Below are positions 1-62,937 of a stretch of 62,937 bases of DNA, piece by piece. The notes below the pieces were generated by a model. That model was not told the DNA's origin, did not search any database, and saw only the letters and a list, made by a program, of their open reading frames with translations. A program made the position numbers and the translations under genes. The stretch lies in the IMG/VR virus record IMGVR_UViG_3300031774_000009, positions 1-62,937 of that record; one strand, written 5' to 3'. The stretch's first letter is position 1. Every line of letters begins with the position of its first letter. The DNA comes from a virus.

Positions 1-90
1 ATAAAAAAACTCGTGCCCGTCCTCAACTACAGCCATCTTGTCTGGAGTCATGTCGCTCCGCTTAAATGTATATGTCTTTACTTCCTGCAT
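1..90 (-). CDS. Small hypothetical protein, 3' part beyond left edge
   Basis: The reading frame opens with ATG at 90 and stays open for 30 codons to the window edge, beginning MQEVKTYTFKRSDM. A near-leaderless promoter lies directly upstream (-10 TATACT at 105-100). The same architecture precedes the other small minus-strand genes of the left arm, which supports this start. It lacks the MRD/MRE beginning of its neighbours. No family is recognised. Confidence 0.6.
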   Translation of the reverse strand, partial: MQEVKTYTFKRSDMTPDKMAVVEDGHEFFY

Positions 91-129
91 AACAAAAAAA
101 GTATATCAAATTAAAAAAGAAAAGTCAAG
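91..129 (-). promoter_or_regulatory. Near-leaderless sigma70-type promoter
   Basis: Minus strand: -35 TTGACT (129-124), 18-bp spacer, -10 TATACT (105-100), then 9 nt to the ATG at 90. Transcription should start 2-3 nt before the start codon. Confidence 0.65.
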
Positions 130-133
130 AGGA

Positions 134-412
134 TTACCAGTCGCAGCAGCCACCGTAATCCTCATCTGTCCCCATGCCCGCACTCGCGAGGGCATCCGCG
201 TCCGCTTCCGCGTCCGAGTTAAAACCATCCCATGGCTCAGACTCCTCCTCCTTCTCCGGCCAAACGACATCACCATCAAAGGTGACCTCAGTACCCTCAC
301 GCGAGGCCAAGATGATGGCCTTTTCAAGACCATCGTGAGACCGTGGGAAACCCGCAGCATCGCCGGAGTTGGCGATCTGCACTTTGTACATATTTTCAAA
401 CATATCTCTCAT
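134..412 (-). CDS. Small acidic hypothetical protein
   Basis: A 92-residue acidic protein beginning MRDMFENMYK and ending in a Cys-Cys pair (GGCCDW). The ATG at 412 lies in the conserved GTTATGAGAG block shared by many left-arm genes, 10 nt after a TATACT -10 box, which fixes the start. Asp/Glu/Ala-rich segments fill the C-terminal half. No family is recognised. It appears to be a single-gene unit and an early small protein, by position and promoter only. Confidence 0.7.
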   Translation of the reverse strand: MRDMFENMYKVQIANSGDAAGFPRSHDGLEKAIILASREGTEVTFDGDVVWPEKEEESEPWDGFNSDAEADADALASAGMGTDEDYGGCCDW

Positions 413-450
413 AACAAAAAACAGTATATCAGAATCTCAGGAAAAAGCAA
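413..450 (-). promoter_or_regulatory. Near-leaderless sigma70-type promoter
   Basis: -35 TTGCTT (450-445), 16-bp spacer, -10 TATACT (428-423), 10 nt to ATG at 412. It overlaps the last codons of the upstream gene ending at 437. Confidence 0.7.
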
Positions 451-673
451 GCATTAATGTCACTTTTTTACACTTTTTTTCCGCCAGATGCGCAGCCCAT
501 TGCTCGGCGCGTCTTTTGCGATCTTCCATCGCTGCAATCGGAAAATCGCGATCCCGTGCGGTTTGAGGTAAAACAAACACACCGCGTTTGAACTGTTCCC
601 ATGTAGGGCGATCCACTGGGTGAATCGCTTCCCATGCCTTTTTTAACTCTTTTCTTTTCTCTATTTCTCTCAT
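437..673 (-). CDS. Small basic hypothetical protein
   Basis: A 78-residue highly charged protein starting MREIEKRKELKKAWEAI. An in-frame upstream Met at 778 exists, but the start at 673 lies in the conserved GTTATGAGAGA block 10 nt after a perfect TATAAT. Reading upstream would translate through the promoter and an AT tract. Predicted to be mostly helical, Lys/Arg/Trp-rich, with no recognised domain. Its 3' end covers the promoter of the next gene. Confidence 0.7.
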   Translation of the reverse strand: MREIEKRKELKKAWEAIHPVDRPTWEQFKRGVFVLPQTARDRDFPIAAMEDRKRRAEQWAAHLAEKKCKKVTLMLAFS

Positions 674-711
674 AACAGGAATCATTATAGCACACCCCCC
701 CAAAATAGCAA
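674..711 (-). promoter_or_regulatory. Near-leaderless sigma70-type promoter
   Basis: -35 TTGCTA (711-706), 16-bp spacer containing a G7 run, consensus -10 TATAAT (689-684), 10 nt to ATG at 673. A pure A/T tract (about 714-752) and GC-rich element A lie upstream. Confidence 0.75.
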
Positions 712-753
712 GCATTATTTTAAAAAAAAATAAAAAAGTTTTTTTATTTTTTA

Positions 754-802
754 CTTGACACGTAACAGTTGCGCGCAACCCCGCTGGCCGTTACGGGTCA
801 AG
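754..802. repeat. GC-rich inverted-repeat element, copy A
   Basis: A conserved outer arm (TTGACACGTAAC) and its imperfect complement (GTTACGGGTCAA) flank a different inner palindrome (GTTGCGCGCAAC). This is one of four copies in the left arm, each followed on the minus strand by an A/T tract and a near-leaderless promoter. Unlike B-D, copy A has no terminator beside it. Confidence 0.75.
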
Positions 803-814
803 CATTAAAGAGAA

Positions 815-1012
815 TTACTTTTTGCCGAAGCAAAGAGAGCAAGACTCAAAAAACTTACACCAACACAACTCCTCCTCCTCCTCTTTCGCGACCATCTCCG
901 CGTCCTGCGCCTCGATAGCAGCTTGACGCTCCTCTTCACACACAGCCTCAAACTCCGCACGCGCATTTGCGTCCGCCTCGAACACCTCTTCACAACTGAT
1001 ATTATCTCTCAT
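815..1012 (-). CDS. Small acidic Cys-containing hypothetical protein
   Basis: A 65-residue protein starting MRDNISCEEVFEADANARAE, with an Ala/Glu-rich helical middle and a C-terminal stretch holding four Cys (CWC, then CSLC). The Cys pairs could bind a metal, but the spacing matches no finger I know. The start at 1012 is set by the promoter, 10 nt after TATACT, in the shared GTTATGAGAGA block. The longer frame to 1144 would run through element B. Confidence 0.7.
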   Translation of the reverse strand: MRDNISCEEVFEADANARAEFEAVCEEERQAAIEAQDAEMVAKEEEEELCWCKFFESCSLCFGKK

Positions 1013-1050
1013 AACAGGGAACAGTATATCACAACCTTCAGAAATGTCAA
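1013..1050 (-). promoter_or_regulatory. Near-leaderless sigma70-type promoter
   Basis: -35 TTGACA (1050-1045), 16-bp spacer, -10 TATACT (1028-1023), 10 nt to ATG at 1012. The -35 is consensus and the -10 is one base off. Confidence 0.75.
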
Positions 1051-1093
1051 CCCTTAATATCAATTTTTTTTTATTTTTATTTCTATCTTTTCC

Positions 1094-1142
1094 CTTGACG
1101 CGTAACGGTTCGCGGGCAGGCCGCCGGCCGTTACATGTCAAC
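1094..1142. repeat. GC-rich inverted-repeat element, copy B
   Basis: Outer arms TTGACGCGTAACGG and CCGTTACATGTCAA pair with two mismatches or wobbles around an inner GCGGGCAGGCCGC hairpin. It lies between the terminator at 1170-1192 and the promoter at 1013-1050, with a T-rich tract on its left. Confidence 0.75.
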
Positions 1143-1169
1143 ACTTTTTTTCATCTTTTCACAAAAAAA

Positions 1170-1192
1170 ACACTCCGCTCTCGCGGAGTGTT
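1170..1192 (-). terminator. Rho-independent terminator of the SleB operon
   Basis: A 9-10 bp stem (ACTCCGC / GCGGAGT core) with TCTC loop. On the minus strand it is followed by a T run (1162-1169), so it ends the transcript entering from 1219. Confidence 0.8.
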
Positions 1193-1218
1193 TAGTGTTA
1201 TGAGGAGACAAGCAACAG

Positions 1219-1365
1219 TTATGAGGTTGCCAGCTTTTTAAGTTCGGCGAGATTGCCTCTACTTAAAATTTTTATTAAACGTTCAGTCAGTCCACCTTTA
1301 GTGATGATATTTTTAAAATAGCATCTTAAAATTAATTTTTCTTGGCGGTTAAGGTCAGAGATCAT
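1219..1365 (-). CDS. Small hypothetical protein, last gene of SleB operon
   Basis: A 48-residue basic protein, MISDLNRQEKLILRCYFKNI at the N-terminus, then a Lys/Leu-rich helix ending KKLATS. Its ATG at 1365 overlaps the TGA of the upstream gene (ATGA), indicating translational coupling. The terminator at 1170-1192 follows its stop. The sequence resembles a short helical DNA-binding or adaptor peptide in character only; no family is recognised. Confidence 0.55.
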   Translation of the reverse strand: MISDLNRQEKLILRCYFKNIITKGGLTERLIKILSRGNLAELKKLATS

Positions 1366-1493
1366 CGGAATATCTTTTTTAGCGTACGATTTCTTTTTAA
1401 CCTCGCTTGCATTATAGCGTCATCAATTTTTTTATCAATCAGCTTAAATGCCAAAATAGATTTGCCGCTTCGATTTTTGAATTCAATGTTCAT
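1362..1493 (-). CDS. Small hypothetical protein in SleB operon
   Basis: A 43-residue basic protein starting MNIEFKNRSGKSILAFKLID. It lies between the SleB-like gene (4-nt overlap at 1490-1493) and the next small gene (4-nt ATGA overlap). Tight overlaps on both sides argue that it is translated. No function can be assigned. Confidence 0.55.
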   Translation of the reverse strand: MNIEFKNRSGKSILAFKLIDKKIDDAIMQARLKRNRTLKKIFR

Positions 1494-1966
1494 AGTTTAT
1501 AGAATGCGTGTTGCCCAATTACTTTAACAGGCTTTTGGCCTTTTGCCCAGTATGGAAGTTTTTTCATCCATGTCGCGTGATAGTGGTTAGCATATCCAAC
1601 ATAGTCGCGACTTAATGTTTTCACATTCTTTGCAACGATAATTGCATACTTCGCTTGCGGCACTTTCAACAGATGCTCCAAGTCTTTTAATTTTTTACCG
1701 TTCCAACAACTAAATTGCCATTTTTTAAGGCATACCTCCGAGGGAGTCCGTTTTCTTTCAAATGCTCGTTGAGCAATGACAGCACCCACCGCATACATTC
1801 CCTTTTCCCCTTCGCCTCTGGCTTCCGCCAATATAGTGATTGCGACAATTTTGGTTTCACGACTGAGTTGATGGTTCTTATGTGTGTGGGCATAAACAGA
1901 GTTAACAATTAACAATAATTGAAACGCGAAAGGTATAACACAAAGAGATATAATAAATCTTTTCAT
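1490..1966 (-). CDS. SleB-like cell-wall hydrolase (putative endolysin)
   Basis: A 158-residue protein with an N-terminal signal or anchor segment (about residues 3-25), then a domain of the spore-cortex hydrolase SleB family (Hydrolase_2 type). The family signature is visible as ILAEARGEGEKGMYAVGAVI near residues 50-70; the Glu in AEARGE is the expected catalytic acid of these peptidoglycan-cleaving enzymes. The later GYANHYHATWMKK segment fits the family's conserved Tyr/His region. The start at 1966 lies 1 nt past the upstream stop. The secretion signal suggests export by the host secretion system, as in signal-arrest endolysins, so it is the best lysis enzyme candidate here, although it sits in the early-type left arm. 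Confidence 0.8.
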   Translation of the reverse strand: MKRFIISLCVIPFAFQLLLIVNSVYAHTHKNHQLSRETKIVAITILAEARGEGEKGMYAVGAVIAQRAFERKRTPSEVCLKKWQFSCWNGKKLKDLEHLLKVPQAKYAIIVAKNVKTLSRDYVGYANHYHATWMKKLPYWAKGQKPVKVIGQHAFYKL

Positions 1967-1967
1967 A

Positions 1968-2204
1968 TTAGAGCCTTGCCTTTCCTTCTTCGATTGGCCA
2001 CATTCCTTCCACCCTATCCATGCGGAACCGCTTGTACTCGCCCGTCTCCATGCACTTGCCGCCGATGCCAGCGAACTTTTCACCGTTAGTGCGATTAGCA
2101 AACGACTCATCCAGTTCGATCTGGTAGCTGTGCATAAGGTTGCCAGTGTTTTCTTCCCCGTCATGTGTGGCGGGCCGATAGTATATGTCGAATATTTCTC
2201 TCAT
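1968..2204 (-). CDS. Small hypothetical protein, first gene of SleB operon
   Basis: A 78-residue protein beginning MREIFDIYYRPATHDGEENT and containing FAGIGGKCMETGEYKRFRMD. It is the promoter-proximal gene of a four-gene operon (this gene, SleB-like hydrolase, two small proteins) ending at the 1170-1192 terminator. The start is fixed by the promoter 10 nt upstream. The mix of polar loop and beta-like stretches suggests a small folded protein; no domain is recognised. Confidence 0.7.
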   Translation of the reverse strand: MREIFDIYYRPATHDGEENTGNLMHSYQIELDESFANRTNGEKFAGIGGKCMETGEYKRFRMDRVEGMWPIEEGKARL

Positions 2205-2242
2205 AACAAAAATTAGTTTAACAGGTTTTTCAATAAAGTCAA
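2205..2242 (-). promoter_or_regulatory. Near-leaderless promoter of the SleB operon
   Basis: -35 TTGACT (2242-2237), 16-bp spacer, -10 TAAACT (2220-2215), 10 nt to ATG at 2204. Confidence 0.7.
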
Positions 2243-2245
2243 CAA

Positions 2246-2404
2246 TTATTTTTTATTAGTATTGAGAAGCTTTTGCTTCTCAATGTTGAACTTGGCCACC
2301 TTATGGCGATGGTCTTTGATTGGGTCAAGGAATTTGATCGGGCCATTCAAGACGATTGCCACGTTCAATTCGTGAATTTTCTTCTCTATGTCTATTTCTC
2401 TCAT
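2246..2404 (-). CDS. Small hypothetical protein
   Basis: A 52-residue basic protein starting MREIDIEKKIHELNVAIVLN, rich in Lys/Ile/His. The upstream in-frame Met is discarded because the start at 2404 sits in the GTTATGAGAGA block 10 nt after a -10 box. Single-gene unit with no family recognised. Confidence 0.65.
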   Translation of the reverse strand: MREIDIEKKIHELNVAIVLNGPIKFLDPIKDHRHKVAKFNIEKQKLLNTNKK

Positions 2405-2443
2405 AACTTCAAACAGTCTAGCATAGTCTTTTGGTAAAGTCAA
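2405..2443 (-). promoter_or_regulatory. Near-leaderless sigma70-type promoter
   Basis: -35 TTGACT (2443-2438), 17-bp spacer, -10 TAGACT (2420-2415), 10 nt to ATG at 2404. Confidence 0.65.
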
Positions 2444-2447
2444 GCAC

Positions 2448-2603
2448 TTATTCGCACTCGTGGCATTGGAACCGGTCCAGATCATTCCAGTTTGCAGCCT
2501 CTTCTTGGCTGATCTGAAGTTTCTCGCCGCATCCGCAGCAAGACACTAACACGGGCGACTCTTCGCTAACGAAGACCTCTTCTAGTTCGATTCTATCCCT
2601 CAT
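2448..2603 (-). CDS. Small zinc-ribbon-like protein
   Basis: A 51-residue protein beginning MRDRIELEEVFVSEESPVLV. Its C-terminal two thirds carry a CCGCGEKL pair and a C-terminal CHEC pair about 25 residues apart, which fits a rubredoxin/zinc-ribbon-like metal site. Compact Cys4 proteins of this size often bind nucleic acid or protein partners; which applies here is unknown. The start is fixed by the promoter 10 nt upstream. Confidence 0.65.
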   Translation of the reverse strand: MRDRIELEEVFVSEESPVLVSCCGCGEKLQISQEEAANWNDLDRFQCHECE

Positions 2604-2641
2604 AACTGCAAACAGTATAGCACAACCTCCGAAAATTGCAA
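2604..2641 (-). promoter_or_regulatory. Near-leaderless sigma70-type promoter
   Basis: -35 TTGCAA (2641-2636), 16-bp spacer, -10 TATACT (2619-2614), 10 nt to ATG at 2603. Upstream lies an A/T tract (about 2647-2690), then element C. Confidence 0.7.
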
Positions 2642-2694
2642 GCATTATTTTCACTTTTTTTAAAAAACTTTTTTTACTTTTTTTCACTTTTATG

Positions 2695-2742
2695 CTTGAC
2701 ACGTAACGCTTCGCGGGCAGCCCGCCGGCCGTTACATGTCAA
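2695..2742. repeat. GC-rich inverted-repeat element, copy C
   Basis: Outer arms TTGACACGTAACG and CGTTACATGTCAA match over 12 of 13 pairs; the inner hairpin is GCGGGC-AG-CCCGC. It directly abuts the terminator at 2744-2770. Confidence 0.8.
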
Positions 2743-2743
2743 C

Positions 2744-2770
2744 AATAAAAACGCGTTGCGCGTTTTTATT
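2744..2770 (-). terminator. Hairpin terminator, possibly bidirectional
   Basis: A 12-bp perfect stem (AATAAAAACGCG / CGCGTTTTTATT) with a 3-nt loop. The stop of the lipoprotein gene (2766) is inside the stem. It ends the operon that starts near 4464. Confidence 0.75.
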
Positions 2771-2987
2771 CGGTTTGGTGGTTTAATGTTGTACCAAATC
2801 GGACTAGCATTGTCTTGGGCGTGCCGTCATCTATTGGCTTTAAAAACTTTTGCCATGTAGGCGGATAATATAAAGTAGTCACACCTTTCTTATCAGCAAA
2901 AGAAATTTTCTTATAAACAACTTTCTTTTCAGTAACCACGCAACCAGATAAACAGATTGCACCAACTAAACTAATTATTTTTTTCAT
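2766..2987 (-). CDS. Small lipoprotein
   Basis: A 73-residue protein with a short signal peptide and lipobox (MKKIISLVGAICLSGCVVTE, lipidation at the Cys of LSGC, residue 16). The mature part is about 58 residues, basic at first (KKVVYKKISF) and containing YYPPTWQKFLKPI. As last gene of a minus-strand operon that ends in a strong terminator, it could be an outer-membrane spanin subunit (Rz1-like) or a superinfection-exclusion lipoprotein. It lacks the Pro-rich composition of typical Rz1, so neither role is firm. Confidence 0.7.
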   Translation of the reverse strand: MKKIISLVGAICLSGCVVTEKKVVYKKISFADKKGVTTLYYPPTWQKFLKPIDDGTPKTMLVRFGTTLNHQTE

Positions 2988-2988
2988 A

Positions 2989-3288
2989 TTATTGCATTCG
3001 CTGCGCGTCGACTTTAGTAGCTATTCTTTCCATTATTTTCTTCTGGCCCGACCGTTGGAGCCATAGAGCAAGAGATCTTTCAAACCAGTCTTGTGGCTTG
3101 CGTTCACATTTTACATCCTCCAGCCAACGGTTCAAGTGGTTTGATGTTGTTGGACTATGTTTCTCGTCGGTGCGATAATACTTCAGGCCGACCTTTGCGG
3201 CGACTGGTGTATCGTAGGAGAAGAAAACAGTTGTCCTGTCGCTCAAGTGGAGTTCAGTTTCGTTTAGGCTTATTCGTTTTAGTTTCAT
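2989..3288 (-). CDS. Conserved-looking small phage protein
   Basis: A 99-residue protein starting MKLKRISLNETELHLSDRTT. The N-terminal half has a beta-strand pattern with VFFSYDTPVAAKV, a type of sentence I associate with small uncharacterised phage proteins. The C-terminal half is helical with two Trp (NRWLEDVK, LALWLQRSG). It lies 1 nt from its downstream neighbour in the operon. Function unknown. Confidence 0.65.
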   Translation of the reverse strand: MKLKRISLNETELHLSDRTTVFFSYDTPVAAKVGLKYYRTDEKHSPTTSNHLNRWLEDVKCERKPQDWFERSLALWLQRSGQKKIMERIATKVDAQRMQ

Positions 3289-3290
3289 AA

Positions 3291-3668
3291 TTATTTAATT
3301 AAGGCAATAAAGTAGCGATTAGCAACATCAGCCATTTCCTTATCTTTAGCGTGTTTCTTTCGGGATATCGAGCTAATGTAGTTAAGGATTTCTTCTGTTG
3401 GCTTCTCTTTGTATTTCTCACGAAGGCTCAAGGCCCAATGGAACCAATCTGATTCTACTGTTCTGACTTTACCATTGGCAAAAATTGTTTGAACAAACAT
3501 CTTAAAACCGGGTTCGCTGCGTGTCATGTAGGCGTGGGCGAACTCCTCAATTTTGCCGTTGTCTTCGGGGTTGAGATCGTCAGGCGATTTAGCAGCCATA
3601 GCAACCTTAACGCCTCGCGTCACCAACTGCATACCGTCAATTATTGAGTCTAGGGAAAAAATTGTCAT
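3291..3668 (-). CDS. Hypothetical protein in left-arm operon
   Basis: A 125-residue, mostly helical protein beginning MTIFSLDSIIDGMQLVTRGV, with a central EEFAHAYMTR segment and a Lys-rich C-terminus. The start overlaps the stop of the upstream gene by 4 nt (3665-3668). Single-copy here; no domain recognised. Its place in the operon implies co-expression with the lipoprotein downstream. Confidence 0.65.
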   Translation of the reverse strand: MTIFSLDSIIDGMQLVTRGVKVAMAAKSPDDLNPEDNGKIEEFAHAYMTRSEPGFKMFVQTIFANGKVRTVESDWFHWALSLREKYKEKPTEEILNYISSISRKKHAKDKEMADVANRYFIALIK

Positions 3669-3868
3669 TTGGTATTACTTGGGGCAAACTGGTTTATTTC
3701 GTAAATGCCGTCCCACTTCTTTTGATGCTTATGTACAGCGAATTCATGTGAGATTAGTTCAAACAAATCTTCGCGTGATTCATGCCCGATGCTTGTTTGC
3801 CCATAGGTGCTGAAGTAGCGAGCAATTTGTTTTCGAATACTTTCTTCAAGTTGTTTCATTTCGTTCAT
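3665..3868 (-). CDS. Small hypothetical protein in left-arm operon
   Basis: A 67-residue protein beginning MNEMKQLEESIRKQIARYFS. It overlaps its upstream and downstream neighbours by 4 nt each (ATGA), so it is very probably translated. The N-terminal half is helical and the end is polar. No family recognised. Confidence 0.65.
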   Translation of the reverse strand: MNEMKQLEESIRKQIARYFSTYGQTSIGHESREDLFELISHEFAVHKHQKKWDGIYEINQFAPSNTK

Positions 3869-4107
3869 AGTTCGTCACCTCCCCAGTTAGACATAGACAA
3901 TTCACTATTGCCTCCTTCTGGCATTACCTTTTCGATCTTCCATGGCCACGCATTGGAATCAATCACTTGCGCTAGGCTCAATGCATCCATTGAGCCAGAG
4001 TGATCTTTGCCCACCGTGTTGACATATTCTTTTGTATTAACCTCATTAGCATCTAAGTCGTGCCAAGTTAAAACAAACCGCGTTTTCATTACTGAGTCCT
4101 GTATCAT
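3865..4107 (-). CDS. Hypothetical protein, paralogue of the 5970-6212 product
   Basis: An 80-residue protein. It shares with the product of 5970-6212 a beta-rich start (FVLTWHDLDANEV against YTITWKDEDSNRV), DHSG followed by a DAL/EAL and AQ pattern, NxWPW, and a C-terminal WGGD. Shared order and spacing show that the two are paralogues. The protein may begin at MIQD (4107, in a GTTATG context like its neighbours) or MKTRF six codons later. Function unknown. Confidence 0.7.
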   Translation of the reverse strand: MIQDSVMKTRFVLTWHDLDANEVNTKEYVNTVGKDHSGSMDALSLAQVIDSNAWPWKIEKVMPEGGNSELSMSNWGGDEL

Positions 4108-4148
4108 AACAACAAAGAGATTATCCTATAAATTTTTTTAAAAGTAAA
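4108..4148 (-). promoter_or_regulatory. Possible internal near-leaderless promoter
   Basis: -35-like TTTACT (4148-4143), 17-bp spacer, -10 GATAAT (4125-4120), 12 nt to ATG at 4107. Weaker match than the others; the gene may also be read from the promoter at 4465-4503. Confidence 0.4.
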
Positions 4149-4345
4149 GTACTTTTTTCAAGTTCAGCCAATTTTTTTGGGCTTTTAGTTGGCTTCAGTT
4201 CATTCAAGAAAAGAAGCATGGAAGTTCGAGCAATTGCCTTCTTTAATAGGGGATCGACTTTTGGCGCGACTTTGCGGGTTTTTGGGTAGGTTGTCATGTA
4301 GTCAGCCCAATCAGCGTCAGTCCAATCAGCAAAGGGGCTGCTCAT
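4121..4345 (-). CDS. Small hypothetical protein, Trp/Asp-rich start
   Basis: A 74-residue protein beginning MSSPFADWTDADWADYMTTY and then Lys-rich and helical (KVAPKVDPLLKKAI, LELKPTKS-like). Its ATG overlaps the TGA of the 40-residue gene upstream by 4 nt. The acidic-aromatic head and basic tail suggest an interaction peptide, but nothing specific is recognised. Confidence 0.65.
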   Translation of the reverse strand: MSSPFADWTDADWADYMTTYPKTRKVAPKVDPLLKKAIARTSMLLFLNELKPTKSPKKLAELEKSTLLLKKFIG

Positions 4346-4464
4346 TTCGGGTTCCTCCCATAGTAGCCAGCCCGTTGCCGGCGTTGGTGCTTCGGATCAT
4401 TGTTCACAACATAGACGCGCCCATTCAGGGTAATCGTCTCGACTTCTTGTTTCTTATCCCTCAT
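4342..4464 (-). CDS. Very small basic protein, first gene of operon
   Basis: A 40-residue protein beginning MRDKKQEVETITLNGRVYVV and ending in a basic QRRQRAGYYGRNPK tail. The NGRVYVVNNDPKH stretch looks like a beta hairpin. The start at 4464 is set by the promoter 10 nt upstream; ATGA coupling to the next gene supports translation. Confidence 0.65.
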   Translation of the reverse strand: MRDKKQEVETITLNGRVYVVNNDPKHQRRQRAGYYGRNPK

Positions 4465-4503
4465 AACAGAAAACAGTCTACCAGAATCGTTTGAAAATTG
4501 CAA
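4465..4503 (-). promoter_or_regulatory. Near-leaderless promoter of the 4464-2766 operon
   Basis: -35 TTGCAA (4503-4498), 17-bp spacer, -10 TAGACT (4480-4475), 10 nt to ATG at 4464. An A/T tract (about 4506-4545) and element D follow upstream. Confidence 0.7.
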
Positions 4504-4546
4504 GCACTTTTTTTAAAAAAATAAAAAAACTTTTTTGTCTTTTTTG

Positions 4547-4596
4547 CTTGACACGTAACGCTTGGGCGCCTGCCCGCCGGCCGTTACGCCTCAAGC
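4547..4596. repeat. GC-rich inverted-repeat element, copy D
   Basis: Outer arms TTGACACGTAACG and CGTTACGCCTCAA with a different inner hairpin (GGGCGCCTGCCC). It lies between the terminator at 4622-4647 and the promoter at 4465-4503, the same order as for copies B and C. Confidence 0.75.
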
Positions 4597-4621
4597 TTTT
4601 TCTTCATTTTTTTACATAAAA

Positions 4622-4647
4622 AAACACCCCGCTTTCGCGGGGTGTTT
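4622..4647 (-). terminator. Rho-independent terminator
   Basis: An 11-bp perfect stem (AAACACCCCGC / GCGGGGTGTTT) with a TTTC loop and a T run on the minus strand (4617-4624). It ends transcripts from the 4693-4977 gene. Confidence 0.85.
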
Positions 4648-4692
4648 ATGTTATGAGGTATGACAGACAACACGCACACACAAACGAGGTTA

Positions 4693-4977
4693 TTACACCT
4701 CGGAAATTTTTTGTTTAAACTCCGCAAGTGCTTTCCGTATTTTAACACTTGCCGCAGCATCCATGGCGATGCTGCGTTTTGAGCCACGCAACCGATGAAG
4801 AAAGTCTGTTGCTTCGCGGGTGATGTTCTTCTTGACCATCCGCTTTTGGCCCTCCGCTTGGAGTTTATCGCTGCGCTTCATCTTTTTGCGCGTTAATGAT
4901 TTTGTTTTACTCATTTCTTCTTCTTCTTCTTCTTTAAACTCTTGGCACAACTTTTGCCATTCATTGTAATCTAACAT
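4693..4977 (-). CDS. Highly charged hypothetical protein
   Basis: A 94-residue, strongly basic protein that starts MLDYNEWQKLCQEFKEEEEE and continues Lys/Arg-rich (RKKMKRSDKLQAEGQKRMV) to KQKISEV. An acidic block of six Glu is followed by a basic body, which suggests binding to nucleic acid or an acidic partner. A second Met (MSKTKSL) follows the Glu block and could be the true start. No -10 box is seen directly upstream; it may be read with upstream sequence from the 5604 promoter. The terminator at 4622-4647 follows. Confidence 0.6.
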   Translation of the reverse strand: MLDYNEWQKLCQEFKEEEEEEMSKTKSLTRKKMKRSDKLQAEGQKRMVKKNITREATDFLHRLRGSKRSIAMDAAASVKIRKALAEFKQKISEV

Positions 4978-5007
4978 TTTAAATAAAATGGTGGTTGGAC
5001 TATTTGT

Positions 5008-5385
5008 TTACCAACAACTTTTCGGCTTCCAAATCAAATTTTCAGATTTACCTACTTCGTACCCATCCAGACTACCCTCTGCCACTTGGCCGTCGAGCTT
5101 GTCCAGTTGTCGCCTTAACGCCTTGGATGCGTTTATTCAGCCACACCGATCTCACTCCGTCGAGCGAGAAAATTAATTAAGTTGCTGCCGCACCACCAGC
5201 AGTTATAAGTTTCATTAGCATATGATATGAAACAATTAACGGGCGTGAACTTTCAACTGTGTCGTGCGCACGAGACAGATTCACAGGGGTATTTAACTCC
5301 GTCAACTTAAATTCAAAGAGCGTCTGGGATTGACTAGCATTGCATTCCTGCCCTAGTCTTTTACATCGGCCCAGCCCGATGTATA
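5008..5385 (-). pseudogene. Possible decayed gene or structured RNA, no intact ATG frame
   Basis: About 380 bp between the stop at 5389 and the ATG at 4977 hold no ATG-started frame longer than 14 codons on the minus strand. Three successive minus frames look protein-like: one ending at 5177 (with TELNTPVNLSRAHDT), one with a zinc-ribbon-like NCWWCGSNL, and one ending at 5008 (RRQLDKLDGQVAEGSLDGYE). Two frameshifts would join them. The stretch also holds hairpins: ACATCGG..CCGATGT (about 5353-5374) and CTCGCTC-GACG-GAGTGAG. Two plus-strand frames of about 62 codons (4988-5180) look like shadows. Frameshifted gene, sequence error and structured RNA all remain possible. Confidence 0.4.
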
Positions 5386-5388
5386 TGG

Positions 5389-5604
5389 TTAGCTTACCAA
5401 CTCCAGATGATTAATCTGGGAGATGTTAAACCGGCGTATGCCGTGACTCTCGCCATCAGCAAATTTATACCCCTTAATGTGGTCAGGGTGTCTCTCGGTA
5501 ATGGCCACGGTGTATTCCTTGGTCATCCCGTCCTTGCGCTCATAGTTCACATGGTAGCGCGGCGCATTATCGATTTGGTTCATTATTTCTTCGTTTGTCA
5601 TCAT
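5389..5604 (-). CDS. Small hypothetical protein
   Basis: A 71-residue protein starting MMTNEEIMNQIDNAPRYHVN and containing DGMTKEYTVAITERHPDHIK, a likely beta-sheet core. The frame extends upstream to 5823, but the start at 5604 has the GTTATGATG context of the other left-arm starts, and the upstream part overlaps another gene and a promoter. Unlike its neighbours it has a leader of about 35 nt with a hairpin. Confidence 0.65.
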   Translation of the reverse strand: MMTNEEIMNQIDNAPRYHVNYERKDGMTKEYTVAITERHPDHIKGYKFADGESHGIRRFNISQINHLELVS

Positions 5605-5676
5605 AACTTGATTTTCTGTCTTGTGGTTCTTCCGAACCGCTGCAAGTAGTCTACCTGCTAGGCGGCGTAATGTCAA
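5605..5676 (-). promoter_or_regulatory. Sigma70-type promoter with hairpin leader
   Basis: -35 TTGACA (5676-5671), 17-bp spacer, -10 TAGACT (5653-5648), then a 43-nt gap to ATG at 5604. The leader holds GGTTC-GGAA-GAACC (5638-5625), a 5-bp stem closed by a GNRA-type loop. It is the exception to the 8-12 nt spacing elsewhere in the array. Confidence 0.6.
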
Positions 5677-5683
5677 CCCCTTT

Positions 5684-5956
5684 TTAATCTTTTTTTCCAT
5701 ACTTAAAAGCGGCTTGGTCAGCAGCAGTACGCAGATGTCCGCGATCAACGGGCTGGCCTTTGGTATTATGTGTCTGCATAGCAAAGTGTTTGTACCCTCT
5801 GTCGAAGTCTTCTTTAAGGCCATGCATATCTTCTGTGGTTATACTGCCCATACCTTCGATCCGTTCTGTCTCAGTAGCTTTACGCTCACTAAAGTCTTTA
5901 TGGCCGAGATTGCGTTGATGTGCTTCGAATCCGTTATTGTTCATGTTATTACTCAT
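5684..5956 (-). CDS. Polar hypothetical protein
   Basis: A 90-residue, highly polar protein starting MSNNMNNNGFEAHQRNLGHK and ending DQAAFKYGKKD. It is rich in Asn, His and Glu and probably only partly ordered. The start lies 13 nt after the stop of the 5970-6212 gene, so it is probably second in a two-gene unit. A second Met four codons in is an alternative start. No family recognised. Confidence 0.6.
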   Translation of the reverse strand: MSNNMNNNGFEAHQRNLGHKDFSERKATETERIEGMGSITTEDMHGLKEDFDRGYKHFAMQTHNTKGQPVDRGHLRTAADQAAFKYGKKD

Positions 5957-5969
5957 ACTAATTTAAAAT

Positions 5970-6212
5970 TTATCCACAAGTAGGGAAGAGTCTACCATTA
6001 CCCATTTGATCACCACCCCAGCCATGCGCTACCTCTGTACCATCTTCCTCAAGTACCCATGGCCACATATTAGTATCAGCCTGTTGAGCTATTGCCAGAG
6101 CTTCATCCATGCCAGAGTGGTCAACGCCTTCCTTGTTGGTGAAGTCTTTACTGCTAACACGATTGGAGTCTTCATCTTTCCAAGTGATTGTGTATGTCTT
6201 TCTATCTCTCAT
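5970..6212 (-). CDS. Hypothetical protein, paralogue of the 3865-4107 product
   Basis: An 80-residue protein starting MRDRKTYTITWKDEDSNRVS. It shares DHSG, the AQ motif, NxWPW and WGGD, in the same order, with the product of 3865-4107. Conserved Trp and His suggest a small folded beta/alpha domain. The start at 6212 is fixed by a promoter 10 nt upstream; longer in-frame upstream sequence overlaps the neighbouring gene in another frame. Confidence 0.7.
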   Translation of the reverse strand: MRDRKTYTITWKDEDSNRVSSKDFTNKEGVDHSGMDEALAIAQQADTNMWPWVLEEDGTEVAHGWGGDQMGNGRLFPTCG

Positions 6213-6251
6213 AACTGGATATAGCTTACCTGATTTCTTTTGCTTTGTCAA
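6213..6251 (-). promoter_or_regulatory. Near-leaderless sigma70-type promoter
   Basis: -35 TTGACA (6251-6246), 17-bp spacer, -10 TAAGCT (6228-6223), 10 nt to ATG at 6212. It overlaps the 3' end of the upstream gene. Confidence 0.6.
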
Positions 6252-6408
6252 CTTCTTTGTTATCCCACTCGAAGGGGATCTCATCCCCTTTGAGTGATGG
6301 CTCAGGCGCACCGCAAGAGTTGTTGTTGCAGTGAGGGCCAAGGTAGTGGGAGGTGTTAGCATTTAGTCCATGGAATCTGTAAGTTTGTGTCTGTGTGCAA
6401 TATGTCAT
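6226..6408 (-). CDS. Small hypothetical protein
   Basis: A 60-residue protein starting MTYCTQTQTYRFHGLNANTS, with a central CNNNSCG pair and an acidic-basic C-terminus. The longer frame of the downstream gene overlaps this region in another register. This frame is preferred because its ATG (6408) has the GTTATG context and 10-nt spacing to a -10 box. Three Cys and several His could bind metal. Confidence 0.6.
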   Translation of the reverse strand: MTYCTQTQTYRFHGLNANTSHYLGPHCNNNSCGAPEPSLKGDEIPFEWDNKEVDKAKEIR

Positions 6409-6447
6409 AACTAAAAAAATTATTATCTATTTGAATCTTAAAGTCAA
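6409..6447 (-). promoter_or_regulatory. Near-leaderless promoter
   Basis: -35 TTGACT (6447-6442), 17-bp spacer, -10 AATAAT (6424-6419), 10 nt to ATG at 6408. Confidence 0.55.
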
Positions 6448-6454
6448 TTACTTT

Positions 6455-6727
6455 TTAATAATTGTCTTTGTGGAATCTTCCTTTGGGTGTTCTATCTTCA
6501 AAGCATTTAGTGATCTCAACTACTTCAACCATGTCACCAGTCTTTTCATTATTATTCACATCAGAATCGAGGAATTGCTTTATCATCTCTTCTTCAGATG
6601 TTCCTAGTGGGTATGTATTACCCATTGAGGAATTAGTGCGAGCGAGGTAATGACCGCCTTTGTAGTTTGGATTCCTTCTTAATTTGAAGGTTACGTTTAG
6701 GAAGTTTATGTATTCTGTATCTCTCAT
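6455..6727 (-). CDS. Small hypothetical protein
   Basis: A 90-residue protein starting MRDTEYINFLNVTFKLRRNP, with beta-like N-terminal half and an acidic middle (TSEEEMIKQFLDSDVN). The ATG at 6727 is in an ATATGAGAGA context close to the shared block. No family recognised. It is probably transcribed alone. Confidence 0.65.
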   Translation of the reverse strand: MRDTEYINFLNVTFKLRRNPNYKGGHYLARTNSSMGNTYPLGTSEEEMIKQFLDSDVNNNEKTGDMVEVVEITKCFEDRTPKGRFHKDNY

Positions 6728-6769
6728 ATCAACTGCGTATATTAAACCATACTTTTTTAACAAAGTCAA
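6728..6769 (-). promoter_or_regulatory. Likely near-leaderless promoter, loose spacing
   Basis: -35 TTGACT (6769-6764) with TAATAT or TTTAAT as -10 (17-19 bp spacer), 11-13 nt to ATG at 6727. Weaker than the others. Confidence 0.45.
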
Positions 6770-6776
6770 CACCTTT

Positions 6777-7010
6777 TTACAGGCTGTCGACCATTTCTTC
6801 GACGACGTATTCGTGCCATGCGTCCACTGTGTGCTGTACAGTGTATTTATCCACAAAGCATTCGCGAACTATTTCGCTTTCCTTTTCGGCGTTGATATCG
6901 CCGAAACCCAGTTCCCAGTATTCGCATCGTGCTGCGACCTCGTTGAAGAACACTTTCCAAGAGTTTGTCAGAATGTCTGACTCGTATTTCATCTCTTTCA
7001 TATCTCTCAT
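6777..7010 (-). CDS. Small acidic hypothetical protein, first gene of left arm
   Basis: A 77-residue acidic protein starting MRDMKEMKYESDILTNSWKV, with a helical body holding CEYWELGFGDINAEKESEIV. It is the outermost gene of the minus-strand array, so it faces the divergent plus-strand region. The start is fixed by a promoter 8 nt upstream. Function unknown. Confidence 0.65.
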   Translation of the reverse strand: MRDMKEMKYESDILTNSWKVFFNEVAARCEYWELGFGDINAEKESEIVRECFVDKYTVQHTVDAWHEYVVEEMVDSL

Positions 7011-7046
7011 CTGAAAAAAGGATAGCAGAACCACAGAAAAATACAA
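7011..7046 (-). promoter_or_regulatory. Near-leaderless promoter
   Basis: -35 TTGTAT (7046-7041), 16-bp spacer, -10 TATCCT (7024-7019), 8 nt to ATG at 7010. Weaker hexamers than average. Confidence 0.5.
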
Positions 7047-7088
7047 GCTAAATCGACAAAATAATTCATTTTAATTTAGCCCCTATTC

Positions 7089-7185
7089 TGGCAGGTTCCA
7101 TGCCAACCCCCCCCATTTTTTGAAATTTTAGAGTATTCTTTTGTTATAATAACGGCCGGGGGTGGTATTTTTCAATATTGCCACC
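7089..7185 (+). promoter_or_regulatory. Divergent intergenic control region with extended -10 promoter
   Basis: The gap 7011-7268 separates the minus-strand array from the plus-strand genes. It holds an inverted repeat TGGCA-N7-TGCCA (7089-7105), a plus-strand TTGAAA (7120-7125), 19 bp, then TATAAT (7145-7150) with extended -10 TGT before it, and an inverted repeat GGTGG-N15-CCACC (7161-7185) just after the expected transcription start. The second repeat could be an operator or leader hairpin. The rest to 7268 is A/T-rich with nothing further seen. Confidence 0.5.
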
Positions 7186-7268
7186 CAAACTGAACAAAAC
7201 AAAAATTTAGTAAATTAAAAAAATCGGCGGCCCTATTTAAATTCAAACAAAAAAATATATAATCAACG

Positions 7269-8024
7269 ATGATCATCTCTAATCCTCAATACGACTGGCG
7301 CGAAAGCAACTGTAAAACTTTCGGTATGGAGGGCATAGACGAATATTTATACGAAAATTATTTAAAAAATATTGAAAAAGGGTTTTATATAGAATGCGGG
7401 GCCGCTAATGGAATAGAACAAAGCAATACCGCCGCTCTTAATTTTCATTATGGATGGAAAGGTCTTTTGATTGAACCCAATCCTTTTCAATACAAAAATA
7501 TGTCAAAACTAAGACACGATTGTTTTGCTTCTAATTGCGCTCTTGTATCCCATGAATACACAGAAGATTACATAGAAGGTTTTTTTGGCGCAGACCCGCG
7601 CTACCTTCAGGGACCAATACCCCTCTCTGAAATCAAACATTTATTAGAAAATAAGGAAGAGCTTGCTTTATACAATAACGCACCTCAAGATGCGATGTGC
7701 GGTCAAATCAAAACAAACCATGATTACGACAAAAAAAGATATTCAGATTCTACGCAAGCCCTTGAGGTGCCTGCGAAAACATTAGATTGGGTTTTGGACT
7801 CCTATGCAATAAAAAAGGCTGACTTTTTCTCGTTAGATGTGGAAGGATATGAAGTGGAAGTATTAAAAGGTTGGTCTCCCTTCAAATACCCGATTCGATA
7901 CGTCTTGATTGAAACACCATCAGAATCAAGCGTTAAAAACGACATTATTAAACAATACATGACACAACATCATTATAAAATTGAAGAAAAAATACAACAC
8001 AACACATTGTATTCTTTATCTTAA
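7269..8024 (+). CDS. FkbM-family methyltransferase
   Basis: A 251-residue SAM-dependent methyltransferase of the FkbM type, which usually O-methylates sugars or glycans. The SAM-binding region is seen as YIECGAANGIEQSNTAALNF (about residues 40-60) followed by GLLIEPNPFQY. The family's C-terminal signature FFSLDVEGYEVEVLKGW lies near residue 195. Length is normal for the family. No Shine-Dalgarno precedes the ATG, but an A/T-rich TATATAAT lies 7 nt upstream. With GT10, GT4 and oxygenase-like genes in the same region it suggests glycan modification of virion or host surface. Confidence 0.85.
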   Translation: MIISNPQYDWRESNCKTFGMEGIDEYLYENYLKNIEKGFYIECGAANGIEQSNTAALNFHYGWKGLLIEPNPFQYKNMSKLRHDCFASNCALVSHEYTEDYIEGFFGADPRYLQGPIPLSEIKHLLENKEELALYNNAPQDAMCGQIKTNHDYDKKRYSDSTQALEVPAKTLDWVLDSYAIKKADFFSLDVEGYEVEVLKGWSPFKYPIRYVLIETPSESSVKNDIIKQYMTQHHYKIEEKIQHNTLYSLS

Positions 8025-8032
8025 AATTTTCC

Positions 8033-8067
8033 TTGACAATCCAAGCGACAGCAAACAAACTACTCAC
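8033..8067 (+). promoter_or_regulatory. Possible promoter of the lectin gene
   Basis: TTGACA (8033-8038), 17-bp spacer, CAAACT (8056-8061), 6 nt to ATG at 8068. Good -35, poor -10; similar near-leaderless spacing to the left arm. Confidence 0.4.
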
Positions 8068-8880
8068 ATGACGAAGTTATATTCATTTTGTGCAATTATT
8101 ATTACCACCGTTTCTTTAACGGCCGGACCAACCATAACCCACGGAACATCAACTTATACTTTAGTTAATGATAAGCCATACACATGGCATGAAGCAAAAG
8201 TTAAAGCAGAAAGTTTAGGAGGACATTTAGCAACAATAACCTCTAAAGAAGAAAATGATGTTGTTTTCAATAAATTAAATTTAAATGGTCTGAATCCATG
8301 GCTTGGAGCTACAGATGAAAAATCTGAAGGTCAATGGCGTTGGATTACAGGAGAAACATGGACTTATACCAATTGGGGTGGCCATGGTAATGATAATGCC
8401 AATGGCAATGAACACTACCTTCATTTTCATGCTTATTTCCCTTCTCAATGGGGTGACCACAAATCAGTGATGTTTCACACTGTCGGTGACGGCAAGGGGT
8501 GTTTTATATTAGAGACACCACACAAACAAATTATTAACAATAAACCAAATACGTATGAATTAACAAAATTTATTCCTTCTGGTTTTTCTATGATACAAAT
8601 ACCCTTCTCGTATCAAAATAATTCTATACAGGCTATTTTCGGGGCTGGCCATGATTTTGTGATATATGAATATACTTTCACAAAAGACTTTTTTCACGGC
8701 GAATGGGTAATTAACGCTTACGACTCTGACTTTGAGGAATGGGACTATCCATCACATGTTTTACCTGCCGGCACGGCAGTTTGGATACTAAATAATTCTC
8801 CCTTTGTTAAAATGATAGAATTCAAGGGTCACATCCCTAAAAATTGGAAAAACGTAAAATCCACTGTAAGAATTCCTTAA
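8068..8880 (+). CDS. Secreted C-type lectin domain protein
   Basis: A 270-residue protein with a signal peptide (MTKLYSFCAIIITTVSLTAG) and a C-type-lectin-like domain at about residues 30-155. Typical features are WHEAKVKAESLGGHLATITS, NPWLGATDEKSEGQWRWITG and a final Cys-containing strand (GCFILE). The C-terminal 100 residues form a second domain (FIPSGFSMIQIPF, LPAGTAVWILNN) of the kind seen in surface proteins of PVC bacteria. The start at 8068 is chosen over the frame start at 7981 because the signal peptide begins there. It could bind glycans at the host surface or on the virion. Confidence 0.8.
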   Translation: MTKLYSFCAIIITTVSLTAGPTITHGTSTYTLVNDKPYTWHEAKVKAESLGGHLATITSKEENDVVFNKLNLNGLNPWLGATDEKSEGQWRWITGETWTYTNWGGHGNDNANGNEHYLHFHAYFPSQWGDHKSVMFHTVGDGKGCFILETPHKQIINNKPNTYELTKFIPSGFSMIQIPFSYQNNSIQAIFGAGHDFVIYEYTFTKDFFHGEWVINAYDSDFEEWDYPSHVLPAGTAVWILNNSPFVKMIEFKGHIPKNWKNVKSTVRIP

Positions 8881-8889
8881 TTTAAAAAA

Positions 8890-9609
8890 ATGGCTAAAGA
8901 AGTACAAGACAATGTTCGAGAAGAAGAATTGCGTGCTTTATTTGGTTTAACCAAAGATGAATCTACTGGTCGAAGCGGAGTTGACGCTTATTTAGATTTA
9001 AATAATACTAAATATGAGTTTGAGCTAAAATCAACAACCACCGGCAACGTAACAACAGTTCGTGACTTTGGCTTGTCTCATATAGAAAAATGGAAAAACA
9101 AGCATTGGATTATTGGCTATTATTCTAATTTGCAAATTCTTCAATATGCAATATACGCCCCGCCTTCGTTCATGAAGCAATGGATTGATGAAAAGCAAAA
9201 TTATATTGAACTTGATTTTAAGTTTGCCGCGTTAATACCTGAGAGTGTGACTATGAAGCATTTTAATGCTTTATTGCCCAACAAAAGTAGATATACATTA
9301 CAAGACGCAAAATTCATCCACAAAAAGCAGTACAGCAAGGAAAAGTATAAATCAATGATGGATCTTCATAATGGATACTCAAAAGAGCGCATGCTTGAGA
9401 TTATGCAAGACAGAATACGTTATTTAATCCAACGAGGTTCTACTTTGAATAATCCTCACATTCCAGCTAATTATTTCAAAGAGTTTCCTGCTCAATACTT
9501 CATAAAAGATGATTTTCAAAAAAACTTACAAAAGTTAATGAATAATCATTCTTCTCAAATAAAATCTCCTAATTTAAATAGAATGAGTCAGCAGTCTGAA
9601 TTATTTTAG
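8890..9609 (+). CDS. PD-(D/E)XK-like endonuclease
   Basis: A 239-residue protein. The N-terminal half carries GRSGVDAYLDLNNTKYEFEL then KST: an Asp followed about 12 residues later by E-x-K in a beta-hairpin, the layout of PD-(D/E)XK nuclease cores. HIEKWKNKHWIIGYY follows, as in some restriction endonuclease-like folds. The C-terminal half is basic and helical. No methyltransferase partner lies beside it, so a plain restriction role is unlikely; recombination, host DNA attack or exclusion are possible. Start at 8890 has an A-rich, SD-less upstream, as in many genes here. Confidence 0.6.
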   Translation: MAKEVQDNVREEELRALFGLTKDESTGRSGVDAYLDLNNTKYEFELKSTTTGNVTTVRDFGLSHIEKWKNKHWIIGYYSNLQILQYAIYAPPSFMKQWIDEKQNYIELDFKFAALIPESVTMKHFNALLPNKSRYTLQDAKFIHKKQYSKEKYKSMMDLHNGYSKERMLEIMQDRIRYLIQRGSTLNNPHIPANYFKEFPAQYFIKDDFQKNLQKLMNNHSSQIKSPNLNRMSQQSELF

Positions 9610-9734
9610 TTTTTTTTTATTTGGAGAGCAAAAATATTTTAAAAAATTAAATTTTATTATAACAAGGTGTTTTTGCGCTCAAAAGGTGCTATGCACCGCT
9701 CTGAGCACAAAGAAATGTTGTTTAAGGCAAATAT

Positions 9735-9744
9735 CGTGTAATCT
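9735..9744 (+). promoter_or_regulatory. Late-type motif (CGTGTAATCT)
   Basis: This matches the AGTGTAAT motif at 7 of the first 8 positions. It lies 16 nt before ATG 9761 and is followed by a clear AAGGGAAG ribosome binding site. The gap 9610-9760 also holds short hairpins (GGTGC-TAT-GCACC, GCTC-TGAGC). Confidence 0.35.
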
Positions 9745-9760
9745 TTTAAGGGAAGTGATA

Positions 9761-9880
9761 ATGAAAATCAACGGCGATAAAATACTTTATATTATAGGAT
9801 GGATAGCTATTAGTCCCTTTATACTAAAAGATGCAATAGTGATAGGAGTAAAATGGGTATACAAAAAAATAAAAAAATAG
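9761..9880 (+). CDS. Tiny membrane protein, holin-like size
   Basis: A 39-residue protein, MKINGDKILYIIGWIAISPF at the start, with one or two short hydrophobic helices (residues 8-30) and a basic end (KWVYKKIKK). The start at 9761 is preferred over the upstream frame start at 9686 because a good ribosome binding site precedes it. It is followed by two more envelope genes, so a holin or lysis-accessory role is possible but unproven. Confidence 0.6.
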   Translation: MKINGDKILYIIGWIAISPFILKDAIVIGVKWVYKKIKK

Positions 9881-10032
9881 ATGTATGGGGAATTTTTTCT
9901 GGTGTTGTAGCTATTGTTATCGTCATAATATTTCATTACGCTTTTAATGTTGGAGGGATAGAAGAAAGCCCTAAAAAAGAAAGGCATAACCCAGATTTAC
10001 CTCTTCAAAGATACGGATCAGGAGTAAGATGA
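9853..10032 (+). CDS. Small single-TM membrane protein
   Basis: A 59-residue protein, MGIQKNKKIDVWGIFSGVVA at the start, with a single transmembrane helix at about residues 12-33 and a polar tail. An AGGAG ribosome site lies 5 nt before the ATG at 9853. It overlaps the previous gene by 28 nt in another frame and the next by ATGA. A single-TM protein followed by a lipoprotein matches the order of i-spanin and o-spanin pairs, though the periplasmic part is short. Confidence 0.6.
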   Translation: MGIQKNKKIDVWGIFSGVVAIVIVIIFHYAFNVGGIEESPKKERHNPDLPLQRYGSGVR

Positions 10033-10340
10033 AAATTTTAATAACTATCTTAATAATTGTCATGAGCACCGGCTGTGCATCATGGGGATGGGAATCAGTT
10101 GACTCCCATCATCATCGTCATTGGGAATATGATCACGTAGATGTACTTACTCATCATTATTACGACTACGGTCATCACCATCGTTATAAAGGGCGACATT
10201 CGCACAAAAAGAGAGCTTCACGGCCTTTACCAACATCACGGCCTCCTGTACCCCCTCGACGGCCTATAAGCCCTCCTACGAGATCTATTAGTAAAGGGAT
10301 TCCTAGCGACAGGGTGCCATCAAAGAGGAACGAAAAGTAA
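10029..10340 (+). CDS. His-rich, Pro-rich lipoprotein
   Basis: A 103-residue lipoprotein: signal peptide MKILITILIIVMSTGC with lipobox STGC (Cys16). The mature chain has a His-rich half (DSHHHRHWEYDHVDV, HHYYDYGHHH, RHSHKK) and a Pro/Ser/Arg-rich tail (RPPVPPRRPISPPTRS). The Pro-rich tail recalls Rz1-type o-spanins; the His clusters suggest zinc, nickel or copper binding. ATGA overlap with the single-TM gene upstream implies joint expression. Confidence 0.7.
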   Translation: MKILITILIIVMSTGCASWGWESVDSHHHRHWEYDHVDVLTHHYYDYGHHHRYKGRHSHKKRASRPLPTSRPPVPPRRPISPPTRSISKGIPSDRVPSKRNEK

Positions 10341-10369
10341 GTTCGACTAAACATTTTAAAGATAATATT

Positions 10370-10621
10370 ATGGCAGACATAAAAGACAAACTAGCGGAAA
10401 ACGTAGAAGGTAGATATTTTGTAGATTCTGAATGTATAGATTGTGATGCATGTAGAGAATCTGCTCCAAACAATTTTACCAGAGAACCAGACGAAGGTTA
10501 TTCATACGTCTTTAAGCAACCAGTAAACGAAGAAGAAGAAAAAGAATGCAAGGAAGCAATGGATACCTGCCCTGTAGAGGCTATAGGAGTTTGTTGCGGA
10601 ACATCCTGCGGGTGTCACTAA
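10370..10621 (+). CDS. 4Fe-4S ferredoxin
   Basis: An 83-residue ferredoxin with one cluster-binding motif: Cys22-x2-Cys25-x2-Cys28 (CIDCDAC) and the remote Cys67-Pro (TCPVEAI). This is the layout of single-cluster bacterial ferredoxins, small electron carriers of the cytoplasm. Unusually, the C-terminus adds four more Cys (CCGTSCGCH), enough for another metal site. Possible partners in this window are not obvious; the 2OG-Fe(II)-type oxygenase and FkbM methyltransferase do not need a ferredoxin. It may feed a host oxidoreductase. Confidence 0.85.
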   Translation: MADIKDKLAENVEGRYFVDSECIDCDACRESAPNNFTREPDEGYSYVFKQPVNEEEEKECKEAMDTCPVEAIGVCCGTSCGCH

Positions 10622-10622
10622 C

Positions 10623-10847
10623 ATGAGTTTTCCTTGTAAAGGCTACAAAGAGCTTGCTGAAGATTGCCCGGAGATTCCAGATAATACTTGTCCTCATATA
10701 GATAAAGCTCAAGACTACTTAGAAGAGTTGCGTGATCAAAATGAAGCGCTGCGAGAGGTGGGTAAATACTGGAGAACCACAGCAATGCATTTATTACAAG
10801 AATGTTGTAGCCTTAATAGGTACATTCGGGAACTAGAGGAGAAATAG
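10623..10847 (+). CDS. Small Cys-containing coiled-coil protein
   Basis: A 74-residue acidic protein starting MSFPCKGYKELAEDCPEIPD, with six Cys: three in the first 23 residues, then two adjacent (ECCSL). The middle (KAQDYLEELRDQNEALREVG) is a clear coiled coil. It begins 1 nt after the ferredoxin stop, so the two are probably co-translated, and the Cys could relate to redox or metal handling. Function unknown. Confidence 0.6.
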   Translation: MSFPCKGYKELAEDCPEIPDNTCPHIDKAQDYLEELRDQNEALREVGKYWRTTAMHLLQECCSLNRYIRELEEK

Positions 10848-10856
10848 TGTAATATA
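10846..10856 (+). promoter_or_regulatory. Late-type promoter motif AGTGTAATATA
   Basis: The motif overlaps the stop of the upstream gene and ends 8 nt before ATG 10865. It is one of the clearest matches to the shared AGTGTAAT motif. Confidence 0.55.
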
Positions 10857-10864
10857 CATATATT

Positions 10865-11263
10865 ATGGAAGAGGCAAAAGTCAACGACAATACAAGTTTA
10901 GGTATTAATTTAAAATGGTTAGTCCAAATTATAGTAGTAGCAGCAATGGCGGTGTGGGGTTATTTTGGAATTACTTCAAAAATATCTCAATTAGAGATCG
11001 ATGTATTAAGAATGAAAGACGCGGTAGAAATGAATTCTGATTTTAGAGTAAAATGGCCCCTTGGGCAATTAGGAGCATTACCAGATGACGCTGAACAAAA
11101 TATGCGTTTAAGATTTATAGAAAAAGATATAGAGGTTATGGAGGCTCACGTCGACACCCTCCGAATCAAATCCGTACAACAAGAAGAGCTACACAATCCC
11201 CCTCATCCTTTTATGCCTCAAACACCCCCTTTAAACCATAAAGAAGCGGGCGGAGTAAGATAA
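10865..11263 (+). CDS. Single-TM protein with periplasmic coiled coil
   Basis: A 132-residue protein with one transmembrane helix (LKWLVQIIVVAAMAVWGYFG, about residues 18-37), then a charged helical part (ISQLEIDVLRMKDAVEMN; EKDIEVMEAHVDTLRIK) and a Pro-rich tail (NPPHPFMPQTPPL). Topology and size fit an i-spanin-like or membrane-anchored accessory protein. The stop overlaps the next start as TAATG. Confidence 0.6.
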   Translation: MEEAKVNDNTSLGINLKWLVQIIVVAAMAVWGYFGITSKISQLEIDVLRMKDAVEMNSDFRVKWPLGQLGALPDDAEQNMRLRFIEKDIEVMEAHVDTLRIKSVQQEELHNPPHPFMPQTPPLNHKEAGGVR

Positions 11264-11628
11264 TGGAGTTTCATTCGTATTTAAAACAGCTTAGACTAGT
11301 ACGGTTTAAGGACACCAAAAAACTATGCATGATGCTGGGTGTCTCAAAACAGGAATGGCGCAAAATTGAACGCGGAATAAACCCTCCTCCCCGAAGATCG
11401 CTATTAAACAAGTTTTGCGTTTTGACAGCCGCCTTAAGCTATGAACAGGCTCAGCTTTTTGCATTGGCTAAAAAATGGAAACCTCACGCAGACACAAATA
11501 CAGATAATCATATCTTATTAGACCCGAAGTCTAGAGCTATAGATTTCCCCTCTATACAAGAATGGAGAGAAGCCATGATAAAAGAAAATACCCCAGACTA
11601 CGAACACAAGCACTGGGGGAGGCGATGA
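11263..11628 (+). CDS. HTH (XRE/Cro-like) DNA-binding protein
   Basis: A 121-residue protein with an N-terminal helix-turn-helix: YLKQLRLVRFKDTKKLCMML then GVSKQEWRKIERGINPPP (about residues 5-45), the Cro/CI-type pattern of recognition helix followed by WxxIERG. The C-terminal part is not typical of a repressor dimerisation or cleavage domain. It may regulate accessory genes here; no integrase is present to support lysogeny. Confidence 0.7.
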   Translation: MEFHSYLKQLRLVRFKDTKKLCMMLGVSKQEWRKIERGINPPPRRSLLNKFCVLTAALSYEQAQLFALAKKWKPHADTNTDNHILLDPKSRAIDFPSIQEWREAMIKENTPDYEHKHWGRR

Positions 11629-11664
11629 ATTGTTAGATTTGGTTAAACAAAGAGTAAACTCACG

Positions 11665-12681
11665 ATGAAAATAGCATTTATAGATTTTTGGCCTAATTTT
11701 GAATTAGAGAATAATTATTTTTTTTATTTATTGAAGGATTCTTATAATTTGGAGATTAATCAAGTTGATCCAGATTTAATGTTTCTTCATACAGACTCTT
11801 ACCGCTTTTGCCATAGAAAAGAGTTTGTTGACCATCCGGCCACTCGAGTTTTTTGGACCATGGAAGGGGAACCTCCTAATTTTGAAGTTGATACCTATCC
11901 ACCCGACTTAAGTATAATAACCACGGGAGGTAAAGGCTACAATGACCCCAACTCTCAATTAACCAAACAATCAACCGATTTTTCAAGAAAATATTATTAC
12001 GGTCGTTGTGATTTTGCTTTAACTCATGAAGTCATGGACGATAGCCGTCATTATCGTTTTCCATATTGGGTTTATCATATTGATTGGTTCAATAAAGGAG
12101 ATTATGGAGGAGAACCAAATTATTTAGTGCGTGAAAATGAGATAAGCAATAATGTTTATTACAATACAGCTAAAACTAAATTTTGTGCAATTTTTATGAG
12201 TAATCCTACCTGTCAAAGATTAGAAGCATACAATAAGCTTAGTACATATAAACAAGTAGATGGTTATGGAAATAGTTTTAAGAGGGAGGCTGTCAGCCGC
12301 AATAAGTTTCAGGGAGTTAATGATCCGTGGGAAAAAAGAAAATTAGAAGTTTTAAAAGACTATCGTTTTTCAATTTGTTTTGAACATCAAGTAAGAGATG
12401 GTTATCATTCAGAAAAATTATTTCATGCAAAGGTAGCAGGTACAATTCCAATTTATTGGGGAGCCTCTACTGTTTCACAAGATTTTAATCCGGACTGTTT
12501 TATTAATTTAAATGATTTTGATTCAGTTGATGCTATGTTAGAAAGAGTCAAAGAAATCGATCAAAATGAAACTCTTTATCAGCAGTACGCTCAAGCCCCA
12601 TTATTCGTAGACAATAAAGTGCCTGATAAATTTAAGCCCGATGCTGTTTTAAACTTTTTTACAAATACTGTTTTAGCTTAA
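11665..12681 (+). CDS. Glycosyltransferase family 10 (fucosyltransferase-like)
   Basis: A 338-residue enzyme of the GT10 fucosyltransferase type, which moves a sugar (commonly fucose from GDP-fucose) to a glycan. The family's C-terminal donor-binding signature is visible: YRFSICFEHQVRDGYHSEKL followed by FHAKVAGTIPIYWGA (about residues 232-268). The N-terminal half holds VFWTMEGEPPNF, similar to the conserved start region of GT10 enzymes. It has no signal or TM segment and is probably cytoplasmic. Its stop overlaps the stop of a convergent gene by 4 nt. Confidence 0.85.
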   Translation: MKIAFIDFWPNFELENNYFFYLLKDSYNLEINQVDPDLMFLHTDSYRFCHRKEFVDHPATRVFWTMEGEPPNFEVDTYPPDLSIITTGGKGYNDPNSQLTKQSTDFSRKYYYGRCDFALTHEVMDDSRHYRFPYWVYHIDWFNKGDYGGEPNYLVRENEISNNVYYNTAKTKFCAIFMSNPTCQRLEAYNKLSTYKQVDGYGNSFKREAVSRNKFQGVNDPWEKRKLEVLKDYRFSICFEHQVRDGYHSEKLFHAKVAGTIPIYWGASTVSQDFNPDCFINLNDFDSVDAMLERVKEIDQNETLYQQYAQAPLFVDNKVPDKFKPDAVLNFFTNTVLA

Positions 12682-13379
12682 GGGGCGTCTCGCCTACTTC
12701 TCTTATATTCATCATATCTTCTTTGTCTTTCATTGGAGTCAATTTTTTGACCCATTTGTTCTTGACCGCTTTGAAGCCTTTCTAGTCTTTCGAGAATATA
12801 TTTTTTTTTATCTTTATCTTCTACTTTTTCTAAATACTCTAACCCTCTTTTAATTATACTGGGGTCAATTTTGGGCCTACGTGACGGCACAGTGACGATT
12901 TGAGGTCGAGGGGTACTCGGGGTAGGGGAAGACTTCTTAATGTCCTTAGAGGAGCTTTTAGAGCCCTTAGACGACGTTTTGACGGTAGGAGCCTTTAAAA
13001 TTACGGTAGGAAGGCCGTGCGTCTTAAATGTAAGGTGTTGCTTGGTTCCTCTATTATCTATGAGGACAGATTTTTTTAAAATTTTAATTATGGTGATATT
13101 GTCTTGTTTTTCTCCTTCAGATAAGGATAAAAATTTATTGGTAGCACTTCCGCTTACTTTTAATGCTAAATAGGCTTTTGGCGAATGGTGACGGGTTATG
13201 CCTGTTAGATAGACGGGATCGGGAGGTAAGATAGATGTTATGGGAGGAAGAATGAATGCAGGAGAATCTGTGGTTAATTCAAAAGCATTTCTCTTGGAAA
13301 TAATTTGATAGGGATTTTCCGCCAATAAAGTACAAGTCCCCAATAAAAATATAAATGTAAATAATCTAAATATCACCAT
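12678..13379 (-). CDS. Secreted GspC/PilP-like protein
   Basis: A 233-residue protein with a signal peptide (first about 20 residues, ending LLAENPYQ). Residues about 25-120 resemble the homology region of type II secretion GspC or type IV pilus PilP: an N-x-F-like start (KRNAFELT), Pro-rich linker (LPPITSILPPDPVYLTGI), then beta strands (AYLALKV, FLSLSEGEKQD, LIDNRGTKQHLTF). A Ser/Lys/Pro-rich linker and a charged helical tail (LEYLEKVEDKDKKKYILERL) follow. It overlaps the upstream gene by 14 nt. The phage may use it to interact with a secretion or pilus system; this is inferred from pattern only. Confidence 0.5.
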   Translation of the reverse strand: MVIFRLFTFIFLLGTCTLLAENPYQIISKRNAFELTTDSPAFILPPITSILPPDPVYLTGITRHHSPKAYLALKVSGSATNKFLSLSEGEKQDNITIIKILKKSVLIDNRGTKQHLTFKTHGLPTVILKAPTVKTSSKGSKSSSKDIKKSSPTPSTPRPQIVTVPSRRPKIDPSIIKRGLEYLEKVEDKDKKKYILERLERLQSGQEQMGQKIDSNERQRRYDEYKRSRRDAP

Positions 13380-14181
13380 CGGCTTTTCTATATGAATCTT
13401 TTACTTTTCCGCCTCGCTTCATTTTTAAAAACATATTGACTCTTGCCATAGCCCATCCGCCACGACTCATGCCCGGTCTGTGAGAAGAAGAAAAAGCTCC
13501 TGCCCCTCTTCTGTATACTTTTTTAAGTTGCCCCAAAGTAACTTTTTTAGAATGTTTAGCATTATGTTCTTTGACTTTTTCTTTTAAAGATTTAACTATG
13601 CTTTCAGAGAACGTGATTTTACCTCCCCCACTTCCGGCGCTACCGGGTTTATTTTTACTAGAGCCTTTTTTTCTTTCACTTGGCTTGGCAGGAGTTTGTG
13701 CTGACGACTTAGGGCCGGGCCTAGAAGCAACTGCTTCGCAGCCGCATCCACTACCACACCCACAACCCTCTTCCTCTTCTTCTTCGTCAGGATCGTCAAC
13801 AAAAGCAAGAGAAGGATTGATAGATATGAGTTCATCTAAGTCAAAAAGAGTTTCGCCGTCCCACTCATTTATTAGATGTGAACCTTTAGTATAATCAGTT
13901 ACCGATTTTCCGGCCTCCCACATTTTGCAACTCCAATAACGAGCTTTGGTTTTAGGTCCCGGATTTGCGCAATTATGACGAGCACGAAAGTTTTTGCGAC
14001 GATCAGGATCGTCTCGTTTAATCTCCATATTAGGGTCACCAAAATTAACCTTCACCACATTCCCTTTTTCGTTTTTAACATATACTGAAAACTTTTTAGG
14101 GCCTTTAGGCGTTCGAAAGGGCTTATTCAATGTTTTACTCTCTTTTGCTTGAATAATCTGTTGAGTGAAATCTACTTCCAT
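13366..14181 (-). CDS. Conserved phage protein with RHNC/CKMW module and C-terminal RGAGA domain
   Basis: A 271-residue protein. The N-terminal part (KKFSVYVKNEKGNVVKVNFG then RHNCANPGPKTKARYWSCKM) is a module found in proteins of large marine phages, often fused to head protease or portal proteins. The C-terminal part (LKKVYRRGAGAFSSSHRPGM and GGWAMARVNMFLKM) is another conserved phage domain of unknown function. Between them lie an acidic block, a CGCGSGCGCE Cys cluster and a Ser/Lys linker. The start is taken as ATG 14181; a GTG at 14196 lies inside the promoter motif. Possibly a virion or maturation protein. Confidence 0.65.
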   Translation of the reverse strand: MEVDFTQQIIQAKESKTLNKPFRTPKGPKKFSVYVKNEKGNVVKVNFGDPNMEIKRDDPDRRKNFRARHNCANPGPKTKARYWSCKMWEAGKSVTDYTKGSHLINEWDGETLFDLDELISINPSLAFVDDPDEEEEEEGCGCGSGCGCEAVASRPGPKSSAQTPAKPSERKKGSSKNKPGSAGSGGGKITFSESIVKSLKEKVKEHNAKHSKKVTLGQLKKVYRRGAGAFSSSHRPGMSRGGWAMARVNMFLKMKRGGKVKDSYRKADGDI

Positions 14182-14198
14182 ACTTATTATATACACAT
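14182..14198 (-). promoter_or_regulatory. Late-type promoter motif
   Basis: Minus strand ATGTGTATATAATAAGT directly before ATG 14181. A perfect TATAAT box lies 4 nt from the start codon, so the mRNA may be leaderless. Confidence 0.5.
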
Positions 14199-14200
14199 GG

Positions 14201-14521
14201 TTAGGTGAGTTTAGACATAATGAAATTTAAATTATCCCATGATATTCTATCTATTTTAAAATAAGGAGAGCGAGTTTTTGTTTCAGAAAGTCGAAGCCCT
14301 TTTATATTATATTCAGGATAAATGATTTCTTCAATAAAATCATGCATGCCAATTTTTTTTATCCAATGATAGTACATATCTACAGTTTCTCTTTCTGTTT
14401 CTAACAAGAATGACCTAGAGCGCCCAAAAGTATTTAAATATATACACAGGCCTCTTATCGCTAAACTTTCAGTAGGAGGCTCTACTATTCCGTCACAAAA
14501 GATTAAAGTGTCAGTCTCCAC
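14201..14521 (-). CDS. Hypothetical protein, GTG start
   Basis: A 106-residue protein starting METDTLIFCDGIVEPPTESL. The frame opens with GTG at 14521, directly behind a TGTGTAAATATTT motif. An FLLETERETVDMYYHWIKKI helix and a C-terminal beta/alpha part follow. The FCDG start slightly resembles the first HAD motif but lacks the usual D-x-D, so I assign no function. Separated by 19 bp from the next gene on the same strand. Confidence 0.6.
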   Translation of the reverse strand: METDTLIFCDGIVEPPTESLAIRGLCIYLNTFGRSRSFLLETERETVDMYYHWIKKIGMHDFIEEIIYPEYNIKGLRLSETKTRSPYFKIDRISWDNLNFIMSKLT

Positions 14522-14536
14522 ATAAATATTTACACA
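14522..14536 (-). promoter_or_regulatory. Late-type promoter motif
   Basis: Minus strand TGTGTAAATATTTAT directly before GTG 14521. It adjoins the terminator of the porin-like gene. Confidence 0.45.
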
Positions 14537-14543
14537 AAAAAAA

Positions 14544-14564
14544 CCTCCGGTAAAATACCGGAGG
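14544..14564 (-). terminator. Rho-independent terminator of the porin-like gene
   Basis: A 9-bp stem CCTCCGGTA / TACCGGAGG with a 3-nt loop, followed on the minus strand by T8 (14536-14543). Confidence 0.85.
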
Positions 14565-14589
14565 CTTTATAAGTGTTTTAACGCTTTTA

Positions 14590-15315
14590 TTAGAAAGCGT
14601 ATTTAAGGCCAACCCAAACAGATGTCTGCTTATCAGCCTGCAAGCCAACAACATCCACATCATTATCAAGATGAGTGATTTTAATGTTAGGCTCAACGGT
14701 TGTACCCCATAATGAGACATCAGTAGAAATACCTACTCCGAATTGAGTATAATCGTATTCGTCACTAATACCCCATTTAACCGAGGGGGTGATTTTCCAA
14801 TCTTTATTGACAGCGGATACTTCCCAAGTTTTATGAAGCCCCCATGTTGCTCCTGTAAAACCGTAATCTACATCTTTCCACAGTGAAACAGAAGGAGTGA
14901 CCCACTCACTAATACCGATAGGGTCTTCTGTAACTTCAATAGTAGCTCCAACTGCGACGCTGCTATCAATAGCAGGATCAGCGATCTGATGACTACTGAT
15001 TCCACCTGAGGTTTTCAGACCGATATCTGCAATACTCCAACCTTTACTTACTCCAATATGGAAATGAGATTGAGTATCCTCTTCAGAAGCCAATAGATGA
15101 TAAGCCCCAGCGTTTATTGTGAGACCCCCTTTAACAGGGAATTTTCCATTGATTCCTGTGAGAAACCCATCTCCGCCATACGATAGACCGCGGATGTTGA
15201 TTTCATCTGCATAACCTGTAATAGCGCTAAAAGAAGGCTCCTCCGCCTGTACTTCTTGGACATTAGCAAATGCACAAGAACCGATTATTAACATTGTAAG
15301 AAATAATTTCTTCAT
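14590..15315 (-). CDS. Porin-like outer-membrane beta-barrel protein
   Basis: A 241-residue protein with a signal peptide (MKKLFLTMLIIGSCAFANVQ, cleavage likely after VQA) and repeated amphipathic strands (SVAVGATIEVTE, WVTPSVSLWKD, WKITPSVKWGISDEY, TQFGVGISTDVSLWG). It ends in aromatic-rich SVWVGLKYAF, the terminal Phe being the signal for barrel insertion into an outer membrane. It has its own sigma70-type promoter and terminator and is a stand-alone cassette. Possible roles are superinfection exclusion, replacement of a host porin or receptor masking. Confidence 0.75.
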   Translation of the reverse strand: MKKLFLTMLIIGSCAFANVQEVQAEEPSFSAITGYADEINIRGLSYGGDGFLTGINGKFPVKGGLTINAGAYHLLASEEDTQSHFHIGVSKGWSIADIGLKTSGGISSHQIADPAIDSSVAVGATIEVTEDPIGISEWVTPSVSLWKDVDYGFTGATWGLHKTWEVSAVNKDWKITPSVKWGISDEYDYTQFGVGISTDVSLWGTTVEPNIKITHLDNDVDVVGLQADKQTSVWVGLKYAF

Positions 15316-15356
15316 AATTTAAAAAAACCTTTAAAGGTAGGTCAAAACCTGCTAGA

Positions 15357-15385
15357 ATAGTATGGTGTTAACATATCTTTGTCAA
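15357..15385 (-). promoter_or_regulatory. Sigma70-type promoter of the porin-like gene
   Basis: -35 TTGACA (15385-15380), 17-bp spacer, -10 TACTAT (15362-15357). The leader to ATG 15315 is about 35 nt, unlike the near-leaderless units. Confidence 0.7.
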
Positions 15386-15414
15386 GTCCTTTATTTTACA
15401 CTTAAAAACATAAA

Positions 15415-15603
15415 ATGAGTCAATTAAATGCTTTTGGTGTAAAATCTATAATTAACCGTTCTATGCATTTTCCAGACAATAAAAAAAACTACCCTTCAAA
15501 AAAGCTAGCGCAAAAAGGAGAGGTCGTATTATCAGAAGAAGGAGAAAAAATTAGAGAAGAAGATTATAAAGAAGAAGAGGAAGAAGACACTCCTTTAAAA
15601 TGA
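15415..15603 (+). CDS. Small acidic-tailed protein
   Basis: A 62-residue protein starting MSQLNAFGVKSIINRSMHFP and ending in an acidic tail (REEDYKEEEEEDTPLK). Its stop overlaps the start of the oxygenase-like gene by 4 nt, so the two are probably coupled. The acidic tail may bind a basic partner. Function unknown. Confidence 0.6.
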   Translation: MSQLNAFGVKSIINRSMHFPDNKKNYPSKKLAQKGEVVLSEEGEKIREEDYKEEEEEDTPLK

Positions 15604-16202
15604 AAAATTTTTCTTTTATTTTAGATAAAGCGCTAGAGGAAAAAGATTTCTTTGAGCATAAAAATTATTTACAAAATTCGGCTATTTACGAAATGATCGA
15701 GGCAGATGGGGACAAGAAATTTTATACAACAAAAATTCCATATGGATTGCAAGAAAAGATAGTAGAAATATTAGAGAGAGTGTGGAACCAAAAAATTAAA
15801 ATTGTCTTAGCTACTGTTCGTAAAGCTACATACTATTTAGATAAAAATTGGGGCATTCATTCAGATCTTTATGTGGGGGCAGAAGAGAGACCTCAATATG
15901 GGGCCGTCCTTTACATGTCACAAAACGAAAGTGAATTAAACGGCACCGCATTATGGAGACATAAAGACTTAGGTTATCAAATGCCTACAGATTGGCCTAA
16001 GGAACATGTCGTGGAAATATCAGATCGAGACTATGATGACATTGATAAGTGGGAATTAAATTCAGTAATTGGCGGCATCGAAAATAGATTGGTTTCTTAT
16101 CCATCTGAATATTTTCATTCTAAGTTTCCCAAGCAAGCATGGGGAACAACACAAAAAGATTGTCGAATTGTATGTGCTATATTTTATTCTTTACAGAATT
16201 GA
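15600..16202 (+). CDS. 2OG-Fe(II) oxygenase-like protein
   Basis: A 200-residue protein with the layout of a 2-oxoglutarate/Fe(II) dioxygenase. An H-x-D pair is seen in WGIHSDLYVG (about residues 85-94), a jelly-roll strand follows (YGAVLYMSQNESELNGTALW), and the distal His and Arg come in SYPSEYFHSKF...DCRIVCAIFY (about residues 165-196). Such enzymes hydroxylate or desaturate proteins, sugars or bases; viral ones often modify proteins or nucleotides. The substrate cannot be told here. It follows the small acidic-tailed gene with ATGA overlap. Confidence 0.65.
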   Translation: MKNFSFILDKALEEKDFFEHKNYLQNSAIYEMIEADGDKKFYTTKIPYGLQEKIVEILERVWNQKIKIVLATVRKATYYLDKNWGIHSDLYVGAEERPQYGAVLYMSQNESELNGTALWRHKDLGYQMPTDWPKEHVVEISDRDYDDIDKWELNSVIGGIENRLVSYPSEYFHSKFPKQAWGTTQKDCRIVCAIFYSLQN

Positions 16203-16235
16203 AAAAATGGATACTATTAAGTGCGTTCTTCTTCA

Positions 16236-16403
16236 ATGAAACAAAAATTCCATGAAGTCCATATTTTAAGTAACCAGTTGATTTCTCAACTGCTCTATTG
16301 CAATAGCAAATTAAACGAGGCTGAATTTCAAAAGGTTTCTGATGAAATTTTGAATCTTTTAGAAACTTACAAACAAAAGGTAAATAAATTGAAACAACTT
16401 TAA
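16236..16403 (+). CDS. Small helical protein
   Basis: A 55-residue protein, MKQKFHEVHILSNQLISQLL at the start, probably one or two helices with a Lys-rich end. A GTG at 16221 is an alternative start; ATG 16236 is chosen because it is the first strong codon. The gene is convergent with the MscS operon; its stop lies 2 bp from a tiny minus-strand frame. No family recognised. Confidence 0.5.
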   Translation: MKQKFHEVHILSNQLISQLLYCNSKLNEAEFQKVSDEILNLLETYKQKVNKLKQL

Positions 16404-16404
16404 T

Positions 16405-16476
16405 TTATTTTGTTTTTTTAGATTGGGTGCATTCACCCTGACAGGTGTCATCAAAACACTCTTTATTGGTGCACAT
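16405..16476 (-). CDS. Cys-rich micro-ORF at the end of the MscS operon
   Basis: A 23-residue frame, MCTNKECFDDTCQGECTQSK then KTK, with four Cys. Its ATG lies 1 nt after the TAA of the upstream gene, as in other coupled genes here. Four Cys in 16 residues with even spacing could bind zinc or form disulfides. It is too short for a firm call; the DNA contains a GGGTG-CATT-CACCC hairpin. Confidence 0.3.
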   Translation of the reverse strand: MCTNKECFDDTCQGECTQSKKTK

Positions 16477-16477
16477 T

Positions 16478-16672
16478 TTATTCAGACTTCGGCACAAGCC
16501 CGATGCCGCTACCATTTAAAGTAAAGCCACAAGCGATGCTAAAATTTTCCACACCCCCAAGGATTTGCTCTAATGTGAGATCTTCCCCGAGACAGTTTGT
16601 GGTGATATTTTCGACGAATTGTCCGGTGTAATCTACATCCTCATCACGATTAAAAAGATAATTATATTTCAT
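16478..16672 (-). CDS. Small hypothetical protein, MscS operon
   Basis: A 64-residue protein starting MKYNYLFNRDEDVDYTGQFV, with TNCLGEDLTLEQILGGVENF in the middle and a Gly-rich end. Its ATG overlaps the stop of the upstream membrane protein by 4 nt. Small and acidic; it could be a cytosolic partner of the channel-like proteins. No family recognised. Confidence 0.6.
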   Translation of the reverse strand: MKYNYLFNRDEDVDYTGQFVENITTNCLGEDLTLEQILGGVENFSIACGFTLNGSGIGLVPKSE

Positions 16673-16944
16673 TTATTATTATTAAGTAATTCTGTTATTT
16701 TTTCTACAGCTTTTTCTTTTACGTTGTCCGCTGCTTTATCAACGACCGTCTCTACGGATTTTTCAATCGCAGTATTCACTACTTTTTCTTTTAAGGAATC
16801 CTTTTTTTCTTGAACTTTTTCTCCAAAAATAAAGGCCACCGCGATCGCAGTCGCTATAATAATGATAATTAAGGTGACTCTTTTTTTAAAAGTTGTGTTT
16901 TTTTGTGCCTGTTCTTTTCTGAGCTTATTTTTTCTTTTTTTCAT
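16669..16944 (-). CDS. Single-TM protein with amphipathic helix, MscS operon
   Basis: A 91-residue protein: basic N-terminus (MKKRKNKLRKEQAQKN), one transmembrane helix (about residues 24-42, VTLIIIIIATAIAVAFIFG), then a long regular helix with heptad-like alternation (KVVNTAIEKSVETVVDKAAD). It overlaps both neighbours by 4 nt. The tail could form a coiled coil or lie on the membrane, which fits a partner of the MscS-like protein next to it. Confidence 0.65.
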   Translation of the reverse strand: MKKRKNKLRKEQAQKNTTFKKRVTLIIIIIATAIAVAFIFGEKVQEKKDSLKEKVVNTAIEKSVETVVDKAADNVKEKAVEKITELLNNNK

Positions 16945-17360
16945 TTTTTGGTAAAATCTGGGTCTCCACCTTTAGGTAAATATGCTGCCCCTCCATTTAA
17001 AGGGAGGGTTTTTTCAATGGTTAGTTCTTTCAATTGTTCGTTAGGTACAACCATCTTACTTTTACGATCGGTCATATAAAATGTAGTGCTTGTAATCCCC
17101 ACGCGAACAATGCGGGCTTGTCGTCCTGAAATATAGATTATATCGTCATTATTAAAGTGCGAACCATAAAAGACCATAATTCCTTTAGCGAAATTCATCA
17201 TTACATCTTTAATAAGGATAACCGCCACTCCTGCGAAGAAGAACCAACCATATTGCGAGAATAAATTTTGAGCCACATCTTCAAGTTGATTAGTCTCAAG
17301 TCCAGATAATTGATTGACCAAATTCGTGCTGTTTAATAAATTGGTTATGCTATCCGTCAT
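16941..17360 (-). CDS. Small MscS-like mechanosensitive channel protein
   Basis: A 139-residue protein with a hydrophobic helix (WFFFAGVAVILIKDVMMNFA, about residues 39-58) that leads into a domain like the pore helix and beta-domain of MscS: NFAKGIMVFYGSHFNNDDII, YISGRQARIVRVGITSTTFY, KMVVPNEQL. These match the family pattern of a pore-lining helix followed by G-D-x-I, G-x-V, STT and (I/V)PN. MscS proteins open at high membrane tension; this one is about half the usual length and lacks the outer helices and C-terminal domain. It lies in a four- to five-gene ATGA-coupled operon with a lipoprotein and a TM protein. A role in lysis timing, turgor control or superinfection defence is possible. 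Confidence 0.7.
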   Translation of the reverse strand: MTDSITNLLNSTNLVNQLSGLETNQLEDVAQNLFSQYGWFFFAGVAVILIKDVMMNFAKGIMVFYGSHFNNDDIIYISGRQARIVRVGITSTTFYMTDRKSKMVVPNEQLKELTIEKTLPLNGGAAYLPKGGDPDFTKK

Positions 17361-17545
17361 TTACTTTTATTCATTGGCATCAATTGTGGCCAAGATGGTA
17401 GAGGTGCGACGCTCTCGTTTTGTTGGGGCTGTGGTGCTTCATAATATTCTAATTCAATTCCAGTCAGACTTATATCCACTTCTTTTAGGTTGGCGCATCC
17501 GCTGAGTAGGATTATCAAAATTAAATATTTTAAAAAAACTTTCAC
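17357..17545 (-). CDS. Small lipoprotein, GTG start, first gene of MscS operon
   Basis: A 62-residue lipoprotein with lipobox LSGC (Cys17) after a hydrophobic MKVFLKYLILIILLSGC leader, then an acidic and Pro-rich mature part (EYYEAPQPQQNESVAPLPSW). The start is GTG at 17545, directly behind an AGTGTAAAACTTATT motif. The short Pro-rich mature chain resembles Rz1-type o-spanins. It overlaps the MscS-like gene by 4 nt. Confidence 0.65.
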   Translation of the reverse strand: MKVFLKYLILIILLSGCANLKEVDISLTGIELEYYEAPQPQQNESVAPLPSWPQLMPMNKSK

Positions 17546-17560
17546 AATAAGTTTTACACT
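17546..17560 (-). promoter_or_regulatory. Late-type promoter motif of the MscS operon
   Basis: Minus strand AGTGTAAAACTTATT directly before GTG 17545. Confidence 0.5.
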
Positions 17561-17660
17561 TACTGCGGATTATTTACCTAAAAATATTTTACGCTGGGGG
17601 ATATTTCCCTAAAAAAAATAGAGAGTTTTCAAAAACCCCTTTAAAAATAAAAAAAAGTTC

Positions 17661-17687
17661 TGGCATAGAACTTGCAGTGTATATATT
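17661..17687 (+). promoter_or_regulatory. Sigma54-like promoter overlapping a late-type motif
   Basis: TGGCATAGAACTTGCA (17661-17676) has the GG-N10-GC spacing of sigma54 (-24/-12) promoters and both element cores. Its second half runs into AGTGTATATATT (17676-17687), 2 nt before ATG 17690. No upstream activator site was identified. Confidence 0.45.
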
Positions 17688-17689
17688 AT

Positions 17690-18211
17690 ATGTCTATGAA
17701 ATATTTATTAAAAATTGGATTAATAGCTGCCATGGCAGTTTCATTAACGACAGTGCAGGCTGGCCCAGATAGAGATAAAGAAAAGCCCGAAAAGCCGCGC
17801 CCTGAGAAAAAAATCGATAGAGAAAAAATCAAAGAACGCTTAAAAGCCGCATTTGAAAAACGGAAAAAGAATCATAAAGACTCTAAAAAGAAAGGTTACA
17901 AGTTACAACATAAAGGTAGAGCTTTTGGGAAATTAGTTAGAGATGATGAAAAAATCAAAGAGTTAAGAGAAGCTTTTAGCGCTGCCGCCAAAGCGCATCA
18001 CTCTCAAGTAAAAGATTTACATAAGCAACTAAAAGATGCGGCGGATGCCGAAAAAGATGGCTTAAGAAATCAACTCAAATCTTTACGCAAAGATTGGGTT
18101 GAGGGAATGAAAGGTAACCGCGAAGAGGTTAGAGAACGTCTTAAAGACATCCGGAATGAGTTTAAAAATAAACGCGACGAAGTGATTGATGGTAATCAGC
18201 CGGAGGAATAA
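17690..18211 (+). CDS. Secreted basic helical protein
   Basis: A 173-residue protein with a signal peptide (MSMKYLLKIGLIAAMAVSLT, cleavage near VQAG), then a Lys/Glu/Arg-rich helical body (DREKIKERLKAAFEKRKKNH; KELREAFSAAAKAHH; RKDWVEGMKGNREEVRERLK). It is probably a long coiled coil in the periplasm or outside the cell. The start is set at ATG 17690, after the promoter motif. The gene is followed 3 bp later by the EF-hand gene, which has a good ribosome site. Confidence 0.65.
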   Translation: MSMKYLLKIGLIAAMAVSLTTVQAGPDRDKEKPEKPRPEKKIDREKIKERLKAAFEKRKKNHKDSKKKGYKLQHKGRAFGKLVRDDEKIKELREAFSAAAKAHHSQVKDLHKQLKDAADAEKDGLRNQLKSLRKDWVEGMKGNREEVRERLKDIRNEFKNKRDEVIDGNQPEE

Positions 18212-18214
18212 TTT

Positions 18215-18694
18215 ATGAATAAATACATTAAGTTTATTATAATCGCAGCATTGTTAGCTTGTGGCGCTAACACACTTTACGCTGAGTCAAGCCCCAAAAC
18301 AAATAAGGTTGCCAAAGCTGGTATCAAGAAAAGCCCTCACGCAGCCCGTCCAGCACACAAAAATTCGGAGGCGAGAAAGAAGTATGTCGCCGCTGCTAAA
18401 AAAATTAGAGAAGCAGTTAAAGCTGGAAAGCTTACTGAAGCTCAAGCAAAAGTAAAGTATGCGGCGTTGAGAAAGAAAATAGCCCCTTCTAGATCATCAT
18501 CTAAAGAAGCCCTTCTCAAGAGATTCGATAAAAACAAAGACGGCAAGCTTTGTGATAACGAAAAAGCAGCGATGAAAAAAGCGATCGCTGAAAGAAAGAA
18601 AAAGGATGCTAAAAGGGGCGGTAAGTCGCGTCGCGAGAGAGGGGGAAAACCTCATCGTGGAGGAGACAGGAAAAAAAGGCCAGCGCGCAAATAA
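18215..18694 (+). CDS. Secreted basic protein with one EF-hand-like loop
   Basis: A 159-residue protein with a signal peptide (MNKYIKFIIIAALLACGANT, cleavage near YAES). Near residue 108 lies FDKNKDGKLCDNEKAAM, a canonical EF-hand calcium loop (D-x-N-x-D-G-x-L-x-x-x-E); the tail is strongly basic (RGGKSRRERGGKPHRGG). It has a CGGAGG ribosome site. EF-hand secreted proteins of this type are frequent in PVC bacteria. Role unknown; perhaps calcium-dependent binding of anionic polymer. Confidence 0.65.
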   Translation: MNKYIKFIIIAALLACGANTLYAESSPKTNKVAKAGIKKSPHAARPAHKNSEARKKYVAAAKKIREAVKAGKLTEAQAKVKYAALRKKIAPSRSSSKEALLKRFDKNKDGKLCDNEKAAMKKAIAERKKKDAKRGGKSRRERGGKPHRGGDRKKRPARK

Positions 18695-18717
18695 AAAAGT
18701 TGAAAGCCCAGTAACAA

Positions 18718-18747
18718 AAAAGCCCCGCTCCAAAAAGCGGGGCTTTT
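18718..18747. terminator. Bidirectional Rho-independent terminator
   Basis: Stem AAAAGCCCCGCT / AGCGGGGCTTTT with a short loop and A/T runs on both sides. It lies between the convergent EF-hand gene and the 18762-19217 gene. Confidence 0.85.
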
Positions 18748-18761
18748 ACTTTTAGAATCAC

Positions 18762-19217
18762 TTACATATCATGGGGGTCAACTCCCGGTACGGTTTCCTG
18801 TGCATCACCAGAACCAGACAGATAAGGGTAAGGAAAATCAGTCCAGCTAATAGGGGTATGAAGCGCCCCTGAAATACTTTCTTCTAAATGGTGACACCAG
18901 CACAAACCGGAAGCATATTCATTAGCTAATCCACTGATGTTGTCACTTACATAGTCTGGAGTATAACAAATAGCGTAACCAGACGCTCCAGTTTGACCGC
19001 TTGCAGGATAATCTGGGATAGGGTCAGTCCAACCCATAAATCCAGTTGTTCCATCAATATAGGAGCCCTGAACTACTGGCAGGTCATTTTGATCAACTCC
19101 CGAAAATACGCAGTTCATTCCTACTACTAATGATTGACATCCTGTTTTTAAGGAGTTGTCATACATCGGATCTAGCCGTGAAAAATTAAATGTATAGGTT
19201 CCTGATATGTGGCTCAT
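18762..19217 (-). CDS. Hypothetical protein, virion-like composition
   Basis: A 151-residue protein, MSHISGTYTFNFSRLDPMYD at the start, rich in Ser/Gly/Asp/Tyr and Cys (LCWCHHLEES), with the loop-rich beta composition common in virion surface proteins. No signal peptide is seen. On the minus strand a TATTATAATAAG lies directly before ATG 19217. No domain recognised. Confidence 0.55.
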   Translation of the reverse strand: MSHISGTYTFNFSRLDPMYDNSLKTGCQSLVVGMNCVFSGVDQNDLPVVQGSYIDGTTGFMGWTDPIPDYPASGQTGASGYAICYTPDYVSDNISGLANEYASGLCWCHHLEESISGALHTPISWTDFPYPYLSGSGDAQETVPGVDPHDM

Positions 19218-19248
19218 CTTATTATAATATGTTTAAATTTATTTTTAT

Positions 19249-19590
19249 CTAGTTTCGAGAGATATTATTATTTTTTTTGTCTCTTGCCGCTGTAGTGCGA
19301 GAGGCTTGTGCATTATGTTTAGCTACCTCTAACTCTAGCAATCGAATTCTTTCTGTGACTCTCCGAAGATCCGTAGTATTGCCGGTAATAGCTTGTTGAA
19401 GTACGGTCATTTCCGTAATTTTCTTATCCATTTGGATTAATTGGTTTTGAATTTCTTTGAATTCATCCTTGCTAGGAAAGAGCGTTTGTAAATACGCTAA
19501 TAAAGTCAAACCAAGAATGGGAGCTATTTTAAGAAATGTATCTAAATCTCCAAATTTCACTCTTTTGCTTTCTTGACCTTCTTTTGACAT
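19249..19590 (-). CDS. Membrane protein with coiled coil (spanin/holin-like)
   Basis: A 113-residue protein with a hydrophobic stretch (FLKIAPILGLTLLAYLQTLF, about residues 19-38), then a coiled coil (EFKEIQNQLIQMDKKITEMT; DLRRVTERIRLLELEVAKHN). One TM helix plus a long coiled coil resembles i-spanins and some holin-antiholin accessory proteins. The other protein of this shape here is that of 10865-11263. Not firmly assignable. Confidence 0.6.
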   Translation of the reverse strand: MSKEGQESKRVKFGDLDTFLKIAPILGLTLLAYLQTLFPSKDEFKEIQNQLIQMDKKITEMTVLQQAITGNTTDLRRVTERIRLLELEVAKHNAQASRTTAARDKKNNNISRN

Positions 19591-19598
19591 TAGTAATA

Positions 19599-19607
19599 GG
19601 TTACACT
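19599..19607 (-). promoter_or_regulatory. Late-type promoter motif AGTGTAACC
   Basis: Minus strand motif 8 nt before ATG 19590. The same AGTGTAACC also precedes the protease-scaffold gene at 28595. Confidence 0.5.
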
Positions 19608-19640
19608 TTTTTTTAAAATCTCTCTTTATTTATTTTTAAA

Positions 19641-20747
19641 TTATTTAACCACAAACTTACATTTATTGAAAATTGCCCCCAACCCATGGTCCCCAACATG
19701 AATCAAGTGAATAAAGTATTTTTCATACATTTCAGCCACTATATCAATAGTAAAATTTTGCTGTGCGTATTCTCGACAAAACTTAGGTTGTATGGTATCT
19801 ATTATACCTAAAGCATGATAAAATTCATTTAATGATTTACAGCGAAATCCAGTCTTTCCATGAATATTATATTCTGACAATCCGCCCCAATCAGTAGATA
19901 AAACGGGAGTTCCAGATATAAAAGCCTCTAACATCGTCCATCCACAAGGCTCCGGAAAAAGAGATGGCATCACCAAAGCTTTAGCCTTACTCAAGAGTTC
20001 TTTACGTTCTTCAAAGCTAACTGTAGGAATATATTCCGCTAATGAATTAGTTTTCAAAAGGTTGTTTTGTAAATTTTGAGGGCCTACAAATTTTATAGGA
20101 ATTTGTGAGGCTTGGGACAAGTTTTGAGCGATGGATATACCCTTATTGTCTATCATGCGACCTAAAAATAAAAGATAGTTTTCTTTTTTTTCTTCGTAAT
20201 TAAAATCTTCAAAATAGAATCCGGGTCTAATTACATGGTCTGTGAAAGAGGGTAAACCGCTTTCACCATACATTTTATGATGAAGCTTATGTAATTGAGC
20301 ATAAGATTCAAATACTTTAAATGGGGCAAAAGAAGAGTCATATCCAATGCTAGGCTCTACAATTTTAAATTCTCCGTTAAGTTCTTGACAGCATGAAGCA
20401 TGTCCAAAACCCCAAAAGGCTAACACGAAATCATGTTTACTTTGTTTATTTTTTTTAATTAAGGCTGCGGCATTTTTGTTAAATTCCCTATGAACATCAT
20501 TATTGACGTCTTGAGAGAGAAATTCTTTCCAAGATTTTTTTTGATAAACTTTATTATAAGTGTTTCGGGAAACTACATCAAAGTGCTGTGTACACGCTAC
20601 GTCTGAATCGGGATGGCCATAATGAAAAACTGTATGGCCTCGCTGAGTCATAACTTTACAAAACTTATAAACTTTTTGGGTAAAAGCACATAAGGTTATT
20701 TCTTTTCGCGTCGGATAGACAGGAACTGATAAAACATGAAAAATCAT
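19641..20747 (-). CDS. Glycosyltransferase family 4-like
   Basis: A 368-residue enzyme with a GT-B fold signature. The C-terminal domain shows LLFLGRMIDNKGISIAQNLS, the ALVMPSLFPEPCGWTMLEAF donor site with E-x7-E spacing, and SGTPVLSTDWGGLSEY: the GT4 pattern. The start is ATG 20747, because the sigma70-type -10 box lies just upstream and the longer frame begins inside the -35. Probably cytoplasmic, transferring a sugar to a host or phage glycan. The gene is divergent from the PhoH-like gene. Confidence 0.8.
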   Translation of the reverse strand: MIFHVLSVPVYPTRKEITLCAFTQKVYKFCKVMTQRGHTVFHYGHPDSDVACTQHFDVVSRNTYNKVYQKKSWKEFLSQDVNNDVHREFNKNAAALIKKNKQSKHDFVLAFWGFGHASCCQELNGEFKIVEPSIGYDSSFAPFKVFESYAQLHKLHHKMYGESGLPSFTDHVIRPGFYFEDFNYEEKKENYLLFLGRMIDNKGISIAQNLSQASQIPIKFVGPQNLQNNLLKTNSLAEYIPTVSFEERKELLSKAKALVMPSLFPEPCGWTMLEAFISGTPVLSTDWGGLSEYNIHGKTGFRCKSLNEFYHALGIIDTIQPKFCREYAQQNFTIDIVAEMYEKYFIHLIHVGDHGLGAIFNKCKFVVK

Positions 20748-20758
20748 ATTTGATTTAA

Positions 20759-20786
20759 ATAATACAGGGAAAATCACCCAAGTCAA
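20759..20786 (-). promoter_or_regulatory. Near-leaderless sigma70-type promoter of GT4 gene
   Basis: -35 TTGACT (20786-20781), 16-bp spacer, -10 TATTAT (20764-20759), 11 nt to ATG 20747. Same layout as the left-arm promoters. The -35 shares one base with the opposing late motif. Confidence 0.65.
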
Positions 20787-20795
20787 GTGTAATAT
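20786..20795 (+). promoter_or_regulatory. Late-type promoter motif AGTGTAATAT
   Basis: The motif lies 3 nt before ATG 20799 of the PhoH-like gene, the first gene of the late cluster. It faces the sigma70-type promoter of the GT4 gene. Confidence 0.55.
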
Positions 20796-20798
20796 TTA

Positions 20799-21524
20799 AT
20801 GATGAGTAGACGGAAGAAGTCCACGGCGTCGGAAAAGATAATACCTCTTGCGGAAAATAAATATAAGCTTTATCTGAAGAATTTTGACTTAACTGCAAAA
20901 CAACACGAATTTTTAAAAATAGCTTTCGATAAAAATACGAAAATTGTTTTTGTTTCAGGGCCAGCAGGCTCTTCGAAAACTTTTATTTCAATTTATGCTG
21001 CACTTCAGCTATTCAATATGAATATGAATCAAGATTTGTTTTATGTTCGTACTATAGCAGAAAGCGGTGAGAGAAATTTAGGAAGTTTACCGGGAGATGT
21101 AGATGAGAAATTTCATCCTTTTATGATGCCCCTGCAAGATAAGCTATGCGAACTATTATCTAAAGATCAAATCAAAATGCTAATAGACGAAAAAATCATA
21201 CAATGTGCTCCTATCAACTATTTGCGCGGAGCGAGTTGGGATAATAAGTTAATCATAGCCGATGAGTCTCAAAACTTCACCAGAAAGGAATTGGTGACGC
21301 TAGTTACGCGAATTGGTACTAATTCTAAATATTTTATATGTGGAGATCCAATGCAGTCCGATATTAACGGCAAAACAGGTTTTGCGCCTGTAATGGAGAT
21401 TTTTGACGATAATGAGTGTAAAGAAAAAGGTATACATACTTTTCGTTTCACAGAAGAAGATATCTTGAGAAGCGAAATTTTAAAATTTATAGTGAATAAA
21501 CTAGAAAATAACCCTATAAAATAA
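20799..21524 (+). CDS. phoH: PhoH-like ATPase
   Basis: A 241-residue PhoH-family protein. Visible are Walker A (FVSGPAGSSKT, about residues 50-61), ERNLGSLPGDVDEKFHPFM (the PhoH-type LPG motif), Walker B (NKLIIADESQNFT) and a sensor-like KYFICGDPMQSD. Phage PhoH proteins are common in marine phages; they are predicted RNA- or nucleotide-linked ATPases of uncertain role. It leads the late cluster, followed by a zinc ribbon and the sigma-like gene. ATG 20799 and 20802 are both possible starts. Confidence 0.9.
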   Translation: MMSRRKKSTASEKIIPLAENKYKLYLKNFDLTAKQHEFLKIAFDKNTKIVFVSGPAGSSKTFISIYAALQLFNMNMNQDLFYVRTIAESGERNLGSLPGDVDEKFHPFMMPLQDKLCELLSKDQIKMLIDEKIIQCAPINYLRGASWDNKLIIADESQNFTRKELVTLVTRIGTNSKYFICGDPMQSDINGKTGFAPVMEIFDDNECKEKGIHTFRFTEEDILRSEILKFIVNKLENNPIK

Positions 21525-21534
21525 ATTATAAAAA

Positions 21535-21933
21535 ATGGCTAGTATATTTTGTCCTGAGTGTGGAGCCAAAAATGGTTACACTTTAAAGAAGCCCAACTTC
21601 TGCCAAAGCTGTGGGGAAACATTTGCGGCGTTTGGGATGTCCAGCGCTTCTGTGTCTGATCCTAGCCTGAAGGCAGCGAATGGAAAAAATGATGATGGGG
21701 GGATTCCAAATATATCTAAATTAGAATATGATATAGATATGCCCGCCTCCAAGGTGACGCTCGAGTCTCTAGTTAATAATCCTTTAGATCCTAATGAAAT
21801 CAAATATAATGCTAAAGCGAAAGAAGGATATAAAAAGATGACTACAGAGGAGTTTGCCAAAATTTCCCAAGCTGAATGCGGGTCCTCCCGAGGAAAGTTT
21901 GATGAGATAGGCGGCGGTGGTGGCGAAGGATAA
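21535..21933 (+). CDS. Zinc-ribbon protein
   Basis: A 132-residue protein with an N-terminal zinc ribbon (FCPECGAKNG, then NFCQSCGETF: two CxxC pairs about 16 residues apart). The rest is polar, Gly/Asp/Ser-rich and perhaps disordered; it ends EIGGGGGEG. It overlaps the start of the sigma-like gene by 17 nt. A role with that protein or with RNA polymerase is suggested by position only. Confidence 0.65.
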   Translation: MASIFCPECGAKNGYTLKKPNFCQSCGETFAAFGMSSASVSDPSLKAANGKNDDGGIPNISKLEYDIDMPASKVTLESLVNNPLDPNEIKYNAKAKEGYKKMTTEEFAKISQAECGSSRGKFDEIGGGGGEG

Positions 21934-22636
21934 AAAACAAACATACGAAGATAAATTTGAGATTGTAGATAACGAAATAAGGAAGCGATACTATAAGTGG
22001 CATTTACATGCCCTAGCATGGCTAGACTTTGATGACGTATCACAAATTATTCGTACTCATATTTATAATAAGTGGGAGCAGTGGGATCAATCTCGCCCCA
22101 TAGAGCCGTGGGTAAATAAGATTATATCCAACCAGCTTAAAAATATTCTTCGTAACAATTATTCTAATTTTGCGCGACCATGCATTAGTTGTAAGCATAA
22201 TCAATCTAAAGAGCAAGCAAGTGGTCAAATTTCCAATCTCTGCTCCCTTACTGCTAGCGGTTTACAATCAGACGAATGTCCGGACTTTGCCAAATGGTAC
22301 AAGACTCGGAAGCAAGCTTATGATATTAAAATTCCAGTTTCTTTAGAGACTAATCCTTTCGATCGTTACACCCTTCCTGAAGATCACTATAGCATAGGAG
22401 GGGCCGTTATCTCATTACATTTATCAATGAGACAATATTTAAATGATCGTCATTATATTATCTATAAAATGTTATTTATTGATCATATAGATGAAGAGTT
22501 AGTAGCTAAAGTTCTGGGTTACAAAAGTAACGAAAAAGGACGTAAGGCGGGCTACAAGCAAATAAAGAACTTAAAAAATTTTTATAAAAAGATCGCTAAG
22601 AAAATATGCGACGAAACTGATATATTTTTCGAATGA
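21917..22636 (+). CDS. Sigma-factor-like transcription protein
   Basis: A 239-residue protein. Residues about 18-80 resemble sigma region 2: a helical start, FDDVSQIIRTHIYNKWEQWD (like DVVQEVF...W in ECF sigmas), then RPIEPWVNKIISNQLKNILR, which matches the P-x-x-W-x-x-x-I-x-x-N-x-x-x-(D/N)-x-x-R pattern. A Cys insertion (CISCKHN, later LCS, ECP) could bind zinc. The C-terminal KVLGYKSNEKGRKAGYKQIK fits region 4-like helices. Phage sigma factors such as T4 gp55 are small like this and drive late transcription. The start is GTG 21917 or 21920. It is the best candidate for a protein reading the AGTGTAAT motif. Confidence 0.65.
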   Translation: MVAKDKKQTYEDKFEIVDNEIRKRYYKWHLHALAWLDFDDVSQIIRTHIYNKWEQWDQSRPIEPWVNKIISNQLKNILRNNYSNFARPCISCKHNQSKEQASGQISNLCSLTASGLQSDECPDFAKWYKTRKQAYDIKIPVSLETNPFDRYTLPEDHYSIGGAVISLHLSMRQYLNDRHYIIYKMLFIDHIDEELVAKVLGYKSNEKGRKAGYKQIKNLKNFYKKIAKKICDETDIFFE

Positions 22637-23703
22637 AAGAATACGTTTTAACAAAAGAAGAAAAAGAAAAGAGTTTAAAACTTTTCGAAGAATTGGATGG
22701 CGATTTAAGTGAATGCACTAAAAAGTTATTTGATGATCCCAATGAAAAAGGCAGCACAGTGCGAGGGAGAGCCTTAAGAAAATATTGGGTAGATAAAGGT
22801 TTAAGTTATCGTACCAAAGTAAAAAAAAGAGTAGTAAAGCATTTTCTAATAGAGAACGAAAAAGCTTTTATACATAATCATTATGGGCCAGAAATGACCA
22901 AGCTTGAAGTTGGTCAACTGTTATGGCCTGAGGAATCCAAAAAGAAAGGATTTGCGGAGAGTGAAAAATTTATTGCCTTATGCGAATATATTAGTAATGA
23001 ATTCCCTTCGGTTACCAGTACTCGAGATGATGCGGCTGGAGAAAAATATACCCCTCCCCATATTCTTACCACCGCGGTAAAAAGATTAAATAAAGTTGCC
23101 GCCAAAGAATTTGATATAAATAAAATAAATCTGCAAGACAAAAAATGCATAGAAAAATTAATTACATATTTGCAAGGTCCTAGATTTTTGCAAGTTATTA
23201 ATTCTTATATAACCAAACAAAGCCGAGAACTTTTTGAAGCAGAATATATTCGTAGTACATGGGATAAACCTGATTTAACTTCTGATGAGTTAAATTTGTA
23301 TGTTAATGTTTGCATGGATTATGTAAATCTTAAAGAGATAGAGCAACATAAACAAAAATTAAATTTAATGTTTGATGACGCTGAAGGGCAAAATGAATTA
23401 ACCATGAGGCTGACAGAAATGCTTAAAACAAAAGCGGAAGAATACAATCAATGCATTAATCGTATTGATAAAATGTTAGCTAAACTTAATGGCGAAAGAG
23501 CTAAAAGGGTAGCAAATCAACAGCAGCGAAATGCCTCTATCATTTCGTTGGTGCAACTTTTTCAAGATGAAGAAGAGCGAAAGTTAATGATTAAGATGGC
23601 TGAAATGCAAAAACAAGTTGTTAGAAAAGAGGCCGATGAAGTAGAGAAAATGTCAGATTGGAAAGCGCGAGTATTAGGCATTAGTAAAGAGGATGCTATT
23701 TAA
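22633..23703 (+). CDS. Putative small terminase or DNA-binding protein
   Basis: A 356-residue helical protein with no clear catalytic motif. The N-terminus (VLTKEEKEKSLKLFEELDGD and STVRGRALRKYWVDKGLSYR) suggests an HTH-like segment; a long coiled coil follows (NECMDYVNLKEIEQHK-type, AKLNGERAKRV). It lies two genes before TerL, with 4-nt and 1-nt overlaps, where small terminases often occur. Identity is inferred from position. Confidence 0.45.
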   Translation: MKEYVLTKEEKEKSLKLFEELDGDLSECTKKLFDDPNEKGSTVRGRALRKYWVDKGLSYRTKVKKRVVKHFLIENEKAFIHNHYGPEMTKLEVGQLLWPEESKKKGFAESEKFIALCEYISNEFPSVTSTRDDAAGEKYTPPHILTTAVKRLNKVAAKEFDINKINLQDKKCIEKLITYLQGPRFLQVINSYITKQSRELFEAEYIRSTWDKPDLTSDELNLYVNVCMDYVNLKEIEQHKQKLNLMFDDAEGQNELTMRLTEMLKTKAEEYNQCINRIDKMLAKLNGERAKRVANQQQRNASIISLVQLFQDEEERKLMIKMAEMQKQVVRKEADEVEKMSDWKARVLGISKEDAI

Positions 23704-24650
23704 TGGAAAGAATATGTACTAAAATTTTCCCTTGTGCCGAATGTAAAAAAGAATTTACTAGCCGAGCATCTTTGCATAAACATATTAAACAGCATGATTT
23801 AAATTTAGCCTCTTATTACACTAAATACTTTCCGCGTACTAATAAACTAACCGGTGACCCATTACCCTTCAAAAGGTTTGATGAATACTTTGAAAGAGAC
23901 TTCTCCACAAAGCAACAATTATTAAAATGGTGCAAAGAGAGCCCTCAGGAGGAAGTTAAAAACTATGCTCTTTCATTATTAGAAAAACGGCATTTTAAAA
24001 AACAGAGAAAGTATGGTCCGTTTCATTTGGAAACAAAAAATTCTTTTCTTCCTTCTGTTTCCATCTATAGAAAATTATGGGGTAGTTACAATGCCGCTTG
24101 TGAAGAAATAGGTTGCGAGCCACTGTATAACAAAAATTTACCGCGTAACTTTTTTACTTTTCCGTTGCCTACAGACTTAACTGTCGCTATAGATACAAGA
24201 GAACAGAAGCCTTTGAATTTTGAAGGGTGTACCAATGAAATCCTTAAGCTCGATATAGGAGATTACACAGTCTTAGGGGATCATTATAGTTATACTTTTG
24301 TAGATCGAAAATCTGGAAATGACTTACAAGGAACCCTTGGTAAAAATAATATTGAAAGATTTAGGAGAGAGATTTTTCGGGCGCAAGAAATGGACGCTTA
24401 CTTATTTGTAGTGATTGAATCTAGCGTCGAAAAAATAATTAAAGAAAATAAAATTTTTAATCGACGGTCTAATATTGATTATACCTTACGGCAAATAAAA
24501 GACATTTGTCATGATTATCCGCGAGCATGTCAATTTATTTTTGTAGAGGACAGAAAAAATGCATCCTACATTATACCGCGGCTTTTATTATCTGGTAAAA
24601 ATATTTGGCGAACTGACATGCAATATTTTTGGGACACACGAGAACAATGA
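23703..24650 (+). CDS. C2H2 zinc-finger plus ERCC4-type nuclease
   Basis: A 315-residue protein with an N-terminal C2H2 finger (CAECKKEFTSRASLHKHIKQ then H, about residues 12-32), a basic central part and a C-terminal ERCC4/XPF nuclease domain. The latter shows VAIDTREQKPLNF, LDIGDYTVLG, then VDRKSGNDL (the E/D-R-K catalytic core) and RFRREIFRAQEMDAYLFVVI. ERCC4 nucleases cut branched DNA. This combination just before TerL may trim replication or packaging intermediates or act as a homing-type nuclease. Confidence 0.75.
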   Translation: MERICTKIFPCAECKKEFTSRASLHKHIKQHDLNLASYYTKYFPRTNKLTGDPLPFKRFDEYFERDFSTKQQLLKWCKESPQEEVKNYALSLLEKRHFKKQRKYGPFHLETKNSFLPSVSIYRKLWGSYNAACEEIGCEPLYNKNLPRNFFTFPLPTDLTVAIDTREQKPLNFEGCTNEILKLDIGDYTVLGDHYSYTFVDRKSGNDLQGTLGKNNIERFRREIFRAQEMDAYLFVVIESSVEKIIKENKIFNRRSNIDYTLRQIKDICHDYPRACQFIFVEDRKNASYIIPRLLLSGKNIWRTDMQYFWDTREQ

Positions 24651-26512
24651 GTTGGCAAGAAGGAAATCAAATTAGAAACGGACTTAAACTTAGAAGCAAT
24701 GAAGAGCTTTTAAAGATTGAAGGATTTTTAGATGAAAGAGAAGCTAAATTAGCTCTTTATGAATTTTTAAGAAATAATACCACCTTTGCAACTGATTTAT
24801 TATTAGGAGTAAAACTTTTTCCTTTTCAACACATGGCAATTAAATCCATGTTTGAGACGGATTATTTTTTAGGAGTATGGAGCCGAGGGATGTCTAAATC
24901 TTTTACTACCGGTATTTTTGCTGCCTTAGATGCAGTACTTAATCAAGGAGTAGAAATAGGGATTCTTTCCAAATCTTTTCGACAAGCCAAGATGATTTTC
25001 AAGAAGATCGAAGATATTGCGAACAAGCCTGAAGCAGGTTTTTTTCGACAATGCATAACTAAAACTTCTAAAAGTAATGATGAATGGCTCATGGAAATTG
25101 GAGCTAGTAGAATTCGTGCTTTACCTCTTGGCGATGGAGAAAAGCTTCGTGGTTTTCGATTCCACCGAATTATTATTGATGAATTTTTACTCATGCCTGA
25201 AAGAATTTATAATGAGGTTATAGTTCCCTTTTTGTCTGTGGTGGAAAATCCCACTCAGCGCGATGATCTTTTTAAGCTTGAAAACCGGCTGATAAAAGAA
25301 AATAAAATGCAAGAAAAAGATAGATATATTTGGCCTAACAATAAATTAATAGCTCTATCTTCAGCTTCTTATAAGTTTGAATACTTATATAAACTTTACA
25401 ATCAATTCGAATTTTTAATAGCTGCTGAAAAACAAAAAGATAAAGCATCTCGTTGTATCATGCAGTATAGTTACGATTGTGCTCCTCAACAATTGTACGA
25501 TCAAAATCTCATCAATCAAGCAAAAGCCACAATGAGCCAATCTCAGTTTGAGCGAGAATTTGGAGCTATATTTACAGACGACAGTTCTGGTTATTTTAAA
25601 ACCAGTAAAATGGCTATGTGTACGGTGCCTGATGGAGAGTCTCCTTGCATAGAAGTTCAAGGAGATCCTGACGCAGAATATATTTTAGCTTTTGACCCCT
25701 CATGGTCGCAGACAGAAAGTTCTGATGATTTTGCTATTCAAATTTTAAAGATTAATGCTGAAGAGCAAAAAACTACATTAGTTCATAGCTATGCTTTGTC
25801 AGGAACTTCCTTAAAGAACCATATCAGTTATTTCTTATTTTGTTTAGAAAATTTTAATGTGGTTAGCGTCTGCGGTGACTATAACGGAGGCGTTCAATTT
25901 TTGCAAGCATGTAATGAAAGCGACACATTTAAACAAAAGAAAATCAAACTACAAACCTTAGAAGTTGGCTTGGATAAGCCTGAAGAGTATCAACGAGATT
26001 TGCAGTCTTATAAAAATCAATATAGCAAAGACTCTTATAAATATGTGATATTACGCAAGCCGACCAGCAATTGGATTCGTCAAGCCAACGAATTACTTCA
26101 AGCTAATTTCGATCATCGTCGTCTTTATTTTGCGGGACGGGCTATTGATGATTCTTATACGAAACAAAAAAATAAAAGTATACCTATACAAAATCTTAAA
26201 TTTTTACGAACTAGCGAAGAAAGCAAGCAAACTGCTGGAGCTAAAATGATTGATTTTATTGAGCACCAATCTGATATGATGGAATTAACAAAAAACGAGT
26301 GTGCTCTCATTCAAATTACTACTACTTCTCAAGGGACTCAAACTTTCGATTTACCTTCAAATTTGCGACGTCAAACTGGCCCCGATAAAGCCCGAAAGGA
26401 TTCTTACTCTGCACTAGTGTTGGCCAATTGGATGGCAAAAGTCCACTTTGATTCGCAGAACGTCCAACAAGAAGATGTTATAGAAACATTCGTTCCTGAG
26501 TTTATAATGTAA
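24647..26512 (+). CDS. terL: Large terminase subunit (TerL)
   Basis: A 621-residue terminase, the ATP-driven motor and nuclease that packages DNA. Walker A is VWSRGMSKSFTTG (about residues 77-89), Walker B HRIIIDEFL (about 175-183), and the nuclease domain begins with YILAFDPSWSQTESSDDFAI (about 345-364), then VCGDYNGG. The start is ATG 24647, overlapping the TGA of the previous gene; a longer TTG frame exists. Length is normal. Confidence 0.9.
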   Translation: MSWQEGNQIRNGLKLRSNEELLKIEGFLDEREAKLALYEFLRNNTTFATDLLLGVKLFPFQHMAIKSMFETDYFLGVWSRGMSKSFTTGIFAALDAVLNQGVEIGILSKSFRQAKMIFKKIEDIANKPEAGFFRQCITKTSKSNDEWLMEIGASRIRALPLGDGEKLRGFRFHRIIIDEFLLMPERIYNEVIVPFLSVVENPTQRDDLFKLENRLIKENKMQEKDRYIWPNNKLIALSSASYKFEYLYKLYNQFEFLIAAEKQKDKASRCIMQYSYDCAPQQLYDQNLINQAKATMSQSQFEREFGAIFTDDSSGYFKTSKMAMCTVPDGESPCIEVQGDPDAEYILAFDPSWSQTESSDDFAIQILKINAEEQKTTLVHSYALSGTSLKNHISYFLFCLENFNVVSVCGDYNGGVQFLQACNESDTFKQKKIKLQTLEVGLDKPEEYQRDLQSYKNQYSKDSYKYVILRKPTSNWIRQANELLQANFDHRRLYFAGRAIDDSYTKQKNKSIPIQNLKFLRTSEESKQTAGAKMIDFIEHQSDMMELTKNECALIQITTTSQGTQTFDLPSNLRRQTGPDKARKDSYSALVLANWMAKVHFDSQNVQQEDVIETFVPEFIM

Positions 26513-26547
26513 AGAAAGCAACTTTAAAAGTCACTTTTATAACTTTA

Positions 26548-26557
26548 AGTGTAATTT
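26548..26557 (+). promoter_or_regulatory. Late-type promoter motif AGTGTAATTT
   Basis: The motif lies 9 nt before ATG 26567 of the portal gene. Confidence 0.55.
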
Positions 26558-26566
26558 ATTTTTAAC

Positions 26567-28591
26567 ATGTCTGAAAAACGCAAATATACGAAAAGGTCCG
26601 ATTACTGGAACAAATTCAAAGAACAAGAGAAAAAACACTTTGAAAATATGTCACAGGCAAGTGCTGGCGGTTATCAGCCAGAGTTACTAGGGGAATCCTT
26701 CTATAATTATGAGTCTAAAGCATATGCTCGGTCGGGAGGCCCTAGTTCTAGTACCAACACCCGGCGCAATAATATAGCTATTGCTCCTAAACTTTTTAAG
26801 TATGCTAATATTCGGGCAGGAATGTTGCCTTATGAATATGCTTTAGATGGAGTTAATGTTAGAGATGCAATAGAGTTAACCCAAAAGGCTTATGCGAATA
26901 TAGCGGTTTTTAGAAATGCTGTAGACATGATGGCAGATTTTGCTAATTCTACTTTGTATTTAGAAGGTGGTAGCGCTAAATCTCGAGCTTTTGTTAATGC
27001 GTGGTTAAAGAAAATAAAAATTTGGAGTTTAAAAGATCAGTTTTTCAGAGAGTTTTATCGTAGTGGAAATGTGTTCTTATATACCATCGAAGGAAAAATT
27101 AATGTAGAAGATTTTTCTAAGGTAAGAAATTTTGGTTTAACTTTAAAAACAAACAAATTACCTGTTAGGTATATTTTATTGAATCCTTTTGATATTGTAG
27201 CTAAAAGGGCCACCTCTTTTGATATAGGGCTTTATGCTAAAGTGCTTAGCGAATATGAGGCAGAGCGGCTTAAGAATCCTAAAACTGACGAGGACAGAGA
27301 GCTTTATGAAGCTTTAGACCCCGCTATAAAACTTGGACTAGAAAAAGACTCTTGGGCTATGAATGGCTTAAAGGTAGAGTTAGATCCTGAAAAATTAAGA
27401 TACGCTTTTTATAAAAAGCAAGATTATGAACCATTCGCTGTGCCTTTTGGTTTCCCTGTTTTAGATGATATTGAGTTTAAAATGGAAATGAAAAAAATTG
27501 ACCAATCTATTTGCCGTACTATCGAAAATGTAGTTCTTATGATTACCATGGGTACGACCCCTGACAAAGGAGGAGTAAATCCCCGCAATATAAGAGCCAT
27601 GCAGTCCCTTTTTCAAAATCAAAGTGTGGGACGTATTTTGGTTAGTGATTATACTACTAAAGCTGAATTCATTATTCCTGACATCCAAAAGGTAATTGGG
27701 CCAGCTAAATATGAGGTAGTCAACCAAGACATCAAAGAAGGCCTTCAAAATATAATTTTAAATCAAGAAAAGTTTGCTAGCACTGAAATCAAAGCTCAGA
27801 TGTTTTTACAAAGACTTAAAGAGTCAAGAGATGGTTTTCTTAATAATTTCCTGCAACCTGAAATCAAACAGATATGCAAAAATTATGGTTTTAAAAATGC
27901 TCCTTTGGCTAAATTTGAAACTATTGATTTGCAAGATCAAACACAGGTACAACGTACGATTACCCGAATGATGGAATTAGGAATCCTTCCTCCAGAAGAA
28001 GGAATCAAGGTAATTGAAACAGGAGTTTTCCCTAATAGCAAAGAACTAGACGCAGCTCAGGAAAAGTTTGTGGAAGATCGTCAAAAAGGATATTACAACC
28101 CAATCGTGGGAGGAACTCCCATGCCAATGACATTTGAAGAGGATGTTGAATTGGAAGAAATTAAGCATCCAAAGAGTGCTGAAATTTTACAAAAAGATTC
28201 AAATGGACCTCGGAGTGCGTCTAATCCGGGGAGACCTCTTGGCTCTAAAACTTTAGCCAAAGAGTGTTATTCCGTCACAGCCATTAAAGATACAGCCGAT
28301 AAAACTAATGATTTGTACAATTCCCTAGCTACTGAAGCGAGAAAAGTATTTAAGAAAAAACGTTTAAATAAAAACCAAAAGGAAATGTTAGAACGGGTAT
28401 GTGAGTCTGTAGTAGTTTCAAAAAATAAGACCGATTGGTTAGCGGCTGGTAAAGCTTGCATTAAAGATCCTCAAGAGTTAATCAAATTGCAACCCATGGA
28501 GCCCGTCCTAAAAATTAGCGCAGAACATGAGCTAGATGACTACGCGGCAGCGATTTTGCATCATAGTAGAAAAAATTCTCTCAAGAAATAA
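26567..28591 (+). CDS. Portal protein
   Basis: A 674-residue protein, at the upper end for portals, the ring through which DNA enters the head. The core shows IAVFRNAVDMMADFANSTLY, SLKDQFFREFYRSGNVFLYT and a wing/stem with helices of the kind in phage portals; it lies directly after TerL. The C-terminal about 150 residues (GRPLGSKTLAKECYSVTAIK; KEMLERVCESVVVSKNKTDW) form an extra conserved phage module that may act in maturation. Confidence 0.8.
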   Translation: MSEKRKYTKRSDYWNKFKEQEKKHFENMSQASAGGYQPELLGESFYNYESKAYARSGGPSSSTNTRRNNIAIAPKLFKYANIRAGMLPYEYALDGVNVRDAIELTQKAYANIAVFRNAVDMMADFANSTLYLEGGSAKSRAFVNAWLKKIKIWSLKDQFFREFYRSGNVFLYTIEGKINVEDFSKVRNFGLTLKTNKLPVRYILLNPFDIVAKRATSFDIGLYAKVLSEYEAERLKNPKTDEDRELYEALDPAIKLGLEKDSWAMNGLKVELDPEKLRYAFYKKQDYEPFAVPFGFPVLDDIEFKMEMKKIDQSICRTIENVVLMITMGTTPDKGGVNPRNIRAMQSLFQNQSVGRILVSDYTTKAEFIIPDIQKVIGPAKYEVVNQDIKEGLQNIILNQEKFASTEIKAQMFLQRLKESRDGFLNNFLQPEIKQICKNYGFKNAPLAKFETIDLQDQTQVQRTITRMMELGILPPEEGIKVIETGVFPNSKELDAAQEKFVEDRQKGYYNPIVGGTPMPMTFEEDVELEEIKHPKSAEILQKDSNGPRSASNPGRPLGSKTLAKECYSVTAIKDTADKTNDLYNSLATEARKVFKKKRLNKNQKEMLERVCESVVVSKNKTDWLAAGKACIKDPQELIKLQPMEPVLKISAEHELDDYAAAILHHSRKNSLKK

Positions 28592-28594
28592 TTT

Positions 28595-28604
28595 AGTGTA
28601 ACCT
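28595..28604 (+). promoter_or_regulatory. Late-type promoter motif AGTGTAACCT
   Basis: The motif lies 10 nt before ATG 28615 of the protease-scaffold gene; the same nonamer precedes the 19590 gene. Confidence 0.5.
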
Positions 28605-28614
28605 TTATGAAGAC

Positions 28615-30192
28615 ATGTCGACTAATTTCAAATACAAGACTCGCTATGATTTCACTGTTCATGCGACAACAGATTTAGAAAACGAGCTAAATATTAGTCA
28701 AGCCTCTTTGGAAAACTTACGCCCCCTTATCCCTAAATCTATTGATTTAGAAAGAAATATTGATTTAGTGGGAGCGGCCTTCAATGCAGCAGTTGTTAAT
28801 ACCTTTAATAAAAATGGGGATGGAATTAATTCTGAAACCGCTGTAGATCTCATAGATTACTTTGTTAATAAGCCTACAAATATTGAGCATAAAAAACAAA
28901 AAGTAGTTGGGCATATTGTAAATGCCGGGTTTACAGATTTAAATAATGATAAAATTTTAGGCAATGGCGCTGCTTTAGGAAACAAAGATCCTTACTATAT
29001 TTCATTGGCAGCCGTTATTTATAAAACTGTTAATAAAGATTTTGCAGATGTATTAATGCAATCTAGCGACGAAGAAAGTAATTTCTTTAAGAAAATTTCC
29101 GCCAGTTGGGAATTAGGTTTTAATGACTACGTATTAGCCGTAGGTTCCAAAGAACTTAAAGATGCTGAAATCATTAGTGACCCAGCTCACATAAATGAAA
29201 TGAAGCATTTTTTAAAGGCGTTTGAGGGTTCTGGAGCTTTAAATGATGGTACGCCTATTTACCGTTTAGTGGTAGGAGATGTATTCCCTTTAGGGATTGG
29301 ATTTACTACTAATCCCGCCGCCGATGTCAGTGGACTCATAGTTCAGAAAAACATAGATCTGGATATAAATGATAAACGAGATGCAGTGGAAGACGAAAAG
29401 AATTTTAAAAATAATATTTTAAAAATTTCACAAAGTGAAAATAATAATGTAAAAAATACTAATACTATGGATATTACAGAGTTCAAAACCGAGTTCGAGA
29501 AGGTTCTCGATTCGAAGTTAGCGGACAATGCTGAATTCACTCAAGAAGCCGTAGCTAATGTAGCCTCTCATGTTATCGATAAGATTCGTGAGAAGGATGC
29601 AGAGTTTAAGGCTGAAAGAGAAGCTGTTGAGGCTGAAAAGGCTCAAGCTGAGAAAGATGCAACCGAAGCTAAAGCTTCGATGGAAGACCTTCAGAAGAAA
29701 CTGGAGGAAGCTGATGAGAAAATTTCATCATTAGAATCATCCATCAACGCTGCTGCGGCAGAACAGCTATTTAATAGTCGCATGGAAGCTATTGATGAGC
29801 TTTACGACCTTTCCGATCAAGACCGTACGGTTTTGGCGAATGAAGTAAAGACTCTGGAAGCTTCTGATGAGACTTTTGAAAGTTATCAGGGCAAATTGGC
29901 CTCCTTACTCCACCATAAGAGCAAAGCTTTTAAAGTGGAACAGGAAAAACAATTTGAGGCTAAGGTTCAGGAAGAACTTGAAAAGCGTTTAGCTACTACT
30001 TCGCAAGAAGGCGTTGCTATTGCTACTGAAGTTACTCCAGAAGCCGAAGAAACTGTAGAGGAAGTTGTGGAAAACGTTGAAGTTCCGCATTCAAGCATCG
30101 CTAATAATAACGAAGCTTCTTCCACGGAAGAGTCCTTGTCAGATCAATTCAGACGGGCTTTTAATACCGAAAATATTTCAATAACCTACTAA
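28615..30192 (+). CDS. Prohead protease-scaffold fusion
   Basis: A 525-residue protein. Residues about 1-250 look like a head maturation protease: TNIEHKKQKVVGHIVNAGFT gives a His-containing active-site region, and SASWELGFNDYVLA is another conserved segment. Residues about 285-450 form a long Glu/Lys/Ala coiled coil (AEREAVEAEKAQAEKDATEA; KASMEDLQKKLEEADEKISS) typical of scaffolds, then an acidic tail. An internal ATG (29467) starts MDITEFKTEFEKVLDSK and could yield scaffold alone, as in lambda C/Nu3. Confidence 0.75.
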   Translation: MSTNFKYKTRYDFTVHATTDLENELNISQASLENLRPLIPKSIDLERNIDLVGAAFNAAVVNTFNKNGDGINSETAVDLIDYFVNKPTNIEHKKQKVVGHIVNAGFTDLNNDKILGNGAALGNKDPYYISLAAVIYKTVNKDFADVLMQSSDEESNFFKKISASWELGFNDYVLAVGSKELKDAEIISDPAHINEMKHFLKAFEGSGALNDGTPIYRLVVGDVFPLGIGFTTNPAADVSGLIVQKNIDLDINDKRDAVEDEKNFKNNILKISQSENNNVKNTNTMDITEFKTEFEKVLDSKLADNAEFTQEAVANVASHVIDKIREKDAEFKAEREAVEAEKAQAEKDATEAKASMEDLQKKLEEADEKISSLESSINAAAAEQLFNSRMEAIDELYDLSDQDRTVLANEVKTLEASDETFESYQGKLASLLHHKSKAFKVEQEKQFEAKVQEELEKRLATTSQEGVAIATEVTPEAEETVEEVVENVEVPHSSIANNNEASSTEESLSDQFRRAFNTENISITY

Positions 30193-30204
30193 ATATAAAA
30201 CATT

Positions 30205-30867
30205 ATGGCACTTAGATTATACCCATTTAGGCAATATAACGAAACAGACGTCATCAACTTATTTGCAAACCAGATAGTTGATGATAGTCCCACAACCAAT
30301 GGCAATGGTAGTGCAGGCGTGATGGTTAAGGTATTGAGCGGAAACTTGAACCAAGACACTTTCGATCTTATCGGCAGTGATTACTTGGGGAAAACTGATT
30401 ACCCGTTCTTGGGCGCTGACAAGTACCCAACTGTACCTTTACGTTTCGAACCTGCTACTACTGGAGCTCCGGTCTTAGGCGTTACTCTCAATCAAACATT
30501 GAAGAATGACGAGAATGGAGAAAAACTCCTTTATAACCCAATCAAGAAAGATGAACTTCAGGCAGTTCTTAGCGGTCAGGCTTGCCCAGTCGCTACTAAA
30601 GGCATGTTTACTTTTGATGAGACAGCATATGAAAAAGATAGCAATTTCGTTCCCGGTAACGTAGTTGGTATTTCTGCAAATGCTGGCAAATTAACAGGTT
30701 ATAATCGGGAACGTTTAGTTGATCTTGACGCGGCTCTTGTTGGTCATATTTTGGCCACAGGCAATAGAACGTCGCAGAATGGTCAGTCGGATGTGTTCGC
30801 TGGTACGGGTACTGCACAGTACGCGTTAGTTCAGCTAGATTCAAGCAGCTCATTGGATGTTGCATAA
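30205..30867 (+). CDS. Putative capsid decoration protein
   Basis: A 220-residue Asn/Gly/Thr-rich beta protein, MALRLYPFRQYNETDVINLF at the start, lying between the scaffold and the capsid gene. That is the usual position of decoration (head-stabilising) proteins such as lambda gpD. No sequence motif proves this. It has no SD but an A-rich upstream. Confidence 0.55.
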   Translation: MALRLYPFRQYNETDVINLFANQIVDDSPTTNGNGSAGVMVKVLSGNLNQDTFDLIGSDYLGKTDYPFLGADKYPTVPLRFEPATTGAPVLGVTLNQTLKNDENGEKLLYNPIKKDELQAVLSGQACPVATKGMFTFDETAYEKDSNFVPGNVVGISANAGKLTGYNRERLVDLDAALVGHILATGNRTSQNGQSDVFAGTGTAQYALVQLDSSSSLDVA

Positions 30868-30899
30868 CCCTTAACGTAGAAAGGAATTAATATAATATA

Positions 30900-32057
30900 A
30901 TGAAAATTACATTAAAAAGAACCGATGAGCAAGTAGAATTAGTGAAGGCAATGGGGTCTCGCAATCGCGAAACCGCCTACGCAGCTCAAATTGCTTTAGC
31001 TGAGTTTATTGGTCCGGTTTTGTCCGAAGTTATCAATAACGCTCCGACTATCAGCAATCTATTCACTCCGTTAGAATATAATGCAGATGATAATCCTTCG
31101 ATTCCGTTGGATCTGTATTACGATGTGTTTGACGAAGATTACATTCGAGTTTACAGTCAATCTGTAGCTGGAGGTCTTCCAACAAACTATGTGCAGCCGA
31201 CAGCTTCCGAGCTTAAGTTCGCCACTTACAGCTTAGATAGTGCAGTGTCTTTCGATAGAAAGTATGCTTCACGTTCTAGGCTTGACGTAATTGGTAAGAC
31301 TTTTACTCGTGTCGCACAGGAAGTTTTACTTAAACAAGAAAGAACTTCCTCAAACCTCTTGATGACAGCTCTCGCGAACGCAACTGCTGGTGATGCTAGC
31401 TTCACAGCTAAAAACCGCAATGTGTTCAGAACTGCTCAGGCGGGCCGTTTCTTAATGGATGACTTGAATAAGTTATTCACTAAGATTAAGAGAGTTAATG
31501 CTTCTTGGTCTGGCGGGACTCCTGCTGGAGCTCGTAAGGCTTTGACTGACCTCTTAGTGTCTCCTGAAGTAGTTGAGCAAATTCGTGCTATGTCATATCA
31601 GCCAGTGAGTACACTTGGCCCATCTGGTGCTGCTGCTGCAGCCGGTGATGGTGCAGGTATTCCTGCAACTGATGCTGTCAGAAATTCAGTATTTAGCCAG
31701 AGCGGCTTAACTGAATTCTTTGGCGTGGCTATCATGGAAGTCCTTGAGTTAGGTGTTGGCAAGCGCTTCAACGATGTGTTCGACACAGTGGCTGGTACTA
31801 CCGATTATCTTAATAACGGTTCTACTACTGCTTCTAGCGTCTTTAATGGTGCTACCGAACAGATTATTGTTGGTCTTGATCGCAGCCGTGACGCGATGGT
31901 TCGCGCTATTGCTGTAGATTCCGAAACTGGATCTCAATTCAATTTGGTCGCTGATGATCAGTTCTCCGCTAGACAGCAGAGAATCGGTTATTATGGCGCA
32001 TTGGAAGAGGGACGTATGGTCTTGGACAACAGAGCCTTAGTGGGCTTAATTATGTAA
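30900..32057 (+). CDS. Major capsid protein
   Basis: A 385-residue protein in the major capsid position (after protease/scaffold, before head-tail joining). Features include an N-terminal helix (TDEQVELVKAMGSRNRETAY), TISNLFTPLEYNADDN and beta/alpha regions consistent with an HK97-type fold. No N-terminal scaffold-like part is seen, in line with a separate scaffold gene. Translation likely depends on an AAAGGA stretch and A/T-rich leader (AATATAATATA) before ATG 30900. A strong terminator follows. Confidence 0.75.
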   Translation: MKITLKRTDEQVELVKAMGSRNRETAYAAQIALAEFIGPVLSEVINNAPTISNLFTPLEYNADDNPSIPLDLYYDVFDEDYIRVYSQSVAGGLPTNYVQPTASELKFATYSLDSAVSFDRKYASRSRLDVIGKTFTRVAQEVLLKQERTSSNLLMTALANATAGDASFTAKNRNVFRTAQAGRFLMDDLNKLFTKIKRVNASWSGGTPAGARKALTDLLVSPEVVEQIRAMSYQPVSTLGPSGAAAAAGDGAGIPATDAVRNSVFSQSGLTEFFGVAIMEVLELGVGKRFNDVFDTVAGTTDYLNNGSTTASSVFNGATEQIIVGLDRSRDAMVRAIAVDSETGSQFNLVADDQFSARQQRIGYYGALEEGRMVLDNRALVGLIM

Positions 32058-32073
32058 TCAGTGTAATCCTGAT

Positions 32074-32101
32074 AAACTCCGCTCCTTCGGGAGCGGAGTT
32101 T
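32074..32101 (+). terminator. Strong Rho-independent terminator after the capsid gene
   Basis: Stem AAACTCCGCTCC / GGAGCGGAGTTT with a TTCG tetraloop, then T8. An AGTGTAATCC just before it (about 32060) resembles the late motif but has no gene behind it. Confidence 0.9.
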
Positions 32102-32123
32102 TTTTTTGGAAAAATGCAATTTT

Positions 32124-32135
32124 AGTTGTAATATA
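32124..32135 (+). promoter_or_regulatory. Late-type promoter motif variant AGTTGTAATATA
   Basis: Motif with one extra T, 5 nt before ATG 32141. The same AGTTGTAA form precedes the tail tube gene. Confidence 0.45.
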
Positions 32136-32140
32136 TTAAC

Positions 32141-32572
32141 ATGGCAGCGAAAAAAAAGACTACTAAGAAAGTAGAAAAAAAAGGCGTTTCTAAAGCGTCC
32201 AAGAAGAAGACTAACCTTGAAGATATAGAAAATTTTACCACAGGTAAAATGGATGATGACGCCATCGAAAAGGTAAAAAAGCTTGAAGAAGTCTTGGGAA
32301 TCAAGACCGTAAATCCTTTTGGTACTAATGACCCTAACATTTTTGAGCAAGGATTAAAAGATTCCAACTTAAGCGATTTACAGAATTTAGCAATGAAAGT
32401 TGGTGTATTCCCTGATGGCAGTCTAGCTCGACTCAGGGATAAATTACGAGCAGAATTTACCCGTATTACTCGCGGTGCGAGAACTATAAGCATGGAAGAT
32501 CCACTGCCTATTCATGATCCTAGTCACCCTAATCATGAAAGAGCCAAGAAATTAATGAGCGAAGGTTTCTAG
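32141..32572 (+). CDS. Hypothetical head-region protein
   Basis: A 143-residue protein with a very Lys-rich head (AAKKKTTKKVEKKGVSKASK), then a helical acidic part and DPSHPNHERAKKLMSEGF at the end. The Lys-rich head suggests DNA or capsid binding. Own terminator upstream and late motif make it a separate unit with the next gene. Role unknown. Confidence 0.55.
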   Translation: MAAKKKTTKKVEKKGVSKASKKKTNLEDIENFTTGKMDDDAIEKVKKLEEVLGIKTVNPFGTNDPNIFEQGLKDSNLSDLQNLAMKVGVFPDGSLARLRDKLRAEFTRITRGARTISMEDPLPIHDPSHPNHERAKKLMSEGF

Positions 32573-32577
32573 TTTTT

Positions 32578-32590
32578 AGTGTAAATATAT
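32578..32590 (+). promoter_or_regulatory. Late-type promoter motif AGTGTAAATATAT
   Basis: The motif ends 3 nt before ATG 32594. Confidence 0.5.
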
Positions 32591-32593
32591 CAT

Positions 32594-33148
32594 ATGCCGA
32601 ACAGACAGAAAACGCCATATTTGGTAAGCACGATAGCTACAGGTATTTATAATGATGAATTTGATTCTGATACAGGTTACGCGACGTTAGCTTCAATTTC
32701 AGGGTGGCTTGCTAATAATGTAGGCTTACTTAATACTATTCTTTATCGAGCATTTTCTGGTTCAGGAAGCACTACTGACTATCCTGATGATACAGTCTTG
32801 ATGCCATCTGGGAATTTCCGATTTGAAGAGGCTGATATCTACAAGCAAGTTTATCTGAATAACTATTATACTAAAAAGGCACGAGCTGTATTAAAAGGTA
32901 TAGATAGTTCCGTTGATTTCATTTCTTTACGCGAAGGGGATTCTGTGATTACCCGAACTAATAAAAATGAGATTGCCAAGACTTACAGAGGCTTCGCTAA
33001 GGACGCAGAAGAGCGCCTAGAAACGCTTGTAGCTAAATATAACATATATGATGCCGAACCAGTTCAAGTAGCCGGCACAGACGCTTCTGTGGACGCTAGT
33101 GGGGATATTTATTCTGCTTGGGATTACCGAGGCCGTGCAGGCTGGTAA
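32594..33148 (+). CDS. Putative head-tail connector or neck protein
   Basis: A 184-residue protein, MPNRQKTPYLVSTIATGIYN at the start, with helices and Asp/Tyr-rich loops (NNYYTKKARAVLKGIDSS). Position after the capsid and before the inverted tail module fits a head-completion adaptor. No firm motif. Confidence 0.45.
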   Translation: MPNRQKTPYLVSTIATGIYNDEFDSDTGYATLASISGWLANNVGLLNTILYRAFSGSGSTTDYPDDTVLMPSGNFRFEEADIYKQVYLNNYYTKKARAVLKGIDSSVDFISLREGDSVITRTNKNEIAKTYRGFAKDAEERLETLVAKYNIYDAEPVQVAGTDASVDASGDIYSAWDYRGRAGW

Positions 33149-33179
33149 CTACTGATTTTTCTTTTTAATAACTTCATAA

Positions 33180-33209
33180 AAAAAACCCCGCCCGAAGGCG
33201 GGGTTTTTT
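33180..33209. terminator. Bidirectional terminator between convergent head and tail genes
   Basis: Stem AAAAAACCCCGCC / GGCGGGGTTTTTT with a CGAA loop. It ends both the plus-strand head genes and the minus-strand tail module. Confidence 0.9.
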
Positions 33210-33229
33210 GCGAATAAGTTTAATTAGTA

Positions 33230-34699
33230 TTAGCTTGGAGTTAATACTGAGTTGGCCAAACCACCTTGCTGAGATTTTTGGTCGCCCAATGGCCAGAAAG
33301 GGAGAGTGGTCCATCTAGCATAAGAGCCTCTCATAAAGATACCATTGCTAGTATCAGCAGATCCACCAACTTGTGTAGAGAATGTAATGTCAACAGTCTC
33401 ATTGTCTCCAATAGCGTTGCTATAACTTTCTCCTTCTAGTCTTGCCCCTTTAACATCAATTATCAAAGCGTCAGCGCCCGGTTTACCCGTTCCAGCCGAT
33501 CTGCGTAGAGTTAAACGGAAGTCATGTTTGTCTGTAGAGCTTAATCTTTCGAATAAGTTGTTGCTTCTCAATTCAGAGACAATTGCCGAAACGCTAACAT
33601 CAATATTCATTGGCAGATCGATAACACGAGCGTATCCAAATGTATTACCTAATCTACCAAGAATAGTACGACTCATTGGAACGGTCACATTAAAGCTTTG
33701 GATGTGAGCTGCGCCGGCTCCACTTAAAATAGTGAATCCGTCACTATTAAAGGTAGATTCTGCATCATCAATGAATTCAAGATTAATATCGCCCGGGCGT
33801 AAAGCAACAATTGTATTATCTGCTACAGCGTCACCATTAACATAGTCTCCTGTGGTAGAAATAGTGCCACCTCGGAAGTTATAGTTGTGTGCTACTTGCT
33901 GACCATTAATATCGTCAACTCCCGGAATTTGGTTGCCGGTTACGGCATTAGGGCTAGTTCCATCTAAAGCTCCAGAAATATAATTGTCGGCTCTAATATT
34001 AAATGCCTCAACACTAACACTGGCAGTAGGAATAGATCCGACTGATGCGTCTATGTTGTAGTCACTAATAAATCCATTACCGATAGAAATAATATCATAA
34101 TCAGTTGAATTAGAAACAACAGTATCTCCTTGAACATCTTTGCCTTCTTTAGAAGTAACGATAAAATAGTTATTTCCTTGGGTATCTTCGATCAATCCTG
34201 AAAGAGCAGAAAATCCGGAGATACAACCGTCTCCCGTCCATGCATATGTAGTAGCAGTAGGACGAGAGGCACCGGCGGGTATCGCCGTTGCACTTCCAGA
34301 TCCATTAGTAGGGATATTGAAACCCATTTTACGTTCATTTCCTCCGTCAGTAAGATAATAATTAAAATCTAAACCAACAGTGGGTGATTCCATTACAATA
34401 GAATCTAATCTGGCCAATTTGCCGAATTCATTGATATCTTGACGATTAATCGTGAAATTAAAGTTCGCAGATTGAACTCGATGAAGAGGTTCGATTAAGG
34501 TTCTATTTAAAACAACGGCAGCACCACCAAGATGCGGCGATTGACCGTCGGTGTATGCTATCCCTGTGACTCCTGTCCAATTGGTATTACCGGGAGCGTC
34601 AACAGAGCAAAATTTATTGCCTGTTTGCATATGGTAACCAGTGGATGTAGGGCTCATAAAGAGAGCCTGACTTTGATAAATTACTCTGTTTCTAGCCAT
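33230..34699 (-). CDS. Putative major tail (tube) protein
   Basis: A 489-residue protein. A beta-rich body with many Gly/Asn/Thr strands, SANFNFTINRQDINEFGKLA near the start and IDLPMNIDVSVSAIVSELRS later, fits a tail tube protein with added surface domains. It ends the inverted neck module just before the terminator. Two smaller plus-strand proteins (45313, 48179) appear related in position and style. Its start (ATG 34699) follows an AGTTGTAAATTA motif. Confidence 0.55.
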   Translation of the reverse strand: MARNRVIYQSQALFMSPTSTGYHMQTGNKFCSVDAPGNTNWTGVTGIAYTDGQSPHLGGAAVVLNRTLIEPLHRVQSANFNFTINRQDINEFGKLARLDSIVMESPTVGLDFNYYLTDGGNERKMGFNIPTNGSGSATAIPAGASRPTATTYAWTGDGCISGFSALSGLIEDTQGNNYFIVTSKEGKDVQGDTVVSNSTDYDIISIGNGFISDYNIDASVGSIPTASVSVEAFNIRADNYISGALDGTSPNAVTGNQIPGVDDINGQQVAHNYNFRGGTISTTGDYVNGDAVADNTIVALRPGDINLEFIDDAESTFNSDGFTILSGAGAAHIQSFNVTVPMSRTILGRLGNTFGYARVIDLPMNIDVSVSAIVSELRSNNLFERLSSTDKHDFRLTLRRSAGTGKPGADALIIDVKGARLEGESYSNAIGDNETVDITFSTQVGGSADTSNGIFMRGSYARWTTLPFWPLGDQKSQQGGLANSVLTPS

Positions 34700-34720
34700 A
34701 ATAGTATATTAAATTTAAAA

Positions 34721-34732
34721 TAATTTACAACT
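34721..34732 (-). promoter_or_regulatory. Late-type promoter motif variant AGTTGTAAATTA
   Basis: Minus strand, 21 nt before ATG 34699. It lies in the 54-bp gap between two genes of the inverted module. Confidence 0.45.
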
Positions 34733-34753
34733 TTTTTTTGAATTTGAGAACTT

Positions 34754-35602
34754 TTAACTTCGAGGGTCGCGATATTTATAGATTTCAAAGTCACAGAATC
34801 CTACAAAAAGATCAACAGGTATTACTTTATTGGAGCTATCGGAGATTTTAGATACATTTACATTATTTACCATATAGAAATTTCCGTCTGCCGCTACGTT
34901 GTTATAATCATAGCCTGTAGGATAAGCAGATTTAACGTCTCCATATTCATCTAAAGGGGAACCTGTGAAAGGAATATTGCCAAAAACAGTATGTGCAGAA
35001 TCCGCCATTACCGATAAAGCTCCGTCTAATTGATAAATATTTTCTGCAAAAATTACAGCGGTTACATCTGTTACAGTATTGTCGGTTCCTCCTAAAGCGA
35101 AAGGTTCATTTGTAGTTGCTCCTAAAGAGAGAAAGGCTGCAGGGGTAGCTTGGTCATAAGGAGGGACATACGTCAGAGTGCGTCCATAGCGGCTATTCTT
35201 CTTATATTTCGTAGCCGTTATCATCGATTCTTCTGTTTGGTTAGAAATATAAACATTGAAATCTTTAACCGTATAGGTTCCGCTTATGTTAGTTCCTGTA
35301 GCAAAATCTGAATCAAACAACACTCTCCCATTATCAAAGTCAAATTTTAGACCACTGGTCCCTTCAGCTATAGCGCCCGAATCTCCACTGATCAGAGGGT
35401 TGATTTGGGCGGCGCTGATATTTTTATCATATACCCATTGTTTATAAGGCGATCCAAATACTCTTTTATTTTGTACGCGTTCATCCGCATAATAATAAAA
35501 ATCCGTGCTGTAAGTTGTATAAGCCTCTCCTTTACGGGTAAGAAAATCATCGAACCAAAGGTAAAAGCTGTTTAAAAGCTCATGTTGATATACTGTTTTC
35601 AT
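34754..35602 (-). CDS. Putative tail terminator or neck protein
   Basis: A 282-residue Tyr/Asp/Ser-rich beta protein, MKTVYQHELLNSFYLWFDDF at the start, ending PVDLFVGFCDFEIYKYRDPR. The order closure protein - neck protein - this - tube protein is that of siphovirus tail-completion genes. It overlaps its neighbour by 4 nt. No motif proves the role. Confidence 0.5.
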   Translation of the reverse strand: MKTVYQHELLNSFYLWFDDFLTRKGEAYTTYSTDFYYYADERVQNKRVFGSPYKQWVYDKNISAAQINPLISGDSGAIAEGTSGLKFDFDNGRVLFDSDFATGTNISGTYTVKDFNVYISNQTEESMITATKYKKNSRYGRTLTYVPPYDQATPAAFLSLGATTNEPFALGGTDNTVTDVTAVIFAENIYQLDGALSVMADSAHTVFGNIPFTGSPLDEYGDVKSAYPTGYDYNNVAADGNFYMVNNVNVSKISDSSNKVIPVDLFVGFCDFEIYKYRDPRS

Positions 35603-36204
35603 GAAAAAGTTTTCTTTTCTAATTTTTGTATTTCTTTATAATAATTATTGAGTAAAGTCGACATATAAGAAGTATTAGAGAATCTACCTCCTCTAACCGG
35701 AGCTTGAGTCTGAATAGCGAATCCAGATTTAGATTTAGCTATTCTACTGCTTTTTACTAGATACTGCCCTAATCCGGAAATTCCTCGTTCGATTCCTCGT
35801 GCCCAACTACGACCAGTGGCCCATGGCATAGGTGTGGCTCCAAAAACCTCTTGTTTTGTGGGGACTTCAATTTGTATAGACATATATTTATTGCGAGGAT
35901 GATAGTGGATTTCATAAGCTTCCAATAGTTTTCTTAAATTTTTAATTGGATCACTTCCCGAATCAAATCCAATGTAAGTAAAAAGATTGCCAACGCCTCC
36001 AAGAGTTCTGCTAATATTGGTAGCAGATGGACCTCCTTTAATTTCTTGAGTAACAGGATGAGCTTCAAAAGCCTTAAGGAAATCTGTATATATCTGCTTA
36101 AATTCTGTATCCACAATTTGTTTTACTCTTTTTTTAAAAGAATTTTCTTTAATGACTTTTTGATCAATATTTTGCAAATCACGGTTGGAGAGTTTTAAAG
36201 CCAT
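35599..36204 (-). CDS. Putative neck or tail-completion protein
   Basis: A 201-residue, mostly basic protein, MALKLSNRDLQNIDQKVIKE at the start, with a long helix (VKQIVDTEFKQIYTDFLKAF). The position within the inverted head-tail module and its size resemble HK97 gp10-type neck proteins. It shares one base with the upstream stop. Confidence 0.5.
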   Translation of the reverse strand: MALKLSNRDLQNIDQKVIKENSFKKRVKQIVDTEFKQIYTDFLKAFEAHPVTQEIKGGPSATNISRTLGGVGNLFTYIGFDSGSDPIKNLRKLLEAYEIHYHPRNKYMSIQIEVPTKQEVFGATPMPWATGRSWARGIERGISGLGQYLVKSSRIAKSKSGFAIQTQAPVRGGRFSNTSYMSTLLNNYYKEIQKLEKKTFS

Positions 36205-36656
36205 TATACAAGTTTTTTCAACATTACGGTGTAAAATTTAGTATCAAATAAACCATGACCTCTAAAATCACTATAAATAGAGAATTTTTGATTATCAAAT
36301 TCTACTCTTTTGGCTTCAGAAACGGTATCGTAATCTGAAGCTTTGATCTTCATTCTAACTAACCCTTCTGGAATATATACTTTAATCTGGTTGGGAGATC
36401 TAGATGCTGTAAAATAATCATCGCTCATTTGTGCGCCGTATTGTATACGAGCTTGGACTGTACTGCTTTGTTCTGTATAGGTGATAGGCGTGGTTGCCCC
36501 TGCATTTCCGTAGATAGAATTAAAGGATGAACTCGGGGTGGGCACAGTTACCACCGGATCTTTTATAACTGTAACGGGGCGAGAAAAGGTATCCGCCTGA
36601 TCATCCATTACGTCATGAAGTGCATTCTTATCACTGTCTGAAATTAAACTGGCCAT
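36204..36656 (-). CDS. Putative head-closure (stopper) protein
   Basis: A 150-residue protein, MASLISDSDKNALHDVMDDQ at the start. The latter half, with VQARIQYG, VRMKIKASDYDTVSEAKRVE and FDTKFYTVMLKKLV, is a beta-barrel-like pattern seen in stopper proteins. The start is ATG 36656, behind a perfect AGTGTATAAT motif; the longer frame begins inside that motif. It opens the inverted module. Confidence 0.55.
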   Translation of the reverse strand: MASLISDSDKNALHDVMDDQADTFSRPVTVIKDPVVTVPTPSSSFNSIYGNAGATTPITYTEQSSTVQARIQYGAQMSDDYFTASRSPNQIKVYIPEGLVRMKIKASDYDTVSEAKRVEFDNQKFSIYSDFRGHGLFDTKFYTVMLKKLV

Positions 36657-36672
36657 GTCTATATTATACACT
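36657..36672 (-). promoter_or_regulatory. Late-type promoter motif of the inverted tail module
   Basis: Minus strand AGTGTATAATATAGAC directly before ATG 36656: the motif with a perfect TATAAT 6 nt from the start codon, which implies a leaderless or nearly leaderless mRNA. Confidence 0.6.
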
Positions 36673-36726
36673 TTTTAAAAAACCTTTAGAAAAAAAGTAT
36701 ATATACAATATTATTTTTAAGCATTT

Positions 36727-37494
36727 ATGTTTAAAGAATTATATTCGTTCACAGTAACTGACACCCAAGAAATTGAGGAAAAATCTAAAGAAAAGCGCAA
36801 AAATGATAAGGGCGTGGAAGAAGAGATTGAAGTTACAAAAAAAGTAGAAAAAGAGATTCCAGTAAAATTTATTCTTAAAGAGCCGAGCCGCCGTGAATTA
36901 GAAGAGGCAGATATGGAGTATTCTATCGAAATGAGCCGTTGCATAAAAAAGGGAATTTTGACAAAAGCCATGTTGGCCAAGAAATATTCTGATACTGGCG
37001 GGCTACTCTCAGAAAGTGATGCTAATAAATTAGTTGATTTATATGCGGAATTAGCTGATCTTGAGGGAGAATATACAAAAAAGACTTTAGCAAACAGAAA
37101 TGTTAAAAGGTTACCCGCTGCGACTAAAAAACAAATCGATGCTTTGGCTGCAAAAGTTGCAATTTGTCGCCGAGATATTGTTACACTTGAGGCTTCGTAT
37201 CAAACTTTATTTGGTCATACTGCCGATACCAAAGCCCAAAATAGAATTATTTTATGGTATTTGACTCATTTAACATATATCGTAAATAAGGAAAATGAGG
37301 AGCTGGTATATTTTCAAGGGGATACTTTTGAAAGTAAAGTGGATAGTTATTATGAAAAAGAAGAAAGTGGAGATTCTCTTTTCGCTGCGGCATCGGGAAA
37401 ATTAACTTCTGTATTAAGCTATTGGTATTTTAGCAATAGCCCTTCTAAAGAAGATTTCGATAAAATTATAGATGACATCGACCAACCCAGCTAA
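36727..37494 (+). CDS. Tail assembly chaperone-like protein
   Basis: A 255-residue protein, highly charged (EIEEKSKEKRKNDKGVEEEI) with a helical middle; it lies directly before a second protein and the tape measure. Two-gene chaperone pairs that precede the tape measure are normal in siphoviruses. An A/T-rich AAGTATATATACAATATTAT stretch lies upstream. It overlaps the next gene by 23 nt. Confidence 0.6.
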   Translation: MFKELYSFTVTDTQEIEEKSKEKRKNDKGVEEEIEVTKKVEKEIPVKFILKEPSRRELEEADMEYSIEMSRCIKKGILTKAMLAKKYSDTGGLLSESDANKLVDLYAELADLEGEYTKKTLANRNVKRLPAATKKQIDALAAKVAICRRDIVTLEASYQTLFGHTADTKAQNRIILWYLTHLTYIVNKENEELVYFQGDTFESKVDSYYEKEESGDSLFAAASGKLTSVLSYWYFSNSPSKEDFDKIIDDIDQPS

Positions 37495-38464
37495 TGTTAA
37501 TTTTAGACACATCTTCAGGGACGTAGTTTTTGGTTGGTCTCAAATTATTCATGACGAACGAGCTGCCTATTTAAAACATCTTTCTGTTTTTGATCAGGTA
37601 GATATTGAAGACGTTCGGGATTCTTTTTATGAAAAAGCTAAAAAAAGAGGCCTTCCTTCGGAAGAAGAAGCTTTAGAGCGCCTTCATGAAGAAGAATTGT
37701 GGACCTCTCAAGATGAAGCTAAAATCATCGAACAAAAAAATTATTTAAAAAATGTAGAAACTTCAAAAAAACAATTATTTCTTAAAAAAGAAATAGATCG
37801 CGCTAACGAAGATATTCAAGAAGCGCAGAAGAAGTTAGTTGAGCTACAGTCTGAAAAAGCTGGTTTGTTAGGGCAAACATGTGAAAAGTACGCAGAATCT
37901 CGTGTTTCAGACCATTATGTTATTAGATCCCTCTATAAAGATAGTAAATTAAAAGAGACCTACTACTCTGAAGATGAAGTTGATGAGATGAGTCGAAGTG
38001 AAATGAGCTCTATCGTTAAGCTTTATAATGAGAGTTATAGTTCTTTTGATGACAATAAAATTCAACAAGTTACTCTTCAAGATTTTTATCAACCTTATTT
38101 GCCTTTCTGCGAGAATGTAAGCAATATGTTTACAAAGCCTTTGTTTGAGCTTTCTTTAAATCAGGTAAAATTAATTATCTACAGTCGAATGTTTAAAAAC
38201 ATTTTTGAAAATTATCCTAAAATACCAGAGAGGATAAAAAAAGATCCAGAAAAAATCATAGATTATGTCAATGCCCAAGAAAAAGCTAAGGACAATCTAC
38301 AGAATATGGACAAAGAGGGCGCTTCCACCATTATGGGTGCTAACAAAGAAGATTATGATTATTTAGGTATTGAAGGTAGCGGCAATACAAGCCTTTCTTC
38401 AAAACTAAAAGAAAAAGGTGGGAAAATGGACATGAAAGACTTAATGGACGTATTAAAGAGCTAA
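37472..38464 (+). CDS. Second tail assembly chaperone-like protein
   Basis: A 330-residue charged helical protein with a coiled-coil middle (KKEIDRANEDIQEAQKKLVE). The ATG at 37472 lies inside the previous gene in the +1 frame, a 23-nt overlap. This resembles the overlapping G/GT region of lambdoid phages, but here a separate start exists and no clear slippery sequence is seen. Confidence 0.6.
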   Translation: MTSTNPANVNFRHIFRDVVFGWSQIIHDERAAYLKHLSVFDQVDIEDVRDSFYEKAKKRGLPSEEEALERLHEEELWTSQDEAKIIEQKNYLKNVETSKKQLFLKKEIDRANEDIQEAQKKLVELQSEKAGLLGQTCEKYAESRVSDHYVIRSLYKDSKLKETYYSEDEVDEMSRSEMSSIVKLYNESYSSFDDNKIQQVTLQDFYQPYLPFCENVSNMFTKPLFELSLNQVKLIIYSRMFKNIFENYPKIPERIKKDPEKIIDYVNAQEKAKDNLQNMDKEGASTIMGANKEDYDYLGIEGSGNTSLSSKLKEKGGKMDMKDLMDVLKS

Positions 38465-38468
38465 AAAA

Positions 38469-38480
38469 AGTGTATAATTT
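38469..38480 (+). promoter_or_regulatory. Late-type promoter motif AGTGTATAATTT
   Basis: The motif lies 11 nt before ATG 38492 of the tape measure gene. Confidence 0.55.
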
Positions 38481-38491
38481 TTATTGAAATT

Positions 38492-41400
38492 ATGGCTATA
38501 GATTTAAAAGCAGGTATTGATCACGCAGCTTTTGTAAAAGATGTTGAGCGCGGAATGCGTAAAGCCAACGCGGCAATGTCCAAAAGGGGCAATACTTTAA
38601 AATTAAAAATTGATGACAAAGGTTTTCGTCAGCCATTAGGCAGAATTACAGGCGACTTAAATATGTTTGATTCAGCTTTGGCTGCTTCAAATGCTCGTGT
38701 TATTGCTTTCGGTGCTTCTACTGCCGTGATAGGAGGTATCTCTAAAGCCTTCAAAGAATTAGCTAAAACTACTATTGTGGTAGCAAAACAGTTTGCAGAT
38801 ATTAATCGTATTTTATCGTTAAGCAATAAAAACTTTGAAAAATTTGGAAATAAACTTTTTGAAATTAGCAAAAAGAATGCAACAGGTTTTCAAGATACCA
38901 CTAAAGCAGCATTAGAATTTGCTCGACAAGGTCTAAAAACAGAAGAAACATTAAAAAGAACTAGTGATGCATTAACTTTAGTTCGTTTAACAGGAATTAA
39001 TGCGGACAAGGCTGTGGCAACATTAACTGCTACAGTTAATGCTTTTGAAGGAACAATGCTTACTACAACAACTGCTGTTAATAAATTTGTAGCGGTTGAA
39101 ACTAAGTTCGCTGTAGGTGCACGAGATTTGGTTGAAGCTATTGGTCGTGTGGGTTCTTCGGCAAGAGACGCAAAAGTAGGATTTGATGAATTGAATGCGA
39201 TGGTTACTTCGGTACAGCAAACCACTGGTCGAGGTGGCGCTGTTATTGGTAACGCCATGAAAACTATTTTTACGCGTTTACAACGTCAAAGTACCCTTGA
39301 AGCCTTGGAATCTTACAACGTAGCTGTTAGAGATATACAAGGTAACACGTTACCAGCTATGCAGATCCTTGATAATTTTGCACAATCTTATGCTGGTCTG
39401 GCTGACGCTAGCCAATCGTACTTAAGAGAGCAAGTAGCGGGTGTTTTCCAAGCAAATATTCTTTCAGCTATACTAAAAGATTTAAACAAACAGCAATCTA
39501 CCTATGGTAGCGCTTTAGATGTCTCAACAAAAGCTACAAATGAAGCTAATCAAGCTACAGCCGAATTAAATAGAACTTTATCTGCATTGGTAGACCAAAC
39601 AGGCTTAGAGTTCCAAAGGCTTCAACAAAATATTGGTAAAGCTACATTCGAACCTATTGCTAAAGAATTACTCGCCCCATTAAAAGGTTTGATGAAAGGC
39701 ATCAATGATCTAATTGACGGTGAAGGAGCTGGAAGTGAAGTTGCTAATGGCCTTTTAAAAGGAATAAGGAATGTATTAGGTGGGCCGGGCTTGGTGGCCG
39801 CATTAGGTTTAATTGGAAAAGTATTTTTAAATACTACTAGCTATATTTTGAAATCATTACCAGCGCTTGCAGGTATAACAACTGAAACTCAAAAACGAGC
39901 TACTTTAGAAAAACAAGTCGAAAGTATTTTACAAAGAGAATCTGGTTTAGCGTTGGCTATACAAGGCTACACAGGCAACACAGCAATGCAGGCTCAGTTG
40001 TTAGCTGATTACGCTCAAATGGCGGCAGATGATATGGATCGTCAAGAATCATCAGTTGCAAATATAGCTGCTACTTTAATGAGAATGCCTAAAGGGTCAC
40101 TAAATGTTGCGGCAGTTACTACCGGTAAAGCAGGAAAAAGAGGAGCGTCTGGTTTTATTCCGGGAATGGCTGGAGAAGTTCATGATATTAAAAGAGGCGT
40201 AGGAGGGGTGAGTTCTTCAGCTAAACCAGTTACGATTCCTAACTTTGCTTTTGGCGGTGGAGTTCGTGGAACTATGATTGCCAACACTGGAGAACATATA
40301 GTTCCCAACTTTAAAGGCGGGGGCTCTGCTATTTTTAATCCTAATATGATTGCACAGTATGGAATGCCTGCTGGGGCAAAACCAATCAGGGGAGCTGGTG
40401 GATATGTGCCTAATTTTGTTGATGTAAACAAGGCAAATGCTGGGCAGATGGCTAGTGCCGCTGGTATTACTCAATCATCACACCCTTCTTTATTTACAAA
40501 AACTGGAGCTATTCGGGTTGGGGCGTTGCGTTCAAATCTAGAAAGAAAAAGCGGGGCAAAAAGCTCCAAAGGAAGATTTTTTGATGCTCGGCAAAAGGCT
40601 CATATGTTTGTTCCTCAAGCTGGATTTAAAATGGAGAACTATCCTTATGTATTTGGACCGAATAGTTCAATGCAAAAAATGTCGTCCACGGTATCTAAGG
40701 ATGGAAAGCCTGTTGATGGAATGCTTTTGAATGCTTATGGGCCTAGTCTTACAGCTAGCAAAAGAGTACAAAAAGGAGGGAATCTAGCTAAAGTTGAAGA
40801 TATTTTAGATGACTCATTACGTATAGCTGCTGAAAATGTAATCATGGCTTACAGTCCCGCGCTTCATAGTGGCAGACCGGTTAATAAAAAGAAAGTAGAA
40901 GGTTCATTTTTAAAAGAAGGTGGGGCTGGTGCGATGGGCGCGTTCAAGGGTGCACTTTTTGAAGCTGTTGTAGACAGATTAGTAGGCCAACAATACGAGA
41001 AGGGAAAACAAAATAGTTCCACTTTAGATATATTATTGTCAGGCAAAGCAGGTAAAAATGCTGAAGATCTTTTTGGTATAACTGGTACAGCAGTAAATGC
41101 AACACACGCAGATGCCAAGTCAAGCTGGTCATCAGGCAACAGAACAAAAATTACCGAACAAATTATGAAGAACTTCGGTAAGTCTCTACCTATTACCATG
41201 GGAGCGGCTGCTAGAGGTTATGTGCCTAACTTCGCCGCACTTGGAGATTCCGTAGAAAGAGAATTAGCCGCTGGAGTTCCTATGGGATCTATTCGGGTAG
41301 GACGATCAAGTAGATTGGCCGGCCCTAATAATCCTGCTGGTCTAGGCGTTACAAATACGCGCGATGAGCCTAGAGGTTTGGCAGATGTAGTTGGAGCTTC

Positions 41401-44400
41401 AAGAGGTTACGTTCCTAATTATGTTGATCCTATGGGAGTAGATGTTAGTGGAGTAGTAGGAAAAACTAATAAGCAATTAGCCGGCCTAAATAATGGTTTC
41501 ACCAGATTCCAGAGAATACTAGATAAAGTGGCTTTAAAGTTATCTAAAAAAGAAATAACTGAAACCCAAGCGATGAGAGCTACTCAGCGTTTAGGGTCGG
41601 CTGCAGGCAAAAGTGGAGCGGCATTAACTACATTACAGGCCAGAGTTAAAACCACATCCTCAGCTATGGCAATTGCTGGGAAAAAACCTAGCTCTGCCGG
41701 AGGTGGTATGGGAGGTATGGGAGGAATGGCGGTTGGCATGGGGCTTTCAATGGGGCTTCCTATGGCTGCTGGCGCAATGGAGCAGGCCGGATTTAGTCGT
41801 GATACGACCGGGGCAATGAATATGGCGGGTACTGGAGCTGCTATTGGTATGTTGGCTGGTCCATGGGGCGCTGCTGCTGGAGCTGCTGTAGGAGCCCTTG
41901 GCAGTCTTGCGGTTTCAAGCTTAAGGGTAGGCGCAAGAATGGATGAACTTGAAGCAGAATTTACTGAGTTTGAAAAAACTTCCAAAGAGCAGAATAGCGC
42001 GGCCCAAAATATTATCAAAGCTCAAGAAGAAATTAATAATCCTACTTCAGCAGACGCACTCAAAGCAGCACAAATAGCACTAAAAGATAATTTTGAAAAA
42101 ATCAAAGGCACACAACTGGAAAAGAATTTTAAAGCGGCAGGCACCAATGTAGATGAGATGACTGTTGCGTTGAAGTCATTTACGAGCGGAGTTGTGGCTG
42201 AACGTACAGGTCGTCAAACCATCAGGGCAGCAAATAAGTTTGGCTTTCAAGATCGAGTATTAGGCAAGGGAAACAATATGATGGCCCTTACGTCTGATCT
42301 AAATCAGCCTACAACAGAGGAAGGTATATTGCGCAAAAATAAAGCCCTTACCGTAGCCGGTTATGGCAAAAAAACTCAAACGGCATTCGTCGATGAATTT
42401 AAAGACTTTTTTGAAATATTAGATTTTAATGCAGAGGAAGCTAAAGAGATCTCAACAATAGCTCGTGGTGTTAAAGAATCACCAAATGATGTATATGACT
42501 TAACTAGGAAATTTCTTGAGCTTCGAGAAGACATATTCGATGATATGTTTCTGGACGAAAAACTTTTTAAGAGTAAGCCGGGGGAGGCTAAGAGTAACGT
42601 ATTTCAGAGAGTTGCATCTCTTTTCAAGGGTGACGCTTTTGTTGAGTCACTTGGCGATATGGAAAATATTATGATTGGTGTTATGAGAGCAGCAGCAGAA
42701 GCAAAAGCAGCAGAGGATGCAAGCGACAAGCAATACAAACTCGTCAAACAACTTGAAACAAGCTTTACAGCAATTAATAAAGACTTAGATGTTTCTATAA
42801 ATGCTATAAAAGATACCCCAATAGCGAAATTTAAAGATGCTTTCAAAACTCTAAATAGTGCTTTATCTAAAATTGGCTCAGACATTAGAAATGTAGTAGG
42901 AGATCAAGTGGGAGCAACAAGGTTCAGAGCAGACGCAACTAATAGACAGAGAGTTTTAGATAATAGAGCTACTCGTCAGAAATTTGGTATAACTCAACAA
43001 AAAAGTTTACGTACTGCTTTTGACAAAGCTTTCCCTCAAGGAAGTGCTGAACTAGGAGCTTATGAAGACATTTCTAAAACGCTACTAACTAACCCAGCCA
43101 AAGCCACACAAATGCTAAAGTTGACTACAGGACCTCGACCTTCTGCGCCCGGAATAGCCGGTGAGTTACAAAGAAGGGCAGCGCCTAATATGGGAGTGTT
43201 TGCAAAGTCAGGTACAGAGCTTCCTAAAGCGCAAGATTTTAGAAATGCTGCAGCCGCGCTTATAAGAGCTTATGAAATTCAAGAAGCAAATATAGCAGCT
43301 CAAGGAACCGTTATTTCAGCAGAGCAAAAAATAGAAGAAATAAAAGCGAAAAATTTAGTTCAAGAGCGCGATCTACAAAAAGCCCAAAAGCTTTCTTTGA
43401 GTGAAAGAGAAAATCTCAATAAGTTAGAGCAAATGCGCCTGCAACAAGAAATAAGCATGATGCAAAAAAGATCTCAAGATCCTGCTGCATCTAGAGGTTT
43501 AACAAATCGACAAAATACAGCGCGTTTATTTGCTGATCAAAGAGCTGTTTTACAAAAACAAATTCTAATGGATGAAGCTCGCGTTAAAGCAGATAACGTT
43601 AATTTAAAGATGGAATTTGAGATGCAAAAAACTTTGATTCAATCTAATTTAGCTTTAATAGGGGCTGACGAGAAATTAATAGAAGCAACTGAAAAATTAG
43701 GTGCTATTATAATAGGAGAAGGTCTTGGCAAGGAATTTGATAAAGGAGGAGAGATGAGGGTAACAGGAGCGGCTGCTGCTTTGGCAGGCGGTGCCAGCAA
43801 TTCTGATATTCGTCAAATGTATATTGACCAAAATTTGAAAAAAATGGGTTTTACTGGTATTGGTTCGTCAGGAGGAAGCGCTGCTGTTGGAGGCGCTGGC
43901 GGATCAGGAAGCGCTCAAGGTGCTATACAAAAAGAAATCAATCAATTAGAACAACAATACAATCAAGATGTTGAAGGGAATAACGATCAACTACTTAAAA
44001 GAATTGAATACTTAAAAGAACAATTAAATTTAGATGAAAAGATAGGAAACCGCGAAGCTAAGCGCAATACCGAATTTTCAGCAGGACTACAAGATGGTTT
44101 TGATAAAGTATTTCAAGACACAGATTTAATCTTCAATAAATTAGGCAAAGATTTACCTACCGCTTTCAAAGATGGAATGGTTGGAGCTATGGAAAGTGCA
44201 ATGGACAAAGCTGATAGTTTTGGTGATGCAATGCGAGGAGTGGCTATTGATATGTTAAAAATGATGCGTAGAGCTGCACTTGAATCTTCAATGAGTAACT
44301 TGACCAGTTTGATGGGAATGGGCATAAGCCCCGGATTTCGCAACTCTGGACTTCAAAATGGTGCATTTGTACCGGGATCTGGAACGGGCGATAAAGTGCC

Positions 44401-45313
44401 TTCTCTATTAGAGCCGGGCGAGTATGTAATGAATCGTAAGGCCGTTAAAGGTATTGGTAGAGCTAATTTAGATAAAATGAATTTCGGCGCTTTCCCTCGT
44501 TTCGCTAATGGGGGAAGCATGGGATTAGATGAGAGTGTGCACAGCAGCAGAATGAGTGGATATTTTCTTGCATCAGATAATCCAGAATTAGCTGAAGCAC
44601 GCGAAGCTGAAAGAGAACGTTTAGCGAAGGAGGCTGAAAAAAAGGCCCAAAAGAAACAACTACTTTCTACTTTCTTGAGTACAGTAGCTAGCATGGGGGT
44701 TGGTAAATTAATGGGTATGGCAGCAGGAAAATTTGGTGCAAAAAATCCCGCTACTGTTGGAGGTCCGGGCGACAAAACAATGCATCGTAATATTGGAAGT
44801 GGTGGAGCTTTTTACTCTGAATCTGCTGTTGCCGGTAGGCCCGAAACTGCTTTTGATAGTTGGAAAGGATGGGGGCCGGGAAATGCAAGAGGAGGTCATA
44901 TAGGTTCAGGGTTTACCAATCGCGATAGTGTTCCAGCTTACATGGCAGGCGGCGAGTTTGTAATGAACAATCGGGCGGTGCGCAAGTACGGTCTTGGATT
45001 CATGGGTCGTTTAAACGGAGGTGTTATTCCAACAATGCAAGCTGGAGGGGGAGTTGACGCTGCGCCATTAAACGCTCAAAGTGGAGCTAATACTAACAAT
45101 ATATCCATCAATGTTAGCATGGGCGGCAGTGGAGGGGGAGGTCAAGGAGCCTCTGAGTCCGCCGGCAACGCTAATGCAAGTGAACAATCTAATGTGGATC
45201 AAGCCACAAAAGGAAAAGAAATGGCAGAAAGAATTCGAGCTGCGGTCCTTGAAGTAATTGGACAAGAACAACGTTTAGGCGGATCTTTAAGTAAAAAAAG
45301 TAGAACACCATAA
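38492..45313 (+). CDS. Tape measure protein
   Basis: A 2273-residue protein, the ruler that sets tail length and is probably injected. The N-terminal about 350 residues show the tape-measure core (TTKAALEFARQGLKTEETLK; TGRGGAVIGNAMKTIFTRLQ). Short repeats such as GYVPNF/GYVPNY and VPNF occur several times between residues 580 and 980. A Gly/Ala/Met-rich hydrophobic part lies at about 1080-1150. Coiled coils fill 1620-1720. Twice near the C-terminus a GEYVMN/GEFVMN motif appears. At about 1.5 angstrom per residue the tail would be near 340 nm. Confidence 0.9.
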   Translation: MAIDLKAGIDHAAFVKDVERGMRKANAAMSKRGNTLKLKIDDKGFRQPLGRITGDLNMFDSALAASNARVIAFGASTAVIGGISKAFKELAKTTIVVAKQFADINRILSLSNKNFEKFGNKLFEISKKNATGFQDTTKAALEFARQGLKTEETLKRTSDALTLVRLTGINADKAVATLTATVNAFEGTMLTTTTAVNKFVAVETKFAVGARDLVEAIGRVGSSARDAKVGFDELNAMVTSVQQTTGRGGAVIGNAMKTIFTRLQRQSTLEALESYNVAVRDIQGNTLPAMQILDNFAQSYAGLADASQSYLREQVAGVFQANILSAILKDLNKQQSTYGSALDVSTKATNEANQATAELNRTLSALVDQTGLEFQRLQQNIGKATFEPIAKELLAPLKGLMKGINDLIDGEGAGSEVANGLLKGIRNVLGGPGLVAALGLIGKVFLNTTSYILKSLPALAGITTETQKRATLEKQVESILQRESGLALAIQGYTGNTAMQAQLLADYAQMAADDMDRQESSVANIAATLMRMPKGSLNVAAVTTGKAGKRGASGFIPGMAGEVHDIKRGVGGVSSSAKPVTIPNFAFGGGVRGTMIANTGEHIVPNFKGGGSAIFNPNMIAQYGMPAGAKPIRGAGGYVPNFVDVNKANAGQMASAAGITQSSHPSLFTKTGAIRVGALRSNLERKSGAKSSKGRFFDARQKAHMFVPQAGFKMENYPYVFGPNSSMQKMSSTVSKDGKPVDGMLLNAYGPSLTASKRVQKGGNLAKVEDILDDSLRIAAENVIMAYSPALHSGRPVNKKKVEGSFLKEGGAGAMGAFKGALFEAVVDRLVGQQYEKGKQNSSTLDILLSGKAGKNAEDLFGITGTAVNATHADAKSSWSSGNRTKITEQIMKNFGKSLPITMGAAARGYVPNFAALGDSVERELAAGVPMGSIRVGRSSRLAGPNNPAGLGVTNTRDEPRGLADVVGASRGYVPNYVDPMGVDVSGVVGKTNKQLAGLNNGFTRFQRILDKVALKLSKKEITETQAMRATQRLGSAAGKSGAALTTLQARVKTTSSAMAIAGKKPSSAGGGMGGMGGMAVGMGLSMGLPMAAGAMEQAGFSRDTTGAMNMAGTGAAIGMLAGPWGAAAGAAVGALGSLAVSSLRVGARMDELEAEFTEFEKTSKEQNSAAQNIIKAQEEINNPTSADALKAAQIALKDNFEKIKGTQLEKNFKAAGTNVDEMTVALKSFTSGVVAERTGRQTIRAANKFGFQDRVLGKGNNMMALTSDLNQPTTEEGILRKNKALTVAGYGKKTQTAFVDEFKDFFEILDFNAEEAKEISTIARGVKESPNDVYDLTRKFLELREDIFDDMFLDEKLFKSKPGEAKSNVFQRVASLFKGDAFVESLGDMENIMIGVMRAAAEAKAAEDASDKQYKLVKQLETSFTAINKDLDVSINAIKDTPIAKFKDAFKTLNSALSKIGSDIRNVVGDQVGATRFRADATNRQRVLDNRATRQKFGITQQKSLRTAFDKAFPQGSAELGAYEDISKTLLTNPAKATQMLKLTTGPRPSAPGIAGELQRRAAPNMGVFAKSGTELPKAQDFRNAAAALIRAYEIQEANIAAQGTVISAEQKIEEIKAKNLVQERDLQKAQKLSLSERENLNKLEQMRLQQEISMMQKRSQDPAASRGLTNRQNTARLFADQRAVLQKQILMDEARVKADNVNLKMEFEMQKTLIQSNLALIGADEKLIEATEKLGAIIIGEGLGKEFDKGGEMRVTGAAAALAGGASNSDIRQMYIDQNLKKMGFTGIGSSGGSAAVGGAGGSGSAQGAIQKEINQLEQQYNQDVEGNNDQLLKRIEYLKEQLNLDEKIGNREAKRNTEFSAGLQDGFDKVFQDTDLIFNKLGKDLPTAFKDGMVGAMESAMDKADSFGDAMRGVAIDMLKMMRRAALESSMSNLTSLMGMGISPGFRNSGLQNGAFVPGSGTGDKVPSLLEPGEYVMNRKAVKGIGRANLDKMNFGAFPRFANGGSMGLDESVHSSRMSGYFLASDNPELAEAREAERERLAKEAEKKAQKKQLLSTFLSTVASMGVGKLMGMAAGKFGAKNPATVGGPGDKTMHRNIGSGGAFYSESAVAGRPETAFDSWKGWGPGNARGGHIGSGFTNRDSVPAYMAGGEFVMNNRAVRKYGLGFMGRLNGGVIPTMQAGGGVDAAPLNAQSGANTNNISINVSMGGSGGGGQGASESAGNANASEQSNVDQATKGKEMAERIRAAVLEVIGQEQRLGGSLSKKSRTP

Positions 45314-46278
45314 TGGCTAATAACGCTTCACCAAGCTATGAACAAATCTTCTATCTGGGAGGCGATAACGCTCTTAGTCGAACAGGAGTGTCGGGTATCC
45401 GCAATATCAGTGCGGGCTATAGTGTTGGGCAAAAGAAGGTTCGAGCTTTAGGCGCAGGGTTTATCCGTGAAATAATAGCCGAACCTTTGCGTGGCGAGTT
45501 ATCCATGACTCGAGATTTACTTTATCAAGATCCGGTTTTGGGTCTGACAGGAGAGTCTCCCGTTTCTGGCACATTATTATATGATGTGGAAATGAATGGA
45601 GCTGAAAAAGTTTATGGCTTTAATACTGGTTATCTGACTAGTTATAGTATAAATTGCGATGTTCAAGATGTCCCTACAATAGAGACAACGTTTGCTGTTT
45701 TTGGCCAGATGGGGAGCGGTGAAAGATACGGTGAATTAGACTACTCGGGCACCGCTCCTCTTCAAAATTTAGGTTTCGTTAATCACGAAGCTGTATTTTT
45801 AACTTTTAATGGCTCGGGGACAAATCGAGCTGTATCGGTTTCCCAAACTTACGATATTAATCGTGTCCCTATTTATACATTAGACCAAAAAACTGACGAA
45901 AGTTATTACACTCCATCTCAAGTAATAACAGAATATCCCATTGAAATTACTACTAATTTAACAATAGAAATGGATGATTATGAAACTGCGAATATGATAG
46001 ATAATATCCGTAGTGGTAATTATCAAACAATTGGGGTTGAAATTCGATTAGGAAGAAAAGAAGACACATTAGATGGCAATACTAATATACCCGCAGTTAC
46101 GGGCAATTTATGCTTAAATGATAACGTAGGTAACTGTTTGGGCGATGATGGTGATGGAATAACAAGATATGAATTTTTAAGCACAACAGGGCATTTAGTC
46201 TCAGAAAGTATTGAGTCTGCCGTGGATGGTGTTTTAAGTGTAAATTTAGAATTTAAAGACTACTACAACAAAGATTAA
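45313..46278 (+). CDS. Tail tube-like protein
   Basis: A 321-residue beta-rich protein, MANNASPSYEQIFYLGGDNA at the start. Segments such as SGIRNISAGYSVGQKKVRAL and IETTFAVFGQMGSGERYGEL resemble tube or distal-tail proteins. It begins inside the stop of the tape measure (TAATG). It appears to be a second, smaller tube-like or distal tail protein. Confidence 0.55.
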   Translation: MANNASPSYEQIFYLGGDNALSRTGVSGIRNISAGYSVGQKKVRALGAGFIREIIAEPLRGELSMTRDLLYQDPVLGLTGESPVSGTLLYDVEMNGAEKVYGFNTGYLTSYSINCDVQDVPTIETTFAVFGQMGSGERYGELDYSGTAPLQNLGFVNHEAVFLTFNGSGTNRAVSVSQTYDINRVPIYTLDQKTDESYYTPSQVITEYPIEITTNLTIEMDDYETANMIDNIRSGNYQTIGVEIRLGRKEDTLDGNTNIPAVTGNLCLNDNVGNCLGDDGDGITRYEFLSTTGHLVSESIESAVDGVLSVNLEFKDYYNKD

Positions 46279-46280
46279 AA

Positions 46281-48179
46281 ATGGGCAAAATACTACAATA
46301 TCCAGATTTAGGAGCACCTCCAGCAATAACCGATTTGCTATTTATTGGTGATTATAGCGGCGCGCCTTTAAACCCCGTCACAAAACATGTTTCTATTAAC
46401 AACCTTAATAAAAAATATCAAATATGGGCGGCAGACGGCACTGGATTAAAAGTTACTGATGATGGTGGCACTTATGGTCTTCATCTTCATGATGGAGGCA
46501 ATATTGGTGTTGGCCCCGGCGCTGCTACAACTCCGGGTGCTTTTCTATCTGTGAGAGGGGCCGCCGATTCTAATCTCACCTTAGCTAATTTTTTAAATCC
46601 TTCTGCTACGACAGATGGGAAATATCAACAAATTATTTTTGGAACAGATGCAGCTAATGATAAATCTGTTGTTTTTAGATACTATTATAGTACCACAGAT
46701 GATGCTTCCACATTCAGGATTCAATCTTATGAAGATGCAGCCGCTGCAAATCAAATTGGATTACATTTGAAGGGCGACGGTAATGTAGGAGTAGGTACAA
46801 TTGATCCAGAATTTAATTTAGAAGTAGAAGGTGATTTTGGCGTCTACGATGACAATTATGGCGTAATGGTCGATGCGAGTTTAGGTGAACTTCATGGCAT
46901 CTACCGTGGAGGTGGAAGTACGGCGAGTGGCCCCTTACATTTAAATAGAGGAGCTGGAGGTGATGTTTGGTTGATGTACGGTGACGGAAGCAGCCCAGCT
47001 CTGAAGGTTGAATCTACTGATAAAAAAATAAGTATTGGACACAGTACCGCTGCAGCCAGATTAGATATTAAAGAGGCTGACGGTGCAAGTACCCCTGTTT
47101 TAAAGTTGCACAATGCAGCTAGTGGAACTCCTTATACTGCCATGCAACTTACAACAAGTTCTGATAGTCAGTATTTATTTTGGGACGGTTCATCTTTAGC
47201 TATTAAAAATACTATTGGGCCTATTGGAGCGGGATCAGTTAATTTTGGTAAAACAGGTAAAATAGCTATCAATCAAGCTGTTGGCACGCGTAATTTAGAA
47301 GCAAGCGAAACGAGTGGAGAAGGTATTGTAGCTTCTTTAAATTCTACATCATCAGGTAAAGGCTCTAAAATTTTATTTGTTAATACTACGGATTCTGAAA
47401 GCGTTAATCAATCTCAAGGATTTGGCTTTAGTAGTAATTTAAGCGGCACTCAAACTGTATCATGGTTTGGTGGAGTTTATAGGCCAAGTGGTAGTACGAG
47501 GAATTATTTTGCATTAAATTATGTGGGGGCAGCAGCAAGCGGTGGAGATAGCTTGTATACAATAAATACTACTCTCGCCAATAACCCAATGTATTTGGAT
47601 GATCTAGGCAATGTTAGATTTAAAGCTACGGTACAAGCTTCCGCATATTATGATCAAGGAGGTGATAGCGCTGGAAATTATTGTAGAGGAAGATTTATAC
47701 AAACTTTCTCGTATCGATATTTTTATACAGTAACCGGTAATCAACGATGGACTCCATTATTTTCAGAGCCTGTAGATACTACTAATAATTATGATCATGA
47801 TGGTTCAACTACCCCTGATAAATCAATGTGTAGTAAAGCTCCAATGGCAGGTAGGGTGACGAGGCTTGATGTTTCGTTTACAAATAATGTCTCTAATAAT
47901 AGTGTCAGTGCTTATGTATATAGCGGGACAGATGCTCCCACAACTGATTTAAGCTCTTCTAATGCAGCTTATACAGGCACTATAAGCCTTGGAGGATCGC
48001 TTACAGAAGGAGATTATACAATAGGTTATGATGATTTTACGGAACCAGCAGGTCAAACTAATCGAGATTTTGCTGCAGGAGAATTTTTAATGTTAGCTAT
48101 AGATAATTCTACTGGTAATGGTAATGCTACAGTTGTTGTAACAGTTGAATTTGATGTACCGGATAATTTAGGCGCTTAA
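46281..48179 (+). CDS. Tail fibre-like protein with VG(I/V)G repeats
   Basis: A 632-residue protein. Repeated segments (GNIGVGPGAATTPGAFLSVR; GNVGVGTIDPEFNLEVEGDF; KKISIGHSTAAARLDIKEAD) are typical of trimeric phage fibre or adhesin shafts. The C-terminal 130 residues form a separate beta domain (AYVYSGTDAPTTDLSSSNAA; LMLAIDNSTGNGNATVVVTV). It lies among tail proteins and could be a side fibre or receptor-binding subunit. Confidence 0.65.
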   Translation: MGKILQYPDLGAPPAITDLLFIGDYSGAPLNPVTKHVSINNLNKKYQIWAADGTGLKVTDDGGTYGLHLHDGGNIGVGPGAATTPGAFLSVRGAADSNLTLANFLNPSATTDGKYQQIIFGTDAANDKSVVFRYYYSTTDDASTFRIQSYEDAAAANQIGLHLKGDGNVGVGTIDPEFNLEVEGDFGVYDDNYGVMVDASLGELHGIYRGGGSTASGPLHLNRGAGGDVWLMYGDGSSPALKVESTDKKISIGHSTAAARLDIKEADGASTPVLKLHNAASGTPYTAMQLTTSSDSQYLFWDGSSLAIKNTIGPIGAGSVNFGKTGKIAINQAVGTRNLEASETSGEGIVASLNSTSSGKGSKILFVNTTDSESVNQSQGFGFSSNLSGTQTVSWFGGVYRPSGSTRNYFALNYVGAAASGGDSLYTINTTLANNPMYLDDLGNVRFKATVQASAYYDQGGDSAGNYCRGRFIQTFSYRYFYTVTGNQRWTPLFSEPVDTTNNYDHDGSTTPDKSMCSKAPMAGRVTRLDVSFTNNVSNNSVSAYVYSGTDAPTTDLSSSNAAYTGTISLGGSLTEGDYTIGYDDFTEPAGQTNRDFAAGEFLMLAIDNSTGNGNATVVVTVEFDVPDNLGA

Positions 48180-48976
48180 TGGCAACAAAATTTATAAAAT
48201 ACGAAAACGCTTTACTCAAAATCGCTGATCAAAGCATTATGGCTGAATCGGCGGAGTTGGGAGTAGAGGCAGCTTTACAACCGGTGACTAACATCACCGG
48301 TTCTGTGATTAGATATGCTCCTACTGCGCCTGTTCGAGGTACTTTATCTTTTACTCATTATTGTACCGGAGCTTTTCATGACTTTTTAAATCCTTTAACT
48401 GCTATCGAGCATACAGGAGAGCCTTTAGATGGAAGCTTTGCAGGAATGACTTTTTCAAGTGGCTACATTAAAACTTTAAGTTTTTCTATGGCTCCTTATA
48501 GCCCTATACTGTTTCGTTCTGAGATAGATATATATGGAGAATTAAATGCATTAGATAATGATGGAGATACCGATAACGATTTGAGAAACGAAACTACTTT
48601 AGGGCACTCTTTAAGATCTTATATAGTGGGAACAGACACTAAAATAAACAAAAAAGTTTCTTTTGATTATTCCGTTTCAACTGACCGTAACCCAGTAACA
48701 ACAGTAGGAAATACTTTGCCCGCCCGCGTGACGAAAGAAAATGTCCGGATTAACTTATCTATAGCAGGTGAAGATGTAGGTGATGCTATAAAATCTACCG
48801 GTAATTATGCGGAACTTAATATAAAGATTTTGGACACCTATGGGAGTTCTCCAATAGCAACGTTTGGGTGTTCAGGGCAAATATTTAGTCAGAATTTAAC
48901 TGTAACTGAAGGCGGATATATAGACGGAACAATAGCTGTTTCTCAAGAATACATGACGGGAAGGGCTTTTTATTAA
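48179..48976 (+). CDS. Tail tube-like or distal tail protein
   Basis: A 265-residue beta protein, MATKFIKYENALLKIADQSI at the start, with TAPVRGTLSFTHYCTGAFHD and PARVTKENVRINLSIAGEDV. It resembles the protein of 45313-46278 in style and position. TAATG junctions at both ends show tight coupling. Confidence 0.5.
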   Translation: MATKFIKYENALLKIADQSIMAESAELGVEAALQPVTNITGSVIRYAPTAPVRGTLSFTHYCTGAFHDFLNPLTAIEHTGEPLDGSFAGMTFSSGYIKTLSFSMAPYSPILFRSEIDIYGELNALDNDGDTDNDLRNETTLGHSLRSYIVGTDTKINKKVSFDYSVSTDRNPVTTVGNTLPARVTKENVRINLSIAGEDVGDAIKSTGNYAELNIKILDTYGSSPIATFGCSGQIFSQNLTVTEGGYIDGTIAVSQEYMTGRAFY

Positions 48977-50196
48977 TGCCATCTAATCAATCATATGTTT
49001 TTGGATCGGGTGTAACTAATATCCCGGTGGATTCTTTTGAGCTTGGGAACTCCTATTCTCAATACGATATAGTATTTTTTAGTGGTTATACAGATGGCGT
49101 CACCGAATACTTTCCTCCTGTTACAGGGCATTATTATTATAGTGGAGATACTGCCGCCACTTCGACTGCTGCTAATTCTCCTGCAGGAGCTTCTAGTGTT
49201 TGGACGCAAAAGTTATTTTGTGACCCTTCTTATGGAGCAAGCGTAGAATATTTTAATCAAACTTACGATATAACATTTGGAGATGGTTATTACAACTTAG
49301 CCAATAAAAGTGAAAATTCATTAAAGGTTAAATTTAAATTACCTTTCAATAAACGCTCAGACAAAGAAACAAGAAGTTTAGTTCATTTATTTGAAGATTC
49401 TTTTAATAAAGGAGAAAAACCCAGCGGAGCTTATACAGGCATTTATTATACTCCTTTTGCCCCTTACAATGAAGAGCACGAATTCTATATTGAAGAAATT
49501 ACAAGAGGATATGATTACCCTAATGTTAATACCGTTAGCACTACTTTATTACGAGAAGAACAATCTATTTTAGATTGGCAAGGATATTATATTCCTTTTA
49601 ATCAAACTCAAGGTTTTTGGGAAGCGGGGGCAACATATGACACTCATGATATTGTATATTTAAGCGGTGATGGGTATGTGCCCCATGTTTCTGGATGGTA
49701 TTATTATAGCGGAGCAGATGAAACTACTGCTACAGATGCTAATGGCCCTAACGGAGGATATACTTCAATGTGGACAAAAAGTAATTTTTACTTTGAGATA
49801 AATGGAGGGGCTGCAGTCAATCAAGCTCCTCGGTATTTAAAACAACCTACCCAAAGTGATTTTTATATTAGAACTCAAGATGGATTGAATAAAAGCTTAT
49901 TAAACATGAATTTAAGTTTTAATAACAGAAGCGATAAAGAAGCTAAGGCAATTGTACATTTTTTAGAGACCCATCAAGGTAAAAACCAATTTGAATTTAA
50001 ACCTCCTGCTCCTTATGATATATCAGGGAAAGTTTTTGTATGCCCTAAGTGGGAACATCAAATTAACTATGCAGACAATAATAATGTAGGTGTAAATTTT
50101 ATTGAATTTCCGATCAATATATTAAATGAAAATCTTAGTTTTAGTAGTTTAATTACAGTTGATCCATATTTTAACGCATTCGGACCTTTATCATAA
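48976..50196 (+). CDS. Minor tail protein with internal duplication and CBM-like modules
   Basis: A 406-residue protein built of two copies. Copy 1 has YDIVFFSG, VTGHYYYSGD, then FNKRSDKETRSLVHLFEDS; copy 2 has HDIVYLSG, VSGWYYYSGAD, then FNNRSDKEAKAIVHFLETH. The first parts resemble small chitin- or polysaccharide-binding modules of CBM5/12 type; the second parts resemble lambda gpM-like tail proteins. Probably a tail-tip protein able to touch polysaccharide. Confidence 0.65.
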   Translation: MPSNQSYVFGSGVTNIPVDSFELGNSYSQYDIVFFSGYTDGVTEYFPPVTGHYYYSGDTAATSTAANSPAGASSVWTQKLFCDPSYGASVEYFNQTYDITFGDGYYNLANKSENSLKVKFKLPFNKRSDKETRSLVHLFEDSFNKGEKPSGAYTGIYYTPFAPYNEEHEFYIEEITRGYDYPNVNTVSTTLLREEQSILDWQGYYIPFNQTQGFWEAGATYDTHDIVYLSGDGYVPHVSGWYYYSGADETTATDANGPNGGYTSMWTKSNFYFEINGGAAVNQAPRYLKQPTQSDFYIRTQDGLNKSLLNMNLSFNNRSDKEAKAIVHFLETHQGKNQFEFKPPAPYDISGKVFVCPKWEHQINYADNNNVGVNFIEFPINILNENLSFSSLITVDPYFNAFGPLS

Positions 50197-53100
50197 TGGC
50201 ATTACCCAGCGCAGTTACTAGTAGAGGAGAAGGCAATAATTTTATTGCCACCACAGGAATGGTGCTTACTGGCATTACTGGCTTTGGTGTGCGCACTGGA
50301 TTTTATTTAACTAATAGTGGAAGTCATGCGATAGAAACAACACTAGGTTATAATGAGGGCAATACTCCCGGCATTTTCGAGTTTCCCTCTGGGCAAGAAT
50401 TTACAATTTTACCCGGCAAAAGCAAATTCATTCCATTTGAGATGACTTTCGTGCAGGATAATATTTATGGTCCTATGACCTCTAACTATTCCACTGGGCC
50501 TGACACTTATGGCAAATATGAGACTTTTTTTATTTTAGACTCAATCTCTCAATATAATGGCGAAGGAGATTCCGAAGGAAGCATAAAAGTAAATGTAACC
50601 GGGCAAGCCACAGGCTTCCAAACTACCAGCGGCCCATGGTGGACTTCAGCTCCAGAGCACCCTTCTGGATTTTTGGTTACCACTGATTATGCCCGTAACG
50701 GCAAGCCAGCATCTGTATTAAGGTGGCAGCACCCATCAACCGGATACTATTTAACTAAATATAAAATCGAATATGCGGGTTCACAAGTAGTAGAAGCAGG
50801 TGTGGGAAGTTGGAGTGGTTTGTATGATTTTGATATTAATTATGAGAAGCAGCAGTATAATGGACCCAATATAACCGGCCCAATTAATTATTATAAATAT
50901 GCTACTAATACAGGTATTGCTCAAAAATATACGAGAGGAACTGCTCCAAATCCCGCTACCCCGTATGGCGAATATACAGTTGATGGCTTAGGGTTTAATG
51001 CCAATTATTATTATAGAATAAAAAGTCAATACGTAGATAGAGATGACTCCATTTCCTATGAAAGTCCTTATGTTTATGGATATCCTGTAGATAATTTTGA
51101 GGCTACAGTTACTGATGCTAATGTTAACGGAGGGTTGTTAAGTGGTAGCAGCACCTTAAGTTCAAGCACAGACCCAAGCGAGGTGATTGCTAATAACACT
51201 TCTAGTCCACAAGCCATGGAAATTTATTTTACGCAAGGACAAAAAGATATTAATTTAAAAACTCTTTTTGATGCCGAGATAAATGAGAGAGGGGGTTCTG
51301 TAAATTCTTTTGATTCTGCTCATGCAGATTATGCTTTCACAGGAGTATACTTTGTTCTTCCGGAAGCAATGAATGTAGGGTCAACAATCCAAGGCCAAGC
51401 GGGGATTACTAGTGGGGGTCGAATAAAATATGGGGGCACCGAAATAAAAACTGTTTTAGAGTTGAAAAAAAATTCTACGGTGGCGGGAATAGGAGGGTTA
51501 GGGGGAGACGGTGGATATACAGATATAAGTATAAAAGAAGATGGGACAGATATACAGTATCGAGGCAAGTTTACAGCTATAGAAAAAGGAGATTCAGAGT
51601 CTTCTACTGATGGAACTCAAGGGAGTCCAGCTATTTATATTAATGATACTACTATAGGGGAATTACGGATTAAAAAACATCCCACAGCACACATTTACGG
51701 CGGCGGCGGCGGCGGAGGAGGGGGAGATCCATTCTTTTGGCCTAAAGCTTTTACTTTTAATTCTAATGATACTTTTACGTACAATAAACATAGCAATTAT
51801 AAGGAAGCTTCAATAATAGTTGAAAATGAAGAGGGAGTTAAAATAAGTGTTAATACTACGGATAAAAATAAAGGCACAGGCGTCAACCTGCGAAATGTAA
51901 GCACCAAGAAAGATCAACGAATTACTTTCACTTTGGCTGATATAGTGGGGACTCAATTAGGAGGAGTGGGAGGCGGGGGACAAGGATTTTCAAGCGCAAG
52001 CGGAGGGGCTAGTTTGAAAATTAAAGAGGGTAATGTTGTCGCCACCTTCTCTCAAACAAATGGTAATTTTCTCAATTCAGGTTATGCTTCAACAGCGGTC
52101 CTTAGTAACAAAACATCTCCGGGCGGAAATGGAGGTGTTTTTGGCCAAGATGGAGATAACGCTTTAAATAGAAATTCTGAATTGTTATTTGAGTCGATTC
52201 CTGATAAGAAAGCTGGGATAGGGGGTTTAGCGGGAGAGGGCATTAAAATTATCACAGGCAATAGTGGATATTCTAATCTGGCTAGCTTGGTTCAATACTC
52301 CAATGCTTTAACTCCCACAAGTGCCAATTTCCCTAGTCTCTTAGCATGGTTTACAAGCGAAGATAGTTCTAAAATTACTACTACAACTTCAGGAAGTCCC
52401 GCGTACAAGTATATTAATAAATGGGAATCTAAAAACGACTCTAGCATTTATATAAATTTTCCATGGACTGGAGCCTCTAATAATAACAAACCTATGCTTA
52501 TTGAGGCTGGAACGACACTTAACTCTGACGCTTACACTAAGCCTTTCAATAAGCAAAATGTAGTATTTTTTGCTCCATTGAGGCAGCCCACTGGAGGAAA
52601 ACTTTATGGATTAGTTAAAAGTGGTAAATTAGAATCGAATATGAGCGGGTTCGAAATAATATATTTTATTTATCCCGGCTCTGTTATGGGCGATAGCCCC
52701 AGCGTATTAGCAACACACGGAAGTTGGGATCTTAGCGCCTTTCGAATATTCGAAGGTAATGATCCAAGTAGAGCTCTTTCAGGTAAGTTTTGGGTAAATG
52801 GAAATGGATATCGAGCAAAGTATGCACCGCTAGGGTTTGGGGTTGCGGATTGGACTCTAAATCAACCTTCTATGTTTTATTATACTGAAGGTAATAAGAA
52901 TATGTCAAGCGAAGGCACAGGCCTCCCTGATCAAAAGCGAGCTTTTTTCAGTGACTTTACCAATGGAATTAGTCCTCAAAGAGCATGGATGTATAGCGTC
53001 TCTGGGTCAAGAGAGGCGGGAGGTATAGAATATAAAATTCATAACGACTTAAAAAATATATATACTAGTACAAATGAATTCAGAGGATTGCGTAGATTTC

Positions 53101-53576
53101 ACTGGCGTCCTATTCCATATATAGGGTTAAACCACGGGACGGTGTTTCCGAATTATAATGCTTTCCATGGAGGGATTAGCGATATTTTAGTTTTCAAAAA
53201 GAGACTAACCGATACCGAAAGGGCGGCGGTATACTCTTATATTGCTAATAAAAGGTTACGAGTGCCGATTGTTAAATACCAGACAGTGACTTCTGGTGGG
53301 ACATCTTATAAAGCAAATTTACAAACGATCTTCATACAACTTACTTCCACTCCAGAATACATCGCAATAGGAAGAAAAATTATTTTTTCTAATGGAGCAG
53401 TGTTTACATTCACTGCAAATGCTCTTAAGTCTGTCAGCGCCATAGTGGTACAAGGAAGTTTGACAAGTGACCTTCCTTCGGGGACAAGTGGCACCTTATA
53501 TCCTTCTGATTTTGATCGTAACACGCTGGAAATGCAAAATGGATTCGCAGGATTCAACGAAGGACCCCAATGGTAA
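50196..53576 (+). CDS. Large tail protein with FN3-like and LamG-like domains
   Basis: A 1126-residue protein. The N-terminal about 140 residues form a beta domain. A fibronectin type III-like domain follows (about 160-300; FLVTTDYARNGKPASVLRWQ). A Gly-rich hinge (GGGGGGGGDP, VGGGGQGFSSASGG) lies in the middle. The end carries a concanavalin/LamG-like domain with the ILVFKKRLTDTERAAVYSYI motif, then one copy of a small beta module (IAIGRKIIFSNGAVFTFTAN). Probably adhesion to a host glycan or protein. Confidence 0.7.
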   Translation: MALPSAVTSRGEGNNFIATTGMVLTGITGFGVRTGFYLTNSGSHAIETTLGYNEGNTPGIFEFPSGQEFTILPGKSKFIPFEMTFVQDNIYGPMTSNYSTGPDTYGKYETFFILDSISQYNGEGDSEGSIKVNVTGQATGFQTTSGPWWTSAPEHPSGFLVTTDYARNGKPASVLRWQHPSTGYYLTKYKIEYAGSQVVEAGVGSWSGLYDFDINYEKQQYNGPNITGPINYYKYATNTGIAQKYTRGTAPNPATPYGEYTVDGLGFNANYYYRIKSQYVDRDDSISYESPYVYGYPVDNFEATVTDANVNGGLLSGSSTLSSSTDPSEVIANNTSSPQAMEIYFTQGQKDINLKTLFDAEINERGGSVNSFDSAHADYAFTGVYFVLPEAMNVGSTIQGQAGITSGGRIKYGGTEIKTVLELKKNSTVAGIGGLGGDGGYTDISIKEDGTDIQYRGKFTAIEKGDSESSTDGTQGSPAIYINDTTIGELRIKKHPTAHIYGGGGGGGGGDPFFWPKAFTFNSNDTFTYNKHSNYKEASIIVENEEGVKISVNTTDKNKGTGVNLRNVSTKKDQRITFTLADIVGTQLGGVGGGGQGFSSASGGASLKIKEGNVVATFSQTNGNFLNSGYASTAVLSNKTSPGGNGGVFGQDGDNALNRNSELLFESIPDKKAGIGGLAGEGIKIITGNSGYSNLASLVQYSNALTPTSANFPSLLAWFTSEDSSKITTTTSGSPAYKYINKWESKNDSSIYINFPWTGASNNNKPMLIEAGTTLNSDAYTKPFNKQNVVFFAPLRQPTGGKLYGLVKSGKLESNMSGFEIIYFIYPGSVMGDSPSVLATHGSWDLSAFRIFEGNDPSRALSGKFWVNGNGYRAKYAPLGFGVADWTLNQPSMFYYTEGNKNMSSEGTGLPDQKRAFFSDFTNGISPQRAWMYSVSGSREAGGIEYKIHNDLKNIYTSTNEFRGLRRFHWRPIPYIGLNHGTVFPNYNAFHGGISDILVFKKRLTDTERAAVYSYIANKRLRVPIVKYQTVTSGGTSYKANLQTIFIQLTSTPEYIAIGRKIIFSNGAVFTFTANALKSVSAIVVQGSLTSDLPSGTSGTLYPSDFDRNTLEMQNGFAGFNEGPQW

Positions 53577-53582
53577 TATAAT

Positions 53583-55052
53583 ATGTCTACACAATCACAT
53601 AATACAGCTTTACTTGATTTAGAGCCCGATACTTTAATTGAATTATATGAAATTGATTTAGGGGAACAAGATGGCTTGTATCGCTTTCATCCCGGCAAAA
53701 ATAACTTAAAAGATATAATGCTAAGTGATGCTCAAGGTGAACTTCAAACTTATTATCCACTGCCCATTGAAACAAGTGGATGGGAAATGAAAGGGGACGG
53801 ATCATTGCCGAGGCCAAAGTTATTAATGGCTAATCCTCAAGGGCTCATAAGTGATGCAATCAAAAGAAGAGGGGATCTTATTGGCAATACAATTATTCGG
53901 AAAAGAATTTTTATGAAGTTTTTGGATAATGAAAATTTTCCTGATAACTTTAATCCTTTTGCTATCCCTGATCCTAATTCTCGTTTTGACGATGACATTT
54001 TTACTATTAATCGCAAAACTCAGGAAAATAAATACTATATAGAGTGGGAGCTTGTTTCTCCCTTAGAACTGGAAGATGTACAAGTGCCGGCTCGAACAAT
54101 GATTGCTGATTATTGTCCATGGCAGTATAGAGGGGAAGGATGCAGTTATGGCAAAAGATCGGATTTTAAAGAGCAAGCGGTGACAATGGCTAATCAGAAA
54201 GCAGTTACTCCTACTGAATTTTTTGCTAATGACAATGGGGTAAATTTAGGCATTCCTCTTGCTGATGAAAATAATAAAAAATTTACTACTCCAGAGGGAT
54301 ACAATTTAACTTTGAATTGGTGCGGAGACTATGTCAAAGATAGTGTAACGGTAACAGCCGATGGAGCTGCTACTCTTTCTACGGTGACGATCAATAATGG
54401 CGCTGGTTATGCTTACGGTGACACTTCAATGACTGTGGATTCTTTGCCAGTTGCCATTGCTAGTGGTAAGGTCATTACTTTTGCTAATGGGGCGGAGTTT
54501 ACCTTAAGCTCTTTGGCTGGGGCGACCGCGGTTTCCGTTTCAGGAAATTTTCGCGACGGAGACTCTGTGGCTGATAATGAAGTAGGCACTGTTGCCCAAA
54601 CTGTAAGTGTGGATGCATTACCCGCAGCTATAGACAAAGATCGTACAATTGTTTTCAGCACCGGCGCTACTCTTAAATTGGATACGGATGCAGCCAAAAC
54701 AGCCGCATCACTTTCGGGTGTTTTAAGTGCCGCTTTAGCTGACAATTTAGTAGGAAGCACCAAATATGTAGCAGGGGACGTTATAAGAATAATATCCAAA
54801 ATAGAAAATATTGCTAAAAAAGAAGTAACCAAAACCCAAGAAAATTTAGAAACTCGGCCTGATCAATTTTATGTATGCATTGAAGAGGTGGCTACTTCCT
54901 CTGACCCTCGTTATACCATGCAATCATGGCGTAGCGATCAATGCTCTAAAACTTTAAATGGATGTAAATGTAGATATGTAGAGTACGGTATTTACAGGTT
55001 AGGGCTACCTTTTGGAGGATTTCCATCTATTGAAAAGTACAGATATCAGTAA
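53583..55052 (+). CDS. Minor tail protein L-like, with inserted beta modules
   Basis: A 489-residue protein of the lambda gpL type, a tail-tip protein. Family features are the N-terminal LEPDTLIELYEIDL, CPWQYRGEGCSYGK, and late Cys (DQCSKTLNGCKCRYVEY), giving four or more Cys that bind an iron-sulfur cluster in lambda gpL. Between them (about residues 260-400) are two copies of a small beta module (LPVAIASGKVITFANGAEFT; LPAAIDKDRTIVFSTGATLK) that gpL usually lacks. Confidence 0.75.
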   Translation: MSTQSHNTALLDLEPDTLIELYEIDLGEQDGLYRFHPGKNNLKDIMLSDAQGELQTYYPLPIETSGWEMKGDGSLPRPKLLMANPQGLISDAIKRRGDLIGNTIIRKRIFMKFLDNENFPDNFNPFAIPDPNSRFDDDIFTINRKTQENKYYIEWELVSPLELEDVQVPARTMIADYCPWQYRGEGCSYGKRSDFKEQAVTMANQKAVTPTEFFANDNGVNLGIPLADENNKKFTTPEGYNLTLNWCGDYVKDSVTVTADGAATLSTVTINNGAGYAYGDTSMTVDSLPVAIASGKVITFANGAEFTLSSLAGATAVSVSGNFRDGDSVADNEVGTVAQTVSVDALPAAIDKDRTIVFSTGATLKLDTDAAKTAASLSGVLSAALADNLVGSTKYVAGDVIRIISKIENIAKKEVTKTQENLETRPDQFYVCIEEVATSSDPRYTMQSWRSDQCSKTLNGCKCRYVEYGIYRLGLPFGGFPSIEKYRYQ

Positions 55053-55380
55053 AGTTTTTTTAAAAAAAATATCAAAAGTAGGCGAATCATGCAATTTTGA
55101 GATTTGTGGAGCCGCTACCAAAGAAAAATTACATTTTTTTAAAAATTTATCAAAAACCCCCAAAGAAAGTTTTTTTGTATCCCCACAAGAATATGTAGGT
55201 TTATATGATGATATTAAATTTTTCTTCCATTCTCATTGTTTAGGAGGGCCAAAGCCTAGTGAAGCCGATATTGATGCAGCCCGTGAGTTACTAAGACCGT
55301 TTTTAATATATTCTAGTGTAGAAAAAAACTTTTCATTTTATTGCCCAAAAACACAGAAGTCAATTTATTTTTCACTTTAA
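55012..55380 (+). CDS. JAB/MPN metallopeptidase, gpK-like, non-ATG start
   Basis: A 122-residue protein with the JAB1/MPN zinc site FFHSHCLGGPKPSEADIDAA (H-x-H, then S and D), preceded by CGAAT. In lambda, gpK joins this with an NlpC/P60 domain; that part is missing here. No ATG is available, so it starts at TTG 55012 or 55030, inside the 3' end of the gpL gene. It may process tail proteins or cleave peptidoglycan links. Confidence 0.75.
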   Translation: MEDFHLLKSTDISKVFLKKISKVGESCNFEICGAATKEKLHFFKNLSKTPKESFFVSPQEYVGLYDDIKFFFHSHCLGGPKPSEADIDAARELLRPFLIYSSVEKNFSFYCPKTQKSIYFSL

Positions 55381-55395
55381 ATGTGTATAATAATA
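55381..55395 (+). promoter_or_regulatory. Late-type promoter motif variant ATGTGTATAATAATA
   Basis: Motif with a perfect TATAAT, 4 nt before ATG 55400. Confidence 0.5.
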
Positions 55396-55399
55396 GGTA

Positions 55400-56146
55400 A
55401 TGACTACAGTTTCATTAGCAGGGCGTCTAGGAGAAATCGTTGGCGTTAATTTTTGTTTTAAAACTCGCAATTTAAGGGAGGTGTTAGCTGCTATAGAGTC
55501 TAATACAGGCAAGTTGCGCAGTTACCTTGGAAATAATGGCAAAAGACGATTTGCTATTTTTGTGAATGAGAGAGAAATTGATCCCACTGCAGGAGAAAAC
55601 ATTGATGTAAGAAATAAAAAAGTTCTTATCATTCCTTTGTTAATGGGAGGTTTCGTGGCGATGACTGCCGCAATTACTTCAGCTATAGTGGGGGCTTCAG
55701 CCGTTGCAGCCGGTACGATAATGGCTAAAGTTGTTTCATTCGTAGTTGGAACTGTTTTAGGTGCTGCGTTAGCTTTTGGTTTAAACCTTCTTATTTCCAA
55801 ACTTATGAAACCTGATGATCCTGATCGAGCCAATACTACTTCTTTTTTGTTTGGTCAAGCAGAGAATGTGGCTCGACAAGGCGTTGTTGTGCCAGTGGGA
55901 TATGGTCGCATGATCATAGGCAGTCGAACAGTTTCAGTAAATTTATTCCAAGTAGACAGATCTCTTTATGATAAAGCTCGTGGAGGAGGAGGGATGGGCT
56001 CTATCGCTTCTATAGTCAAAGATTCTGCTTCATCTATTTCTCCTACTAATGACGGTATTATCAAAATGTCTAATAGGGGGGCGAGTGATCCTATAGATTA
56101 TACTATTAATAGTGATGGATCTTCTTCCGCACCTATAATCCCATAA
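55400..56146 (+). CDS. Tail assembly protein I-like
   Basis: A 248-residue protein of the lambda gpI type. A ubiquitin-like N-terminal part (MTTVSLAGRLGEIVGVNFCF; EVLAAIESNTGKL; FVNEREIDPTAGENIDVRNK) is followed by a hydrophobic Ala/Val/Gly region (about residues 78-130) and RQGVVVPVGYGRMIIGSRTV. In lambda, gpI works with gpJ, gpK and gpL in tail-tip assembly. The order L-K-I-J is kept here. Confidence 0.8.
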   Translation: MTTVSLAGRLGEIVGVNFCFKTRNLREVLAAIESNTGKLRSYLGNNGKRRFAIFVNEREIDPTAGENIDVRNKKVLIIPLLMGGFVAMTAAITSAIVGASAVAAGTIMAKVVSFVVGTVLGAALAFGLNLLISKLMKPDDPDRANTTSFLFGQAENVARQGVVVPVGYGRMIIGSRTVSVNLFQVDRSLYDKARGGGGMGSIASIVKDSASSISPTNDGIIKMSNRGASDPIDYTINSDGSSSAPIIP

Positions 56147-56150
56147 TATT

Positions 56151-59100
56151 ATGTCAACTTCTGGTGCAACTCAAGAACAACTCGAAAAATTAAGAAAATA
56201 TCCTACTTTTCAAACAGTATGCCCTACGTCTAAAATGGGGCCAAACCCCGGTTTTGCTTTAGAGAATATATCTATGTATCAAACTATCGATTTGTTATGT
56301 GAAGGGGAGATAGAGGGTTTATGTGATAAACATGGTAATTTAATTCAAATTACTTCTGATGCTGCTGCAAATGAAAATGGCTTCAAAGGAATTATTTTAA
56401 ATGATGTTCCAGTAAAAAATACTGATTCTAACACTTTAAATTTTAATAGAACTTTAGCAGATTTTAGAACTGGTCGTGAAAAACAACGCGCTCTTGTAAA
56501 GTTTAATAATCCTGCTTTGTCTTTTTCAAACGCAATTCAGACTGTTAATCTTGATACTAATATGCCGGGCTTGGCTTTAAGTGAGCAATTCATACAAGGG
56601 GGGAGTATTTTTAATGTACAAGGAGGCGATGGACAAACAATAAATTTAGGTCCTAAATGGCAATACGCATACGGCAATTCCTTCAGGCTTGCTGGAAATT
56701 TTATTTATCCGGTGCCTTATTTGGATTCAGTTAATATAATAAGAACGGCTGAAAAAAATCAAGTTATTCATACTAATCATACTGTTACTAATGATTCTGT
56801 AGATTGGGTGCAACTAGATCTAAGTGTCGGCGGTTTAGTATATAATCACAGCGATGGAGACCAAAGTCCTGTCATGGTTAATTTCATCATTAAAACTGGC
56901 TATGCCGATGACGAATTAACTATGGGCGAAGGAGGGTCCGTAGTTTATATGGTAGGATCTATATATGGCATATCTACATCAGGCTACACTCGTAGTTATA
57001 ATATTGTTTTGCCTCCCGCTTTACCTAAAGATAGAAGAGATCGATTTGTAAAAGTATTTAGGATTGACGGTGAGCTAGGAGCGAGAGACGTCAAATTGCA
57101 GAAAAATTTAGCAGTTGCTAGGGTCAGTGAAATAACTGAACAAAACCTTACCTATCCTCATAGTGCTATAATGGGTATGTTATTTGATGCGAGAGCATTT
57201 TCTGCGCCTCCCACTAGAAGATTTGATGTAAAAATGACAAAAGTCAGTGTTCCTAATAATTATAATACTGTAACTCGTCAGTATAGGGGAAATTGGGACG
57301 GAGAATTTGCTACTACTAAAAAATGGACTGATAATCCTGCATGGTGCTTTTATGATTTGGCTACAAATGAAAGATATGGAATAGGAAAATACGGGTTTAA
57401 AGATCAATTTGTGGATCGATGGAACTTATATAGTATAGCAAAATATTGTGATGAATTTGTTCCCACTGGATATTCAGGTAAATATGCGGATATTGACTAT
57501 ACGTGCGAAACAGGAGGAGTAATAGTCACGATTGATGACAGCGGTGCAGACAGATTAGGCAAAGAGGCTTTATTTGAACGTTTCCCCGAAACAGGGTTAG
57601 TTGTTTTTTATCATAATAAAAATGCCAGTGATACAAAAGTAGATAAATCTTACAAGAGACTTATTTTTAATCGAAATTATAGTGCTGATAATATTTTTAC
57701 TTTTAAAATAGTTAAAACTCCCGATGTAGAAGAGGTTTTTGAGGCTTATCCTGCTATTCAAGAGGCTTTTTTAGAGCAGCAAAAAACTAAGTTACAAAAT
57801 GCTTATGCTTATGTTTTAAGTTATTTAAATAACCAGCAAAACAGCACTTCTGATTTTGTAACTACTTATATGGCAGGCGAGCCTTTCGATTCAGAAATTA
57901 GAAAAGGAAGCGCCGCCACTCAATTTCATGGCTTACCACTTTTAGAGCCTCGTTTTAGTTGTAACATATATTTAGATCAAAAACAAAATGCTTTTAATGC
58001 ATTAAATGATATAGCTGCTATTTTCAGAGGAATGCTTTACTGGTCTTCGGGTTACATTTTTGCCGCTAATGATCAAGCTAAGGAGGCTGTCATGCTTTTT
58101 ACTAATGCCAATGTAGCTGACGGCACTTTTGTTTATAGTGGGAGTTCTTTAGCCTCGCGTTCTACAGTCGTTACGGTTCGATATAATGACCGAGATGATA
58201 GCTTTAAGCCGAAAGTAGAATTTGTAGAGGATTCAGCAGGCATAAGAGAGTTTGGCATCGTGGAAAAAGAGGTGGTGGCTTTAGGCGTAACCTCTAGCGG
58301 GCAAGCGAATCGCTTAGCCAAATGGATGCTTTACACGAACCAAACTGAAACCGATACTATTCAATTCACTACAGGGCAAGAAGGCAGCTATTTAAAGCCG
58401 GGAGATGTGGTGAAAGTTCAAGACAAGCTTAAAACTTCCAAAAGATATGGGGGAAGAATTAAGGATATAGATTATGCGGCTAATACTGTTACTTTAGACG
58501 AAGGAATAGAACAAGATATCGTCGGTCAAAAAATAACTTTTATTGTACCTAAAGCCAACACTACGATTAGAGAATTAAATAAAGATGCTAACTCTAAGTT
58601 AAAAATAGCTGTTGAGAATCAAGTTCCTGCTGAGGGTATGACCGCTGAAGAGTTAGACGCCACCAGACAAACTCAAATAAAACAATTTACTGTCGAATCA
58701 GTAAGCGAAACAAATGTTATTACGATTTCTGAAAAGACCGATGAAGATTTTAATTTAGTGGAAAAAGGTTTTATTTGGTCTGTACAAAATACAGTAAGTG
58801 AATATGAAATTGAAGAGGTTGAATATAGATTAATATCTATTAATGAGCAAAGTTTTAATGAGTATCAAATCACAGGCATGATGTACAATAGAAGTAAATT
58901 CGGTGCTGTCGACTATTCTCAAAATTTAACTAAAACTCAACAATCCAAAAATATTACTGTTGACGTGGGGTCTTTGCCCGACCCGTTAGAGGATTTCGGC
59001 AACGGGCCGATTTCAAGTTTTACCACCATTACTAAAGATACTGTTCTTCCAGAATTTGATGCACGTTTTCCCAATATATCTACTTTAGGGGCTTTTGGGG

Positions 59101-59360
59101 CCTCATCAATTAAAAATATTTATTTAACCTTAAATTTTGCTCAATTAGCCGCCGATAATAGTGTAAATAAAACAAATACAGGAGGTTATATAGTAGAAGT
59201 GTACAAAGCCTCTGGAGAGAAAGTGAGGTTTAGTTTGGATGGATTTGACAATACGGAAGCCACAATTTTAGTAGGAACAGAGCAAGATTCAGCTAATATG
59301 ACATTTGATATTTATAGATATGATCCATCGAAACGACTTAACGCGGGATTAAGTAATTAA
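56151..59360 (+). CDS. Host specificity protein J-like (tail tip)
   Basis: A 1069-residue tail-tip protein of the lambda gpJ type, which forms the central tip and contacts the receptor. Typical early motif: MYQTIDLLCEGEIEGLCDKH. Later come LPKDRRDRFVKVFRIDGELG and EYEIEEVEYRLISINEQSFN, as in the middle domains. It is about the same length as lambda gpJ. The fibre gene follows after 2 bp. Confidence 0.85.
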   Translation: MSTSGATQEQLEKLRKYPTFQTVCPTSKMGPNPGFALENISMYQTIDLLCEGEIEGLCDKHGNLIQITSDAAANENGFKGIILNDVPVKNTDSNTLNFNRTLADFRTGREKQRALVKFNNPALSFSNAIQTVNLDTNMPGLALSEQFIQGGSIFNVQGGDGQTINLGPKWQYAYGNSFRLAGNFIYPVPYLDSVNIIRTAEKNQVIHTNHTVTNDSVDWVQLDLSVGGLVYNHSDGDQSPVMVNFIIKTGYADDELTMGEGGSVVYMVGSIYGISTSGYTRSYNIVLPPALPKDRRDRFVKVFRIDGELGARDVKLQKNLAVARVSEITEQNLTYPHSAIMGMLFDARAFSAPPTRRFDVKMTKVSVPNNYNTVTRQYRGNWDGEFATTKKWTDNPAWCFYDLATNERYGIGKYGFKDQFVDRWNLYSIAKYCDEFVPTGYSGKYADIDYTCETGGVIVTIDDSGADRLGKEALFERFPETGLVVFYHNKNASDTKVDKSYKRLIFNRNYSADNIFTFKIVKTPDVEEVFEAYPAIQEAFLEQQKTKLQNAYAYVLSYLNNQQNSTSDFVTTYMAGEPFDSEIRKGSAATQFHGLPLLEPRFSCNIYLDQKQNAFNALNDIAAIFRGMLYWSSGYIFAANDQAKEAVMLFTNANVADGTFVYSGSSLASRSTVVTVRYNDRDDSFKPKVEFVEDSAGIREFGIVEKEVVALGVTSSGQANRLAKWMLYTNQTETDTIQFTTGQEGSYLKPGDVVKVQDKLKTSKRYGGRIKDIDYAANTVTLDEGIEQDIVGQKITFIVPKANTTIRELNKDANSKLKIAVENQVPAEGMTAEELDATRQTQIKQFTVESVSETNVITISEKTDEDFNLVEKGFIWSVQNTVSEYEIEEVEYRLISINEQSFNEYQITGMMYNRSKFGAVDYSQNLTKTQQSKNITVDVGSLPDPLEDFGNGPISSFTTITKDTVLPEFDARFPNISTLGAFGASSIKNIYLTLNFAQLAADNSVNKTNTGGYIVEVYKASGEKVRFSLDGFDNTEATILVGTEQDSANMTFDIYRYDPSKRLNAGLSN

Positions 59361-59362
59361 AA

Positions 59363-62300
59363 ATGCCTAAATTTAAACAATTTATTGATGTCCAGCCGCC
59401 CGATTATGGAGCGGCTTTAAAAGTTTCAGGATTTTTTATTGCTAATGAGGCGGACAACGCTCCTCTTAAAGAGCCTTTTTCTTACAATTCCGCATTACCG
59501 TTGTTTAGTAGCGGCAGCGGAATCAGTTCGGATGTTCGTGTGGCTAGCGGGGAATTTTTTATAGGAGATCCTTTGTTGAGGTGGAATTTAGTGAACCCAG
59601 TAGATGGTAGCATTTTTTCTCCTGATGATTTATATTCTTTAAGTGCATTTGAGGGTTTTGAGGTTAATTTAAGAAGTGAGACTGGTACACTCATTAGTAC
59701 TATGGCTACGGGAGATGGGAAATCTGCTGAATTACAACTTAGCACTAATCAACTTACCAATTTATTTTCTTTTTATCCTCACCAACCTAACAGTGAAGAT
59801 TCTAATGACGCCGGTATACATAAGCGGCGTTTTCAAGTAGAGGTTATTTCTACCGATTATTATGGCCGTAAAGACACCGGTATTTGTTTTTTAAATAATA
59901 AATCTCCTGATGTTACAAGGGGTACCGTTAGTGTTGGCGACCAAATACAGTTAAACTTAAGCTCCACTAAAAGTTCTGGATTATTAAGTGCTTACATATA
60001 TGGTTCCACTGACCAAGATTTTCGTATTGATGATATATCCGGTTATAGCAGCCCGCAAGTTAGTCACTATTTTGACTTAACATTAGAGGATAATCCAAAT
60101 TTAAATTTTAGCTTTTCGGCTCCTCAGACCTCTGGTTTTTATTACGGTGCAATCTTAGAAGATAGTTTCGGAACAGGTCAAGCTTATTATTACCCCTCTT
60201 CATTAAAGCCTTTTGCTATAGATCCTTTAATTAATAATATTAATACAAGTGGATTTGAGGGTAGGGTTCTAGCGGCCAGAGATACTTTTAATAAAGTTGT
60301 CGATACTCAAGTATTAGCCAAATTTGCAAAAGATTTAACAGATGATGATATTTATTATCAAGTAAAGATAATAGAAAGCGGCAAGCTTTTTGATAAAAGT
60401 GATTTTATTCAAGTGGATGTGCCCACGGTTAAAGGGATCGACAGATTCATTCACGGCACAGGTTCAGGTCGCTTAGATAAAAGATTTTTTGACATTAACA
60501 CTACCTTGCAGGATTATGCTTATAGTGGAGCTTCGGCTACTCCTATTTTTTCTGCCTATGAGACTGTTGGATTACAATGGTTAGATCATACTATAATTTT
60601 AGATCCCTATGAAAATATTCCGCCGGGATCATTAACGGGGCAGCCCTCTGTTACAGAGGTAGCCATTGCTGCTGGAAATACTACAAGTTCTCGAATATTC
60701 TGGGGAGGAGAATTTGATACGGGCACTCAAGAGTATGTGATTTGGCAAAATCTTTTGAGTCAAGGGGCGTTAGTCTCAGGAGACCTTTATTCAGGAACTT
60801 ATCTTACAGGCCAGACAGGAACAGCAACTTACACTTCCGGCTCCCAATCAGTTAGTGGCCCTACGGCTGGAACGGGAGGAATTATGGGAGATCTTACCGG
60901 AGTATTAGTTACTACTAATTATTCAGGAATGATTGTTCCAGAATATGAGCCTCACTTTATATACCCTGTTCATGACTATGCTAATTATGAATTTAGCGTG
61001 AGAACAGTTACTCCTCAAGGTTTGTCACCTTTTGGAGATATTCTTAAATTTAATTCAGGAGATATTATTGCAGGAATTACCGGCGGGGGATTTCCTACTG
61101 GTTTGTTTGACGGGGATACGAATAGCGGCGTTGCGGTATATAATGCTGCAACAGATAATTTAAATATTAGTCAATATGTCACTCTTGATGATGCGGGTAT
61201 TCCTGTACAAATCGAAAAAGTTGGAACAGCAAATGAAAAAGAGACTTTACTATTATTAAAAGCAGGAACAAGTAATAGGCCTTCTATTCAATTTAGTGAG
61301 ACTTCTTCTGATACCGCTGGAATGTCTTTGGAATATTATGGTGTTGGTAGTGACAATGCAATACATTTTAATCCTCAAAGCGATGCTGATCCGCCTGTTG
61401 CAAAATTCTTTGATGATGGCAATACAAATTTAGCTGGAGATTTATGGGTATCAGGAGCTTTGACTGTAGAAGACTTAAACGCAAAGACTGCAGAAACAGG
61501 CTATCTTGTTATTGATAGTAATAATAAAGTTTTTACTCAGGTAGGTAGCGCTGGCTCTCAAGGCACTCAAGGAAGCACCGGTTCTCAAGGTACTACTGGT
61601 GATTCGTTTTGGACGCGGGACTCGGGTAATGGGGAAATTTATCCTACCACTATTACTGATGAAGTTCTTGTTGGTGGCTCTAACGCTATGGGTCCACTTG
61701 GGAGTTGGAGTTGGACACCTTTATTGCAACAACTTGGAACTCAGGGGATTGCTTCTATCCGATGTGCTCCTGACGTTTATGGTGGAGCATTACATTTGAC
61801 ATCAGCTAGGGGTAGTAATGCTTCTCCCACTATTATTTTGGATGATGATCGAGCAGGAGGAATATATTTTCATGCTTTTGATGGGGTAGATTTTAAAAAT
61901 TCGCCTGCTGCAATAGAGTGTTTTATGGATGGAACCATAGGAGCAGACAGTACTCCGGGTAGGTTAGTCTTTGGAACAACGGGTGCTGGCGCTAATCATT
62001 GGACAGCGCGAATGACTATTTTGGCGGACGGTAATGTTGGTATCGGTATTGCTACTCCAAGCTCAATATTACATGTCGCTGGAACAACGAATGATGGAAA
62101 TACTTTGGGACAGTTTTTTCAGTCAGGGACAGGAAGAGGGCTTCATGTTTCAAGGACTGTTGCTTCAGCAACAAGACAACTGGTTAGCTTTACCCAGCTC
62201 TCCGCCACGGGAGGGTCAACACCTGTAGTTCACATCCAGCAAGCTGACACGGGAGAGACGGCACTTGCAATTAGTACGGACGGATCAACAGAAAACTTTA

Positions 62301-62937
62301 CGGTGTCGGATGTAGGTGAGGTTTATGCAAAGGGTAGTGTTGGTATAGGAACAAGTAGCCCAACCACATTGCTTCACACTAGTCGTCCTGCCGTCGGCCT
62401 AACCGGCTCAGCAGTCACAGCTTTGACTACTACTACAGCTTTAGACATAGGCGTTAAATTAAGTTTTACAGGTGGAGCTAATTCGAACAATAATATAATT
62501 GGGGGCATTTCTTTAGGCAACACTGGAGAGGAGTATGCGGGCCTATATGCTTTAGATGGAGGTTCGGGTGCTGCTACCCATTTAGCATTCTTTGTTGGGA
62601 CCACAAGTGGAATAACTGAAGCAGTTAAAATAGATTCAAGTGGAGCAATTAAGTTTAATACTTATGGTTCGGGAACTCACACCGGAACTGCCGCAAAGTT
62701 CTTAGCGGTTGACAGCGCTGGTAATGTAATCGAAGAAGCGGCTGCTACAGGTTCTCAAGGTATTCAAGGTGCGCAAGGTATTCAAGGTACCACCGGTACT
62801 CAAGGTACCACCGGTACTCAAGGTACCACTGGTACTCAAGGTACCACTGGTACTCAAGGTACCACTGGTACTCAAGGTACCACCGGTACTCAAGGTACCA
62901 CCGGTACTCAAGGTACCACTGGTACTCAAGGTACCAC
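59363..62937 (+). CDS. Tail fibre protein with collagen-like repeats, 3' end beyond window
   Basis: An open frame of at least 1191 codons from ATG 59363 to the right edge, beginning MPKFKQFIDVQPPDYGAALK. The N-terminal 560 residues form beta-rich domains. Then come fibre shaft motifs, a short collagen-like block (GSQGTQGSTGSQGTTG near 61550), more shaft with GNVGIGIATPSSILHV and GSVGIGTSSPTTLLHT, and a second long Gly-x-x block (GIQGAQGIQ, then GTTGTQ repeats) cut by the edge. Collagen-like Gly-x-x repeats form trimeric rods in phage fibres. It directly follows gpJ, like lambda stf. Confidence 0.8.
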   Translation, partial: MPKFKQFIDVQPPDYGAALKVSGFFIANEADNAPLKEPFSYNSALPLFSSGSGISSDVRVASGEFFIGDPLLRWNLVNPVDGSIFSPDDLYSLSAFEGFEVNLRSETGTLISTMATGDGKSAELQLSTNQLTNLFSFYPHQPNSEDSNDAGIHKRRFQVEVISTDYYGRKDTGICFLNNKSPDVTRGTVSVGDQIQLNLSSTKSSGLLSAYIYGSTDQDFRIDDISGYSSPQVSHYFDLTLEDNPNLNFSFSAPQTSGFYYGAILEDSFGTGQAYYYPSSLKPFAIDPLINNINTSGFEGRVLAARDTFNKVVDTQVLAKFAKDLTDDDIYYQVKIIESGKLFDKSDFIQVDVPTVKGIDRFIHGTGSGRLDKRFFDINTTLQDYAYSGASATPIFSAYETVGLQWLDHTIILDPYENIPPGSLTGQPSVTEVAIAAGNTTSSRIFWGGEFDTGTQEYVIWQNLLSQGALVSGDLYSGTYLTGQTGTATYTSGSQSVSGPTAGTGGIMGDLTGVLVTTNYSGMIVPEYEPHFIYPVHDYANYEFSVRTVTPQGLSPFGDILKFNSGDIIAGITGGGFPTGLFDGDTNSGVAVYNAATDNLNISQYVTLDDAGIPVQIEKVGTANEKETLLLLKAGTSNRPSIQFSETSSDTAGMSLEYYGVGSDNAIHFNPQSDADPPVAKFFDDGNTNLAGDLWVSGALTVEDLNAKTAETGYLVIDSNNKVFTQVGSAGSQGTQGSTGSQGTTGDSFWTRDSGNGEIYPTTITDEVLVGGSNAMGPLGSWSWTPLLQQLGTQGIASIRCAPDVYGGALHLTSARGSNASPTIILDDDRAGGIYFHAFDGVDFKNSPAAIECFMDGTIGADSTPGRLVFGTTGAGANHWTARMTILADGNVGIGIATPSSILHVAGTTNDGNTLGQFFQSGTGRGLHVSRTVASATRQLVSFTQLSATGGSTPVVHIQQADTGETALAISTDGSTENFTVSDVGEVYAKGSVGIGTSSPTTLLHTSRPAVGLTGSAVTALTTTTALDIGVKLSFTGGANSNNNIIGGISLGNTGEEYAGLYALDGGSGAATHLAFFVGTTSGITEAVKIDSSGAIKFNTYGSGTHTGTAAKFLAVDSAGNVIEEAAATGSQGIQGAQGIQGTTGTQGTTGTQGTTGTQGTTGTQGTTGTQGTTGTQGTTGTQGTTGTQGT
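62787..62937 (+). repeat. 18-bp tandem repeat encoding GTTGTQ
   Basis: About eight tandem copies of an 18-bp unit (GGTACCACCGGTACTCAA, with C/T changes at wobble positions) reach the window edge. They encode a Gly-x-x rod. The number of copies is unknown because the window ends here. Confidence 0.9.

Follow-up and report, generated by a model that had tools for sequence, protein, structure and literature searches.

The window analysed here is the complete IMG/VR record IMGVR_UViG_3300031774_000009 (positions 1-62,937; 62,937 nt). Positions 16405-17545 of its minus strand contain five densely packed ORFs. The most upstream encodes a small lipoprotein of 62 aa (17357-17545) with the lipobox LSGC and a conserved LKEVDISLTGIELEYY segment. 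It is followed by the ORF of a 139-aa protein (16941-17360), here named mini-MscS, which consists of an acidic variable N-terminus, one transmembrane (TM) helix, a TM3b-like segment, an MscS beta-domain and a short tail. Downstream lie a 91-aa TM/helical protein (16669-16944) with a basic N-terminus, one TM and an amphipathic/coiled-coil-like helix, a 64-aa acidic soluble protein (16478-16672; cluster 63, 8 loci) and a 23-aa Cys-rich microprotein, MCTNKECFDDTCQGECTQSKKTK (16405-16476). The lipoprotein and mini-MscS ORFs, the mini-MscS and TM/helical ORFs, and the TM/helical and acidic ORFs each overlap by 4 nt. An earlier, sequence-only reading had described this operon, and all of its ORFs were found on the minus strand where it had placed them. 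The Cys-rich micro-ORF, which it had added with a question mark, is also present, but is better started at the internal ATG at 16476, one base past the stop of the acidic gene; several relatives start at the same residue. Compared with relative L002, dN/dS was 0.06 for mini-MscS, 0.15 for the lipoprotein and 0.20 for the TM/helical ORF, indicating that these are real genes under purifying selection at the protein level, while the acidic ORF had saturated synonymous sites. A promoter and terminator scan gave little above chance.

Mini-MscS scores 30.3 bits with Pfam PF00924, the mechanosensitive channel beta-domain, whose cut-off is 20.2, and the cut-off was exceeded in 20 of 21 related contigs. 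The match covers the beta-domain and TM3b (aa 52-115; 17016-17207, minus strand), includes N56 and P106-N107, and is strongly conserved in both family alignments (A1 and A2). Two AlphaFold (AF2) models built from family alignments place a long helix at residues 23-66 and the strands of the beta-domain after it, with mean pLDDT values of 65 and 71.5, that is, moderate confidence. When both models were compared with the PDB by Foldseek, the 50 best matches were MscS, YnaI, MscK, MSL1, MSL10, Flycatcher1, YbiO and similar proteins, some entries being titled just 'membrane protein', and all 50 had probabilities of 0.97-1.00. TM-scores against MscS-family structures were low (∼0.37), so the packing of the helix against the domain in the models is uncertain. 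In the reverse direction, a search of 395 Bacteroidota genomes with the phage-family profile retrieved cellular MscS-type ORFs (294-409 aa) from 13 of them, with E between 2.7e-9 and 8e-5. Three of these were aligned, and their K(D/E)...N, F..(N/G)D, ST and PN motifs lined up with the phage family in the register expected. An hhalign comparison of the A2 profile with one E. coli MscS fragment gave the correct register at 17.8% probability and E 0.0014. HMMER profile searches of PDB sequences returned nothing at E ≤ 0.01, the best value in another run being 0.02. These last two results indicate that the family is distant from the structurally solved MscS proteins, and its beta-domain is ∼25% identical to that of MscS. 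A chance resemblance is ruled out by the PF00924 score, the Foldseek matches and the retrieval of cellular proteins by the phage profile. We therefore regard it as nearly certain that mini-MscS is the pore-beta module of the MscS superfamily, as the sequence-only reading had proposed; the predicted folds were those of the superfamily, and the many phage homologues were alike in their channel features.

The sole predicted TM helix of mini-MscS (aa 37-55; 17196-17252, minus strand) was located by hydropathy and by alignment to cellular MscS, and occupies the position of MscS TM3. One TM was predicted in 111 of the 114 distinct family proteins on which the comparisons of family features were made; the three exceptions appear to be over-extended or split predictions. 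The claim that the outer helices are missing thus holds for the family as a whole. TM1-TM2 and the C-terminal alpha/beta cage are absent from every aligned relative, so that the family lacks the three or more TM helices and the TM1-TM2 paddle of a canonical MscS. Its members are 109-181 aa long and end in a variable tail, the chain stopping ∼20-60 aa past the beta-domain. The flank N-terminal to the helix has a mean net charge of -3.2 and 1.4 Lys/Arg, and the segment just past the helix has 3.3 Lys/Arg. By the positive-inside rule, this argues for an N-out/C-in orientation like that of MscS TM3, and we infer that the N-terminus would be periplasmic and the beta-domain cytoplasmic, as in MscS. 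Residues N117 and N167 of MscS form the TM3b-beta contact pair that stabilises inactivation (PMC6174206). They align with N56 (103/114) and N107 (114/114) of mini-MscS. Thirteen residues were invariant in a diverse alignment: D72, G79, R80, A82, R83, R86, G88, T92, F94, D98, N107, L113 and E116. The helix has Gly or Ala at 4.1 of 13 residues, versus 7 of 13 in E. coli MscS TM3a, and MscS-like pore packing is therefore not assured and may differ.

One IMG/VR scan gave relatives of mini-MscS on at least 126 contigs, and other scans added more diverged ones. A tblastn search of 50,697 phage records with the window protein found no relative, and the same records queried with a relative from the T4-like group gave just weak cellular-type MscS matches. 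Among 84,980 GTDB genomes, scanned with two short exact patterns that would miss diverged members, a single one matched. This match lies on a 77-kb phage-like contig within a MAG, next to PhoH-like, terminase-like and sigma-factor-like phage genes. The phage origin assumed at the outset is borne out, and an origin as a host gene or by misassembly is ruled out, since the only match of the two-pattern GTDB scan is itself on a phage-like contig. The carriers differ in structural backbone: the window encodes a long tape-measure protein, carrier G018 is T4-like (T4 portal, E 2.5e-107), and the gene content of a third, ∼46-kb group is different again. Two mini-MscS paralogues occur together on contig L157/L231 (L157 1304-1633 and 4992-5414), one of them without the Pro of the PN motif. 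Prepilin-like proteins are encoded near mini-MscS genes at L157 3308-4288 and L147 7172-7465, a hint of Verrucomicrobiota-type hosts. Judged from its sequences, mini-MscS is a branch of the MscS superfamily that is confined to phages and pared down to the pore helix and beta-domain.

The sequence-only reading had suggested looking for the same operon in other phages, and its lipoprotein recurs there. Of 97 non-redundant loci in which mini-MscS has 500 nt or more of sequence to either side, 58 have a small lipoprotein of the window's family type adjoining it on one side or the other; the remaining ∼40% of loci have no adjoining lipoprotein. In most lineages the lipoprotein gene is downstream of mini-MscS, with a 4-nt overlap in 29 loci and a 14-nt overlap in 12, while in window-type phages it is upstream. 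The pairing has thus outlasted changes of gene order. The conserved part of the lipoprotein is a short segment past the lipid-anchored cysteine, which reads LKEVDISLTGIELEYY, GRLEKVRFSVPAFFQVEMDYYKD or LEVDTPFFDIEY; from position, size and motif, the LEVDTPFFDIEY form appears to belong with the other two. Mini-MscS and the small lipoprotein are a recurrent module. His-rich small lipoproteins are also encoded in several mini-MscS phages, at 10029-10340 (plus strand) of the window, at L191 3861-4169 (plus strand) and, in L154, ∼1.9 kb downstream of mini-MscS.

Whether TM/helical, acidic and Cys-rich ORFs accompany mini-MscS depends on the lineage, and a single conserved module of all linked ORFs is ruled out, wide recurrence being limited to the lipoprotein. 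Some relatives of the TM/helical protein are anchored by a TM and others carry a lipoprotein signal, and the acidic 64-aa protein was found only in window-type phages. The Cys-rich motif C-x-N-x2-C-F-[DEN]-D-T-C-x-G-E-C occurs in 34 IMG/VR contigs (examples are the window, L212, L224, L231, L082, L254, L270 and L273), 17 of which have mini-MscS in the examined flank; no match was found in cultured phages. The peptide, which is possibly metal-binding, is encoded as a lone micro-ORF of ∼19-25 aa or stands at the C-terminus of K/R/S/P-rich proteins, and in seven contigs it forms an N-terminal fusion with the mini-MscS lipoprotein. A spanin pair formed by the lipoprotein and the TM/helical protein is unsupported, because the PHROG spanin matches of the candidates are at chance level (E 0.04-0.11) and the helical protein switches anchor type. 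Elsewhere in the window, a TM and coiled-coil protein at 19249-19590 (minus strand), conserved in 28 related loci (cluster 22), is a possible inner-membrane spanin, with PHROG support at chance level. An outer-membrane-protein-like gene with a weak MipA match lies near mini-MscS at 14590-15315 (minus strand), and one that resembles it by eye is at L191 4224-4913 (minus strand).

The window encodes a Hydrolase_2 endolysin with an N-terminal Sec-type signal at 1490-1966 (minus strand; PF07486, E 8.5e-14; PHROG endolysin, E 4.8e-17). Its start is probably near 1966, and the start of the longer ORF at 2164 is probably wrong. Sec-type signals were found on the endolysins of the window and of five relatives (L233-L237), and these endolysins are strongly conserved. 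For an exported endolysin, a small depolarising pore, as made by pinholins, or a releasin-like factor would be sufficient. A large-hole holin should therefore be dispensable in window-type phages. The distance from endolysin to mini-MscS is ∼15 kb in the window, and in five relatives it is some 12-17 kb; mini-MscS of window-type phages runs antiparallel to the structural genes. Two paralogous small TM proteins (KIMLAI[FL]GGCAI...VMR) at 437-778 and 2448-2702 (minus strand) flank the window endolysin and are possible holin candidates.

The gene context in the ∼46-kb lineage is different. On a 46.6-kb contig, one strand carries in order a tail-fibre-like gene, mini-MscS, the lipoprotein, a 52-aa TM protein, a K/R-rich protein, a 57-aa two-helix protein and a second lipoprotein. 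The order mini-MscS, lipoprotein, ∼52-aa TM protein was kept in all 27 loci of this lineage (L204-L230), some of which also have a small two-helix protein (56 aa) by the cassette with weak holin matches (PHROG E 0.005, 0.14 and 0.34). Mini-MscS of the ∼46-kb lineage looks to be in late, structural/lysis territory. The mini-MscS proteins of the window and of L143 themselves had no match to any PHROG lysis or holin family.

From this context, the reading we favour, tentatively, is that mini-MscS is a late, lysis-associated membrane protein. Whether it forms a homo-oligomeric membrane pore is evenly balanced. The beta-domains would assemble a ring that bundles the single helices of several subunits in the inner membrane, and ring and lipoprotein would make up a late membrane complex. 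Such a complex might permeabilise or depolarise the inner membrane, or otherwise free the Sec-exported endolysin, and might thereby help to set the time of lysis. The full form of this proposal is rather unlikely: single-helix subunits in an MscS-type ring would form a small inner-membrane pore that, with a dedicated lipoprotein, is responsive to the state of the infected cell and triggers the exported endolysin, across phage types in uncultured hosts. We keep the lysis role short of probable because the endolysin is far from mini-MscS in window-type phages and the role is predicted from gene context. Several findings also count against it. The beta-domain is strikingly conserved, whereas lysis genes are usually fast-evolving; the lipoprotein does not adjoin mini-MscS at every locus; in window-type phages mini-MscS and the structural genes are on opposite strands; PHROG lysis matches are lacking; and the helix is poor in Gly and Ala. 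Lysis timing, which the sequence-only reading had also raised, nevertheless remains the leading idea, a possible one on circumstantial support.

A rival reading is superinfection exclusion, in which the inner-membrane ring and the lipoprotein would alter the envelope and block DNA entry of a second phage. Exclusion by small phage lipoproteins is known, that of the window weakly matches the Cor exclusion protein (PHROG E 0.018, mainly over the signal peptide), the TM/helical protein weakly matches a superinfection-exclusion family (PHROG E 0.027), and the outer-membrane-protein-like genes of the window (14590-15315) and L191 (4224-4913) are nearby. However, both PHROG matches are at chance level, mini-MscS is within the late structural region in the ∼46-kb lineage, and exclusion proteins are normally variable whereas mini-MscS is near-invariant; we consider this role unlikely. 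An osmotic or turgor valve, a minimal channel gated by tension or crowding that keeps infected cells intact until virions are ready, has a similarly small likelihood. It agrees with the retained pore-beta module and the N117/N167 equivalents, but the relatives have neither the cytoplasmic cage nor TM1-TM2, the helices with which MscS senses tension, and bacteria already own full-size MscS, such as a 375-aa ORF in a MAG.

Phage subunits might instead co-assemble through the beta-domain with MscS-family channels of the host and fix them in the open or the closed state. A shortened subunit that keeps its whole beta-domain, the ring-forming part of MscS in established structures, could act in this way; the domain has diverged from its cellular counterparts (the ∼25% identity given above) yet is conserved across phage backbones, which fits self-assembly better and makes modulation of host channels improbable. 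Equally improbable is a non-channel role as a cytoplasmic scaffold tethered to the membrane, be it an endolysin-freeing factor like the releasin Mu gp25 or a component of the virion or its assembly. The single TM, cytoplasmic domain and exported endolysins do resemble Mu gp22/gp25 (PMC9239132) and Gly/Ala is reduced in the helix, but the pore-shaping TM3b-beta motif of MscS is kept and a Pfam scan of mini-MscS gave no DUF2730 match.

If mini-MscS forms a pore, it would be a minimal MscS-type channel and would test whether tension sensing needs TM1-TM2; if it times lysis, as in the reading we favour, it would be a class of holins that arose from a cellular channel. In either case, its strong conservation across phages whose structural backbones differ suggests that these infections share a step still to be explained.

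The sequence-only reading had supposed that such a protein was undescribed in phages. For the single-helix family and its lipoprotein partner this stands, as no account of either was found in the open-licence literature, though others may exist. It does not stand for viral MscS-like proteins in general. A one-sentence report of 2022 gives an HHpred match to MscS/mechanosensitive channels for gp51 of the isolated myovirus PANV1 (Paraglaciecola Antarctic GD virus 1) (PMC9239159). By its published description, to which the comparison is confined, gp51 is like mini-MscS in its MscS match and one weakly predicted TM helix (PMC9239159), and PANV1 may offer a tractable relative. Mechanosensitive channel genes, MscS- or MscL-like, are also listed for large eukaryotic DNA viruses (PMC6163359). 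The Aureococcus virus protein differs in its 261 aa, its three TMs, the viruses and hosts concerned, and in having no reported lipoprotein module (PMC6163359). An estuarine virome study mentions genes for mechanosensitive channels (MscL) with other viral genes of osmoregulation (PMC13288924). The superfamily is known; its single-helix, phage-only variant with a recurrent lipoprotein is new.

Like mini-MscS, the holins, pinholins and Mu releasin gp25 are small inner-membrane phage proteins, and gp25 likewise has one TM and a cytoplasmic domain. No sequence relation to them was detected, and they act in lysis, while a lysis role of mini-MscS is suggested by gene context. With the MscS superfamily (E. 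coli MscS, YnaI and MscK, H. pylori MscS, plant MSL1 and MSL10) it shares the same TM3/TM3b-to-beta-domain module, the N...G, F..(N/G)D and PN motifs, the predicted topology and the best fold matches. Unlike these proteins, mini-MscS lacks TM1-TM2 and the C-terminal alpha/beta cage within its 109-181 aa, and it has phage-specific conserved segments (GRQAR, FYMTDR and EQLK among them), a helix poorer in Gly and Ala, and a lipoprotein partner.
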